Shown: piece after piece, positions 1 through 64,000 of the stretch
Numbering within the stretch: position 1 is the stretch's first letter
How the letters are laid out: each line of letters starts with the position of its first letter
DNA from: Acanthochlamys bracteata
Taxonomy: Eukaryota > Streptophyta > Magnoliopsida > Pandanales > Velloziaceae
DNA: 64,000 nt
Direction of reading: 5' to 3'
NCBI GenBank assembly: GCA_019914995.1
Contig: CM034145.1
Location: 5,153,262-5,217,261 of the forward strand
The notes under the pieces: generated by a model
What the model saw: the letters and a program-made list of their open reading frames with translations, nothing else
What the model was told of the DNA's origin: nothing
Databases searched by the model: none
Translations under genes and position numbers: made by a program

Positions 1-2079
1 CAAAAAATGAAAATGCCAAGAAGATTCGTGGGTGAGTTTTTATTGGTTATGTATGTGTTTACATATTTATTAGGGCTTGGTGAGAGACGACTTTCGTTAA
101 CAAGTAGTTTATCAAGTTGGAGTTTTGGTTTAAAATATTAAGCAGTGAAGTGACCTCCCAACTGTTCAGATAGATAAATAATTGAAGAAAAACAAATTTT
201 GAAAATGCTTATTCAATTAAAAAATTGACAATGATAAATTGAGAGAAAAAACAAGGTAAAGCTTATATATAATAAAAGCGTATTTCAAACGTTTTTAATT
301 ATATTTTTTCAATAAAATTTTTAATTCAAAATAATTTATATATTTTAATTATATAAAAATTTAAAATTTCATTTTTATATATAAAATTTTAATTTTAATT
401 TTTTTATTTGTATATTTTTTAATATATTTATATTTGTTAATTTTTAAAAAAATTTTAAAATCTATAAATATAAAAATAAATTTTACTTTTATTTTATCTT
501 TTAAAAAAATTATTTTACTTTTTATTTTTATGAAATTTAATTGTATATATTTAAAATACGAAAACTTAATTACGTGCACACTTGCGTTATTCTTTTAGTC
601 TGTTGGGAGTAATTTTATGGTACCGATAAAGACGAACGACCTTACAAGAAGTTGTACGATAGAGACTTCCGATTTTAGAGATGAGTGATTATATCTATTA
701 TGGATAATGGAGTTAGTACATATAGGTTTTCTTTAAAATAAAACTTTTTTAAACAATAATTTTATGTAAAAATAAAACATTATATTATAAAAAATAATTT
801 TCTAAAATATTATAAAAAATTTATTTAAAATATTTTTAAAAAAATTAAATAAGAAATAATGCCAGAAGTACCGTCGGATATGCTGAGACAACGTGAGAAC
901 TAAAATTGATCCGTTCTTCAAGACAACGTGAGAACTTATTATAAAAGGACATGTTTATCTATCATCTAAATTTTACTTATTATAAATTAAATAAAAATTT
1001 TAAAATAAATATTTTTTATTAAATATATTTTTTAAAAATTTTAATTTTAATTTATTATTAATTAAATTAACATATAAATTTATTTCTATTTAAAATTTTT
1101 TATTTTTAATTTTAATTTTGTACATGTACTTTAAGTTTCTATTTTGTAATTAAATTTTGTAAATTTAAATTTTCGTTTTATTAATATGAATCGTGTTATT
1201 GTTTGGATAACGTTTCTGGTAGCGACGTAGACAAAAATTCATTTCTGGGGCATGTTATAACTTATAAGTGTCAATTTCACCTTTCGTTTAATTTTTTCAT
1301 TTCTCAAAAAAATTTAAATTTTTTTAAAATTCTGTAAACGTAAATTAATTATATACAAAAAGATTATATCTTAAGCAATTCTAAAGGACCTTTCGTTTTA
1401 GAAATGATAATAGTAACTTCGTCTTAGAAATTAATTTTTAAGCAATACCATTTTACCAACTTTTTTTTCTCAATAAATATTTTATTCTAAATACACTTTA
1501 CAGTAATAAAACTTTTAATTAATAAATATAAATAAAATTAATATATAATATTTTTATTTTTTAATTTAAAAATAAACGTACTTTTTGAAATTTAAATTAA
1601 AACTTTTAAAAATTTCTATGTTAAGTAATCCCGAGCGATCCGGTTGCCTTCATTGCTGTTTTGTGCACGGGAAGCAAAAAAGCAAAAGCAAAAACAGAAG
1701 GAAGCCCAACCACTCAATGGGCTAAAAAGCAATAAAAGAAAATGAGTATTGATTTCCTTGTTGGGCCATCTTCACTCATGAAAGAAACACTCGCTCTTTT
1801 TTTGTTGCCTTAATAATTTACATGACTATTATTATCTATAATTTGCTGCTCTTCATTTTTGTTTACTTTATACTCTGTTGTAATGAAATCCAATATTTTC
1901 ATAATTATTTAAACCAAAAACTATTTAGGAAATATTTAGACACTATTTTTTAGTTTTAAAAAAACTCTCATATTTTTTAGTAATTCTTTTGAGTATTTTA
2001 CAATTATTTTTAAAATTTAGAGAGTAAAGATAAATTGTATGCACTATAATTTTTAAGCGAGGGTATCTGGGATTGAATA

Positions 2080-2305
2080 TAAAATAAAATATTTTTGAAG
2101 TAAAAAATAGTTTATTGTTTTTAAAAATTGAGTTTTACTTTAAAAAAATAAATATATGTAATAAAAAAAATTTTAAGTAGAATTTTTTTATATTTTTTTA
2201 AAATTTTAAAAATATTTATAAAATATATATTAAAAAATATAATTAAAAATTAAAAATTTTGTTAAAAATTAAAAATTTTGTTAAAAAATAAAAAGTCAAA
2301 CGACC
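2080..2305. repeat. AT-rich MITE-like repeat (dispersed family, member 1)
   Basis: About 0.2 kb, almost only A and T, with long poly-A and poly-T blocks that can pair as an imperfect palindrome. It contains the family words TTTTTATATTTTT and AAAATATATATTAAAAAATA. The right boundary runs into a GTCAAACGACC-like end. Boundaries are approximate. Confidence 0.5.
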
Positions 2306-2604
2306 AGCTGGATCTACTCGATGAGAATTAAACAATTAATGCCCATTAATATTATTTTTACTATTTTATTTATTAAACAATTAACAATTTCAAAAGCTTC
2401 TTTCGTTTTGGTATATTAATAAATTTTTATAATAGTTTAAAAAAATTGAGATAGTAAAATTTATATATATAATTTTTATATTTTATTATTATTATTTTTT
2501 AATCAAAAATATAAAACTTCTTTTATAAAATATAATTAAAAAATTTATTTTAAAATTAATTTTTATAAATATTTTCAAATATTTCGTGACTTCTACGATG
2601 GAAA

Positions 2605-2790
2605 CAATAGTTGTAAAAATTGAATCGTACATTCGAATCGACCTAACAATTATTGATTTGAATAGTTAAATCGGTCCGAATTAATAATAAAATTATCTAT
2701 ACAATCGAACCGTTTTGACTTGTTTTAATCCGCTTCGAACTGCTTCAATTGATCGACTCGTTCGTGCGGATCAAATTGAGTTAAATTAAA
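2605..2790. repeat. GATCGG/GAACCG-rich repeat fragment
   Basis: Starts with ATAGTTGTAAAAATTG and continues with repeated AATCG, GGTCCG, CGAACCG and GATCAA words. These resemble the ends of the longer element at 4,306-5,103, whose right end reads ATAGTTGTGAGATCCGGACC on the minus strand. Probably a diverged or partial relative. No second inverted end could be paired. Confidence 0.35.
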
Positions 2791-3494
2791 TTTAAAAAAT
2801 TTTAAAATATAATATATTTAATATAAAAATAATTCTTAATAATTTTATATTTAAGTATAATAATATAAAAAATAAATTTGTTATATTTTGTTTGTAATAT
2901 TTATTATTAGTAATTTTTTAGTTTTTATATTATTAAGTCTGTTAAATTCTAAGAAAAATAATAAAATTATTATTAAAATAAAAAATTTCTTTTAAAATTT
3001 ATTATTTAAATACTTTTAGGATTCAGTATTTGTTTATTAATTTATTGTTTTATTCTTTCTAATAAAAAATAATAATACATTTTTTTTACTGGCATTAATA
3101 TTTTTAATTTGGCGGATCAATCTGCAGTATATTTGATCGGGACAATATTTTGTGAAACAATTGAATGCTTTTGGAACGGGAAGCAGAATCGAAACTGATG
3201 AGTCGTAAATAAGCGACCGGTGGAGGCGGTGGTAATTCACTTCGCTTCATAATTAAGAGCAGCAGCATCCAATCCAATCCAATATTTATTTGTACAGAAT
3301 CTCTTAAATGTTCGTCGCTTCGAAATTTATTATTTGTGTTACAGTTATAATAATCAATGCGTTTCTTCTCGCATTGACTCGTCAGTCTTTGTGTCTCAGA
3401 TTAGATTAGGGTGTATTTTAATCGGTAAGAAATAAATTAAAAATACTATTAATAAACTTTTAAAAGAATAATACTGTTACATAATTGATGAAGT

Positions 3495-3705
3495 ATTATT
3501 GAAGGTATTTAGAATTTTTTTGAAATAGAATTTTTTTTAAAATAAAAAAATATATAATAAAAAATCTCACTATGTAGAATTTGTTTTATAATTTTTATTT
3601 AATTTTTAAATAAAATTTTTTAATACTTATAAAATATATATTAAAAAAAACATAAAATTAAAAATTAAAAAATTATTTTTCTGATAATTTCAATCAAACA
3701 GCCCT
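3495..3705. repeat. AT-rich MITE-like repeat (member 2)
   Basis: Same architecture as the other members: TTTTTTTAAAATAAAAAA on the left, a central ACTATGTAGAATTTG block, then TTATAAAATATATATT and a right end leading into CCAATCAAACAGCC-like sequence. The central ACTATGTAGAATT/TTCTACGTAGT block recurs in many members and is the best family signature. Confidence 0.55.
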
Positions 3706-4305
3706 ATGTATTAGATTTATTAAAGATAACATTTTGCACTTGTAAATTAAAACTGAATGATATAGTGGCTAAAGATTTAAAAATGGAAGAACCAAAATGT
3801 TTGGTGTTATCTTTATCAAACGAAGAGCTTATTTTCCGTAATAGTTAGAGTTTCAAAAATATAATATATTTCAATTATCATTAAATTAAAAGTTTTATTT
3901 ATATTTTACTAGTCATAAATTATCATTTTACTTTTTAAAATTTTAAATTTTACTTTAAATCTAATTTAATTAATTTAAAAGTTAAAAATTAAAATCACTT
4001 TTAATTTATTTTTAAAATTTTGATTTTTGATATTTTATTTTTGTGAAACTCACTGTAATACATTTAAAACATACTCTAAGAGATTGATTATGATTGTTTA
4101 TAAAAATATGATTTTGGTAAAAGATTGATGATTTTTTTTTAAATGAGTCTGCTTTTTTAGATGAGAAAAAGTATACTTACAATAATATAACATATGATTT
4201 ACTCATATTTTCTCTTTTCTAATAATTTATAATTTACCTTCAAAAGTTTTTTATAAAAACAAAATAATAAAAAGAAGATAACAATTACTCCCAATAAGTG
4301 TTAGG

Positions 4306-5103
4306 AGCATATTTGTAAGAATCGGACCGAATATCGAACCGAAAAATTGTCTTGGTCACATTTTTCGGGTTCATTTTTCGGGTTGATCCGACGGATCAAT
4401 CGATCGAACCGTCGGATCAATAATATTAAAATATTTTTAATTAATAATATAATTATTATAGTAAAAAATCTACTGCTAATGATACTATTAATAATAATAG
4501 CAACAGTAATTATAGTAAAAAATTAGAGTATTTTTATTAAGACATTACTATCAATAACAACAGCAATAATAATCACAGCAAAAATTAAAATATTGCCACC
4601 ACCAATAACAATAATAATAACTAAATTTTATAATGAGAAATACTTAAATAAATTTAGGAGATTAGAAAATAATAAAATTATAAAATAGATAAATCATAAA
4701 ATAGATATAACTAATTTTTAGGTAATCATATTTGAATCTAACTATTTTACAATATAAAAATTTAAAAATCATTAATAATTGATATTTACAAATAAGAAAT
4801 AATTAATTATATTTTTGTATTATCACATTCAAATACAAAATCTAAACTACATATTATTTTTCAACATAGAACTATTAATAATTATTTTTATATTAAATAT
4901 ATCATCAATTAAAAATTTTTTAATTAATTTTTTAATTTTTTTTAACTCGGTTTGACTCGGACGGGCAGATCGATCGGATTGAAGCGGGTCAAAACGGATC
5001 GATTGCATAAACGGTTCTTTTGCAAATCCGAACCAGTTTACTGTCTGAATTGATAATTTTCGGATCGATCATAGCGGATCGGTCCGGATCTCACAACTAT
5101 GCT
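4306..5103. mobile_element. Putative non-autonomous DNA transposon with inverted ends
   Basis: The left end reads AGCATATTTGTAAGAATCGG. The right end, read on the minus strand, is AGCATAGTTGTGAGATCCGG, so the two are imperfect inverted repeats. Both subterminal regions are dense in GGATCGAT/GATCGGTCC words, and the middle is AT-rich with ATAATAATA runs and no ORF. The length, about 0.8 kb with no coding capacity, suggests a non-autonomous class II element, possibly hAT-like. I could not find a clean target-site duplication, so the boundaries and superfamily are inference. Confidence 0.45.
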
Positions 5104-5917
5104 TACGAGTTTGTTTGGCTTATTCGTAACAAAAATAATTTTACTATGAAAGTTTTATATAAATAATTTTTGTATTTACTTTATAAATTTTTTTTTTTTT
5201 TTGAACAAATAACACAAATATTAAGTCAACTCTACGTAATAAAATTGTACTTTGTTGAAACAAATACCGAAGAATCTTGAAAATCGTCAAAATTGTTTGA
5301 TTTGACATGGAGGGAAATATCAAACCAAAATATTTCTAGTTTCAGTTAATTATAAAGTTACTTTTCATTTACTTCATAGCCAATAAATTCTACCTCCATT
5401 TCCACCAGCTTACAATTACTACTTTAAATCAATTCCCATTCAATGTTTTCACCTGCTTCTTCCTCTTCAAAATATCAACACAAAAAGAAGAAAAAACAAC
5501 AAAAAGTGAAATCAAAACTTTTATTTGTTTTTAAAACTTTTAACTTTTGCTGATTTATTTTTTTTCTCTTTCACAATCAGACAAGTCAAGTTCACATTTC
5601 AATCTTGAAATCGAATATATATTGAAATAAATAGAATTAAAAAAAAAAAGAAACATGTTTTTTCCTACGTTTTTCGCGTTCTCTGTTTCTGAATCTTTTG
5701 GTTGTTCCCATACTTCAGAAGATTTGTTTCTTTTTTTCTCCCAAGAATAAAAACCCACCAATTCCACCCCCCAGCTCAATGCAGCTGTTTTCTTCTCCCT
5801 ATCCTCACAGGCAAACAACAAGAAGAGCTGAGCAAGAACAATCCGTGAACAACAACAACTAACCTCTCTTTCTTGCATTCTTTTGATTTCTTTGTACTGT
5901 TCAATCTGTTGTAAGAA

Positions 5918-8494
5918 ATGGGTTTTCTTTTGGTTACCCATTTTCTTGTTCTCTTCTTATTCTTCAACTGTTCCGTTTCTCAGCGCCCAAACACTGACAG
6001 CTTCTACATTTCAGATTTCTTGGTAAAGATGGGATTTTCAGTTGCTTCTTCTTTGTCACCTAGCAGTGAAGTTATTTCGTCAGTTTGTTCAATGAATGGA
6101 GTTGTCTGTGATTCAGAGAAGGAAAAGGTTTTCAGCTTTTCAGCTTCTGGGCTAGGTCTTTCCGGCGAAATGCCGGAGAACACAATCGGAAAGCTTTCGG
6201 AATTACAGAGCTTAGACCTTAGTGGCAACAACATCTCCAGTCTCTCTTCGGATTTCTGGGGACTTGGTAGTTCTTTGAAAAGTTTAAATCTTTCTTCTAA
6301 CGATATTGCTGGTTATCTCCCTAACAATATAGGCAATTTTGGGAAGTTAGAAAGCCTTGATCTTTCCTGCAATAGGCTCTCAGGTGAAATTCCGACAGGG
6401 CTCGGCTCGGCTTTCAGTTTGAAGCATCTCAATCTCAGTGGCAATTTCTTTGAAGGAAGAATACAAGATTCTTTACTTGTTGGATTGAAGTCGTTAGTTT
6501 CAGTTGATCTTTCAAGAAACAAGCTGAATGGAAGTGTTCCTGAAAGTTTCAGTAATGAATTGGAAGCTTTAGATTTGTCAGGGAACCAGTTCCATGGAAG
6601 AATGCCCAACATTTCTAACTTGGTAAAGATTAACTATCTCAATCTTTCCAACAATTTGTTCCAGGGTTCAGTTCTTGGAGTGTTTCAACAAAGTTTGAAG
6701 GTGATTGATCTGAGTAACAATCAACTAGATGGACATTTCTCTCAGGTAAATCTCAACACAAGCTTCACTTGGTTTTCTTCATTGGTGTACTTAGATTTAT
6801 CTGGAAATCAACTCAGTGGAGATTTCATCAGTGATTGGAATGGTTTTCTATCACTCAAGCATCTTAATCTTGCTTGCAATAGATTTTCTCACCAGAAATT
6901 CCCTATGATTGATAAACTCAGTGGGTTGGAGTACGTAAACTTGTCGAAAACTGGCATAGAAGGCCGAATTCCTGATGAACTTTCTCAGCTAGGTAAAATT
7001 AGAGTGCTAGATTTATCGCGGAACCGTTTGACTGGTAGTGTACCAGATTTGAATGTTGCAAGCGTTGCTGTGTTGGATTTGTCCGTGAACAATCTGAGCG
7101 GGGAAATTCCTCCTGCATTGCAAGCCAAATTACTGACAATGGAGAGGTTCAACTTCTCGTACAACAATATCACATTCTGTGCTTCAAATTTCTCTCCTAG
7201 GTTACTTAAAACTGCATTCATCGGTTCGCAGAATGATTGTCCCATTGCTGCAAATCCAGAGCTCATCAAAAGAAACCAATCAAAACATAGAGGACTAAAG
7301 CTTGCATTGGTCATAGCATTAGCAGCTTTCTTCGTGATGTTAGCTTTCATATGTATTGCATTTGGATTAAGAAAGAGAACCAGAGCATGGGCAGTGAAGC
7401 AATTATCGTACAAGGAAGATCAGAACATTTCAGGACCATTCTCATTCCAAACAGATTCAACTAAATGGGTTGCAGATGTTAAGAGTGCTAATTCTGTTCC
7501 TGTAGTTGTATTTGAGAAGCCATTGGTGAACTTGACGTTCACTGACCTACTGAGCGCGACTTCTAATTTCGACCGTGGAACATTGCTGGCAGAAGGACGA
7601 TTCGGACCTGTTTACAGAGGGTTTCTTCCTGGAGGGTTTCATGTTGCAGTGAAAGTTTTAGTTCATGGTTCAACATTGACAGAGCACGAAGCAGCAAAAG
7701 AGCTAGAACGTCTTGGCCAAATCAAGCACCCCAACCTAGTTCCTCTTGTGGGCTATTGCTTAGCAGGCGATCAGAGAATCGCCATCTATGAGTACATGGA
7801 GAATGGAAACCTGCAGAATTTGCTACATGATCTACCATTGGGAGTACAAATGACAGAAGATTGGAGTAACGATACATGGGATGATGGTCAAGATGGTGTG
7901 CAAAGCATAACAACCGAAGGTTTGACAACATGGAGATTCAGGCACAAGATTGCATTAGGTACCGCAAGGGCGCTAGCATTCCTGCATCATGGATGCTTCC
8001 CTCAGATAGTACACAGGGATGTTAAGGCAAGCAGCGTTTATCTTGACTCCACATTGGAGCCAAGACTATCAGATTTCGGGCTTGGAAAAGTTGTATGTAA
8101 CGAGTTAGAGGATGAAATTTCACGTGGATCACCAGGATATACACCGCCTGAATTCAATGAAACAGAAACCTGCCAAGCTACTTCGAAATCAGACGTGTAT
8201 TGCTTTGGGGTGATTCTGTTTGAGTTGGTTACAGGGAAGAAACCGTTGGGCGATGAATACCCAGATGAGAAAGAGACTAGTTTGGTAGGCTGGGCTCGGG
8301 CATTGGTGAGGAAGAATCAAGGAATGAAAGCAATTGATCCGAAAATTCGAGAGACTGGACTGGAGAAGCAGATGGAAGAAGCTCTAAGGATTGCATACTT
8401 GTGTACTGCTGACTTGCTTTCAAAGAGACCAACAATGCAGCAGATTGTGGGTTTACTGAAAGATATTGAACCTGTTCTTGTACAAGATCAGTGA
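5918..8494 (+). CDS. LRR receptor-like kinase, At2g24230/At5g58150 type
   Basis: Single-exon, 858-residue plasma-membrane receptor-like kinase. The first ATG of the long frame (5,918) is followed by a hydrophobic signal peptide of about 21 residues ending near VSQ. An extracellular domain of leucine-rich repeats (many LxxLDLSxN units, about residues 70-420) follows, then one transmembrane helix (about 462-484) with a KR-rich stop-transfer segment, and a cytoplasmic kinase domain from about 537 to the C-terminus. The VAVK lysine is K579, HRD is 699-701 and DFG is 719-721. Two kinase positions are unusual: the glycine loop begins Ala558 (AEGRFG) instead of Gly, and the Asn expected five residues after the HRD Asp is Ser706. 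From memory, the Arabidopsis relatives share the HRDVKASS form. The ligand is unknown. No intron is needed. The frame is intact to the TGA at 8,492-8,494. Confidence 0.95.
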
Positions 8495-8699
8495 TTTTTG
8501 GTTGTGAAATGTTTCTTTTTTAGCTTACCTTGTTATGTTAATGCTCGTAACATTAGAGAAAGAAAATGTTTCTTTTCACTAACTTCACTTTTTTCTCTCT
8601 TCCTGACTATTGTGCTAATGCCTTCTTGTTGAATTGATGAGAAAATTTCAATTTTCCTCATGAATAACGAATGAAAGCTATAAAACGTTCCCTTGTTTC

Positions 8700-11600
8700 T
8701 GCTGCTTCGTTAACTTTCGGAAGTGCCTAAAATAAAGAACTTTTTAGAATAGAGTTTATTTTAAAATTTTAGCCAAACAGTATTCTCAACTTTTCAAATT
8801 ATCCGTCTTTAGACTAAACAAATAATCTATAATTTAATATAACCTATATCAATATTAATCCTCAACATTTCAAAGCATCAACAGATAAGCAGTATACAGT
8901 ATCGATAAAAAATATCACGTATATCAATATAAAAATACTACTTAATTAATAAAAATAATATAAACTATAAAAGGAGAGTTCCTGTTTTTCTATTTACATA
9001 TTTATATATTTTTTTCACGATGAAAACTTAGGCTTTTGGAGATCTTTTTTTTTCAATTTTTTATTTATATTTTTTAATAAAATATTTAAAATATTTTATA
9101 AAATATTAAAAAAATTTAATAATTTACTTTTTTAAAATATTTATTTTCAATATCCTTTTAATTTTTCTATTTTTTTTGTTTTGACTTGATTTGTGAAACG
9201 AATCCAATCATAACATGAGTAACATTGTTACACTATTTTATTAGTATTTAAGTATAAGTCCATTTTTAGTTTGTTAGATTTTGAATTGAAACAGGCATTG
9301 ATTAATCATGACTTAGAAACTTTCGATTGGCGAGTTCATCATATATCAAACCAAACAAGGCCCATAATTGTTGCCATTAACTATTCCCACACAATGATTT
9401 CTACCTACATAAAAGGGTGCATTTTTTTGCACACCAAAAATATTTCTGTTCTACTAAAAAATTATTTTTAATTTATTTTTAATAAAAAAAATATATCACT
9501 TTCATTAATAGTATTTTTATAATTTATTTTAAAAAAATTCACTTTCGAAATTAAAAAAACTCACACAAAATGCATCGTACAGTTTCGTTAAATTTATAAG
9601 AAATTTATAAGAAATTCAACAACTGACAATATTAGTTAATGCTTGCTTCATACTTAATCATCTCGGTTGTTTGAAAAAAAAACATCAAAGACGCAATAAT
9701 GTCTAACAAACAAACATCTTCCAAGAACATTTGTTAGGTAAAGAAATAATGGTTGCTATTCTTTGACTTATAATAATAACTCACCAACATTGATTAAAAC
9801 TTCTTCTCTGAGACATTGCTCGGACGTCGTGCAAAGTTTTCGATTTGAGTTCGAGTTCATATGGTTTAGGGTTTTTAATGAGCTGTTAGCTCGGATGTTT
9901 AGGAATATTTTAAAAAAACTTTTATGGAATAAAAAAGTTTTAAAATTTTCTAAAAAATAAAATTTATTTTTATTTAAATAATAATAACAAAATAAATAAT
10001 AATAAAGTCTCATGACATATGATAAGATTTATTTATAATTTCTGAAATTTATAAAATATAATAACATATTTATAAAAAATATATAATTAAAAATTAAAAT
10101 AAAAAGAGTTTATAATGAATGCTAAATAAAAACTAGATTGAATGAGATGTTAGAGCGCATTCTTAATTTGATTTATTAAAAATATTTATTATAATTTAAG
10201 TTATTATAAATAATTTCTTAGGAGTAGGTTTAATATTTATATTTTTGGTAATTGAAATTGAGCTGAAAATAATTTTATTTTTTTTGTAGTTAAAAGAAAA
10301 CTAAAACTAACTTATTAGTATAAAAAAGTAGTTATGAATGTGAAAAGAATACGCTTTTAATTGCACTAGCTAATTTAGTTAAGTTGGAGCTGAAAAGATG
10401 CATCTTTTTAAAAAATAACTGAAGTTTTTGTTTTTTATTATATATGTGTATAATGAGCATACATATAGTTTTTGTTATTAACAAAACTCTATAAATGACT
10501 ATTTTATGATAGATTTTTAACTAGAAAAATAAAGATTAAATTTTAATTCTTTTCAAATGTCTATATGTTTGATTTAAAATTTCCACTAATTCATTACTTA
10601 TAGATTATAAGTTAGTAACAAAATATGCAAAACTTATAGTTCATATTGTAAGACCTAAGTAAGTATATTTAATATATTAATGAATTTCTTATATATCTTG
10701 AATTGTTTAGAAAGATTATTGTCTTATATTATCATGTGATAAAATAATATCTTTTTTCGAATTTCTTCGTAGTTTGTTAAGAGTTAATTAATTTAACATG
10801 CATGTCCTCTAGTGAACGTTGGCATTGCGTATGATTCATTTTTTTATGGTTTCGTTTCAACGTCTCAGTTTTTAATAAATTTTTACACTATTTTTAAAAT
10901 AAATAAATTTTAATATATACAGATAAATTATATATTATAAAGTTTTTGTTTCTTTAATTAAAATAAAATCGTTTTACAAAAAACTTCATCATGAGTATTG
11001 GGCTTTAGCCCTTCACCATTGATGATGAGGCCCTACTAGATCCAATTAAAAACTAAGAAATTTGCTTGGATGGAAGCCTGCTTTTCCTTGTGTCCACGTT
11101 CTCACCAAATTTACGTGTTTTAAATTTTTTTTTAAATATAAAATATTTTTATTTTTTATATAAAAATAATAAGTAATAAAAAATTTACTATGTAGAATAT
11201 TTTATATTTTTAAATAAATTCTCTAAATATTTATAAAAAGTGTATTGAAAAAAATGAACTAAAAAATTTAAAAATTATTTTAAAAAAAAATTAGCTAGAT
11301 GCCAGTGTGTAAAATTTTAGAGTCATATTTGACTTTTTTTTTATTTCTTTTCATTCGAATTTTTATTTTATATATTTTTTAATAAATTATTTATTGTACT
11401 TTATATATTTTATTTTAAAATTTCAAAAAATATAAAAACATTCTAAGATCTTGATATTGATTATTTCTATATTTGAAGTAAGAAAAATATAAATTATTTT
11501 CTAAAAAAGAATAAAAATATTTTTATTTTAAAAAAATTAGTTTCAAAAGCTCCAGACGATAAATTAATTCAAGTTTTATGACATAAAATTTACTTTCGAC

Positions 11601-12390
11601 TTGCTTTTAATAAAAGAATAAATACAAAATCTAAATCAATTTTTCTTACAAAAGTTTTGACTTTCAATAATGAAATTTAAAACTAAAAACTCACTTTGCA
11701 TTATAAAAACCTAGACTCACATTTACACTTCATTTAAAATAATTTATTTTTTTATAAATTTATTTTTTGTGACTCATTTAATAGCAGTAAATACCTAAGA
11801 AAAGACTACATATATAGTTTGACAAAAAAGAGTTGGCAACAATGGCAAGATAATATTGCCTCCGTAATGATTTCTTGACTTTATAATTTGAATTTATTAT
11901 TATATTTTTTATAATAATGTTTTTTATTTAATTTTCTTTTTGAAAACTTACTCAAAAAAATCACTTTTTATAAAAAAAAAAACAACAGTTCAAAAGTAGA
12001 ATACTAAATTGAGATACATTCAACAGAATAAAAATATACCAAATAATATAAATTTAAAAACTCTTAAATCATAATTTGAGCTAGAGTTATATATACGGAC
12101 TCTCATAATTAGCAGAAAAAGATACGATCAAATTTGGATTAAAATAGTAACAATTTAATTTTATGATAATAGCAAGTTAGGTTAATTAAAGATTCTTTAA
12201 TATTACTATTCTCTATATTAATTAAGATACTAAATTTCTTAACAAATCTTTTTAATAACTAATTGATTTCCAAAAGAAAAACAAAAAATTAGAATTAGAA
12301 TTCAACTAACCTTTTCATAACTTTCTTCCTTCTAATAATCACCATTCGTCTTTGTGGGCATAAAATTAGAATCAAATACCTTTGATTAGG
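8700..12390. other. AT-rich intergenic region between RLK and eIF5A
   Basis: Begins beyond the probable 3' UTR of the kinase gene. It is mostly A/T with no credible exon. Short open frames near 9,270 and 9,770 lack splice context and family resemblance. It holds one recognisable AT-rich MITE-like repeat (about 11,110-11,310) and further low-complexity poly-A/poly-T stretches. A less biased patch at 10,980-11,100 shows nothing recognisable. Confidence 0.6.
11110..11310. repeat. AT-rich MITE-like repeat (member 3)
   Basis: Contains the family signature TTTACTATGTAGAAT between A-rich and T-rich arms, followed by TATTTATAAAAAGTGTATTG, which resembles the matching part of members 2 and 4. Boundaries are approximate. 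Confidence 0.5.
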
Positions 12391-12397
12391 CTCCATT

Positions 12398-12717
12398 TGG
12401 GCTTCTAGCGAAGCCCACTAATCTTATCCAAATAAATCCTGGCCCACTCTCTAACATGACCGCATTGTGCGGGCACTCTCGGACCGTTCACAGCTGTTCG
12501 ATTTAATCGGTTCACAAAACCAAAGAAATTAGAAAACGTGTCAATATTATCATTATTAGCGTTATCATATTACAACATAATAACATTTCCTTAAATTAGC
12601 TTAATTGTTAATGAATGTTTAAAACGAAGTTGTCTTGTGAACAAAACTGAACCCGAACCGGAAATAAGAGTTAAGCCGAACCTGGTTCAGCGCGAAAACC
12701 CTAGCTGTGTATATATA
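12398..12717 (+). promoter_or_regulatory. eIF5A promoter: site II motifs, telo-box and TATA box
   Basis: Three TGGGCY-type site II elements are visible: TGGGCT at 12,398, AGCCCA at 12,412 and GGCCCA at 12,441 (the last two on the minus strand). A telo-box, AAACCCTAG, lies at 12,696-12,704, followed at once by TATATATA at 12,710-12,717. Telo-box plus site II is the known arrangement of plant translation and proliferation genes, which fits eIF5A. The TATA position predicts transcription starting near 12,740-12,750, about 60 bases before the ATG. The start site is inferred. Confidence 0.6.
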
Positions 12718-12808
12718 CAGCAACAAGAAGAAAACATTTCGCTATTTTGTTGTTATCCTTTACTTCTGTTACTCTCCAGGTGTTCGAGGAATTGCCTCAA
12801 GAGAAAAC

Positions 12809-15696
12809 ATGTCCGACGAAGAACACCATTTCGAGTCGAAGGCCGACGCCGGTGCTTCGAAGACTTACCCTCAGCAGGCTGGAACAATCCGTAAGAACGG
12901 TTACATCGTTATCAAGGGTAGACCTTGCAAGGTTCGATCGATCTCCCTTCTCTTTTGTATTTCCCATACTTTTATTAATTTCCTAATTTTTGGTGGATTT
13001 GGCTTGGTACATCCTGATACGCGACTGCTTTTAATTGTTTTCTGATAATTCATGACGCTCCCTGCTATACCATTTTTTTTCCAATAATTATTTTGGAGAA
13101 CTTTGGGAGGAGCATTTCATGCGTCATGAAGATATTACAGTATGCCGATCATTGATGTGTTGTTCAAGTTCTCATGGAGATTTCTTGGTTGTGCTGATGG
13201 GAGTTTTCCTCCCGATTTGCTGATGGTAATTGGTTAAAAATTACAAGTAGTTTGGCACTGTGGTGTTACTCGTTTATTTTATTAAGGGCATGATTTTCTA
13301 TGTGATATTATCACAAGCTAGCCACTTAAGTCCACATTCTGCCCATTTCCAATCCTGACTGTTGATCGAAGATCAAGATAATAGGAGTAATTAAAGTGAT
13401 AAGGGTATCATATGTATACGTATTCTATTTTGATTTGATCCAACCACAGTTAGTGATCTTTCTGTAGATTAGTATCATCTTCTGTTTATTTTTGTATAAT
13501 ATTTTGATGTTTGCATATATTGTGAAAATGCTTTTCAGATTAGATGGCAAAATATCTGAAATGGAAATGGTGAGCATTCTCTTGATGATTAATTTATATG
13601 TATTATTACTCCATTTTTCGTAAAAGTATGTAATTGTTATTATTTCATTTATTATCATGTCAAGGCTTAATAAACAAAAATTTAGAGTAGTTATATATTG
13701 ATGGTTGGGATTAGTAGAAATGTACATGAGAAATTGACCAATTTTTTGCCAGTTCCTTTACAAGGTTACCTTGCTGTAATTTTGGCCTTAATTTTTATTG
13801 TTATTTTATTCATGTTGGTAGCATGTCAGTTGTCTCTCTCCCTCACAATCCGTGCTTCTGTATGTTCTTTTTCTTGAAAACTATAGGGTCTTGTGCTATA
13901 ACATTCATGTTTGGCATGACTTGGTGGCATGGTTCTCCCCTGTTTGTCAAAACTTTAAAACTGTGTGCATTGGCACTTTTATGACTTATTTAACTTCATT
14001 TATAGATAGTACCCTGACTATTTTAGCACTTTTGAGAACCAATGGGCTAACTTTGCAAATTGAACAACAATGCGTTGCACTAGAGTTAGTATATCTTGGC
14101 TTGAGATCTGATCTCCCTGGTCTTAGCATGCCGCATAGTTTTCAATTCTGTTTATGCTGTATTGTTGGTATTTATGTTTCTTTCTCTGGAATTTATCAAT
14201 TGTCAGAAGCGGTATACTCTCCTTAACATACTTTTGCAATCGTGAACAAGTTCTTTTTCGCTTTGGCCTGTGTATCTATGCTTAGTTTAGCAGTTTACAC
14301 CAAACGATTGTAGGACGATGGGGCTTTATGCTACTTTTTTGTACTTTTCCCCCTTACATTTCAAGGAGAATTATGTTGGGAAGCATTTTTATCTACCTTT
14401 CCAGTTTCCATAGTAGGAGCTGACCTGTATGCATTTACAACTCTTGTATATCCACATCCACCTTAAGATTTGTCTTGACAATGGAATAAGAGTTATTTTA
14501 CAATTGTATGCCATCTTTGGAGAGCATTAACAACAATGTTATCTTATCTTAAGGCTTCTTCAAGCGTGCTGTTATTTTCTCCTCCTCTTTTGGGTTATTA
14601 GTTTCCGGATGTTGGCTAATTTCTTTCAGAACCTTGCTTGCAGGTTGTTGAGGTTTCTACTTCCAAGACTGGCAAGCATGGTCATGCTAAGTGTCACTTT
14701 GTGGGGATTGATATCTTCAATGGCAAGAAGCTCGAAGATATTGTGCCATCATCCCATAACTGTGATGTAATGTTGCCGTTTTTATGTGGTTATGTTATGT
14801 GATTCTTTCTTTTTCTCATTTAGTTATAAGTCATAACTATCATTTCTGTTTATGTTTGCAGGCTCCTCATGTCAACCGTACTGATTACCAACTCATTGAC
14901 ATATCTGAAGATGGTTTTGTATGTACATGTCTTGTTATCATTCAAGCCAATGCTTATACATTTCCCTTTCTTATGGTTTAGTTAATTACTTTCCTGTAAT
15001 GCAGGTGAGTCTGTTGACTGAAAATGGAAACACAAAAGATGACCTCAGACTTCCTACTGATGAGGCTCTGCTTAGCCAGGTTATTTTCCAAATTACTTTC
15101 TTCTTCCATGTTGATGTTACATTTGCTTTCTGAATAGAATTTTTATATTTGTAAGAGATAACCTCTACGTGATCATGTACTGTTTGCTGATGGAGTTTGT
15201 CACTGTTGAGAAACTATGGTTTGCACTTGTGAAGATTCTCGGAACATTTGAGAATAGTGATGCCAACTCTCTAAGGCTTAAAAGGAGAATAACAAAGGAA
15301 GTTTTCAAAACTGTTTTGGCTTCTTTAAACAGAGGCTAGTTTAATAGGTTTTGTAGATAAGTTATTTAAATGTCAATGGAAAACCTGTTGGCGGTTCTGC
15401 TGTGCAGCATCTGTAGCTTTTAAAAGCAATGCTTTTGAAAAAGTTTATGCATTTCTATCATTTTATTGTGAAGAAGCTTGTTTCACTAAGTATGGCTCTT
15501 TGGACATTGTCAACGTCAAAAAGCAAATTGGAAAGTCAGAGATTAATGCTGTTAAATTAAAAATTGACTGTTTGTTGTTTCTGCTTCGCAGATCAAAGAT
15601 GGTTTTGGTGAAGGGAAGGATCTTGTTGTGACCGTCATGTCTGCCATGGGTGAGGAACAGATATGTGCTCTGAAGGATATCGGACCAAAGAACTGA
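12809..15696 (+). CDS. EIF5A: Eukaryotic translation initiation factor 5A (eIF5A)
   Basis: Five exons: 12,809-12,931; 14,644-14,766; 14,862-14,918; 15,005-15,079; 15,592-15,696. All introns are GT-AG and all junctions are phase 0, giving 160 residues, the normal plant eIF5A length. The product binds ribosomes and promotes elongation and termination, especially at poorly reactive peptide bonds. The hypusine loop [12 protein letters not shown] is intact, with Lys52 as the residue converted to hypusine by deoxyhypusine synthase and hydroxylase. The C-terminal OB-fold segment ([23 protein letters not shown]) is complete. Intron 1 is long (1,712 nt). The ATG is preceded by a short leader. Alternative frames over exon 1 are not coding. 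Confidence 0.97.
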
Positions 15697-16049
15697 TTGG
15701 CAACAGATTGTTTTGAATCTGCAATCAAGAAAAACTCTGCTGTGCTAATTTACATATGAGATTTTTCATAAGGATACTGGGATTTTAATTTTATATGGTG
15801 GGTTGCAAAATCTAGGTTTTGACAACATATAATCCAATTGTTTCATATTTGTATCTAGTATTACCTCTATAATTCTCTTTTAAGTCTTGTTTCTAAAACT
15901 TCTCTGCTCGCAGGTTAGAGTTTTAAAAGCACAATTTTAGTAGTATTATTGGAATTTAGTTCGAGAAAATGTGGTTTTGATATTTGGTTCGTTAAAATGG
16001 TGGAGAGATCTGATTATCGGTAATCTGTAGTCTCAGTAATTTTGGATTA

Positions 16050-16640
16050 TGCTTTTAATACCAAAGATACAGCACCTTGAGCTCTCTCTCAGTCACTGAT
16101 CTACTTTCATCTTCTTCCTCCGGCCTCCTCCATACCGCTGCTGTCTCTAATGCCGTCGCGCAGGAGATCGAACTCGCGGTCGCGCTTGCGAACCCTAGCT
16201 TCGCCGTGGATCTTTCTGCGCGGCAAGCCATGGGATGTAGCAATTCCCTTCTCCCCTTGCTCTATTCCTTCACCGCCGTCTCCCTTGTCTGTCCGCGCCG
16301 CCATTGCTCGCTTTCGAAGTGCACGCAATCGCCAGCGTGAGTCGCCTTAGTTACTGTCCATTGCTGCTGCCTAGCTTGTCGCCGCCTGTTTCCGCTCCTC
16401 TGGCCGATTCGATACAGGCCGGTGTTCTAATTCACTCTTGTCGCCGCTAAAAGGTGTAAGATTCTTCCATCCCTAATTTTCTTAAATTTTGTGATTGGTT
16501 CTATTATTTTCAGTTTCGATCGATTTGTGTTTGATGGATTGATGATGAACTTTGTTGTAAATATTTTGTGAAATTTTTACAGGCTAAAAGAAGCTGGTCA
16601 AGGTGATTCTTCCGATTTTTAAAGGCGAGAAAAATAGGTT
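16050..16640 (+). other. GC-rich exon-like island, possible small gene or non-coding transcript
   Basis: A strikingly GC-rich stretch (about 16,080-16,470) in AT-rich DNA, about 350 bases downstream of the eIF5A stop. The plus strand offers two overlapping open frames: 16,150-16,350 (66 residues, Arg/Ser/Pro-rich, starting MPSRRRSNSR) and 16,077-16,340. The minus strand is also open. A plausible donor (AAGGTGTAAG, near 16,450) and acceptor (TTTTACAG at about 16,582) suggest a spliced plus-strand transcript. I do not recognise the product; the MPSRRR start recalls RAB7 proteins but the match ends there. It could be a 5' exon of a lost gene, a non-coding RNA or a captured fragment. Confidence 0.3.
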
Positions 16641-18180
16641 CCGATTTTTGTCCTGCTTTCCCGTTCTTCTTCCGTTTCGAATCCATTATTTTATAGATTC
16701 AGCTTCGGTATATTTTGGAGTTGTTATGATAGTGGTAACTTGTCTTCTATTATTAAGTTTACTGTAGCGATTTTTTAAAAATAAAAAAACTAGAAAGTAG
16801 ATGGAATAAGTTGGCATAAACAATGCCAAACATCTCTTTTAGATTGTGTTATTTTTGGTAAGTGATCGGAGAATGGCTCTATAGGTCTTTGATGTAACTG
16901 TAGCATTGTAATAGTCTGCAGTAGTTAAGATTTAAGAGTTGATCTGTTGTGGCAATTGTAATAGCCTTAGGTAATAACACAAGGAAACTTTGAAAGATGT
17001 GGCAGTTTGATGCTATGGTTTTTACTCAGAATCATCAATCTCTTGTCTCTTATTGCCATGCATCTTATGTGAGAATACTGAAGGCTAGTTCCCTGCATTC
17101 ACATCTTTATGCAAGGAAATATTTTGTATACATATTTTCTTTGTGAAGAAAGTTGTGAAGGTGCACAGGAAGCTTGCTTGGATGAAGTTTGCTTGTCTTT
17201 GGAAGAAACAAGCTACCTAAATGAAATCCGGAAAGTCATGGATTAACATTTTTATGTAGCAATTTTCATCCATGGAGCTGTAGCACTAACTATTGCATGA
17301 GAATGGTACCTTTCATTATGGACCTTCAAAATTTCAGCACTGTAATCATAAGAATACCATCACTAGAATTTCTATCCGTTTTGCGTTAGCAGCAACTGTA
17401 CTGATGAAATATGTAAAGGGTATTTAGAAGTGTTTATAAAATAGAATTTTTTTAAAATAAAAATTTATTTTTTAAAAAAATAATAAAAATATAGAATAAA
17501 AAATTTTTATTACGTAAAATTTTTTTATAAATTTTTAAATATTTATAAAATATATATTAAAAAATATAAAATAAAGAATTGAAAAATATCGTCGAAGAAA
17601 TGCAATTCCAAACGAGCATAGTCAGGAATTTCTGCTTCTTTAGTTCTGATGCACTGATTTTGCTTAATTGCAAACTGAAAGCTAGCAGCAACAGCAGTGA
17701 TCTGAAGGTATTGAGGTTCTTTTCGGTTGCGATGAGAAACGACGAACTTTAAAAAAAATTGCGTTCTTCAGAAAAACACCAATATGATCTGAACGCAATT
17801 TCTATTACTGTTTTCTTTCTAAAAGATTGATGATTTTATTGCGGTATTTTTGTTATTATATTTTATATCATTATTTGTACGTTTAGTGAACGCTTGTCAT
17901 TAATTTTCAAGTATTTCTTTATTATTAAATAAATATTTTATGTGTTTTTATACATAATTTTGTACTTTTTTAAAACTTTAAATATAAAAAAGTTATATAT
18001 TATAATTTTATACAGATAATTTGTGTTATTCTATTTTAAGTGAAAAAAATTAAATTTATTCTACAAATATTTTTAACTTTATAAAAAAATATTTAATAAC
18101 TACTCCAAAACATTCTCTGGTTTTGAGTCTTTTACTCGAACAATACTTTAGTTTTTCTTCCTTCGAATTTAATTCAGTCA
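16640..18180. other. Intergenic spacer upstream of the WRKY gene
   Basis: No exon could be supported. Moderately AT-rich unique-looking sequence to about 17,400 is followed by one AT-rich MITE-like repeat (17,410-17,610) and more AT-rich DNA. If the GC-rich island upstream is transcribed, part of this stretch may be its downstream exon or 3' UTR. Confidence 0.5.
17410..17610. repeat. AT-rich MITE-like repeat (member 4)
   Basis: Left end GTATTTAGAAGTGTTTAT, central TTATTACGTAAAATTTTTT, right arm TTATAAAATATATATTAAA, ending near AATTCCAAACGAGC. The arms can fold back on each other. The central motif is a variant of the TTCTACGTAGT signature of the family. Confidence 0.55.
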
Positions 18181-18216
18181 GTGATGAACGGCCCACCACT
18201 ACTTCACTCCCACTCT

Positions 18217-18482
18217 CACGTGCGGGGTAGCATGTGCCCACAACAACCAAACCAAGTAACAGAATACTCGTGAGCACTTAACTTAAATTAACACTCCCTG
18301 CCGTTTCTCAGTGGACCCCGTTAGCCGTTACGACTCGCTATAAACAACTAGGTACCACTTTCAGATCCTATTCTAGTTCAAATTGACTCAATCTGCAATT
18401 TAACGGCGTTAGAGTTCCGTTGAAATTTACACCTGATAAAAGCAATCTTTCTTCTTTTGCCTTCTGGTCAACACCAGTCAAA
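18217..18482. promoter_or_regulatory. WRKY gene upstream: G-box and paired W-boxes
   Basis: A palindromic G-box CACGTG lies at 18,217-18,222. Two minus-strand W-boxes, GGTCAA (18,466-18,471, TTGACC) and AGTCAA (18,477-18,482, TTGACT), lie 11 bases apart and about 160-180 bases before the ATG. W-boxes are the binding site of WRKY proteins, so auto- or cross-regulation is plausible. That is inference from motifs alone, and the W-boxes may lie in the 5' UTR. Confidence 0.4.
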
Positions 18483-18642
18483 ACACCAAACCCCCCATTC
18501 CTTCTCTCTCTTCTCATTGTTCTTCAGTTTCATTTCTTCAAATTATTAAATTGAATTTAATTCAATTGGGTCCGATTTCCGTTTTTCTTTAATAATTTTA
18601 TTTCTGAGAAAGAAAATTTTTCGATTGTGGTCTCCGCAATCC

Positions 18643-21600
18643 ATGGCGGAGCCGCAGCAGCTTTCTTCCAGTGCCGGAGAAGAAACCCCAGCTCCGGCGA
18701 ACTCTGTCGACCCTTCTACTGGTAGGGGAGAACAAGAAACCCTAGCTCCAACGAAGAGTTCTGTTGAGGCAGTTGTAGCTGGCGGAGAAGAAAACGTTTT
18801 AATTCCGAGGAAGAGTTCTGTTGTGATAGTTGTAGCTGGTGGAGAAGAAAACGTTTTAATTCCTGCGAAGAGCTCTGCTGAGAAGAAGAGTGGGCATGAA
18901 GGACAACTCGTAGCTCCGGTGAAGAAGGAGACAAGAGGCGAAGGAGAATCACTAGCTCCTGCGAATAGTTCTGTTGAGGTGAAAGCAGGAGGAGAAGGAG
19001 AAACTATAGCTCTGGCGACGAGTTCTACTCAGACGAAAGCAGGAGGCGAAGGAGAAACCATAGCTCAGAGAACGATTACGGTTGAGGCGAAGGCAGGAGG
19101 GGAAGACATCATAGCTCCGGCGACGAGTTCTGTTGAGACGGCGGCAGCTGGAGGAGGCGGAACGTTCTCACAGCTGTTGTCAGGGGCGATGGGGACAGGG
19201 GCTTCGAAGGGAGGCTGCGGTGCTGCTGCTGCTGTGCCGATTCTAGCCATGCCAGTTGATTCTTCTGCTCGGCTTCCGGTAGTTGCTGTTCCTTGCATCA
19301 TTGCTCCTGCTGCACTAATTGAGTCTCCAGGGTTTGCTGTAAGCGATTCTAACTCTCTCTCTCTGTTTCTTTGTTGAGTCTTGTTCATATTCTCAATCAA
19401 AAAGAGTTGAATGAATACTTGTAGTGTGTGAGTTGTAAACATATGTGCTTGACACTCATTTGCCTTAGGGCACAAGGGAAGAAGCAAAATTTGTTTGTCC
19501 TTCGTTATGCCTTCCAGTGTCCGTCTCTTTCAAGACAACGATAATAATTTGATAGTGAATATTTCTAATAATACGCTGTATGGATGAAAAATTAAGAGAA
19601 TAGGGCAAGCTCCTGAGCGAGATGCTGGTATAGTCAAGTTTAAACTTTCATCTAAAGTGCATAATCTGATACTTTTCTGGTGAAAATGTTCTTGCTATAC
19701 AATATGTACTATTATGTTTTTCTGAAAAGAACTGTAGTAAGTGTTTTCGATATTGCAATTATGCTTCACTGTCACTATTAGCTATTGATTGCAATGTTTT
19801 ATCCTCATCAGATTTTAGCGAATTTGATGAGTCTTGTCAACATGATGCATCTTTTGGCTCCTTTATATGAGTAATTTTAGGAGTTCTGTTTGAAATTCTT
19901 AAAGTTTGGATTGTACATTATAGGCCGACTTTACAAATGAAACTCTTATTCTTGGTTTGTCCAGATGTCTTTGCAGCATTTTTAATGTGAAAGCAGTTAG
20001 TGAACTGTGATGATGCTGGGAAATCTTTTGAGCAATTTGCTAGGGAAGTGACTTATTTTCATTGGTGATACAGCAATGTTTCAGTCTTAATTTGATAACA
20101 GATTTGTGATATGAAAATGAAGTTATCCAGTCATTGTGCATCACAGTATGAAATGTTTCTGTTATGCACTCATGGATGTATAAAAGGCAGATATTCCATT
20201 GAAAATATTCAAAGAAGTATAACTTCATGGTTTTAAGATTGATTTATATTGTTGCATCATGCATCCTACTATTTTAGATGAACTGTTTATAGTTCTCACA
20301 TCTTCTTTTAGGGCCCTTTTGCTATGACTCATCAGGCAGTATTGGCTACCGTCACAGCTCAAGCACAACTACAACTTCAGTTGCATGCATCACATGCATC
20401 CCCTTCATCAGAATTGACAATTTCTTCACCAAAACCCTCAGCATCTACAGTCACTCCTTGTCCCATACAACATATACCACCAACCACGCATGAGGATCAT
20501 AGTTGCATGCCTGATGCAGAGTTGTCACCTTCATCTAGGCAAAAGTCCAACTCTGCTCGTATCATTTTAAGGGAGAATTCAAATGATGGTTATAGTTGGC
20601 GAAAGTATGGTCAGAAGCAAGTGAAAAGTAGTGACAGCTCCAGAAGCTATTATAGATGTGCTAATGCTAATTGTTCTGTTAAGAAGAAAGTTCAGCATTT
20701 TCAAGATGGTCGTGTAATTGAGATAGTTTACAAAGGTTCTCACAACCATGAGCCACCTCAAAAGACTAGGGTTTCTAGAGAAAGAAAGTCTCCACCAAGT
20801 GGTTTACCCCTTCAAAATGATGAGATGGAGCTTTCAAGTAGAATATCTAATGAGTTGGATGATCGTCAGTCTAAATTAGAGGAGAATCATGGCAATGCTA
20901 GTCCTCAACAGTTGCATTGCTCAAGTGACTGTGAAGAGGATGCTGGGGTTAAGAATGAAGATCATTGTGATGAACAAGACAGTAAGCGAAGGCAAGTACT
21001 TATTTGGCAGTCTAATTTAATCTTCCTGCTGCAGCTCGTAACACCCATTTATTCTGTTGCAGGCTCATCGAAAATCCTACAGCAATTTCTGCTCAACCGC
21101 TTAGGATAGTTCGGGAATCCAAAATAGTTGTGCAGGCTGCAATCAATTCCAGTCTTGCAAGCGACGGATATAAATGGCGTAAATATGGCCAGAAATTTGT
21201 GAAAGGAAATCCCAATCCAAGGTATGTATCATTTTAGGTTCTTTCCTTGAGTCTATGATGCTAACAAGTAAACCTAAATGGGATGCATTTAAGTTCTTGC
21301 GTAACCCTGCACTCCAATTTGTCATTATTGCCTATTTTTCTTTTGACAGTAGCATGCAGTATAGCTGCACAGTTACTGGATTAAGCTTCCCTAAAACTTG
21401 ATGAAGATCCAAGATATCAGTGAAGATACAACTTCATAAATTCCTGGTTGAGAGGTGCTTATAATAATGTTATGAGAGCTAGCAGCCTGAGTCCCTTATT
21501 TCAGTTACTTACTTACTGTTAGTTATCTCTAAGCTTAAGTCAAGCACCTGAAGTGTTTAATTGCTCATGTTCTAAGACGAAGTACACTAGCATGGGAATT

Positions 21601-24600
21601 GTTTTGAACTCCATTGACTAGCAATATTTGGATGATGTTATGCTAGACTACCTATAGTTTCATAATTGATTTTAGTGATGATCGTGATTCACAGTGCATA
21701 TCTTGGAATTGCATTCTGATATTGCCACTATTTGAAGACTTTAATTTGTGGAGGTAGTTGTGCTAGACCTTTAATTTGTTTCCAAGAGAAATATGTTACC
21801 CATAGTGTAAGTATAAAATTAGGATATGTGTGTGTAAATGAAGACTCCAGTTCGTGCACTTTTTACCCAACTTTCATCAAGCAAAATTTGGCTTATACAT
21901 TTCATTCCCATTGTTATTTAAAGAAAATTAGAATTTGTAGAATTCTATGCAAATTCTCATTGGTTTTAAGATTTATAAAAGTCATGAACTGATTGGTTTT
22001 GGGATTTTCCTGAAGGGTTACAGGTTTGAAGGTAGATTGTTTAAGAGAACTCTGGGAGCTAGTCTCATACAAGGCATAGATAGCCACATGAACAATTACA
22101 AGGTCAATAACAAATTGGCCTAAGGACTAAAATAGTAAATATTTGTTTCCAACTATAATAACAACTCAAAACATTGACAGATGCAAGGCTTTTTCACTAT
22201 CTCCAAAAGTCAAGGTCGTATGCAATACTAATATAGAATACTAATCTTCTCGATCACCACACCTTTTGGATTCATTTCTTTTTTTTTTTTTCCTAGCTTT
22301 ACCTCATTTAGCAAGAACTATATTTCGCTCTTCTGGATGATGTCATCTGTAACAATCTACTAATAGTGCTCTGCCTTGAACTTTGCCTTTTATCTAGGGA
22401 AGAGCTCATTAGTTGCTCTTGACCCACTGCTACCTGCAATTACAATAGTTCCACCTCTTAGAGAGCAGTTTTGTCATTGCCCTTGCTTCCTCTAAACACT
22501 GAGCACTGATGTGCATCATTGGGCATACTAATGCAACAATCCAATGGGAATTGTTATGCTACAACTAAGAATCGCATGAAAACTGGAAGAAAGCAAGCTA
22601 AAAAACTAATATAAAACTGAAAACAGAGTTTATATTCCTTGATGGGTTCTTCAAAAGTTCATACATGTACGTATAGGTTTTGCAGGCTATCTAAAGTCGG
22701 TAGTAACTACTACCTTATTTGAATACTATTCAAAGATAAGAAAACTTACATAGTTTGGTAATTACACACTTGGCTTTCCTACTTTGGCCAGGCATAGCTG
22801 ATGCGAATTGCCCTGCCAAACGAGTTACCTTGACACGGTTAATTGGTGTGAATTCGGTGGTCGTATGTTGTGCGGTCCTTGGCATAATGTAGCTTGCATC
22901 TCCTCATGCGACTTATTTTGATCAGATGCTGAAAATAAAGTGCTAAAGCTGAACGCCGAAGATATGGTATTGGGTGAGGCTACTGGGCTCACCCAGTTCC
23001 CACCAGGTGCCCCAGGCAGCGCCAAGGCGTGCTCTGTTGTTACTCAGGAAAATGGACATCCTGGTCTGTGTCATGCATATCAGACTTGATTAATCATAAT
23101 TGTTTTCCCTTTTGCATACACCAGACAGTTTAACCTGACTTAGAGGGTGATGCTGTTACAAATATCTTGGCTTCTATCTTAACCGTTATTCGAATATAGA
23201 TTTTGCTGTCAAATGCCTGTGCTCACGGTCACTTAACAACTGATACTTCCTTGAAAAGAAAAGTATTGGCCAACCTTTGACCAATACTTTATTCCATGTC
23301 ATTGCCACGGATTTTTGGCCATTAGCACTTGGAGCCTTAGGATTTTTGGCACATTTTTGCTGCTAGTTAAAACTGGTTGTAGACATGGTAGAATACTGCA
23401 ACATCTTCAGAGCTACCTCTTAAGATAAAAGTGGTATTGGCAAAATAATGGTGGTTGTGTATGATGTAGCATGGCAATCTTAATCATGGTTTTAAGTTGG
23501 CAAATAGATAGTGGCACTAGGTAGTGAGACCTTACTTCGAGTTTATACCAGGTTCCTTCTATAATAGACCTGGTCTATTTTGGTATAGCTAAGTCTTGAA
23601 CTAGCAATAACGAGTTTAACTCTATAGATGACAATCAAAAAGAATGTCGTAAGTTTTGGCAGAAGATGATTTCTAACAAAACTGGAACTCTTTCAAGAGC
23701 ATTGTCCAGCTGCGTTCTGCATATATATGACTGTCCATGAATTTTCCGAAACAAACCCAAGTCATTATATGTTAAAAGTTAGATAGCTCCTAAGTCATAT
23801 ACATATGTGAGATTTCCAGATCCCGAGTTGACCATAGATGCTTGTGGATATCAGAACCTGCAACAGATTTGTAGATGTGAAATGTAGGTATTTGATAGAT
23901 TCAAATTTGTCACAAACTGAAGCTTTATAAAATGGAGATGGAGTATTATTGTAGTGGTAGCAGCATTTTGCCAGCTGCATGCAACTAGGTTGAATAGACC
24001 ACCCCTCTATAGCTGCAGCGACTTATGATAGTGAGGACAGTGCGTTGGACGTGTTCTTTAATAGAATAGGGTTTTATCTGTGAGTTGGGTAAGCTTTTTA
24101 GGTTCTCCTCAGACTTTATATGATCCTATCGTGCGAATTTCCAAATTTGAATGCACTGAAGGATAGTTTGCTGCAACTGCAATTTGCCCAAAAGTTATAT
24201 TCACATATATCCTAGTGTAAAGTAGGGCTTACAATTAACCCATTGACCTATGACTTAAAATTCCTTCCTACAATGCCAGTATGTACTTCCCACATGATGT
24301 GGTAACTTATACTGATGTGAGTAGTTTAGTGTTTGTCCATCAATCGTTCTTGTAAACTAGTTACTTAAGGTCAAGGACCTGCCTTCTACTTATTATCTGT
24401 CTGTCTTAGTGGGGTGTCTCATCTGTTCTCTTACTGCATCCATAAACATGTATTGGTATACCGACTCCCTGATCATGAGGTTTAAGAAAAAAAAGCTCTA
24501 GTATATAGGTATGCTTCTGATTGACTCGGCTTTGTTTTGGTCAACACTTCTTGTCTCTGATTCTATTTTTATTTACTTCTTGATGTTATGCAGAAGCTAC

Positions 24601-25017
24601 TACAGATGTACACAATATGGTTGCCCAGTTCGCAAGCACGTTGAGAGGTCTTGTGATGATGCAAAGTCCTTCATAATTACTTATGAGGGTAAACATAATC
24701 ATGAGCAGCCATTGCCAAGGAATGGCCCTGATCCTGTTAGCGATGAAGCACCCACGACTCGTTCTGCTGCTCCAGCTTTGATGATATGTGCTGGACCACA
24801 AAAGGAAGATGAGATCATTTCACACAAAAAACCCAAGTCTGAAAACCTTGATGGCGAAGATACTCAAAAAGATGATCAGAAGTCAAGGATCATTAGTGAA
24901 AAAACAACTGATACCACTCAAACACAACCTGGTATTGAGGAAGTGGGCAACGCCGCAAGCAGCCAACAGCCAGTTTTAAGTGCCAATCATGCCAAGATTT
25001 CAGTCAAAAACTCATAA
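18643..25017 (+). CDS. WRKY32: Group I WRKY transcription factor (WRKY32-like), two WRKY domains
   Basis: Four exons: 18,643-19,338; 20,312-20,991; 21,063-21,221; 24,594-25,017; 652 residues. It is a nuclear DNA-binding protein recognising W-boxes. Domain 1: WRKYGQK at about 328-334 with a C-X4-C...HNH finger. Domain 2: WRKYGQK at about 497-503, GNPNPR, then C-X4-C and HNH. Intron 3 (3,372 nt) sits at the conserved Arg codon of the C-terminal domain, a known landmark. Intron 2 is only 71 nt and needs a GC donor (AG|GCAAGT) to keep frame; the GT four bases later shifts the frame into a stop. Exon 1 encodes imperfect 18-19-residue repeats. An ATG 18 bases upstream (18,625) is in frame, but 18,643 was preferred because MAEPQQ looks like a normal start. 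The exon 2 start (GPFAMTHQ) resembles other group I members. Assignment to WRKY32 is from memory. The protein is longer than Arabidopsis WRKY32. Confidence 0.9.
18720..19165 (+). repeat. Imperfect coding tandem repeat in WRKY exon 1
   Basis: Units of about 18-19 codons built around AGGEGETIA / [10 protein letters not shown] followed by a Ser-Ser-Val/Thr-Glu segment. The pair starting at 18,771 and 18,828 is nearly perfect with period 57 nt. The pair at 18,981 and 19,035 has period 54 nt. Both periods keep the frame. About six to eight degenerate units are recognisable by eye. Confidence 0.75.
21222..24593 (+). other. Long intron 3 of the WRKY gene
   Basis: 3,372 nt between GTATGT and TTATGCAG, splitting the C-terminal WRKY domain. 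No other gene or full repeat was recognised inside. A less AT-rich patch at about 22,790-23,050 (with CACCAGGTGCCCCAGGC) stands out in composition but has no convincing ORF or repeat partner in the window. Confidence 0.6.
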
Positions 25018-26029
25018 AATGGGAGAGGAGCCGATTTTGATTCAAAGCTACAACGGACCTTTCAGCTGTGTGCATTGTTGTAAGAATATGTCACATCTAG
25101 TTCTGTACAGTAAGTTCAGGGTATCAACTCCATTATTTGCAACTTTATATTTGTGTAAAAGCAAACTCATTAACATTAATATTACGAGATAAAACAGTTT
25201 GATGTCCAACTGGGAAATGCTATTCAACTTTATTAATGATAGGTCAAGAAGTTTTCGTGAAGAACTGAACCGCTGCTTATATTTATTCTTGTTTTCTCTT
25301 CAATTTCATTGAACCACAATGCACAATATAATGGTGATTTTCCAGTTAGAGAAAGTGTTTGCAATGAAGTGTCTAACAATGGTCCATGCAGAGGTAGATG
25401 TTGTGGTACAGCTATATAGTTAACGTTGTCACCATCACAGGACTGCTATAATCAACTCTTCTGCAGCGCACCTGTCAATATTTATTGTCAATAAACTCAC
25501 AGATCTCCCAGATGATTGACTTTGAACTTCTATGATTTTTGGTATCATCAGAATTCATTGCAATGACAATGTAGCCAGTCATACAACATCTGCAAATATT
25601 AAGAGATGGTATATACATGCACCAACTGCTGCCGAGTACGGAATTACCCGATCATATACCCACACTATAATTCCAGTACTTTAACCCGAAGTCATGGACC
25701 AACTTTCAGTGATATTTGGGCATACTTTCCCTCCTAACATAAAAAATAGAGATCAAAGCACAAAAAGAAAAATAGCAATGACAGGAAAATTGTTGCTCCA
25801 AGATGTTTGTGAAATACCATGCCTTGACAGTAAGTAGATCAGGTACAAAGAATAATAGCATGATACAGGCGTGCTTTCCAATAAGAATCTACCAGCAAAT
25901 TCACATAGAATTTAGCAACTTCTATACACAAGGGACCACCGATTTCCTCTATGGAAAGGTTATCCATGAATAGGCAGACCAGACAAGCATGCTCCTCATC
26001 TTTCAATCACTGGGCATCCACACTTCTCG

Positions 26030-29000
26030 CTATGAGATGCACATCTCATGAACTGCTCTTGTTAATTCCAGATCAATGCCAACTGCAACATCACCAGTTA
26101 CATCCACTGTCTCAGCAACATTAGGGTTCACCTTTACAGCATCGCTTAGATTGGTGTTTTGTGACATGGAGATGGCGTTACACTCCTCAAATCTGTAGCA
26201 ACTGATAAGATGATCGTTGGTCATGCCTGCAGCTTGCATGAAGGAATATATGACCGTTGGTCCAACACTGCGAAATCCCCTTTTCACTAGGTCTTTGCTA
26301 ATTACATCTGCCTTCGGAGTCTTTACTGGGACCTGACGTGGATAGCGGAAGCTGCTCACTATAGGCTTGTGATTGACAAAGCTCCAGCAGTAACTGTCAA
26401 ATGATCCAAACTCCTCTACAATCTGCACCAAGTAAAAGACAGTCACTTCTCAAAACTGCATTATGCGGCCAAAGTACAAGAGGACCAATACTACAAGGCT
26501 CTTGAAGGATATTCGTACTGTTAGCCTTCACATGAACACAAGATACAAAGTAGAGAAAGGAAAGAAATCACTCATTAATTATCAAGTCCTATAGCTAATG
26601 TTCTATATATCAGTGAGTCAAGTCTTACAAACTACTCTGAGAAAAGCTCGCAGAAACCAAAATTAAAGGAAAAAATAAATGAAGAAAAAAAATTAAAAGG
26701 ATCAAGAATCAACCTTAAGCACTTCACGTGCATTTTCAATGATGGCACGTAGCTTTGGTTCAGATAATAGACCACTGGCAGAACTTGCAGGTGCTATAAC
26801 CTTTTTCTCATTTAGTTTTGATACTAGCACTGGGTCAAAGTCCATGAAAACTTCCCTGCGTAAGGGAATTGAAGAACACTGTCAGCTTGCAATGGAATCT
26901 CTTCATATTACAAAATACTTTAACTGCATGGTACCTGAATTTGTGCCTTTTGCTTAAAATCACAGGCCATGATAGTTCGGCCAATGCCCCACATAACACT
27001 AGCAACTCGAAGAGCTTCCTGCACAGTCGGTAAATCAGAAATATATTAGATCCTGCAAACTACAAATAAGAGTTACGAGAAAGATGAATGAATTAATAAG
27101 TCTCTTACTTGTCATCATGGACAGGAACTCCCCATTCTTCATCGTGGAAGGTAGCATAACATGGATCTATCAAAAATAAATTAACAAGAACAAGTGAAAA
27201 AGGACTTGCTCCCAAGTTCAAGAGGAAGTGAAGCAAAGCGTTTTGCTCAGGACTTCACATTATTCAAAATCATAAGCAGTATCCTCGTTGACCTACTTAG
27301 AGTGAATATACTAAAGAAAAACACTGTAACATGAAAAAAGTAAGGCGGTGACATAGTACACAGCTCTCAATTAATCACAAAGTGGTAACCGTAAGTTAAA
27401 TACCTTAAGACACGTCATGCACGAGAAATTGAAGAAAAAAATAATGTACATGATAAAAATTCTAAGATGCATCTAAAATCGAACTGATTACTATTAGTCC
27501 ATGAACCCAGCTAACTACTACCACTGAACCTACATTAGACAACATACTGTTGTGAAATTATTAGTGCATGAACCAACTAATACTGGCTAATGATAGACAA
27601 TTTAGATAAGTAAATTTATGTTCTGATTATGGCCAAACAATTTGCAGTATAGATGTTGTTATGGAACCCTATGCTAAATCATACTGTTGGCAAATCATCC
27701 CCCATCTTTCTACTGAAATCAATGGATCTTCAAATTAGTCAAAACGCTTGATGTAGAACGAATCGCATGAGCATTAGAAATTTGAGTAACATCAAGTTTC
27801 TGATGGTTCATAAAACATCAAACATAAGGTATAGTCTGTAACATACTCTAAAAGGTCTATCCAGAAATAATAAATTTATCAACAATAAAACTATGCAAAC
27901 CAAGTCTCATCTATCTTAATGATAAACTTGCTAATGCTCAAGCAGGTAACCACAAAAATTAAAGCAGAATCTATATGCAATCAATAAATTACTATCAAGG
28001 AGATAACACAAAATAAGGTTGAAAAGAGTGCTTTTTTTTCCTTCAGCAAGCATGTGCCAGCAGACTTATGAAATATATAGGTACATATACACAAGTCAGG
28101 TGTCTTGCAACTCAAACTTCTTACAAGATCATCATCTTTCAGTACTTGTTGATAACAGCATAGCTTAAGTGCTACAAAACATGCACAAACCCACAGATAA
28201 TTCCTTAAATTATAATGGAGTGAATATAACTTTTCCTAAAAATAGGCCAGTGCATAAATGAGCTGCAAAACTTACTTTCAAGTAAACACAGTGTCTTTGG
28301 CATATTCCTCATGTCCAGCTGAAATAAGATCTGGACATAAATGACCCATATACCGTACACTAGTATGGGCTGTAAACTTCCATTCTAGTAAGATCACTAG
28401 ATGCTTCAAACTCAACTTTGTCCTCTTCATGGGAATAGTTTATATAAAAACTGAGTAGATGCTCTTGCTAGTAGATAGAGCAAGGATCTAGCTAATGTCA
28501 GAAATGAAACCTTCATGTTTGGTATAACACATGTCAAGGTTCTAATCATAGCATGAAAGCTGCATTAACATCTAAGCAAATATCATGAGCTTTTCAAGTC
28601 TTTTAATTGAGTCAAATAGTTGGTTCGAATGCTTCTCCATGTAGAACAACTGGTGGATGAAAAATGTTCCACAGCATCACAAGAAGATAGGTTGCAACTA
28701 AATCATATGCATCATGAAACCACTAATGTTTAAATCCATCTCATAGCAGACACCCAAGGAAATGTTTAAATCCATCTCATAGCTGACAACCCAAGGACAT
28801 AGCACCACCAAAAACAGTCATCAAAAAACATGCATGGGTAATTCATTGATGTTAAGATACCATTACAAAATATTCTCTAAGAAAAAGAAAAAGATAATCA
28901 TAAAATAAAAAGTGAACACCACTAGACCATGCATTTTGAGATAAATCATTACATAATACTTCAAAATTGACAGGTCCAAATGTGTAATTTCTTGGTGAAC

Positions 29001-29616
29001 TTACACATATTACCTTATAAACCGTAAAACCACATTCCCAAAACTACTAGCCAGGGCATACAATGAGGAATTTCACTTCAACAATACCACAAGGTATAGC
29101 AGAAACTAAGTAAAAATAAAACCTACCGGTATTTGGAGTCACCCAGGCACACCTCCGCTTCCCCTGCAAAAAATCAGTTGCAGGGACTGTGACATCACCA
29201 GGGGTAATCTTTTCCAACTTTGCAGTAATCTTTTCTGGCTTCGGAACAGACTGTTTACGAACTCGACTACTGAAGCTTGGCCTCCCTATTCTACCAGTAG
29301 ACGCCCGACTGCAGAAGGAATCAGTGGACGCATCTGACGAACAAGATGCATTAAGCGAAAGGTTAGAGTGGATCAACAGCTCATGCCTCCGCAGCACTGA
29401 CGGAGCACTTAACGGCGACACCGGAGGCGAATTAGCAGCCGGACTACGAGCTTTCTTCTTATCACCATTATCGGTCTCAGTTTTCTTCAACGGCTTTGAG
29501 GTTGGCTTCCGAGTAAGTATAACGGACTGAGCCTTGTTCCCGGCCGGCCTAAGCACAGGCCGTGCTTCACTATCCGCAGCAACGTTCATAGACCTGACTC
29601 TGGGTCCTCCAGACAT
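26030..29616 (-). CDS. TAG: DNA-3-methyladenine glycosylase I (Tag family)
   Basis: Minus-strand, five exons: 29,616-29,127; 27,166-27,109; 27,018-26,935; 26,855-26,714; 26,422-26,030; 388 residues, all GT-AG and in phase. Nuclear or organellar base-excision enzyme expected to remove 3-methyladenine from alkylated DNA. Residues 1-150 are a basic Ser/Lys-rich N-terminal extension typical of plant members. The Tag core follows: RRCAWV (Cys156), FHDEEWGVP (His171), LSWPVIL, WSFVNH, KRGFRSVGPT and NDHLISC (His329, Cys333). Cys156, His171, His329 and Cys333 match the zinc site of E. coli Tag. Start chosen at MSGGPRVRSMN, the form I recall for plant homologues; an in-frame Met nine codons upstream is less likely. 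Convergent with the WRKY gene, with about 1 kb between the stops. Confidence 0.93.
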
Positions 29617-30330
29617 TGGCAAAAACAGTAATCTTTCCAACAATTTCCCTTTCTTAATCTATCAGATCACGCTCCAGATACTCACAAGAATCACCTGATT
29701 GAAGGGTTTGACCTAAAACTTCACGGATTAAAAAGCTTTCACTGTCCAAAAAATTTTCCACCCTCCAAAAAGAACTCCAGATTGCTTCTTGTTTCTCCTT
29801 TTAACTTACAAAAATCAAACAACTCACGGGCGCCGCACGCTCTCCCAATTCAACAGTAACGCTCAAATAGAAAACTTCCAACAATCAAAGATCCAATATC
29901 AGCTCAAAACACTCACATTACAACAATAGAGCAAATTTCTCCACGAAAGGAAACGAACTAAAAAAACAAGAATCAATCTACAGCAGCTGATTCCATTACA
30001 GCTCGAAAATCTTCAGCTCCAAACCCTAGATTGAAGAATCAACTCAATTCGCCGGTGAGAGAAAAACCCTAGAATATATTCTCCGGCGATCTCACGAGCT
30101 AGCAAGAGAGAGATAAAACTAAAAAAAGAGAACGGCATTTAGTAGGAGTTGTAGAGATTTTAAACGGGGTACAACCGGAAACGCCGGTTTCTATTACAAG
30201 ATACTGGCAGTAGCCGGTTAACAGTAAAAACAAAAAACGAATAGTAACCTTTTAATATTCTCACGTCAATCGCAATAGCATAAGTTCTGACGTGGCGGCT
30301 TATCATTGGAGTATTCTTTTCAAACGAATC
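29617..30330 (-). other. 5' leader and promoter side of the glycosylase gene
   Basis: Upstream of the ATG lies less AT-rich DNA with AAACCCTAG-type telo-box words near 30,021-30,072 (minus orientation CTAGGGTTT), as in many plant housekeeping promoters. No upstream exon or other gene was identified. The transcription start is not resolved. Confidence 0.35.
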
Positions 30331-30709
30331 ATGTACTCTTATGTAATTAACCCTATTCTCCATGATATATTTCTAAAATACCACTCGATAGCTATGCATA
30401 TAATACGTGTGGTAATTAAGTGTGCAGCAGTGGAAGGTTCGACGCTGTCTTTTTTCTGCCAATTTTGTTTTGTTATGAAAATTCTGACGATACATAAAAT
30501 ATGTATGAATAATTTTTTTATTTCTTTTAAAAAGATATTATACTAATCTAGCATGAGCGTAGGAGAATGAAATTATTTTAATTTTTTTTAAATTCACTTA
30601 CAATACAAATAAATATAAATAATGTATTATATATTGTTTATTTTAACTCAGTTTAACAAAGTATATTTTAAGATAAATACTTTATAAATCTAAGAATAAA
30701 TTCTGTGCT

Positions 30710-30945
30710 CAAATTTGAAAGTTTAATTTACGTTTTTCTAACAGAATTTTTTAATTTTTAATTTTTGTTTTTTAATATATACTTTATAATTATTTAAAAA
30801 ATTTATTTAAAAATATAAAAAATCTTATGAAAATTTTTTATTATATATTTTTATTATATTTTAAAATAAAAATATAAAATTTATTTCTTAAAAAATTATT
30901 TATTTAAAATAATTTTATTTTATAAGTACTCTTAAATATTTCTTA
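30710..30945. repeat. AT-rich MITE-like repeat (member 5)
   Basis: Contains TTTAATATATACTTTATAAT followed by TATTTAAAAAATTTATTTAA, which recurs almost exactly in the member at 55,705-55,950. Right end TTTATAAGTACTCTTAAAT. Confidence 0.6.
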
Positions 30946-31124
30946 ACATTACAATAAAACGATTGCTGATGTGATTATACATTATAATGAATGACACGTG
31001 TAGCCTAGTTTATAGCTTTGGTTGAAGCATACCTCGTAGCCTATGCGTCAAACTTATGAACAATAACAACAGAAAGTAAGCAGGGTCATGAACTTCAAAA
31101 TATAAATGTTTTGAAGATGTTAGC

Positions 31125-31325
31125 ATCATTATTTGACTTCAATTTTCTATTTTATATTTTTAATAAATTTTTTAATATTTTTTAAAATTTTATTTTTTAG
31201 ATTTAAAAATATAAAAAATTTTATGTTATAATATTTTATTATTAATTATTTTTATTATCTTTTAATTAAAAAAATTAAATCATTTTTAAAAATATTTTTT
31301 TAATAAGTACTCCTAAATATTTTTT
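31125..31325. repeat. AT-rich MITE-like repeat (member 6)
   Basis: Begins near ATTTGACTTCAATTTTCTA and ends TAATAAGTACTCCTAAATAT, similar to the right end of member 5. AT-rich arms surround TTATGTTATAATATTTTATT. Confidence 0.5.
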
Positions 31326-31689
31326 TATATTGACACAGTGGAAAATGCAATTCATGAGACATGAAAAAATTTAATTAAGAGAGTGTTTCAAATATAAGTA
31401 ATTTAGTTTTGGAAAAGTGAAACAGTAAATTTTTTAAAATTGGTTAGAAACATAGTTTGATTTTTATAGTTTAATTATTTTTTGAAGTGGAATAACTACA
31501 AAATTTAAACTCTAGAGGAATAAAAAATTTCCTAGAAAATCAAAGACAAAAATATAACAACTAACTCCTAGTTAGTATACCTGTAAGTTAGAATAGATTA
31601 TGCTTAAATTTTTTTTTCTTTTTAAAGATGAAACGATATGATTCCCTTACCAAATAGCGTGTGGTTGCTTATCCATTTTCTGGATGATA

Positions 31690-31920
31690 ACGGGTGTTTG
31701 AAAGTACCTGTAAATTTTTTTAAAATAAAAATATTTGAAATTTTTTTTAAAATAGGTTGTATTTTTTATTTTCAAAAATAATAAAAATATATAATAATAT
31801 GATCTATGTTCAAAGTTTTTATAATTTTAAACTTAAAAATCTATAAGATATTATAAAAATTTTATTAAAAATATAAATAAAAAATTAGAATAAGAAAAAT
31901 TACTACATATTTGGAAGTGA
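31690..31920. repeat. AT-rich MITE-like repeat (member 7)
   Basis: Left end GGGTGTTTGAAAGTACCTGT, then TTTTTTAAAATAAAAAT arms and ATTACTACATATTTGGAAGT near the right end. Lies back-to-back with member 8. Confidence 0.5.
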
Positions 31921-31929
31921 TTATTATTA

Positions 31930-32140
31930 TTTTATGTTCTTTTTAACTGTTTATTTCACATTTTTCAGTAATTTTTTAATATTTTATAAGTTTTTGTAAA
32001 TTTTAAAATATAAAAAATTATATATTATGAAATATCATTATTACATATTTTTTATATTAAAAAAATAAATAATTACTTTTAAAAAATTTAAAATATTTTT
32101 AAAAAATCAATAAAAATTTTTAATATCGTCTTAGAAAGTA
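31930..32140. repeat. AT-rich MITE-like repeat (member 8)
   Basis: Abuts member 7 in the opposite apparent orientation. Arms TTTTTAATATTTTATAAG and TTAAAATATTTTTAAAAAA, ending near CGTCTTAGAAAGTACCCC. Confidence 0.45.
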
Positions 32141-32469
32141 CCCCAAAAGCCACCTGAGATTCTTCAAACCATATCACAAAGAAATATCTTAGCTAGTTTA
32201 AAAATTCTTCCAATCAAAATGAAAGAGTCCATAACGATTTTACCATTCTACCTGTTTTAAGAGTACAATAGCAATAACTGTACGACATATTTCGCATTGA
32301 TAAACTACTGATCAGTAGTAGCTTTGAAACTACGAAAAGAATCACAATTTTTTTCCCAAAAATAAGAAATAAGAATTCAAATCACACTTCGGGGAAGATA
32401 CCTTCGATGTGGTTACTTGATAAGCACAGCAGTACGTTCACTCTTGAAAGCGTTTGGGATTGCATTTCT

Positions 32470-32660
32470 CCGAATACTTTATTTTAAATTTTTATTTTAT
32501 ATTTCTTAATATATATTTTTAAATATTAAAAAATTTATTTAAAATTTTAAAAAATATAAAAAAAAATTTATTATATATTTTTATTATTTTTTTAAAAATA
32601 AAAAATTTTTTTATTTTAAAAAATTTTATTTTATAAATATTTCTAAACACCATCTCCGTC
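32470..32660. repeat. AT-rich MITE-like repeat (member 9)
   Basis: TTTATATTTCTTAATATATA on the left, TTTATTATATATTTTTATTA in the centre and TTTTATAAATATTTCTAAAC at the right end. A minus-strand open frame across it is a by-product of the A/T runs. Confidence 0.5.
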
Positions 32661-34084
32661 GTAAAACAGAATTTCAGTAATTGTGTTTCAACCAGAATCT
32701 GCAATTAAGAATGGCGGCCCGAAAGAAGCCACTATGTTTCAACCTGAATGCAGAAAAGCATGCTCCTTTCGTTAGTTAGCACTGATCAATTTATACCTTT
32801 ACTTTGGATTCCAACAAAATGCATATAAAGAAATATTTAATCAAATGCTCTGCAAGCTTTTCTAACAACAAGGTGGACCCTCAGGAAGAAAAAGAAATTA
32901 AAAGAGTTTATGACCATTTTTAACTCAGCTAATATCTGTGCGTTCTTTTGCAAGCATGTGACGCTGGCATGTTTCTATTCTAGTATCCGCCACTATTAAA
33001 CAAATACACTACTGGCAATAAATAGTAAGATGAAGTTACTTTTCACTACGCTAAGAGTATATTTCAAATACACGTAATAAAATTAAAAAATGAGAAATAA
33101 AATTTCTTTAAAATTAGACTAGAAATAGAATTTAATTTTTAATTATTTTTTTAAGTAAATTCAAAATAAAATTTAATTTTTATTTTTAAAAAATGAATTA
33201 AAAAATATATAATAATTTTGAAGTATTGTTTCGGAGTTTAATTTATATTTTAAATATATAAACTATTTAGAATTCTATTTTTGACGAAAAAAATTAAAAT
33301 TTTAAATATTTAAAACACAAGCTGATAGTATTCACCATGTTTCCATGTAGTCACCATTTCACTAGTCATACCTGATGGCATATGCTTGTTTTACATGGCT
33401 GAACAAACAGTATTGGAACAGGAAACTCAAGTAGTATACTAATCTATGAAGCAAGTCCTGGAGAAACAAAGTGTTTCGGAAGTCTAGACCTTACAAACAC
33501 TATTGCTCTATGACCATTTCTTGATAATATATTGGTTTAAGCATACATGAACTTTCTTGTCGCCAGTCCTTCATTTCTTCTGATGTTTAAGAAAGCATAA
33601 GTCATGGAAAAGTGTTCAAAATGTTTTCCAAATATCTTGAACAAGTATATTAGTAGTATAATAAAAATTTTCATTATTAAGAAGTATTTAGAAAGAAAGA
33701 CTATGGAATTCTCAAGAATGATCTCAACAGAGAGTGAAAAGAAAAAGAAAAACAAAACAATATTTCTGTAAGTGAGAGAGTATACATTGGGTAAACAATA
33801 ACTCATCACAAAAGCAGAATTGAATGAAGTGTCACAGTTCATTCCAACGAACGTAGAAATGTAGATAGTAAATAGACAGGTGCATCATCGACTTGCCTCA
33901 GAAAAGGCCAACAGCCAATTAGGAGATGCAAAAGCTACATGCACATTTTGTCAATGTACTATTTCTGAAAGAGAAGAACTCAGGGAAAAAAATTCGGTTG
34001 AGTCACATACAAACATAGCATGGTTGTGGTATAGCACAAACAGGTTAGCTCTAGTCTTTGTGCTCAAACATATCTCTGTGTCCC

Positions 34085-34315
34085 TCACTTGGAGGGCATT
34101 TGGTTCTCAAAAATATTTTTTAATTATATATTTTTTAATATATTTTTTTAAATATTTAAAAAAATATTAAAAATTTATAAAAAATAAAAAAATTTTATGA
34201 AATATTTTTATTATATTTTAAAAAAATAAAATTTTTTTAAAAAAAACTAAAATGTTTTTTATTTTAGAAAAATTCTATTTTAAAATTAATTCCAAAATGT
34301 TCCGTTGATAGGGTT
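34085..34315. repeat. AT-rich MITE-like repeat (member 10)
   Basis: Left end GGAGGGCATTTGGTTCTC, similar to the GGCATTTGG end of the element at 52,881. Right end AATTCCAAAATGTTCCGTT. The arms are mostly A/T with an intervening AAATTTTATGAAATATTTTT. Confidence 0.5.
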
Positions 34316-35333
34316 TCATGTAGTCATGTGGCATTGGTTCTGGTGTCTGTGGCAATATAGGATTGGCTAAAAAATGGATCCATCACTTATCTAGTTTATA
34401 TCTGACCCAACAAGAAATAAAGAACTTAAGTCAAGAAAAGATCCTTACTCTATGCTTTGCAATGAACGATAGACATATTTCACCAACTCTCAATTTGATC
34501 TTGCACAAAGACTGATCTTTAGCATATAATATATATCCAGGAGACTCTTAGTTAAGCTATACATCTCACAACTCTCTTCATAAGCCACTATTTGCTGCAT
34601 GAAGCATGACGTATGCACTCATTCAAACGTGGCCCTACATGAAATTATGTTCACCAAACTGCGATGCCCAGCAATATTCATACTAAACTAGAGCCTGCTA
34701 GCGCTTTCCTAGCAACTGTCTTTGGAGCCGTAGACATTCTCTTCAAAGGAAATTGTCTGCCTTTTATGAGCAAAGCAAAACCACAAAATCAACAAATAGC
34801 TTAGCTTCGCAACTTGAAAAATACCAAGCTACAGAGCATTCAAAAGGGAGTCACCTGAAATAGCAGAACCCATGTGAAGTAGATAGGCTGCAAGTTTTGT
34901 AGTCACACTGGAAGAAATGTGGTAAAAGAAATGGATCTGAGACCACATTGTCGGCAAACGCTTTACCTGGGACCGCTGTATGGAAAATATAACCATATAA
35001 TGAAGGAAAATGACAACTGAAGTAGGTATACTGCCTTTAGGTAGCTTATTTACAAATATGTTATTAAGCTTGATTTTGTGAAAATATTGAGTTCTAGCTC
35101 ATAAATTTGTAGCAACAACTGAGTCAATGAGAGCTGTAGAGGCTCAGATCGTAGCTGCTGAACTAGAGTTGCACTTTGGTGTTGAAACCAATTACGTGCT
35201 CAACAACGAAAACCATATTATGCGTCTAACAGATAAAACCAAGAGATTTAAGGAAAACAGTGTACATCATAGTGAAGCCTTTATTGATGCACAAGAACTT
35301 AGGAAGACGGATTCTTCAAGAATCACTTCTGCA

Positions 35334-38300
35334 ACTTATGTCCAACCCATGACCCGATGAGTACTTTGCAAATCATATACTTTGCAACTAAAGAACAGTG
35401 CTTTAACTCTGGCATGAATTGCAACTTATCTACGAAGAGTTCTTCAGAACCCATTCTACTAATGTTGCGACCCCAAATCCTGTTGCATTCTTTTTATTCT
35501 CTGCATAGACAGGACCTGCCATGTCTATATGCAACCACGGCACCTTCTCGTCCACAAACTGCACAATGATAATTTTCCAATCTTTTAGTTAGTAAAAATA
35601 TTCATAGCAAACCGAGCATATGGTTATGTGACAGGAATATAAAGATAAAACAAAAAACATAACTACAAGAAGATACAAGATCCATAAGGCAAAACCACCC
35701 TTGAGAAGTATAGCAGCCCTACCATAAAAGAAATAAAATTTTTATCAGAGAGTGCCTAGCATGCTGAACAACATAAAAGAAATAAAAGATTATTACACTT
35801 TCCATGGCTGATCCAAACTAAACTGTCTAATGTCAAATATCCTTCAAGTTTTGTTTACAAGAATCTCAGTTGTTATCTTGTATGGAATATTTCACCAACC
35901 TATAATGAATATATGAGTTATGACTCTGGACTTCATAAGCTGAAAAGCAAAATTTCTCTACTTCTTGACAGCAAAAGCATAAGCTGACAAGCAAGAGAAA
36001 GGAGCAACATGAACAACATTGAAGCAAAGATGCTCAAGGAAAACTTTCATTGTTACCTGTTTTAGGAAAAGCGCAGCTATGATGGAGCCACCTTGACGGC
36101 CTCCAGTATTTACCATATCTGCTACACCTGATTTCATTGATTCCCAGTAGCTTTCCTCCAGTGGCATCCTCCAGAACTTCTCACCAGTCAACTCTGATGC
36201 TGAAACAATCTCCTTGGCCAGTTCATCATTTGGCGTAAAAATCCCTGAAGCACACGCCGGATTAGTAACAGGTAACCTCATTGACTGATCAAATGTTTTA
36301 TAGAAAGTTACCACATTTGAATTAAAAGATGAAATAGGTGTTCGCAGCAAAGCCTTAGCTGAAGATACGGGGATAAAATGATTATATTAAGAAAAGTAAA
36401 GATTAATACTATATAAATTCGAATTCGCTTAATTTCTTGTGCTTTAGTTTTGGATGAGTAGGTGGCCATGTACTATTTCCTAATAACAAGAAAAAACTTA
36501 AAACCAGTTTCACAAATGTTAGGAATGTAGCACAGATCACTAAGAAATAGTCAGTCCAATTCCTTACTGGCAGCAAAATCTCCAAACTAAATTCTTATTT
36601 GATATTGTATCATTCCCATACACGGTCTTTAAAATGATTAACGGTAACCAAAACATTAGGAGGTAAAATAAACAGGTAAATTTACACGATGCTCGCCCTG
36701 TGGGCATACAATGGTTTTATGAATTTTAGACAAGAATACTGGACTTGTATGGATCGTGAATTTGAGACATTACACAGAAAAAAGCAGCAAAACAAAAAAT
36801 GGAGGCTGCAAGGATTACCTGCAATACTCGGTCCAAGGGCAACCACACATGCACCAGTTAAAGTTGCCAAATCAACTATCTGAAATGTCAAATTTCAACA
36901 GCGTAAAACCAAGAAAATATCCTTAAAAGTGTTAGAGTGAAACAAAACAGCAGTCCATGAACTTCAGCAAGTAGAAGGGAAAGAAAATATTCTAGTTACA
37001 TTCAAAAGAAAAATCCAATGATGCTAATAAAGTGCAAGCCAAAAAAAAAACCACCTTGTCAACGCCTTGCTTACAAGCATAAACTAAAGCATCAGCAAGC
37101 GTCAACCTCCCTTCAGCATCTGTATTATTAACCTGGAAATGGGAATACAATTAGGCCCTTAAGGTAACAAAGTGAAAATGAAAGACAATACAATATGTCA
37201 AAATACTTTCATACTGAGCCCATCCACATTTGCTATCATGAAAGAAAGAGTTTAAAGATTGCCCTTCCTTCTAATCAACGTAATAAACTAAAGGTCATGT
37301 ATCTATTCTAAGCTAGTAAATTAACATTATATAATCATAAATGTCCAGTACAAATTGAAGTTCAGGCACCTGTCCAAACCTATTTCACGATTAGATAAAT
37401 CCAGAGAAGTAGGAGATCAAAAAAGTTAAGAGAGTGAAGTATCTTCAGGAGGAAGATTTTTAACCTCAATTGTCTTCCCATTAGAAGCAGTGAGTATGTC
37501 CCCTGGTCTCATGCCAGTACCACTGATCATATTTTCACAGGCAGCTACAATAAAGTGAACCTGCAAAACAAGGAAGCCATGAAAATGTTGAACGACACTA
37601 AGATTGGCATCTTATTTAGCCAGTTCTGGAAATTAAAAAGACAAATAATAGAGTTGCAAAAAGAAACTAACCTCCACTCCTGGAGGTTTAATTTGACCAA
37701 TGACTTTTGCTGCTCCAAAGGCTGCTGCCGCACCACCCATATCACATTTCATTGTTTCTATTGAACAACCAGGCCCAGTCTTAATGTTGTAACCTCCACT
37801 GCAGCAGGATATGAATGCATGTTTAGAATCACCAACAAACTAACTGCTCATACTATGGGATCTTTAATGCAATTTAGAGCATTCATTGGTTTAGTACCAA
37901 ATCAACAAACACATAGTACTTCTACAAAATCCTTGATACTGAGTGTGTAAAAATGGTATTGAACAGCAAAGCTTCAGTGTCTTAGTGTATACCCAAAAAC
38001 TGCATTAGAAAACTAAGAACCAATAGGATGGCTTATAGATTATTAGTTGACAAAAAAGGCTCTGTGTAAAATACGAGCTGGTTCCAGATTAACCAATTCT
38101 TCATCAACAGATGAAACAAGAATATGAAGGTGTTGAAATACCTATCAAATGTTAGTCCCTTTCCAACTATTGCCAACTTTCTTTTCACATCACCATTCGA
38201 AGGTTTGTAGCATAAGTGGATGAAATGAGGGGGATTTGCTGATGCTGCAGCAACACCCAAGTAGGAGCCCATCTTCAATTCTTTGCACCTGTTCACGTCT

Positions 38301-40306
38301 AATATATTGGCAGTAAAAACATCGCTATACATTGACGCAACCTTTGAAGCCTCTTCAGCCAGTGCACCTACAAAGAAAATCATCATACTCAATTAGCAGT
38401 GAATTAAGTATCCCAGCTCAAAGTAAAACTCATGCAATAGATACTAGATTCTGACCAGGGTAAGTACATTAGCTGGTGAATTCACCAGTTCTTTCCCAAG
38501 ATAACCCCAGAACAAACATCACATGCATACTTGAGTTTATGATCCAATTCTGGCCCAGATCCCAGATCAATAATATCAACAGATTTGAGTTGTGGCTTCT
38601 TTGCATCAGACTTGTACCTGCTGTCCTCATAAATCCCCAAAATGGTTCCTGAAGGAAACGTCAAAAAGGCAAGTCGAAAGAATCAGGACCCAAGCAAGTA
38701 CAACCTTGACTGCAGAATTACAAGCTGAAGACAAAAGCACTTCATTCAAGATAGCAACTCTAACTTCACAAGATATGCAAAAGCACCAGATGCCAGAAAA
38801 TTTACCAGATGCAATTGCTGCAGCAGCAGTGACCTTAGAATCTTCTGGAATTGCATTAGGAGAGGCAAGTGTAATTGCAACAGTACTTGCTTGAGCAGCT
38901 TTTTGCAGTGGTTGCAACAGCCTCACCAAGAACTCTATACGTAGTTGCAACTGAGGAAGTTAGTTGACCGAGACCAACAAGACCCAGCCTTCTAAATCCA
39001 AGGCCAGGAAGCCTGACAACAGCCGTCTGCCCAGCTTTTCCAGTGAAATCTTCCTCAGAGGAAGCTTCAGCAAGAAGGCCATTTAGTTTTTCATCTAGCC
39101 TTCTCAATATTGAGTTCTCAAACTTAGAATCAGAATTCTTCAACATATCCTTCTCCAACACTGCAACAGAAAGCAAATCTCCCTTCCATTCTGTTACATC
39201 AATTTCTTTAGCTGAGAATTGGATCTGTAATTCAAAAGATCATACATCATTTCTTCAATTTATGAATAAGATTAAATAACCACTCATGAAGCTCAAAGAT
39301 TCACCAAAATAGTCAATCATCCACCTATCCATATGAAACCCCTGGAGTTGCAATAGCTGCTATGCTACTAGCAGATACATACTTGTGAAGAAGACTAGAT
39401 TAATCAATATAATCAAAGATAAATCAACTTGAGGTAAATGGACATATTCACTTTGCAATTTCATGGAAAGCAACAGATATTACAACCCAAAGTCAATTAG
39501 CAATCTGAGTTTCCATACACATGGACACGTTTTAAGGTATATAGAGGAGAAAACATGACGATGCGCAAATACAATTATTTTCTTTACAACAGAAAGCTAA
39601 GATAGGACTAGCAAAACAGAGAGTTGGAGCGAGAAATCTCAGATGCATAAGAAACCAGTAATAGTGATCTCCTCATTTAGTTAAATTACTTCTAAAAATT
39701 CAATATAAACAAGCTAAAACAACTGCTTCCGGTTGACAGATGCAATGACATCCAGCAGGAAATATAGTGTAATTCGAATCAGACAACTCGTGTAAATAGT
39801 GTATTGAACCCAAATCATCGGGTAAGTAACCAGATTATCCAGAGCTGATAAAATCAGAGACTTAACAGTAAAAGCACGATCCCGACGAGATGCCAACAAG
39901 GAACAACCTAGAAACCAAATTCTGAGACTCCAATTCGAGCATAAACATCACTACCATCATTCAATCTTATCCCACAAAGTTAAATTCCACATACAAGTAT
40001 ACAACTAAGTAAAATTAACCGGCACAGAAAATTGTGACAAAACAAACAAAAAAAAAAACAATCCAAAAACTTGAATGGATCATCGGTAACCTCAGGTGGT
40101 TGGATCGCCTTCGGCACAGTGAGACCGAGAGTGGCACGCGCTCTTACAGCCATAGAACGCACGGTGACAGATCGATAGCTGGAATACGACGGTGCTAAGC
40201 GGCGACGTATAACGTAAGTAGAGGAGATAATTGCAGGCGCACGGCGGAGGAATACTGCGGCCGAGACGAGAGAAGTGAAGCCGGCAGTGATGGTGGTAGC
40301 CAGCTG
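35334..40306. repeat. Duplicated LAP block, copy 1
   Basis: Matches 46,017-51,197 over its whole length in the same orientation. Similarity starts at CTTATGTCCAA on the left and stops at AGCTGTGG on the right, inside the 5' end of the gene, so the upstream promoters are not shared. Copy 1 lacks about 139 bases of intron 1 that copy 2 has (50,628-50,766). PLMT between the copies is not duplicated. Confidence 0.9.
35430..40153 (-). pseudogene. LAP: Leucine aminopeptidase (M17) copy 1, frameshifted as given
   Basis: Minus-strand, ten exons: 40,153-40,091; 39,224-38,806; 38,648-38,456; 38,367-38,142; 37,798-37,672; 37,560-37,465; 37,132-37,055; 36,879-36,819; 36,244-36,057; 35,558-35,430. Family: hexameric two-metal aminopeptidase releasing N-terminal residues; plant forms are plastidial or cytosolic. 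Core motifs are present: [37 protein letters not shown]. Compared with copy 2, exon 2 has an extra T (T5 against T4, near 38,900) and exon 3 lacks two bases (near 38,458 and 38,498), so the frame fails twice. The first in-frame ATG is 40,153 (MAVRARATLG). The transit-peptide-like codons upstream stay open but have no ATG; an ATA sits at 40,312. With the indels ignored the protein would be about 526 residues. It is either a young pseudogene or a gene with consensus errors at homopolymers. Confidence 0.75.
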
Positions 40307-40330
40307 TGGTATGGGTACTGTGAACGGAAA

Positions 40331-40338
40331 TTATATAG
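40331..40338 (-). promoter_or_regulatory. TATA box of LAP copy 1
   Basis: CTATATAA on the minus strand, about 180 bases before the usable ATG. Spacing predicts transcription starting near 40,300, just inside the point where similarity to copy 2 ends. Copy 1 thus has its own core promoter. Motif only. Confidence 0.4.
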
Positions 40339-40384
40339 GACGACAGTTTTGCAAGAAAGGAACTGAATATTAAATAGTAGTTCC

Positions 40385-40610
40385 GGGTGGGACACGTTTT
40401 ATTTTGATGTTGACTTCAGTTGAGTCTGGTTTAAGTCACGTCAGATCGAGTCTGGTTAGGATTGCGTGGATCAAGTAGTGTCTGGTTGGATCTGTTTGAG
40501 CCGGAGATTGAGTGCGGTGGCATCGGTGAGCTTGAGCGTCAGTTCGAGCACAATTGAGTCAGGTTGAGTCAGTTTGATTCGCTCTTGCTCCAAGTGACCT
40601 CAAGCATAAA
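40385..40610. repeat. GAGTC-rich degenerate repeat upstream of LAP copy 1
   Basis: Repeated TTGAGTC(T/A)GGTT-like words on the plus strand, including two TGAGTCA motifs at 40,555 and 40,565. TGAGTCA is the GCN4-type bZIP site. The stretch is much less AT-rich than its surroundings. It may be a promoter element cluster or a degenerate minisatellite. Confidence 0.4.
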
Positions 40611-41224
40611 CCAGTTTTGTAGAGCTAAATAACTTGATACAAATTTCATTTGTGTTAGATGTATTACTGGCAAATTTTGTATAGTACTTGAAAATTTTAA
40701 GAAACTTATCGGCTTAAAGTCTAATCAAGTCAAAATTTCAATACTGGTCGACCATTCTGGGTTGTTCTCTATAATAATATTAGCAATTGCTATAAATTCT
40801 TTAGATTAGTTAAAAGTTATAACATGTTCTGCACAAAAACATAGCTTGTGGCTTTAGAACAATCATCTGGTGCATAAAAGAACGAAACTGTAGGCAACTA
40901 AGGAGCTAGCAAATGATTTAAAAGATAGTTGGATTCATAGTGACCCAAAGTTGTTTCATGCAGAAAAATCTTCAGAAGTGATCAAGTAGACAAGCTATTT
41001 CTCTTGAGCCAAAGCAGAAAAAGGCTGATTTTAAGAAGCAAAAATTTTATCCATAGCGTCTAATAATGTAGCAAATCATACGAATGAAAATGCAATATGG
41101 ATTGCATAGACAACAAAAATCTTAAAGCAAAGCCTAAGGTTTAGACAGCTTCCTCTCTCCATAGTAAAATGTTACAAGGAGCAAGTTATTGCACATAGTA
41201 ACCGCTCTTTGATAAGTTAAATTG

Positions 41225-43128
41225 CTAGAGTGGCTTAGCACGAGTTGAAACATCTTCCTCAGATTCTACCCACATCATAAAGAAATAACAGATGATCCAC
41301 AGAAGTGCATACCAAAACGGAACCCAATACAGACACGCTAGAAGACTGAGGATGCTCCCCCAATATTGTGGGTCTCTAATATAGCCAAACGGGAATTCTG
41401 TTACCCATGGGATGTTTTTTCCAAAGCGAACACCATAATATGTGCCTGCCTCACCAAGCAACTGATACACCCTGCAGTTCACGAACCAAGTAGTGAGACC
41501 AACGAAATAATAAGAAAAGCCTTTTTTTCAACAAGGAAGCTTTGAGGGCAGTGTTTGATGTCTGTATTTGTAAACTAACAGAAGCCAGCAGACAACCATA
41601 AAAATGATACCCAAAAAAGTATGAACATAAAAAGTTAGGAAGAAAGAACCAATTTATCAACGATGAAGCTTTTCATCCGGGGTCTAAGTTTGTACTTTAT
41701 GTCAAGCTACAAGTAACAGAACAAGCCTTGCAGCAGGAGATGAATTATTGGAGAGCATTAGTCATAGAAATTAGCATAACCGCAATGAAAAGAAATTTCA
41801 AGAGCAAAGAAAAAGATGGCTTAACATGCATTTTTTATGTATTAAATTAGTATGTTAGAAGATACATCATTGAAGGTTTCTGTTAGTTATTGGCACTTGA
41901 ACATATAAAACCTGTCAACAATTATGCCCTTAATATTTACGCTATGCAACTGAAGATTTTACATAATGCTCCGAGTTCTAAGAGTTTATATCGTTAAGAA
42001 AGAAATAAAGTTTCTGAGGACTTTAACAAAGAAAGAGGTAACAGATTAACAGTAATAAACAACTCTCTAATGTACCCATTCAAATTGTTACTGAAATTAG
42101 AAGCACATGACTTCAGCACAGTAGGTGGACTTTCGTATGTGTTACCACTTCCAAGTTCTAATTCTATAAGAAAACAGCATGCTTATGCAGAAGGACTATG
42201 ATATTAAATCTCAATCAATAAACATTGCAGTAGATTGTGCATGTAGAAATAGAGATAGATAGTAGATCAAGTTTTTGTTTCCATAAAAAAGGCTGAATCT
42301 TTTAAGGTATGGCAGTGGTCATTCTGCTCATGTTGGACATGCTTACCAACTGCGAGCAACCTCTCATTTAAAATCTTCAAGTTACAGAAACAACAAACTA
42401 TGACAACCAGCAACCCTTATTGTTTCTTGGGTATTAGTCATTCATAACAGAACACGAGCTCAGTAGCATAAGAGTAATAAACTCTTCCATACGTACATCT
42501 TCAAATTCAAATATAACATCTAGCTCTAGCAACATAGACTGCAACCACAGTAATTCTCTTGCAAGCAAAGTAATTCAGTTAAAAAATATTTCTCACATAA
42601 CAGAAAACCATATTTCATGATCCAACTAGGGGGGGCGGGTGGAAAAGCTTAATACAAAGACCTGCAGGTAATGTTAACAAAAATCCCACAAACAGAAACA
42701 AGACAAGGTCCAACCTTTCCAATTGCACAAACTTTATAATTCGAACCAATGCATACCCAACAGAAGGATTCATAAAAACGCCTAAAAATCAATAGAACAT
42801 ACCAACACATAATCAAAACTTCAAATTCAAAAAAAAAAAAAAAGAAAAAAAAAAAGAGAGAAAGTAAATCTTACCTGAAGTTGAGATACTGGCCAATGAA
42901 GAACACCGCAAAGCAGTACCACGGCAATGGCCAACTGAATCTGGCAACAGAAACCAGAGCAAGAATCTGGATCGCTTTCAACGCGTGTGAAACCTGCGCC
43001 ATCCTATGAGACGGATCAACTCCTTTGCCACAGAAATCAACCCATTTCTGTGGGTAATTCCACAACGCGTAGTAGAATGGGAACGGCAATACCACCGCTA
43101 CCAATCGCAGAAAATCCATTGCATTCAT
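41225..43128 (-). CDS. PLMT: Phosphatidyl-N-methylethanolamine N-methyltransferase (PLMT)
   Basis: Minus-strand, two exons: 43,128-42,875 and 41,471-41,225; 166 residues; one 1,403-nt GT-AG intron splitting an Arg codon in NFRVYQ. The enzyme uses S-adenosylmethionine to methylate phosphatidyl-monomethyl- and dimethylethanolamine, finishing phosphatidylcholine synthesis, and is expected in the endoplasmic reticulum membrane. Several hydrophobic segments are visible (LRLVAVVLPFPFYYALW, AIQILALVSVARF, CFAVFFIG, and LLACLYW to ICYFFMMW). The conserved block GEAGTYYGVRFGKNIPWVTE and IRDPQYWGS matches my memory of Arabidopsis PLMT (At1g80860). A Glu-Glu pair near the C-terminus (ESEED) resembles the SAM-contacting acidic pair of PEMT enzymes. 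The start is either Met at 43,128 (MNAMDFL) or 43,119 (MDFL). An upstream in-frame Met at 43,197 would add 23 polar residues and is less likely. Confidence 0.95.
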
Positions 43129-43907
43129 TCTTTTTTCTTCTTCTCTGAGTTCCGTCTCGAAATTTTTGATTGATTCTTGATTCTTTGTATCAAACACGAT
43201 TGCAATCAGAATTGGGGTCAGGGAAGCTGATTCCTTACAAAGACAACGCCTTGGCCGATCACGTCGATGTCAAAGTAGTGACGGAAAGTGAAACAGCTAC
43301 GGCGCCGACGATGAAGAGCAGATAAAATAAAATTTTTATAAACGTTTCAAATAAGTTTTTAGATTTTAAAATTTTGAACTAAAAATAAAACCTAGTGAGA
43401 ATTTTTTAATATTTTATTGATTAAATTAATTGATTCATTGGTTAAAAAGTATATGGATTAAAAGTAAAAAATATATTAAATATCATAATTTAATTAACTT
43501 AAATGAAACAAAAATATTTTAGAATTTTAAATTACTCTTGTTTTAGTTACATTTAATATTAGGTTGTAACAAATTACTTTTAATAAAATAATACAAAATT
43601 TAAATTTTTTATTAGTTTTTATAAAAAGAAGTTAGCAAAACATAAAACAAAATAATTAAATGTTTTATTATTTTTTGTTGTATTTATTCTGGATTCAAAG
43701 GTTTCTTTAAGATAGAATTATAGATACATATGCAGACTGACGGTGATGATAAAGTAATTTTCTGTGACTATTTATGTTTGGTAACTATTAAGTGAAGAAA
43801 ATGGCTCTTTCTTTTACCATAAATGATGGTAAAATACGTACCCATCAGTTCGATAATTACGTATAGTGATAAAAAGAAAACAAATTTACTTCTCTTATCT
43901 TTTTATT

Positions 43908-43955
43908 TTTTTAATTTAATTTAATTTAATTTAATATTTATTTTAATTAATAATG

Positions 43956-43988
<33 letters not shown>

Positions 43989-43990
43989 AT
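43908..43990. repeat. ATTTA and ATT microsatellites
   Basis: A run of TTTAA pentamers (TTTAATTTAATTTAATTTAA) followed about 25 bases later by an ATT trinucleotide run interrupted once by AGT. Confidence 0.8.
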
Positions 43991-44494
43991 TATTACTTTA
44001 ATTAATTTTAGTTGATATAAAAAATAATTAAAACTATATGAGGTTTATTTATATTTGCTTTAATTTTGTTATATTTAATATTATATATAAGTAGATTAAT
44101 ATAAAAAATTAATTTAAAAGTTATATTAATACATTTAATTTAGAGTTGTGTTAGTAAAATTAATTTAATTTATATTTATAAAAGTTAGATTAACATAAAT
44201 AGAAAAAAATTTGTATTTTTTATAAAAATTTTATTTTCGTTAATTATTTTTGTTAACGAAAAAAAAATTATTATCTTGCTAAATTATTATATATTCAAAC
44301 ATCATAACTTAAATAATTACTATTTCTTATCCATTTTCTAGTTATTTTTGTTATTCGTTCTTTATTTTTATTTCTTGGTCATGTAGTCAAACATACTGTG
44401 CAGAAGCAAAGTTGGCATAGTCTCGCATCTGGAGAAAGCAAAGGATAGATGAAATAAACACGCCGGAAGAGTAATAGCTCATTGTCTTCTTCTT

Positions 44495-44690
44495 TTTATT
44501 TATACTTTTTATTTAATTTTTTAAAATAAATTTTCTAGAATATATTATAAATTTTGTTTTAAAATTTTTTTTAAAAAATTTTATATCGTAAAATTTTATA
44601 TTATTTATTATTATTATATTTTTGATAAAAATTAAAATTTATTTTTAAAAAAAGTTTTAAATATTTTTTGTTTTAAATAAGCTTATTTTT
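44495..44690. repeat. AT-rich MITE-like repeat (member 11)
   Basis: TTTATACTTTTTATTTAAT on the left, a central TTATATCGTAAAATTTTA, and TTTAAATATTTTTTGTTTT on the right; same overall architecture as the other members. Confidence 0.45.
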
Positions 44691-44741
44691 AGCTATTATG
44701 GTAGCTCTGACCATTAAATTAATAAGCGATTGATGTTTTTA

Positions 44742-45037
44742 GGGCGTGTTTTAAATGTCCGTAATTGAGTTTCATGAAAATGGAAAGGTAAAAGTAGAAT
44801 TTTTTGAAAAATGAAGTGAAAGTGAAGTTCAATATTTGTGTTTCAATAAATTTTGAAAATATGTTGAAAATTAAAAAATATAATTATATCGGAAAGTGTG
44901 TAAATAAGAAAGTTAGAACTAGAGTTCCACATGTGGAAGTAGAGTTCTAAATTTTTTGTATAATTAAAATATAAAAATTATTCAAAATTCAAAATCTGAT
45001 GAAAAAAAGTAAATTTAGGGGCATTTAAAACACGCTC
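44742..45037. mobile_element. Tourist-like MITE (PIF/Harbinger type) with TTA target duplication
   Basis: Left end GGGCGTGTTTTAAATGTCC; right end on the minus strand GAGCGTGTTTTAAATGCCC. These are near-perfect inverted repeats of about 19 bases. Both ends are flanked directly by TTA (44,739-44,741 and 45,038-45,040). A 3-bp TTA/TAA duplication with G-rich termini is the hallmark of PIF/Harbinger MITEs. The element is 296 bp and has no ORF. Confidence 0.75.
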
Positions 45038-45284
45038 TTAGTTCCTCACAAGTGCAGCGATCCCATTCCCTATGTTGTAACACAAAACTTACCTCCCTTT
45101 TATTATGGGCCACAAGTAAGCCCATTATATAAAAACTATACAGTCTAGTCTACTAGTTTTGTAATCAGATCCACTGGCCCATCTGACCCATTTATATTAC
45201 GCTCCATTTTCATTTCTAACGTCAAAGCGAACAAATATGAACAACAATCCTCCAGCGAGCTCAGAGCTCGAACAAGCTTGGATC

Positions 45285-45485
45285 GTTTGGTTCACTTACC
45301 GGAAAGTCTGTTTTTTTTTTATAATTTATATTTTTAATATACTTTTTATAAATATTAAAAAAATTTAAAAATATAAAATAATTCTACGTAGTAAAATTTT
45401 TTATTACTTATTTTTTTTAGATAAAAAAATAAAAATATTTTCTATTTAAATTTTTTTTTTTTATAAGAACTCTCAAAAGCCTACC
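45285..45485. repeat. AT-rich MITE-like repeat (member 12)
   Basis: Left end GTTTGGTTCACTTACCGGAA, central AATTCTACGTAGTAAAATTT (the clearest copy of the family signature), right end TTATAAGAACTCTCAAAAGC. Confidence 0.6.
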
Positions 45486-45719
45486 GGATAATCTTTTATG
45501 TAAGCAGAAAAGAATCTTTGACGCTGGAGATAGGGTTTAACTGTTACTTGAAGCCAAACCTTGAACTCTAAAGCCAGTAACGAAATTATGGATTGGGAGT
45601 TGGAAGAATTCCGAAGGAGTGCTCACGAAGTGATTTTGGTCGGGCTTGAAATTATTAATTTATTACATGTAGCGAGTTGGAGTTGGAGGCTAGCATCTGC
45701 AAACGCATACTTAGATATG

Positions 45720-45890
45720 TTTGGATTATAAATAGATATGCAGAATAATAATAATGATAAAATATTAAAATAAATTTAGTGTAATATTATAGATTATTTA
45801 TTAAAAAATATTAAAAAAAAAGAGACTCAACATGCAATTATAATTGCTACAAAAGTTGTTAATCATATCAGTGCATTTTAGTGTACTTTT
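45720..45890. repeat. Contiguous copy of a second repeat family, left of the LAP copy 2 block
   Basis: Begins TTTGGATTATAAATAGATAT, continues GATAAAATATTAAAATAAAT and ATAATATTATAGAT, and ends GCTACAAAAGTTGTTAATCA. The left part recurs at 51,255-51,350 and the right part at 52,760-52,850, where they are about 1.4 kb apart. Confidence 0.6.
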
Positions 45891-46016
45891 GAAATTCAGT
45901 TTTTCTAAAACAAAAGATATTTTTATTATTTTAAAATATAAACTTTATTTTTTTACTAAATAAATAATAAATAAATAAATCTTAGTAGAATTTTTATATT
46001 TTTTAATTTTTTAAAT

Positions 46017-49000
46017 GCTTATGTCCAAGCCAGGACCTGATGAGTTCTTTGCAAATCATATACTTCGCAACTAAAGAACAGTGTTTTAACTCTGGCATGA
46101 GTTGCAACCTATCTACGAAGAGTTCTTCAGAATCCATTCTACTAATGTTGCGACCCCAAATCCTGTTGCATTCTTTTTATTCTCTGCATAGACTGGACCT
46201 GACATGTCTATATGCAACCACGGCACCTTCTCGTCCACAAACTACACAAGGAAAATTTCCAATCTTTTAGTTGGTAAAATATTCATAGCAAACCAAGCAT
46301 ATGGTTATGTGACAGGAATATAAAGATAAAACAAAAAACATAATTACAAGAAGATACAAGATTCATAAGGCAAAACCACCCTTGAGAAGTATTGCTGCCC
46401 TACCATAAAAGAAATAAAATTTTTATCAGAGAGTGCCTAGCATGCTGAACATCATAAAAAAAATAAAAGATTACTACACTTTCCATGGCTGATCCCAATC
46501 TAAACTGTCTAATGGCAAATATCCTTCAAGTTTTGTTTACTAGCATCTCACTTGTGATCTTGTATGGAATATTTCACTAAACTATAATGAACATATGAGT
46601 TATGACTCTGGACTTCATAAGCTGAAAAGCAAAAGCAGAAGCTGATAAGCAAGAGAAAGGAGCAACATGAACAACATTGAAGCAAAGGAAAACTTTCATT
46701 GAAGAGAAAGGAAAACTTTCATTGAAGGGAAAGGAAAATTTTCATTGTTACCTGTTTTAGGAAAAGTGCAGCTGTGATGGAGCCACCTTGACGGTAAGAA
46801 GCTCCAGTATTTACCATATCTGCTACACCTGATTTCATTGATTCCCAGTAGCTTTCCTCCAGTGGCATCCTCCAGAACTTCTCACCAGTCAACTCTGATG
46901 CTGAAACAATCTCCTTGGCCAGTTCATCATTTGGCGTAAAAATCCCTGAAGCACACACCGGATTAGTAACTGGTAACCTCGTTGCCGGATTAGTAACTGA
47001 TAACCTCGTTGATTGATCAAATGTTTTATAGAAAGTTACCACAGTTGAATTAAATGATGAAATAGGTGTTCGTACCAAATCCATAGCTGAAGATACTGGG
47101 ACAAAATTATTATACTAAGAAAAGTAAAGATTAACACTATATGAATTCGAATTCGCCTAATTTCTTGTGCTTTAGTTTGGGATGAATAGGTAGGGAAGGA
47201 AAAGGGGGAGGGAGAGCAGATGATAAACGCAAGTAGGCCATGCACTATTTCCTAATAACAAGACCAAACTTAAAACCAGTCAGTCCAATTCGTTACTGGC
47301 AGCAAAATCTCCAAACTAAATTCTTGTTTGATATTGTATCACTCCATATACAGTCTTTAAGATGATAAAAGGTAACCAAAACATTAGGAGATAAAAGAAA
47401 CAGATAAATTTACACGATGTTCATCTCTGTGGGCATACAATGGTTTTGTGAACTTTAGACAAGAATACTGGACTTGTATGCATCGTGAATCTGAGGCATT
47501 ACACAGAAAAAAGCAGCAGAACAAAAACTAGAGGCTGCAAGGCTTACCTGCAATACTTGGTCCAAGGGCAACCACACATGCACGAGTTAAAGTTGCCAAA
47601 TCAACTATCTGAAATGTCAAATTTCAACAGTGAAAAACTAAGAAAATATCCTAAAAAGTGTCAGAGTGAAACAAAACAGCCGTCCATGAGCTTCAGCAAG
47701 CAGAAGGGAAAGAAAATATTCTAGTTACATTCAAAAGAAAAATCCAATGATGCTCATAAAGTTGCAAGCATAAAGTTACATTAAAAAAAAACCACCTTGT
47801 CAACGCCTTGCTTACAAGCATAAACTAAAGCATCAGCAAGCGTCAACCTTCCTTCAGCATCTGTATTATCAACCTGGAAATGGGATAACAATTAGGCCCT
47901 TAAGGTAACAAAGTGAAAATGAACGACAATACAATATGTCAAAATACTTTGATACTGAGCCCATCCACATTTGCTATCATGAAAGAAAGAGTTTAAGGAA
48001 TGCCCTTCCTTCTAATCAACGTAATAAGCTAAAGCTCATGTATCTATTCTAAGCTAGTAAAATGAACAATATATAATCATAAATGTCCAATACAAATTGA
48101 AGTTCAGGCACCTGTCCAAACCTTATTCACGATTAGATAAATCTAAAGAAGTAGGAGATCATAAAAGTTAAGAGAGTGAAGTATCATCTGGAGGAAGATT
48201 TTTAACCTCAATTGTCTTCCCATTAGAAGCAGTGATTATGTCCCCTGGTCTCATGCCGGTACCACTGATCATATTTTCACAGGCAGCTACAATAAAGTGA
48301 ACCTGCAAAACAAGGAAGCCATGAAAATGTTGAAAGACACTAAGATTGGCATCTTATTTAGCCAGTTCTGGAAGTTAAAAAGACAAAGCAATAGAGTGGC
48401 AAAAAGAACTAACCTCCACTCCTGGAGGTTTATTTTGACCAATGACTTTTGCTGCTCCAAAGGCTGCTGCCGCACCACCCATATCACATTTCATTGTTTC
48501 TATGGAACAACCAGGCCCAGTCTTAATGTTGTAACCTCCACTGCAGCAGGATATGAATGCATGTTTAGAATCACCAACAAACTAACTGCTCATACTATGG
48601 GATCTTTAATGCAATTTAGAGCATTCATTGGTTTAGTACCAAATCAACAAACACATAGTACTTCTACAAAATCCTTGATACTGAGTGTGTAAAAATGGTA
48701 TTGAACAGCAAAGCTTCAGTGTCTTAGTGTATACCCAAAAACTGCATTAGAAAACTAAGAACCAATAGGATGGCTTATAGATTATTAGTTGACAAAAAAG
48801 GCTCTGTGTAAAATACGAGCTGGTTCCGTATTAACCAATTCTTCATCAACAGATGAAACAAGAATATGAAGGTGTTGAAATACCTATCAAATGTTAGTCC
48901 CTTTCCAACTATTGCCAACTTTCTTTTCACATCACCATTCGAAGGTTTGTAGCATAAGTGGATGAAATGAGGGGGATTTGCTGATGCTGCAGCAACACCC

Positions 49001-51197
49001 AAGTAGGAGCCCATCTTCAATTCTTTGCACCTGTTCACGTCTAATATATTGGCAGTAAAAACATCGCTATACATTGACGCAACCTTTGAAGCCTCTTCAG
49101 CCAGTGCACCTACAAAGAAAATCATCATACTCAATTAGCAGTGAATTAAGTATCCCAGCTCAAAGTAAAACTCATGCAATAGATACTAGATTCCTGACCA
49201 GGGGTAAGTACATTAGCTGGTGAATTCACCAGTTCTTTCCCGAAGATAACCCCAGAACAAACATCACATGCATACTTGAGTTTATGATCCAATTCTGGCC
49301 CAGATCCCAGATCAATAATATCAACAGATTTGAGTTGTGGCTTCTTTGCATCAGACTTGTACCTGCTGTCCTCATAAATCCCCAAAATGGTTCCTGAAGG
49401 AAACGTCAAAAAGGCAAGTCGAAAGAATCAGGACCCAAGCAAGTACAACCTTGACTGCAGAATTACAAGCTGAAGACAAAAGCACTTCATTCAAGATAGC
49501 AACTCTAACTTCACAAGATATGCAAAAGCACCAGATGCCAGAAAATTTACCAGATGCAATTGCTGCAGCAGCAGTGACCTTAGAATCTTCTGGAATTGCA
49601 TTAGGAGAGGCAAGTGTAATTGCAACAGTACTTGCTTGAGCAGCTTTTGCAGTGGTTGCAACAGCCTCACCAAGAACTCTATACGTAGTTGCAACTGAGG
49701 AAGTTAGTTGACCGAGACCAACAAGACCCAGCCTTCTAAATCCAAGGCCAGGAAGCCTGACAACAGCCGTCTGCCCAGCTTTTCCAGTGAAATCTTCCTC
49801 AGAGGAAGCTTCAGCAAGAAGGCCATTTAGTTTTTCATCTAGCCTTCTCAATATTGAGTTCTCAAACTTAGAATCAGAATTCTTCAACATATCCTTCTCC
49901 AACACTGCAACAGAAAGCAAATCTCCCTTCCATTCTGTTACATCAATTTCTTTAGCTGAGAATTGGATCTGTAATTCAAAAGATCATACATCATTTCTTC
50001 AATTTATGAATAAGATTAAATAACCACTCATGAAGCTCAAAGATTCACCAAAATAGTCAATCATCCACCTATCCATATGAAACCCTGGAGTTGCAATAGC
50101 TGCTATGCTACTAGCAGATACATACTTGTGAAGAAGACTAGATTAATCAATATAATCAAAGATAAATCAACTTGAGGTAAATGGACATATTCACTTTGCA
50201 ATTTCATGGAAAGCAACAGATATTACAACCCAAAGTCAATTAGCAATCTGAGTTTCCATACACATGGACACGTTTTAAGGTATATAGAGGAGAAAACATG
50301 ACGATGCGCAAATACAATTATTTTCTTTACAACAGAAAGCTAAGATAGGACTAGCAAAACAGAGAGTTGGAGCGAGAAATCTCAGATGCATAAGAAACCA
50401 GTAATAGTGATCTCCTCATTTAGTTAAATTACTTCTAAAAATTCAATATAAACAAGCTAAAACAACTGCTTCCGGTTGACAGATGCAATGACATCCAGCA
50501 GGAAATATAGTGTAATTCGAATCAGACAACTCGTGTAAATAGTGTATTGAACCCAAATCATCGGGTAAGTAACCAGATTATCCAGAGCTGATAAAATCAG
50601 AGACTTAACAGTAAAAGAACGATCCCGTATTTAACAAACAGGTCATATTTATCAGTGAAGAAAACAAAAGTCTCAGGTAGCTAACCTTCCTGTCACTTTC
50701 CCATAGAATTCTTAGTTACTTGAAATCAACATAAAATCAAATGCATTTATAGCCCCTATATCCTTCGACGAGATATCAACAAGGAACAACCTAGAAACCA
50801 AATTCTGAGACTCCAATTCAAGCATAAACATCACTACCATCATTCAATCTTATCCCACAAAGTTAAATTCCACGTACAAGTATACAACTAAGTAAAATTA
50901 ACCGGCACAGAAAATGTGACAAAAACAAACAAAAAAACAACAAAAACCAATCCAAAAACTTGAAATGGATCATCGGTAACCTCAGGTGGTTGGATCGCCT
51001 TCGGCACAGTGAGACCGAGAGTGGCACGCGCTCTTGCAGCCATAGAACGCACGGTGCCAGATCGATAGCCAGAATACGACGGTGATAAGCAGTGACGTAT
51101 GACGTAAGCAGAGAAGATAATTGCAGGCGCTCGGCGGAGGAATACTGCGGCCGAGGCGAGAGAAGTGAAGCCGGCAGGATGGTGGTTGCAAGCTGTG
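46017..51197. repeat. Duplicated LAP block, copy 2
   Basis: Direct duplicate of 35,334-40,306. The part matching exons 2-5 (about 48,486-50,620) is nearly identical to copy 1 (about 37,742-39,880). The outer parts show scattered substitutions and small indels. Starts directly after AT-rich repeat DNA. Confidence 0.9.
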
Positions 51198-51223
51198 GAA
51201 AAATGTGTTACTTTCAACGTCAT
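46113..51223 (-). CDS. LAP: Leucine aminopeptidase (M17) copy 2, frame intact, plastid-type N-terminus
   Basis: Minus-strand, ten exons: 51,223-50,981; 49,968-49,551; 49,393-49,199; 49,109-48,884; 48,540-48,414; 48,302-48,207; 47,873-47,796; 47,608-47,548; 46,945-46,752; 46,241-46,113; 588 residues, all GT-AG, continuous frame, normal length for plant LAP. Two-metal aminopeptidase; plant LAPs also act as chaperones. Residues 1 to about 60 are Ser/Arg/Ala-rich with few acids, a probable chloroplast transit peptide. Metal and catalytic motifs are intact: [35 protein letters not shown]. Three changes against copy 1 stand out: DLATLTRAC (Gly to Arg), [10 protein letters not shown] instead of NTGGRQGG (two extra codons), and VDNTDAEGR instead of VNNTDAEGR. 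The first 12 or so codons lie beyond the duplicated block, so the start was acquired locally. Activity is uncertain given the motif changes. Confidence 0.88.
46680..46750. repeat. Triplicated short repeat beside a LAP copy 2 splice donor
   Basis: The word GGAAAACTTTCATTGAAG appears about three times in a row, ending against the donor of exon 9 (minus strand). Copy 1 has a single unit at the same place (36,037-36,055). A second small duplication (GCCGGATTAGTAACTG units at 46,967-47,010) lies in the next intron and is also absent from copy 1. Confidence 0.8.
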
Positions 51224-51254
51224 GCCTGCCCATAATTCAAACCTACCATTAGAA

Positions 51255-51350
51255 TATATTTTGGATTATGGATAGACATGAAAATTGAACGATGATGATA
51301 AAATATTTAAATAAATTTTATATAATATTATAGATAGTGGAACTTTCAGA
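51255..51350. repeat. Left part of the interrupted second repeat family
   Basis: Starts TTTTGGATTATGGATAGACA and includes GATAAAATATTTAAATAAAT and ATAATATTATAGATAGTG, matching the left half of 45,720-45,890. Sequence after about 51,350 no longer matches; the right half resumes near 52,760. Confidence 0.5.
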
Positions 51351-52270
51351 TTTTAAATGTAACAATAAATTAAAACTATGGTTTATGATTTAGATTAGAT
51401 TGATAAGTTAAAATGAAGAGAATAAGCTAGTTGCATCAAAACAAAATCGACACAATTACCAAATAATCATGTGTTCAACTACTGACCATATAAGATTTTC
51501 TCTCATATCGAACAAAATAGAGAATCTTGAGTCTATCAACAAAGTTCCTGCTCAAATTTTTATTTAAAATTCTACAGATACATATATTACTGAAGCAAAT
51601 TACACTGCACAAGATCTACATTGAGTCAAATATCATTCTTATTCATAAAAGAGTCAAGTTCAAACTTTAAAAAGAAAAAGAAAGAAACAGATCCACTACA
51701 ATCAACAAAAAGTAACTAAGTAGAGTCAAACTTTTGAAATCCACCTCGTTTAGAGCAGTCAATCCAACAAGTATTAGCAAATTAAAAAAAGCCAATTCAG
51801 TTGGAGACAACTTCGAAAAGACAATTTAGCTGGAATAACCTAAGGATGCAGGGGGAGATTCAAATTGTCTTCATCGATGCATTTAATGCCGATGAAAGGC
51901 TTGCACCGGAATAGTTAAAACAAATCCTAAAGCAGCTGATTGACCACTGAAAAATTTTTATCTTTATTCTGAAGATTTGCCGCTGACCAGAGATACCAAC
52001 GGATTGTTCTCTCTAACGGAAAGAAGTAGCCACCTGTAAGAAAAAAAGCATTATAAAAATCAGAGAGGTTGCAGAACAGAAGCAATACATTAAGCGAAAT
52101 TATTAAATTCAAATATGCACCATATTAGTCAAAACCTCTCAAGTGGAGAAATTCATCTTGCTGCCGATCACTACTTAACATCATCTTCAGCAATAAGTTT
52201 GATAATCTCAACTGAGAACTTTAAAATTACTTATTTACTTTGAAATAGATCTTGTGCTCAAATATGTCTT
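51350..52270. other. Unassigned sequence inside the interrupted repeat
   Basis: Moderately AT-rich, not MITE-like. The only exon-like signal is on the minus strand: a polypyrimidine tract and TTACAG acceptor near 52,036 followed by about 35 open codons (GGYFFPLERTIRWYLW at the start) ending in TAG at 51,927. I do not recognise the peptide. It might be a captured terminal exon with its 3' UTR or simply chance. Confidence 0.3.
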
Positions 52271-52570
52271 TCTTAATTCACTTGTAAATATGTGATAAAG
52301 TGCTGGGTGTATTTAGTAAAGGAGCTCGGTTGGAGCTTGGAGATAACTCTTAGACTTTGTAATAAGGCTACGTTGTCAGCCAGGGGGATTAGGTTGTCTA
52401 GTAGGTTGGAAAGTGTTGTCTTGACGAAAAAATCTATAAGAGTAAGTGTGCTTGATGAAGCACTTTACTCTTGATTTGTGTAGCTTGTTAAAAGTCTAGT
52501 AAAACTTTGACTCTTGTGATAGAGCGTCCGTAGATATAGACAAAAAAATTACCGAACTAAGTAAAATCTC
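52270..52570 (+). mobile_element. Possible solo or degenerate Copia-like LTR fragment
   Basis: Plus-strand text such as GTGATAGAGCGTCCGTAGAT followed by CCGAACTAAGTAAAATCT resembles the R/U5 end common in plant Copia LTRs (in which GTAGGC...CCGAACCACGTAAATCT is usual). The composition (GT-rich, GAGCTCGGTTGGAGCTTGG) also differs from the surroundings. No primer-binding site, gag-pol ORF or second LTR was seen, so this is a remnant at best. Confidence 0.35.
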
Positions 52571-52759
52571 CTTGCACAACATAGATAGCCATAATAATTT
52601 CAAAATAATGCTCACTGTCTGCAGGATATAAGTCTGCTGGCAACTGGCTAAAAATTTGCATTCTGTAGGATCATCATCATTATGAAATTTTTTTATTTAT
52701 CAACTCAATTCATTCCTCCTCTCTTAAGTTGATCTTGCAGGAGAATCAACAATAAATAA

Positions 52760-52850
52760 TTTTTAAAAAATATGAAAAAAAAAAAGAGAGCCAAATATGC
52801 TATTATATTTTGCTACAAAAGTTGTTAATCATATCAATTTAGGCTTTGAA
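52760..52850. repeat. Right part of the interrupted second repeat family
   Basis: AAAAAAGAGAGCCAAATATG followed by TTTTGCTACAAAAGTTGTTA and ATCATATCA, matching 45,815-45,885. Confidence 0.5.
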
Positions 52851-52880
52851 GCCACGAGATTTGACATATATTTATAAATA

Positions 52881-53170
52881 GGGCGGCATTTGGGTAAACA
52901 AGATTTTGTAATAATTGGAATACCATTTTGGTTAACAAGCGTATCGATAGGATTCTATTTTATGGTCTTTTTAAATAAACTTTTTTTAAAACGGAAGATA
53001 TTTTTATCTATTTTGAAAAAAGAGTTCAATTTTTTTTATCTAAAAAAATAAAATAAGCAATAAACAGATCTTACTATGTAGAATTTTTTTATATTTTTAA
53101 AATTTTTAAATAAATTCTCTGAATACATATAGAAAAGCTGTTTTTGAAGAACGCTTCGCCAAATGCCTCC
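52881..53170. mobile_element. MITE-like element with GGCATTTGG inverted ends
   Basis: Left end GGGCGGCATTTGGGTAAAC; right end on the minus strand GGAGGCATTTGGCGAAGCG. The interior shares the ACTATGTAGAATTTTTTTA signature with the AT-rich family, which ties that family to a defined terminal sequence. About 290 bp with no ORF. No clean target duplication was found. Confidence 0.6.
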
Positions 53171-53497
53171 TAATATTAGTACGAAGGCTCTACATTGTAT
53201 GAACCATATAGTAGCAAGAGATGGATTGTGTATGTTAGATATTATAAAACCACTTTATTAAATATTAGTAAATATTTATTCATTCAAATATGAATAAACT
53301 AGATATGCATTCTTGACAGAAGTCTAATAGTTAAGAAAGATAAACTATCTCATAAGAAGTTAAAAAACCAACATTCAAAAAGTTTGAAATATCAAAAGGA
53401 AAATTGACGGCCAAAAAATTTAATCAAATAACTTGGACAATTAATTTGAAGATAAAAGATTAACTAATTTGATATTCAAGAGTCTTTTTAGACATAC

Positions 53498-53522
53498 TAT
53501 ATATATATATATATATATATAT
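53498..53522. repeat. AT dinucleotide microsatellite
   Basis: An uninterrupted run of about twelve TA units ending in ATGCGCGAG. Confidence 0.95.
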
Positions 53523-54324
53523 GCGCGAGAGACATTATTTGGAACAACGCTTCGTACTTGTAAAAGATATAAACGAGAGCATTATAGTGAGAATTTTTAC
53601 AAGTGTTAATAAAAGAGTTTGTAATTGCTGTAAATTAATAATTTTCTTGAAACAAGTTTGATTTTTCATAGGTTTTTAATTTTTTTAAAATATAAATCTC
53701 TTGTGTTTTAGATATACTTTATTATTATTTCAATTCTCGTATTGTTTAGTTAAAATTTTTAAATATGTTTTATATTTTTATTGTGTTTATTGACAATCAA
53801 ATACATTCAATATTTTTAATAACATCGGGCATCACCCATCTAATCGGCATTTGTGCATGTGTATTATTTGTACACTACGTGATGTGAGCTCCGAATGTAT
53901 TCTTTTTATGGCCAGTGACTTACTAAAAATAATTTATATAAAATGAGTTATTATAAATTTGTTCTTTAAAATAAGTTTAGTCTTTATATTCTATTGCAGC
54001 TGTAGTGTTTTTTTATATTATGTTTTGTGTAGCTGAAGTGATTTTTATAGAAAAAAATGAGTTATGAGGTGATTATAGAGAAGGGTAAATGCACACGGTT
54101 GATATTATTTAGCAACCTAAGTTGACGAACAGTGACACAAAAGATAGATAAGATACATAAGCATGTGTTAAAACGTACCGTCGAGATCAAATTAACAACC
54201 AAAAGGCACAAGGTCTTTACTATTTTGGACTATTTTCAGGGTAGCTACACTGATCGAACTTGCACCTGTGTACTGCATAGTCGGGGTTTGGATATGTGGT
54301 AGAAAGTTACTAAAGAGTTCTTCG

Positions 54325-54500
54325 GAACGTTCGAGAGTATTTTTAAAATAAAATTTTGTTAAATAAAAAATATTTTATTACGTAAATTTTTTTATATTTT
54401 TAAATTTTTAAATAAAAAATATTTATAAAAAATATTTTTTTTAAAAAATATGAAATAAAAAAATAATTTTTTTTTGAAAAATGCTTTTTCAAACACCTTT
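54325..54500. repeat. AT-rich MITE-like repeat (member 13)
   Basis: Left end GGAACGTTCGAGAGTATTTT, central TTATTACGTAAATTTTTTTA, right end GAAAAATGCTTTTTCAAACA. Directly followed by member 14. Confidence 0.5.
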
Positions 54501-54509
54501 TTTTAGAAA

Positions 54510-54690
54510 AGTTTTTGAGGCGTTTGTAATTATTTTTTTAAAATTATTTTTTTAAATAAAAAGTAAATTTTTTTAAAAAATAATAAATAATACTAATATT
54601 TTATTATATAATTTTTTTAAAATTTTAAAATTTAAATCAATTTTATAAAAAATTTATTTAAAAATATAAACTGAAACTTTAAAAGACTAC
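54510..54690. repeat. AT-rich MITE-like repeat (member 14)
   Basis: Left end TTTTTGAGGCGTTTGTAATT, interior of paired A and T runs around TATTTTATTATATAATTTTT, right end GAAACTTTAAAAGACTAC. Confidence 0.45.
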
Positions 54691-55194
54691 TTATCTAAAT
54701 GAAATGTCATACAACACCTCCGTGTGGAAAGCTGCTGAAGACTACAAAAAATTTGAAGAACTATGGGTGACAGTATATATTGATCGCGTCTCTCATTTCT
54801 AACATTATCATTAAAAATTGGAAGTTTTTGCTATCCATAAATTATATATCTATTTATTCATTTATATTAATAAAAATTTAGTTTTATATTTTAAAATTAG
54901 TTGTAAGAAATTATTTATGAATTTTTAAAGTAAAACAGTATTTATTATTTAGAAAGATTAAAAATTTAGTTTTGTTCAAAAAATATGCTAACAAAAACAT
55001 TATTACATTATACTTTAAAATGGATATATAAATTCAAGATAGATATAACTTATTATCTATTTAAGCTTATTTCATAATTAATATTTTCTTTTTTACTTTA
55101 TAGTATTTTTTTATGAAACATTATTTTCAGTTTAGTTTATAAATAAGTTCATTCGATTCAAACACAAAGCATACTACCTTCTTATTCAGTAAGT

Positions 55195-55435
55195 ATTTAG
55201 CACTTTGGCAGTACTTATCAAAACTTATTTTTTAAATTTTTATATTTTCATTAAATTTTTTATAATACTTTATTTATAAAATTTAAAATATGCAAATAAA
55301 TATACATTATAAAATTTTTAAAATATAATATCTTATTATTTTTTTAAGATAAAAAAATTAAATTCAGTTTTGAATACTTTTAAAATAAATTTTTTAAAAA
55401 CTTTTTATTTAAACACTACTAAACAGTATCCTTTA
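55195..55435. repeat. AT-rich MITE-like repeat (member 15)
   Basis: Begins near TTTAGCACTTTGGCAGTACT (a GTTTGGCA-like end) and ends TTTAAACACTACTAAACAGT. The central region includes TATAATATCTTATTATTTTT. Confidence 0.5.
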
Positions 55436-55704
55436 AGTTTTAAATTTTAAGCAAAAGCAAATATAATCTTAATTCTTCACTCCGAGTCGGTTAACACTCC
55501 AAATTTTATTTTTGACAAACTTATTTTTAATATAAATAAATAAAAAAATTAAAATAAATTTTTTTATCAAATTTTTTTTAAATATTTTAAAACTTACTAT
55601 TAATATAAAATTAATATAAACATTTATTTTTTATTAAATACTTTTAATTTTTAATTTAATTTTAAAATTCAATTTCTAAAAGCTCAAATTCACTCTCTTC
55701 AAAC

Positions 55705-55950
55705 GCTAGATAAATTTGGTTCAACTTATCAGAAAAATAATATTTTAATTTTCAATTTTATATGTTTTAATATATACTTTATAATTATTTAAAAAATTTA
55801 TTTAAAATTTTAAAAAATATAGAAAAATTCTACGTAATAAAATTTTTTTATTAAATATATTTATATTTTTTAAAGATAAAAAAATAAAAATTTATGTTTT
55901 TAAAAAATAAAATTATCTTTTATTTTAAAAGTAGTGCCAAACGGCCTCAA
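55705..55950. repeat. AT-rich MITE-like repeat (member 16)
   Basis: Left end TTTGGTTCAACTTATCAGAA; right end on the minus strand GGCCGTTTGGCACTACTTTT, an imperfect inverted pair. The interior carries TTCTACGTAATAAAATTTTT and shares TTTAATATATACTTTATAAT with the member at 30,710. Confidence 0.65.
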
Positions 55951-55989
55951 ATCTAATTCAAGCGATCTCCTTTGAAGTTTGAAGAGTAA

Positions 55990-56175
55990 TTATAGAATAA
56001 CTTTTTTAAACTAAAAATATTTCAAAAAAAGGTTTTTTTATTTATAGAAAATAAATAATAGTAAACATTTACAATATACAATTTTTATATTTTTAAAATT
56101 TAAATAAATTTATAAAATATATAAAAAATATTAAAAATATAAAATTAAAATTAGAATAAAATGCTATTGAAACGT
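55990..56175. repeat. AT-rich MITE-like repeat (member 17)
   Basis: Left region TAACTTTTTTAAACTAAAAA, central TACAATATACAATTTTTATA, right region ATGCTATTGAAACGTACCAC. Lies about 380 bases upstream of the ABCC13 start codon. Confidence 0.45.
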
Positions 56176-56493
56176 ACCACCAACGGTCAATGCGTAACTC
56201 CCGAACTTATCTGTGTATCTAATATTACTTTTATTGATATTTTTATTTCTTTTGTTTGCCCTGTTTTTTGGTCAGGAAAAGTGCTTTTTTAATTTGTCTG
56301 TACTCATGAGAAGTGCTTCTGTGACTAGGAACCCACGCACATTCTCCTTTCCACGCGTGCGAATATTCCCCTCGTGTTCACCAATACCTAATCAATTCCA
56401 ACATTACACTCAAACTTTCCTATATTTACATGAATCAACCTTCGATTATGAATTTTCCGAAAATCAAAACTCTCGCTTATACTCTCGCTCTTC

Positions 56494-56496
<3 letters not shown>

Positions 56497-56530
<34 letters not shown>
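56497..56530. repeat. CT microsatellite in the ABCC13 5' UTR
   Basis: A run of about seventeen CT units ending 22 bases before the ATG. CT-rich leaders are common in plants; at this position the run is probably transcribed and length-variable between alleles. Confidence 0.85.
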
Positions 56531-56533
<3 letters not shown>

Positions 56534-56551
56534 CATTTCGTTTCTGCTGCA

Positions 56552-59500
56552 ATGGATTTCACCTGCCGTAATTCTCCATCGGTGAGAACAAATATCAAAA
56601 TTTTCTTTCCAATTTTTTTTCTAAATTCTTCTATACTTTCATAAATTGCTTTTACTACTCTGTCCAGTTTCGTGTTCTCAATCTTTCAGTATGCTGTAAT
56701 TTGATTGTTTTTTGGTATTTTAAGTTCATCGATGAATTTTTCATAGAAATGGAACTGCAAGCGTTAAAAATTTCTTTACTGGTCTGTTCAATTTCATGTT
56801 CCTAATTGTTCATCTTGCTGTAATTTGAATTTTTTTGGGTACTTCAGTATTTATCGATGAATATTTGTTGAAATTGAAACTGCAAACAAATTTGTAACAA
56901 AATTTGAAGCTCTTCTCTCACTGTTATTGAATTTGGATTTCAGGTTTGGGATGGCAATGGGTTCTCGGCATGCTTTAGTAATTTATATCCTTATGATATT
57001 TTGCTGTTTTGATTTTTGTATTGCTGCTAATTTCTGGATTTTAAATTTTTAGAGAAACATGTTAGTTCTTAACTAATGCTGTACAGTTTTTGGATTCTGT
57101 GGAAACATGTGCACCATTTTGGTAGTTCTTTATGTTGCGGTTGCCAGGAGAAACGATGAAAGGGCTTCCGTAAGTTTGAATTTTATTTTATTTTATTTTT
57201 TGCCAGTGCAGTGGATGCACGTATATCTTTATAGTAGCTATCTCTTAGAAGATTTTTGCAAGTTTATGCACTGCACCTAATAACAATTGACTTGAATGTC
57301 CTCGTCAAACATTTGATATTGATTTTAAAATATTAGACAAGCTGACAAGTTCATAAAGTAGCAAACGTTTTAAGCACACTATTTAATCTGGTTTGGGAGT
57401 CTACTTCTGAATATACCGTGCATGCAATCATTTGAACCAGCTTAGCAATCTGCTTGAAATGAATATAAGTACATTTTGTAACCATCTGATCTTATTCTTA
57501 AGAGTATTTACTGAAGTCTATGTGCTAGGATGATATTAACATTCAACCTTATAAGTCGATCACTCTTTTTTGTTTTTTGTTTAATCACAAGACATCTTCC
57601 CCTTGATTCTTGTTCTAGATAGGTTAATGTGATTATCAGATTGTCTAAGTGAATGGTCTTTAGGATGTGGGAGTCTTAATTGATCAGTTTTAAGAAGGTT
57701 AAACTTGGATGGCTTGTGAAGTTTGGATTTTAAAAGTAATGCCCTTCTAAACAATGTTATACTTGATTCTTTCTTATGATTACAATATATTTATTTTAAA
57801 GATAATTGCAACTGAAGCTACATTTCAGTCAAGGTGCGTTCTAAGGACTTACCAGTCTGTTGTTTTACCTAGAATATGAGGGTTTGCTGTCTGGAGAAGA
57901 CGTTTTGGCACTTGATACCTGCTTGTGGAGCATGTCTTACCTTCTTCGAGTTAGTATTACTTTTAAGGAATGGCTTGCAAGGGCAAAGCTCTGAGAACCA
58001 TGAGTTGTTTTCTGCTTTTTCGCAGTTTGCTTCTTGGGTGAGCTTCATATTTAAATCTAAAGCTATCTGCCTTGCAAAAATTTTATTCATATCACCTACT
58101 TCTTTGTTTCTTGTAGATGGTCATTTTGCTTGCGTTGAACGTTAGAAATGGTTTTCGTTTGCTTTGTCATCCGATCCTATGCATTTGGTGGGTTGTAAAA
58201 CCTATGTTGGAGATTCCTCATTTGTGGGTCTCGTTTTCAACATATGAGGTAAATTCACTAATTTGGTTATAGTATGACATGGTAGCTGGTTCACAACTTT
58301 AGATTTACTACTATTTTAGTTTACAAAGTTGTAGCACCAAGTATGATCTGCAGCAATATTGCTCTTCTTGAATAGATGGATTTTACATATTTCAGGACGG
58401 CAAGCACTTTGCTAGTCTTGAATCATCATGGGATCTAGTAGCTTTATAAATACCTGAATTGGACGAAGTTTTGCAACAAAGAACAACAATTGTTGTTCAT
58501 TCCCTTCATAATCATCTAAGACTTTTGTAACAGATCTTTAAAATCTAACATAAAATTATTGAAAAATCATTATCACTAAAAGTTAGGTTGGAACTTCCCT
58601 TTAATAAGTTTCATTCGTGCTAGTTCTTTCATTGTCGTTTTTGTTTGGCACTTGGTTGTTTGCTTGGTATCCTAACTCAGCTGGTGCCCAGTTTTACTAA
58701 GCTATTTGTATTTTTGTAAGATTTCAGTTCTTTTAGTATATATGCTATGTATAAATACTCAGTTGGGGAAGTTTTGCAGATTTCAAGGTTGGTATGCCAG
58801 GGCATGTGTATCTTTGTTGAGATCCTATTCTGTCTGTTTGTCAATATTGTTCGAGTTGTGCATGCACCAAATAAAGAAAGGTGTGTCTCCTGTAATAATT
58901 TCTAATCTACAGTTAACATACATCTTTCTACCCACAGAAAAAGTACCATCTACCGAAATGCCTGTTTACTTTCAAGAAAGAAAAAAAGAAAAAAAAAGAA
59001 TTTAAAAAAGAAAGAAAGAAGACCTTCATTGGATGGCAAATTAGATTTAAGAAGAACCAAGGGCATTACCTTAGTAAGGCTTCCAAGATTCATATCCATC
59101 ATATTGAACCACCTAACTGACCATACCTATAACTTATGAAAACGACTGACTGTACATTCATCTTTATACTGTTTTTCATCTGCAAACACCAGGTTTATGT
59201 TAGTAAATCTCTCATTCAACTTGAGAATCATTGCATATTGGTACATTCCTCTTCCAAAGAACATTCTAGATGCTTTCCAACTGTCATAAAACAGGACACA
59301 ATCTATTAACCATCATTAGCGTAGTTCTTGAAATGTAGAGAATGAAATTATTTATCTTGATATATGGAAGATAAAAGAGTGTGCTTTCTTTTAATTTTAA
59401 CTTAATTGTCCATATGTTTTGAGCATGCTGTTTGAAAGATGAAGTGAAGCGTTTCTCTAATACTGTTTCGTGTCTACTGTCATTGTATAGGATAGTAGTC

Positions 59501-62500
59501 TGTTCACTTGAGGATCCGCTACTTGAACCCAGTAAAGAGGAGAAGGGCTGTGCAGGGAAATTGGTACGACAGGGTTATTTTCCATTCAGTTTCCAGCAGG
59601 ATTAGCATAAGGGACCTACTTTCTCATGATTTATATTTTAAGCCATCCTAGTCTGGGATCCTATATCCATAAGACTTCACTTGGTGATGCTATGCATGTG
59701 ACTTTGTTCCCATTGGTTATGCAGATTGGTTGGATTGGTTGCTTGTGGGACCTTCTAACATTCAGATTTGTCAATCAAATGATGGATACTGGTCAAAGAA
59801 AGCAACTCAATTTTGAAGATTTAGTTAAATTACCTTATGAGCTCCAGTCCACTTCTTGTCATAGTACACTAGCAAGTTGTTGGGTTGCAGAAAGAGATGA
59901 GCACGGAGCGTCTCCCTCTCTGTTCAAGGCAATTTCCTATGCATATGGATGGGCTTATTTGCGTTTGGGTCTACTGAAGGTCGTTAACTTTCTAACACTT
60001 TATTCTTTTGGCATCAAGAAAGATGCTAATCTTTTTCTTTCTATTGTTTTAACACATCTATGACATATATTGCCACTTTAGGATGCTTCAAAACTTAAAT
60101 TAGGTTACAACAACTCCTGATATTGTGTTTTCTTAACTTCTGCCCCTTTGCTGTTGTACATTTTGTTTGTTAACTATTGTTTTCGCTGAAACATTACATT
60201 TACTACTCTCACAAACTTTTGTATTATTGATAGATATATCAGCTTAGTTTACACCATCTGTTTCACCTGCACAGGTCTTAAATGATTCTGTAGGTTTCTT
60301 TGGACCCTTGCTCCTTAACAGGCTAATTCTTTACCTGCAAGAGGGTAAACTTTGTCGTACTATATTTATAACATTTATGTTTGTTCACCATTCTTAGCCT
60401 AAGCATAAAAGTTTTGAATTCTTACAGTTCTTAAAAATACATTGCTTTCAGGTTCTACTGACATTGATGGCTATATTCTTGCTATTTCTATGGGCCTTGC
60501 ATCCGCCATCAAGTACTTTCTCTTTCTGGTTCCTGCAGTCTAGGTTATGTTGTTAACAATTTAAAGTCTATTATGTTTTGAAATAGGCTGCTTGAAAGTT
60601 TCTTACTTTGGAAATTTGTTGGTTTCTAACTAAGGTAAAGATATATCAATCAAATTTGTTAGTTAAAGTCTATTATGTTTTGAAATAGGCTGCTTGAAAG
60701 TTTCTTACTTTGGAAATTTGTTGGTTTCTAACTAAGGTAAAGATATATCAATCAAATTTGTTAGTTAAAGTTTAAGAATCAAGGTTTCATGATTTCATGG
60801 TATTGCAACATAACAAGTCCATTAATAGGTGCTTTTCTTTATTAAGTCGGAAATTGAAAGAGACACTGTTCTTCAGTAGCATAGACAAAAAAGATTTCCT
60901 AGTCTATCATCTATCTGGAGGGAAAAGATTATGTTTCCGGAAAGATGATAATTTTCAATACTTGGCAAAAAATCTGATGGTAACCTAAAGAGGGGGAATG
61001 AAAAGAGGCACAACTTTGGAATATGCAAGATCAGCAGATCTCATGCCAGTAGCAATGAATATAGATATTTGCACTAATATTTAGATCTTACTTCATAAAG
61101 TTATTCTCTATCCTTGAAAATTGAGATTTTATTTCAAGAGAATGTAAACAACTCCTTTGCTATTATACATTGGAGTCGGAACTATGAATTGCATGCGATG
61201 AACAAGTGTGTGTGTTCGCTTCTTGTTTTATGACTTTTATGTGATGAACAAATGTTTGTATAAATGCCGGCTTTTGTTTTATGTTTGCTATTATGAAATT
61301 GTCATTGAGGTATAGAAAATTATGTACAGTGGAACAAGGTATTTTTCAAGCAATGAGGTTTAGTGAAGATGCTGATATACAGTTTAGTTCTACTCTTTCT
61401 GTTCAATCTATCTAAGGCTTAGATTTTCCTTTTGGAAGTAAGGGGAAAGAATACCATGTATTCTTATAAAGCATTTCTAACCTTTCATTTAAAGTGAACT
61501 TAGATGAGCTGTGGTTTTGAGGTCTCCCGGGTTACAAAAATAATTCACCATTCTGTAACAGCAGCTCTTTTTTATTCTAGGTCTTTTCTGGATACACAGT
61601 ACAGTTTCCATCTAATGAAATTAAAGCTAAAGCTAAGGTCTGCAATCATGACAATGATTTACTGGAAGGTAAATTCTCTAACATCATATGTTCTTCTCTT
61701 GTTTAGTGGCTTCTTACTTGTTAGTTAGCATCTCCAATTATATATTTCCTTGTAATAAAGTTTGAAAGTTTTGTTAATTGAACTTTTTGATAGAGTACGT
61801 GTCGGTTGATTTATGTTATTTCGTATCCATTTGAACTGTGAACACTTGCTTGTTGTAATCATTCAAAGTGTCCAACTTTGATTGCAATTACTGACACAGT
61901 TGCTGTCTCCTTTTGACCATGTGACTAATTCCAACTATTACTATAAAGACTTGCTAAGCCTTTTTTGCATCACCATTCATGATGTCTCTTTGTATGCAAA
62001 TTACAGTGTGTTTGCACAAGCCTTGCTGGACGTTCAAATTTTTCAGAAGGAGAAGTTCAGACTTTCATGTCAGTAGATGCAGATCGAACTGTTAATTTGT
62101 GTAATAGTTTCCATGATATGTGGAGGTATTCATATATTGTTCCACAGTTGCTTGCTTTTGATGCATGAATCACCGACCTGCACATTTATTAACTTACTTC
62201 ATTGTTGTAGATTACAATTTTTTTTCTTCTGTTTTGTATAATGTTTTGTGTAAGATTTGAGTAAATAAGTTTCTTATGTTTCTAATTATTCTAGAAACCT
62301 GTTGGCTTTGAAAGCTTGCCTTTGCAGATTGGTGTTGCACTTTATCTCTTATATACACAAGTCCAATTCGCATTTGTTTCTGGTGTTGCAATAACCATCT
62401 TGCTTATACCAGGTATACTATCCAACTTTTTGGTAGCTTAGATGCGTTTGGTGATGCAATGAAGTCACGAAGAGAACATTATTCTATTTGCATACATGAC

Positions 62501-63854
62501 ATTAGTTCATGAACGAGTTTAAGATAGTACATACCGACTCATTTTAAAGAATTTGTACTTTGGACACTACTTAAAGCACTTCCAGTGAGAGTATGTTCAT
62601 GTATTCTGTGTGTGTTTGTTTAATAATAATCTGAATGCGAAAACAAGATATGCATTCCTATAATTAGTTTAACTTGTTGTTCTATTTGCAGTGAATAAGT
62701 GGATCTCTACATTGATTGCTACTGCTATGGGCAATATGATGAAACAAAAGGACGAGAGGTAGTCATTGTTGTCTTTACGCTGGATCTAGACGTTGTGTCA
62801 AGATTAATGCAACTTCCTGTTCTATCTAAAAGAACATTAATATCCATGATAAAAATATTATTTATGCCAAGTGCTGTGTATTCTGGCTGAAGTTTAGAAT
62901 ATCTAGCGCATCTAGTGCTGTGTATTTGTGCATCATAGGTATTTTAAACAAGTATATGCATGTCGAATAGCATCACATAATTTGACTTCTCAATAGCAAG
63001 CTTTAACATTTCATAAAAGATTGTTGTAAATATACTTTTGTCTACAGGGTCAGAAGGACAGGTGAACTTCTATCACACATACGTACTCTAAAGTTGTATA
63101 GCTGGGAGGATATATTTACTAGTCGTCTGATGGAAATTAGAGACAAAGAAGTAAAATACTTGTCGGTAAGCTCTAGCGGTATCCTTGAATATGATTTCTA
63201 CTTCTCTTAATTATTTAGCTGTCTGGACCTTACTTTCATTTTATCAACCATTTTCAGAGCCGAAAATATTTGGATGCATGGTGTGTTTTCTTCTGGGCAA
63301 CAACACCTATACTCTTTTCTCTTTTTACCTTTGGCGTGTTTACATTGATGGGTCATTCTTTAGATGCAGCTACGGTAATGGACTAAGTGATTTGGTTTGT
63401 ATGTTTGAATGTTTCATGATATTTTCTTTATTTCACATTTTGGTTTATAGGTTTTCACTTGTCTTGCGCTGTTTAATACGCTGATCTCTCCGCTAAATTC
63501 CTTTCCATGGGTGATTAATGGATTGATCGATGTAAGTTCTGTATATCTTGGATACTTCGCCCTTTTGTGCCAAACTTTTGAAGGGTACTCTTTTGAACCA
63601 TATTGCAGGCTGTCATTTCTACAAGGCGGTTGAGCAAATTTCTGTCCTGTCCTGAGCGGAGTTGTAATTCTGGAGAGTATTCTGCTTTATGCTCTACTTG
63701 TTTGGTGTCTGATGGTGATACTGATTCACTGGCAGTTGTCTGTCAAGATGCATCCAGTACTTGGTCTAGCAGCTATGAAGGAGGACAAAGCACTGTCTTA
63801 AGTGGCATTTCAGTGAACATCCCCAAAGCCATTCTTGTTGCCATAGTGGGCGAG
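56552..63854 (+). CDS. ABCC13: ABC transporter C family member 13-like (MRP type), 3' part beyond window
   Basis: Eighteen in-phase exons (649 codons): 56,552-56,581; 56,944-56,984; 57,085-57,169; 57,873-58,037; 58,117-58,248; 58,780-58,880; 59,491-59,563; 59,725-59,979; 60,275-60,344; 60,452-60,512; 61,581-61,668; 62,007-62,125; 62,315-62,412; 62,692-62,758; 63,048-63,165; 63,258-63,374; 63,451-63,531; 63,609-63,854. ABCC proteins export conjugated organic anions, usually into the vacuole; the substrate of ABCC13 is not known to me. Visible parts: hydrophobic N-terminal region, the linker LLEPSKEEKGC and NFEDLVKLP, then TMD1 with GFFGPLLLNRL, FSEGEVQTFMSVDADR, GELLSHIRTLKLYSWE and RKYLDAWCVFFWATTP. 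The last exon ends IPKAILVAIVGE, so Walker A of NBD1 should be in the next exon. Intron 2 is a U12-type AT-AC intron. Sequence resembles Arabidopsis At2g07680 as I recall it. Rice OsABCC13 is a different protein despite the number. Confidence 0.92.
56985..57084 (+). other. U12-type AT-AC intron (ABCC13 intron 2)
   Basis: The 5' end reads ATATCCTT, the exact U12 AT-donor consensus. The branch-site-like TTCTTAACT (57,066-57,074) is followed 12 bases later by a terminal AC. Splicing joins AAT-TT to A-GTT and continues the frame into VFGFCGNM. No GT-AG alternative in this interval preserves the frame. Confidence 0.85.
60561..60764. repeat. Perfect 102-bp tandem duplication in ABCC13 intron 10
   Basis: The unit starting TTAAAGTCTATTATGTTTTG occurs at 60,561 and again at 60,663, apparently without mismatch, followed by a short third start (TTAAAGT) at 60,765. 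It lies wholly in the intron between 60,513 and 61,580. Confidence 0.9.
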
Positions 63855-64000
63855 GTGACTATTCCTCATTTCAGTTTGTGCATATCCTACTTTTTTGGTT
63901 TATCACTTATATAATCCAGCAAATATTTCAAATGATCTGGTTGAAGTAGTCGAGCAAGTTGTGCTTTGTCGATAAGTGGTCATAAGGTACATTTATATAG

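Follow-up and report, generated by a model that had tools for sequence, protein, structure and literature searches.

The closest described systems are the U12-type AT-AC introns, for which PMC2831892 quotes a donor consensus of ATATCCTT and a branch-site consensus of TCCTTAAC, and describes a G at donor position +5 as the mark of U2-type AT-AC introns. The optimal distance from the branch site to the end of a U12-type intron is given as 11-13 bases in PMC3584512, where it is also noted that a pyrimidine tract is typically absent. Minor introns are described as biased away from phase 0 (PMC10639083). In the four plants of Table 2 of PMC7367187, AT-AC introns make up 13-26% of the U12-type introns; the first-pass annotation described them as a minor fraction of the U12 introns, which is fair, if mild. 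In Arabidopsis, the splicing of AT-AC introns reportedly needs DROL1, the plant's orthologue of TXNL4B (PMC11039992). Nested pairs of U2 and U12 introns have a precedent in prospero, described in PMC6865273.

Here, a 64,000-nucleotide stretch of the Acanthochlamys bracteata genome (the window) was analysed together with sequence beyond its end. The region contains a gene for a full-length plant ABCC (MRP-type) transporter, and intron 2 of this gene is, with high confidence on the sequence evidence, a U12-type AT-AC intron.

Gene model and predicted protein

Exon ends were chosen by reading the sequence, without a gene finder. The model has 36 exons, which encode an intact protein of 1465 residues (649 + 816) ending in a stop codon (Table 1). 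The 18 exons in the window keep the frame open for 649 codons across 16 GT-AG introns and one AT-AC intron, in agreement with the 18-exon frame first proposed, and over the whole gene 34 of the 35 introns are GT-AG, with intron 2 alone being AT-AC. Introns 1 and 3, which flank the unit of exons 2 and 3 together with the AT-AC intron, are GT-AG and in register.

Table 1. Features of the transporter gene around intron 2. Positions are those of the window, except in the last row, which uses the numbering of the downstream locus L010.
Feature	Position	Strand	Remarks
Exon 1	56552..56581	+	start codon at 56552
Intron 1, GT-AG	56582-56943	+	between exons 1 and 2
Exon 2	56944..56984	+	3' end ...TGC TTT AGT AAT TT
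Rival GT-AG intron (candidate)	56978..57086	+	encloses the AT-AC intron, 7 bases upstream and 2 downstream; in frame
U12-type AT-AC intron (predicted)	56985..57084	+	100 bases, phase 2
U12 donor ATATCCTT	56985..56992	+	exact, 8/8 consensus positions
In-frame TGA	57010..57012	+	reached if the AT-AC intron is retained
U12 branch motif TTCTTAACT	57066..57074	+	adenosines 57071/57072
Exon 3	57085..57169	+	5' end AGTTTTTGGA; after the join read (TT)A GTT TTT GGA
Exons 4-18	57873..63854	+	within the window
Exons 19-36	L010:516-5460		past the window end

The domain content is that of an ABCC transporter, as had been claimed at the outset. The first 649 residues match the Pfam family ABC_membrane (PF00664) at 4.7e-23, and the remaining 816 match ABC_membrane again at 1.8e-39 and ABC_tran (PF00005) in two stretches, the better of them at 3.6e-38. 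Two pairs of ATP-binding motifs can be read in the translation (GSGKSS/LSGGQ and GRTGAGKSS/FSVGQ). Weaker matches of the 816-residue part to SMC_N, MMR_HSR1 and Dynamin_N are probably nucleotide-binding look-alikes. Against solved structures, the first 649 residues match MRP1 at 1.9e-59, followed among the matches listed by chains of ABC transporter C family members 13 and 2; further solved relatives among these matches are ATP-binding cassette sub-family C members 2 and 3, YCF1 and SUR.

The transporter is a candidate orthologue of Arabidopsis ABCC13/MRP11 (At2g07680). The solved protein that bears the name ABC transporter C family member 13 (PDB 9vrb-9vre) matches at 191 bits, among the matches listed as distant as other ABCC proteins, and is therefore probably not the orthologue. 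Within the genome, a search with exons 1-3 returned only the self-match at E values up to 10. Exons 8-11 have seven relatives elsewhere, with 24-30% identity among the best candidates, and no close second copy was found among these. No locus from other species was found in the genome_contigs and viral_contigs collections, as expected for a plant gene. In the literature search, whose scope left the 2003 Arabidopsis U12 catalogue outside, no paper was found linking At2g07680 with U12, and none joining U12-dependent introns, Arabidopsis and an ABC transporter; ABCC13 was absent among the matches listed for U12-type, minor or AT-AC introns.

Some other features of the region may be recorded. Intron 10 of the transporter contains a perfect tandem duplication at 60561-60771 (period 102, 2.1 copies, 100% match), which is probably a recent event because the copies are perfect. 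An exact GTATCCTT lies at 63179, inside intron 15 (63166-63257), 13 bases past the GT donor and off the exon boundary. The next gene downstream (L010:6820-10000) encodes a transmembrane-9/EMP70 protein, with a Pfam EMP70 match of 8.1e-77 at L010:9471-9998.

Signals of the AT-AC intron

The intron begins with ATATCCTTAT and ends with TGTAC. Apart from its donor, the transporter gene has no exact copy of ATATCCTT on its own strand, and position +5 of the donor is a C, so that the mark of U2-type AT-AC introns is absent. The branch motif, TTCTTAAC at 57066, has one mismatch to the quoted consensus, a T in place of a C, which corresponds to one G-U pair with U12. Its two adenosines precede the final base of the intron by 13 and 12 bases. 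The 3' end reads directly as TTCTTAACTAATGCTGTAC, without a pyrimidine tract, and phase 2 agrees with the bias of minor introns against phase 0. The donor, the branch site 12 bases from the end and the terminal AC had all been named in the first-pass annotation and are confirmed, as is the TGA that it placed soon after the donor. When 56984 is joined to 57085, the frame stays open and reads ...GFSACFSN-L-VFGFCGNMCTILVV....

Chance occurrence of the motifs

The signals were searched for as a narrow triple, ATATCCTT-N60..90-T[C/T]CTT[A/G]AC-N7..13-AC. The window has a single occurrence on its + strand and none on its - strand. None was found among 60 simulated one-strand windows; when the gap was widened to 30-600 bases, two occurrences were seen in these 60. 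The donor octamer by itself has 8 copies on the + strand and 2 on the - strand, where the simulation gives 1.87 per strand. The window is thus rich in ATATCCTT on the + strand, and the simulation slightly flatters the find. The + strand sites are at 9150, 35837, 36917, 39145, 46519, 49889, 50758 and 56985, and the cluster at 35.8-50.8 kb is perhaps a repeat.

Across the whole 195.5-Mb genome, the form of the triple with TYCTTAAC occurs 10 times (6 + 4), compared with 15 (9 + 6) for a reversed-pattern control, which corresponds to 0.003-0.005 expected copies per 64 kb. Enrichment of the triple was accordingly rejected as proof: with 10 matches against 15 in the control, a match to the motif is by itself no evidence at the scale of the 195-Mb genome. 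The copy described here is credible because it lies exactly on the exon junction that the gene requires.

Of the nine other genomic matches, only one (L026, G000:C3:1449690-1449788) lies in a frame that stays open over 40 codons to either side of the join. It is the sole match among the nine that was given a Pfam check, in which PF05346 spans the join, and it is a probable second U12 AT-AC intron, in the gene for a PF05346 membrane protein. As a positive control it was found after the fact. The family (DUF747) is presumably TAPT1-like; the literature search found nothing on an AT-AC intron with TAPT1.

Components of the minor spliceosome

The same genome contains genes for machinery that such an intron would use. 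Rfam models identify two copies of U12 snRNA (92.9 and 73.4 bits), one of U11 (77 bits), and U6atac, whose best copy is on contig C5 (97 bits). A model search returned no match for U4atac in the genome, which does not by itself show that it is absent. The two U12 genes, on C10 and C15, are near-identical over much of their length, and both have an upstream AGTCCCACAT element. There are also three weaker U6atac matches of 37-48 bits, which are probably pseudogenes or chance matches.

These RNAs can pair with the signals of the intron. U11 can pair with donor positions +3 to +8 through 5 Watson-Crick pairs and 1 G-U pair, and U6atac with all five bases of the donor TCCTT. For U12 the partner is the branch motif, where 7 Watson-Crick pairs and 1 G-U pair can form, leaving one A bulged. 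In addition, two exons on contig C18, joined by hand, encode a TXNL4B-like protein of 94 residues, which scores 106.7 bits to TXNL4B versus 48 bits to the U5-15K/DIM1 paralogue.

Alternative explanations of the exon 2/3 junction

It had initially been held that the frame works only with the AT-AC intron, and a different exon 2/3 structure that keeps the frame had been set against it. This is not borne out. All joins between donors at 56949-57059 and acceptors at 57000-57149 with GT-AG, GC-AG or AT-AC termini were scanned, and 15 are open and in frame, namely the AT-AC join and 14 others; the count is again 15 when exons 4-5 are added. Different structures that keep the frame therefore do exist, the enclosing GT-AG pair being the one to take seriously, and uniqueness of the frame was rejected as proof of the AT-AC intron. 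A profile of solved ABCC N-termini gave no signal either. The AT-AC product scored -1.4 bits and the product of the enclosing pair -2.8, while shuffles reached 9.5 (997 of 1000 were scored) and 12 of the 15 joins stood above the AT-AC product, and the profile was likewise rejected as a means of choosing the junction.

The enclosing pair, with borders TTTA|GTAATT...GTACAG|TTT, gives a product in which I replaces SNLV, three residues shorter. It was scored with matrices built from the gene's own 34 GT-AG introns, real donors being treated leave-one-out. If it were an ordinary U2-type intron, the protein would read ACF-I-FGF rather than ACF-SNLV-FGF, and the U12-like signals inside it would be coincidental or relics. 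The join is open and in frame, the acceptor is average for the gene (14 of the 34 real ones score lower), and CTAAT near the end could, from its sequence, act as a U2 branch site. However, the donor is weak, with just 1 of 34 real donors lower, and the pair as a whole outscores only 2 of the 34 real introns. Such an intron would also leave unexplained the U12 donor with its full match, the branch motif at its proper distance and the AC, all of which lie just within its borders. The U12 product, moreover, retains CFSNLV, which by eye is like the CFQNTV of MRP1, CFIDGV of YCF1 and CFEQTV of MRP2 among solved ABCC N-termini, although this is a lead and not a test. We consider an ordinary U2-type intron here very improbable. 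Equally little weight is given to the possibility that exons 1-3 are mis-modelled, with the true start elsewhere and the AT-AC junction outside the real coding sequence. The N-terminal 209 residues have no Pfam match at E values up to 1 and no match to a solved structure at E values up to 10, which would fit a misplaced start. Against this, the flanking introns 1 and 3 are in register, the joined frame is open from the ATG through all 36 exons, and a WD..CF.N.V pattern followed by a hydrophobic stretch resembles, by eye, the start of MRP1.

A third possibility overlaps with a U12-type AT-AC intron and is not exclusive of it, namely that both introns are used, with the main protein coming from minor splicing and the form three residues shorter from the GT-AG pair around it, which would stand in if minor splicing failed or serve regulation. 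Both joins are in frame, and prospero provides the precedent for nesting, but the GT donor is weak and the 13 further open joins show how easily in-frame alternatives arise by chance. Use of both introns is unlikely, and that the two pairs constitute a working nested U2/U12 switch is quite unlikely. If there were such a switch, then wherever minor splicing became limiting the major spliceosome would remove the slightly larger intron, and the outcome would be a product without three residues at the start of the first membrane segment, instead of truncation.

Proposed splicing and its consequences

The reading of intron 2 as a U12-type AT-AC intron is preferred because of its signals, its setting in an otherwise GT-AG gene of 36 exons, and the presence of minor-spliceosome RNAs in the genome. 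In the mechanism envisaged, U11 would recognise the donor ATATCCTT, while U12 would pair with TTCTTAACT and leave an adenosine, 12-13 bases from the intron end, for branching. U6atac would then displace U11 at the donor and the AC would serve as acceptor. The phase 2 junction of exons 2 and 3 would encode ...CFSN-L-VFGFCGN.... That splicing takes this course in the cell is what we infer from the sequence signals, the frame, the snRNA genes and the possible pairings.

Retention of the intron would lead to the stop at 57010, and the full-length transporter should therefore depend on minor splicing at this position, except insofar as the weaker GT-AG pair around the intron is used. The predicted consequence is that the full-length transporter should fall in mutants of the minor spliceosome, above all in those of the drol1 type that are specific for AT-AC introns. 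There is also a practical consequence for annotation: pipelines restricted to GT-AG and GC-AG introns would cut the start of the transporter short or join its exons wrongly, and orthologues in other plants may carry the same error.

Comparison with known systems

The protein shares with the plant ABCC (MRP-type) full-size transporters the arrangement of two membrane and two ATP-binding halves, here in 1465 residues, and its N-terminal extension resembles, by eye, the TMD0 kind. With the prospero twintron, as described in PMC6865273, the locus shares the nesting of in-frame GT-AG and AT-AC pairs. The order is different, however, in that the major intron of prospero lies inside the minor one, whereas here the minor intron would be the inner one and the possible major intron the outer, at the level of sequence only.

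The closest resemblance is to the U12-type AT-AC introns collected in U12DB and the intronIC database, as these are described in PMC2831892 and PMC7367187. Shared features are the ATATCCTT donor, a branch motif of the TTCTTAAC type 12-13 bases from the AC, the lack of a pyrimidine tract, phase 2, and the occurrence of a single minor intron amid many major ones. Measured against the class as those sources present it, the intron has no distinctive difference, and it is a convincing yet ordinary example of the known AT-AC class.
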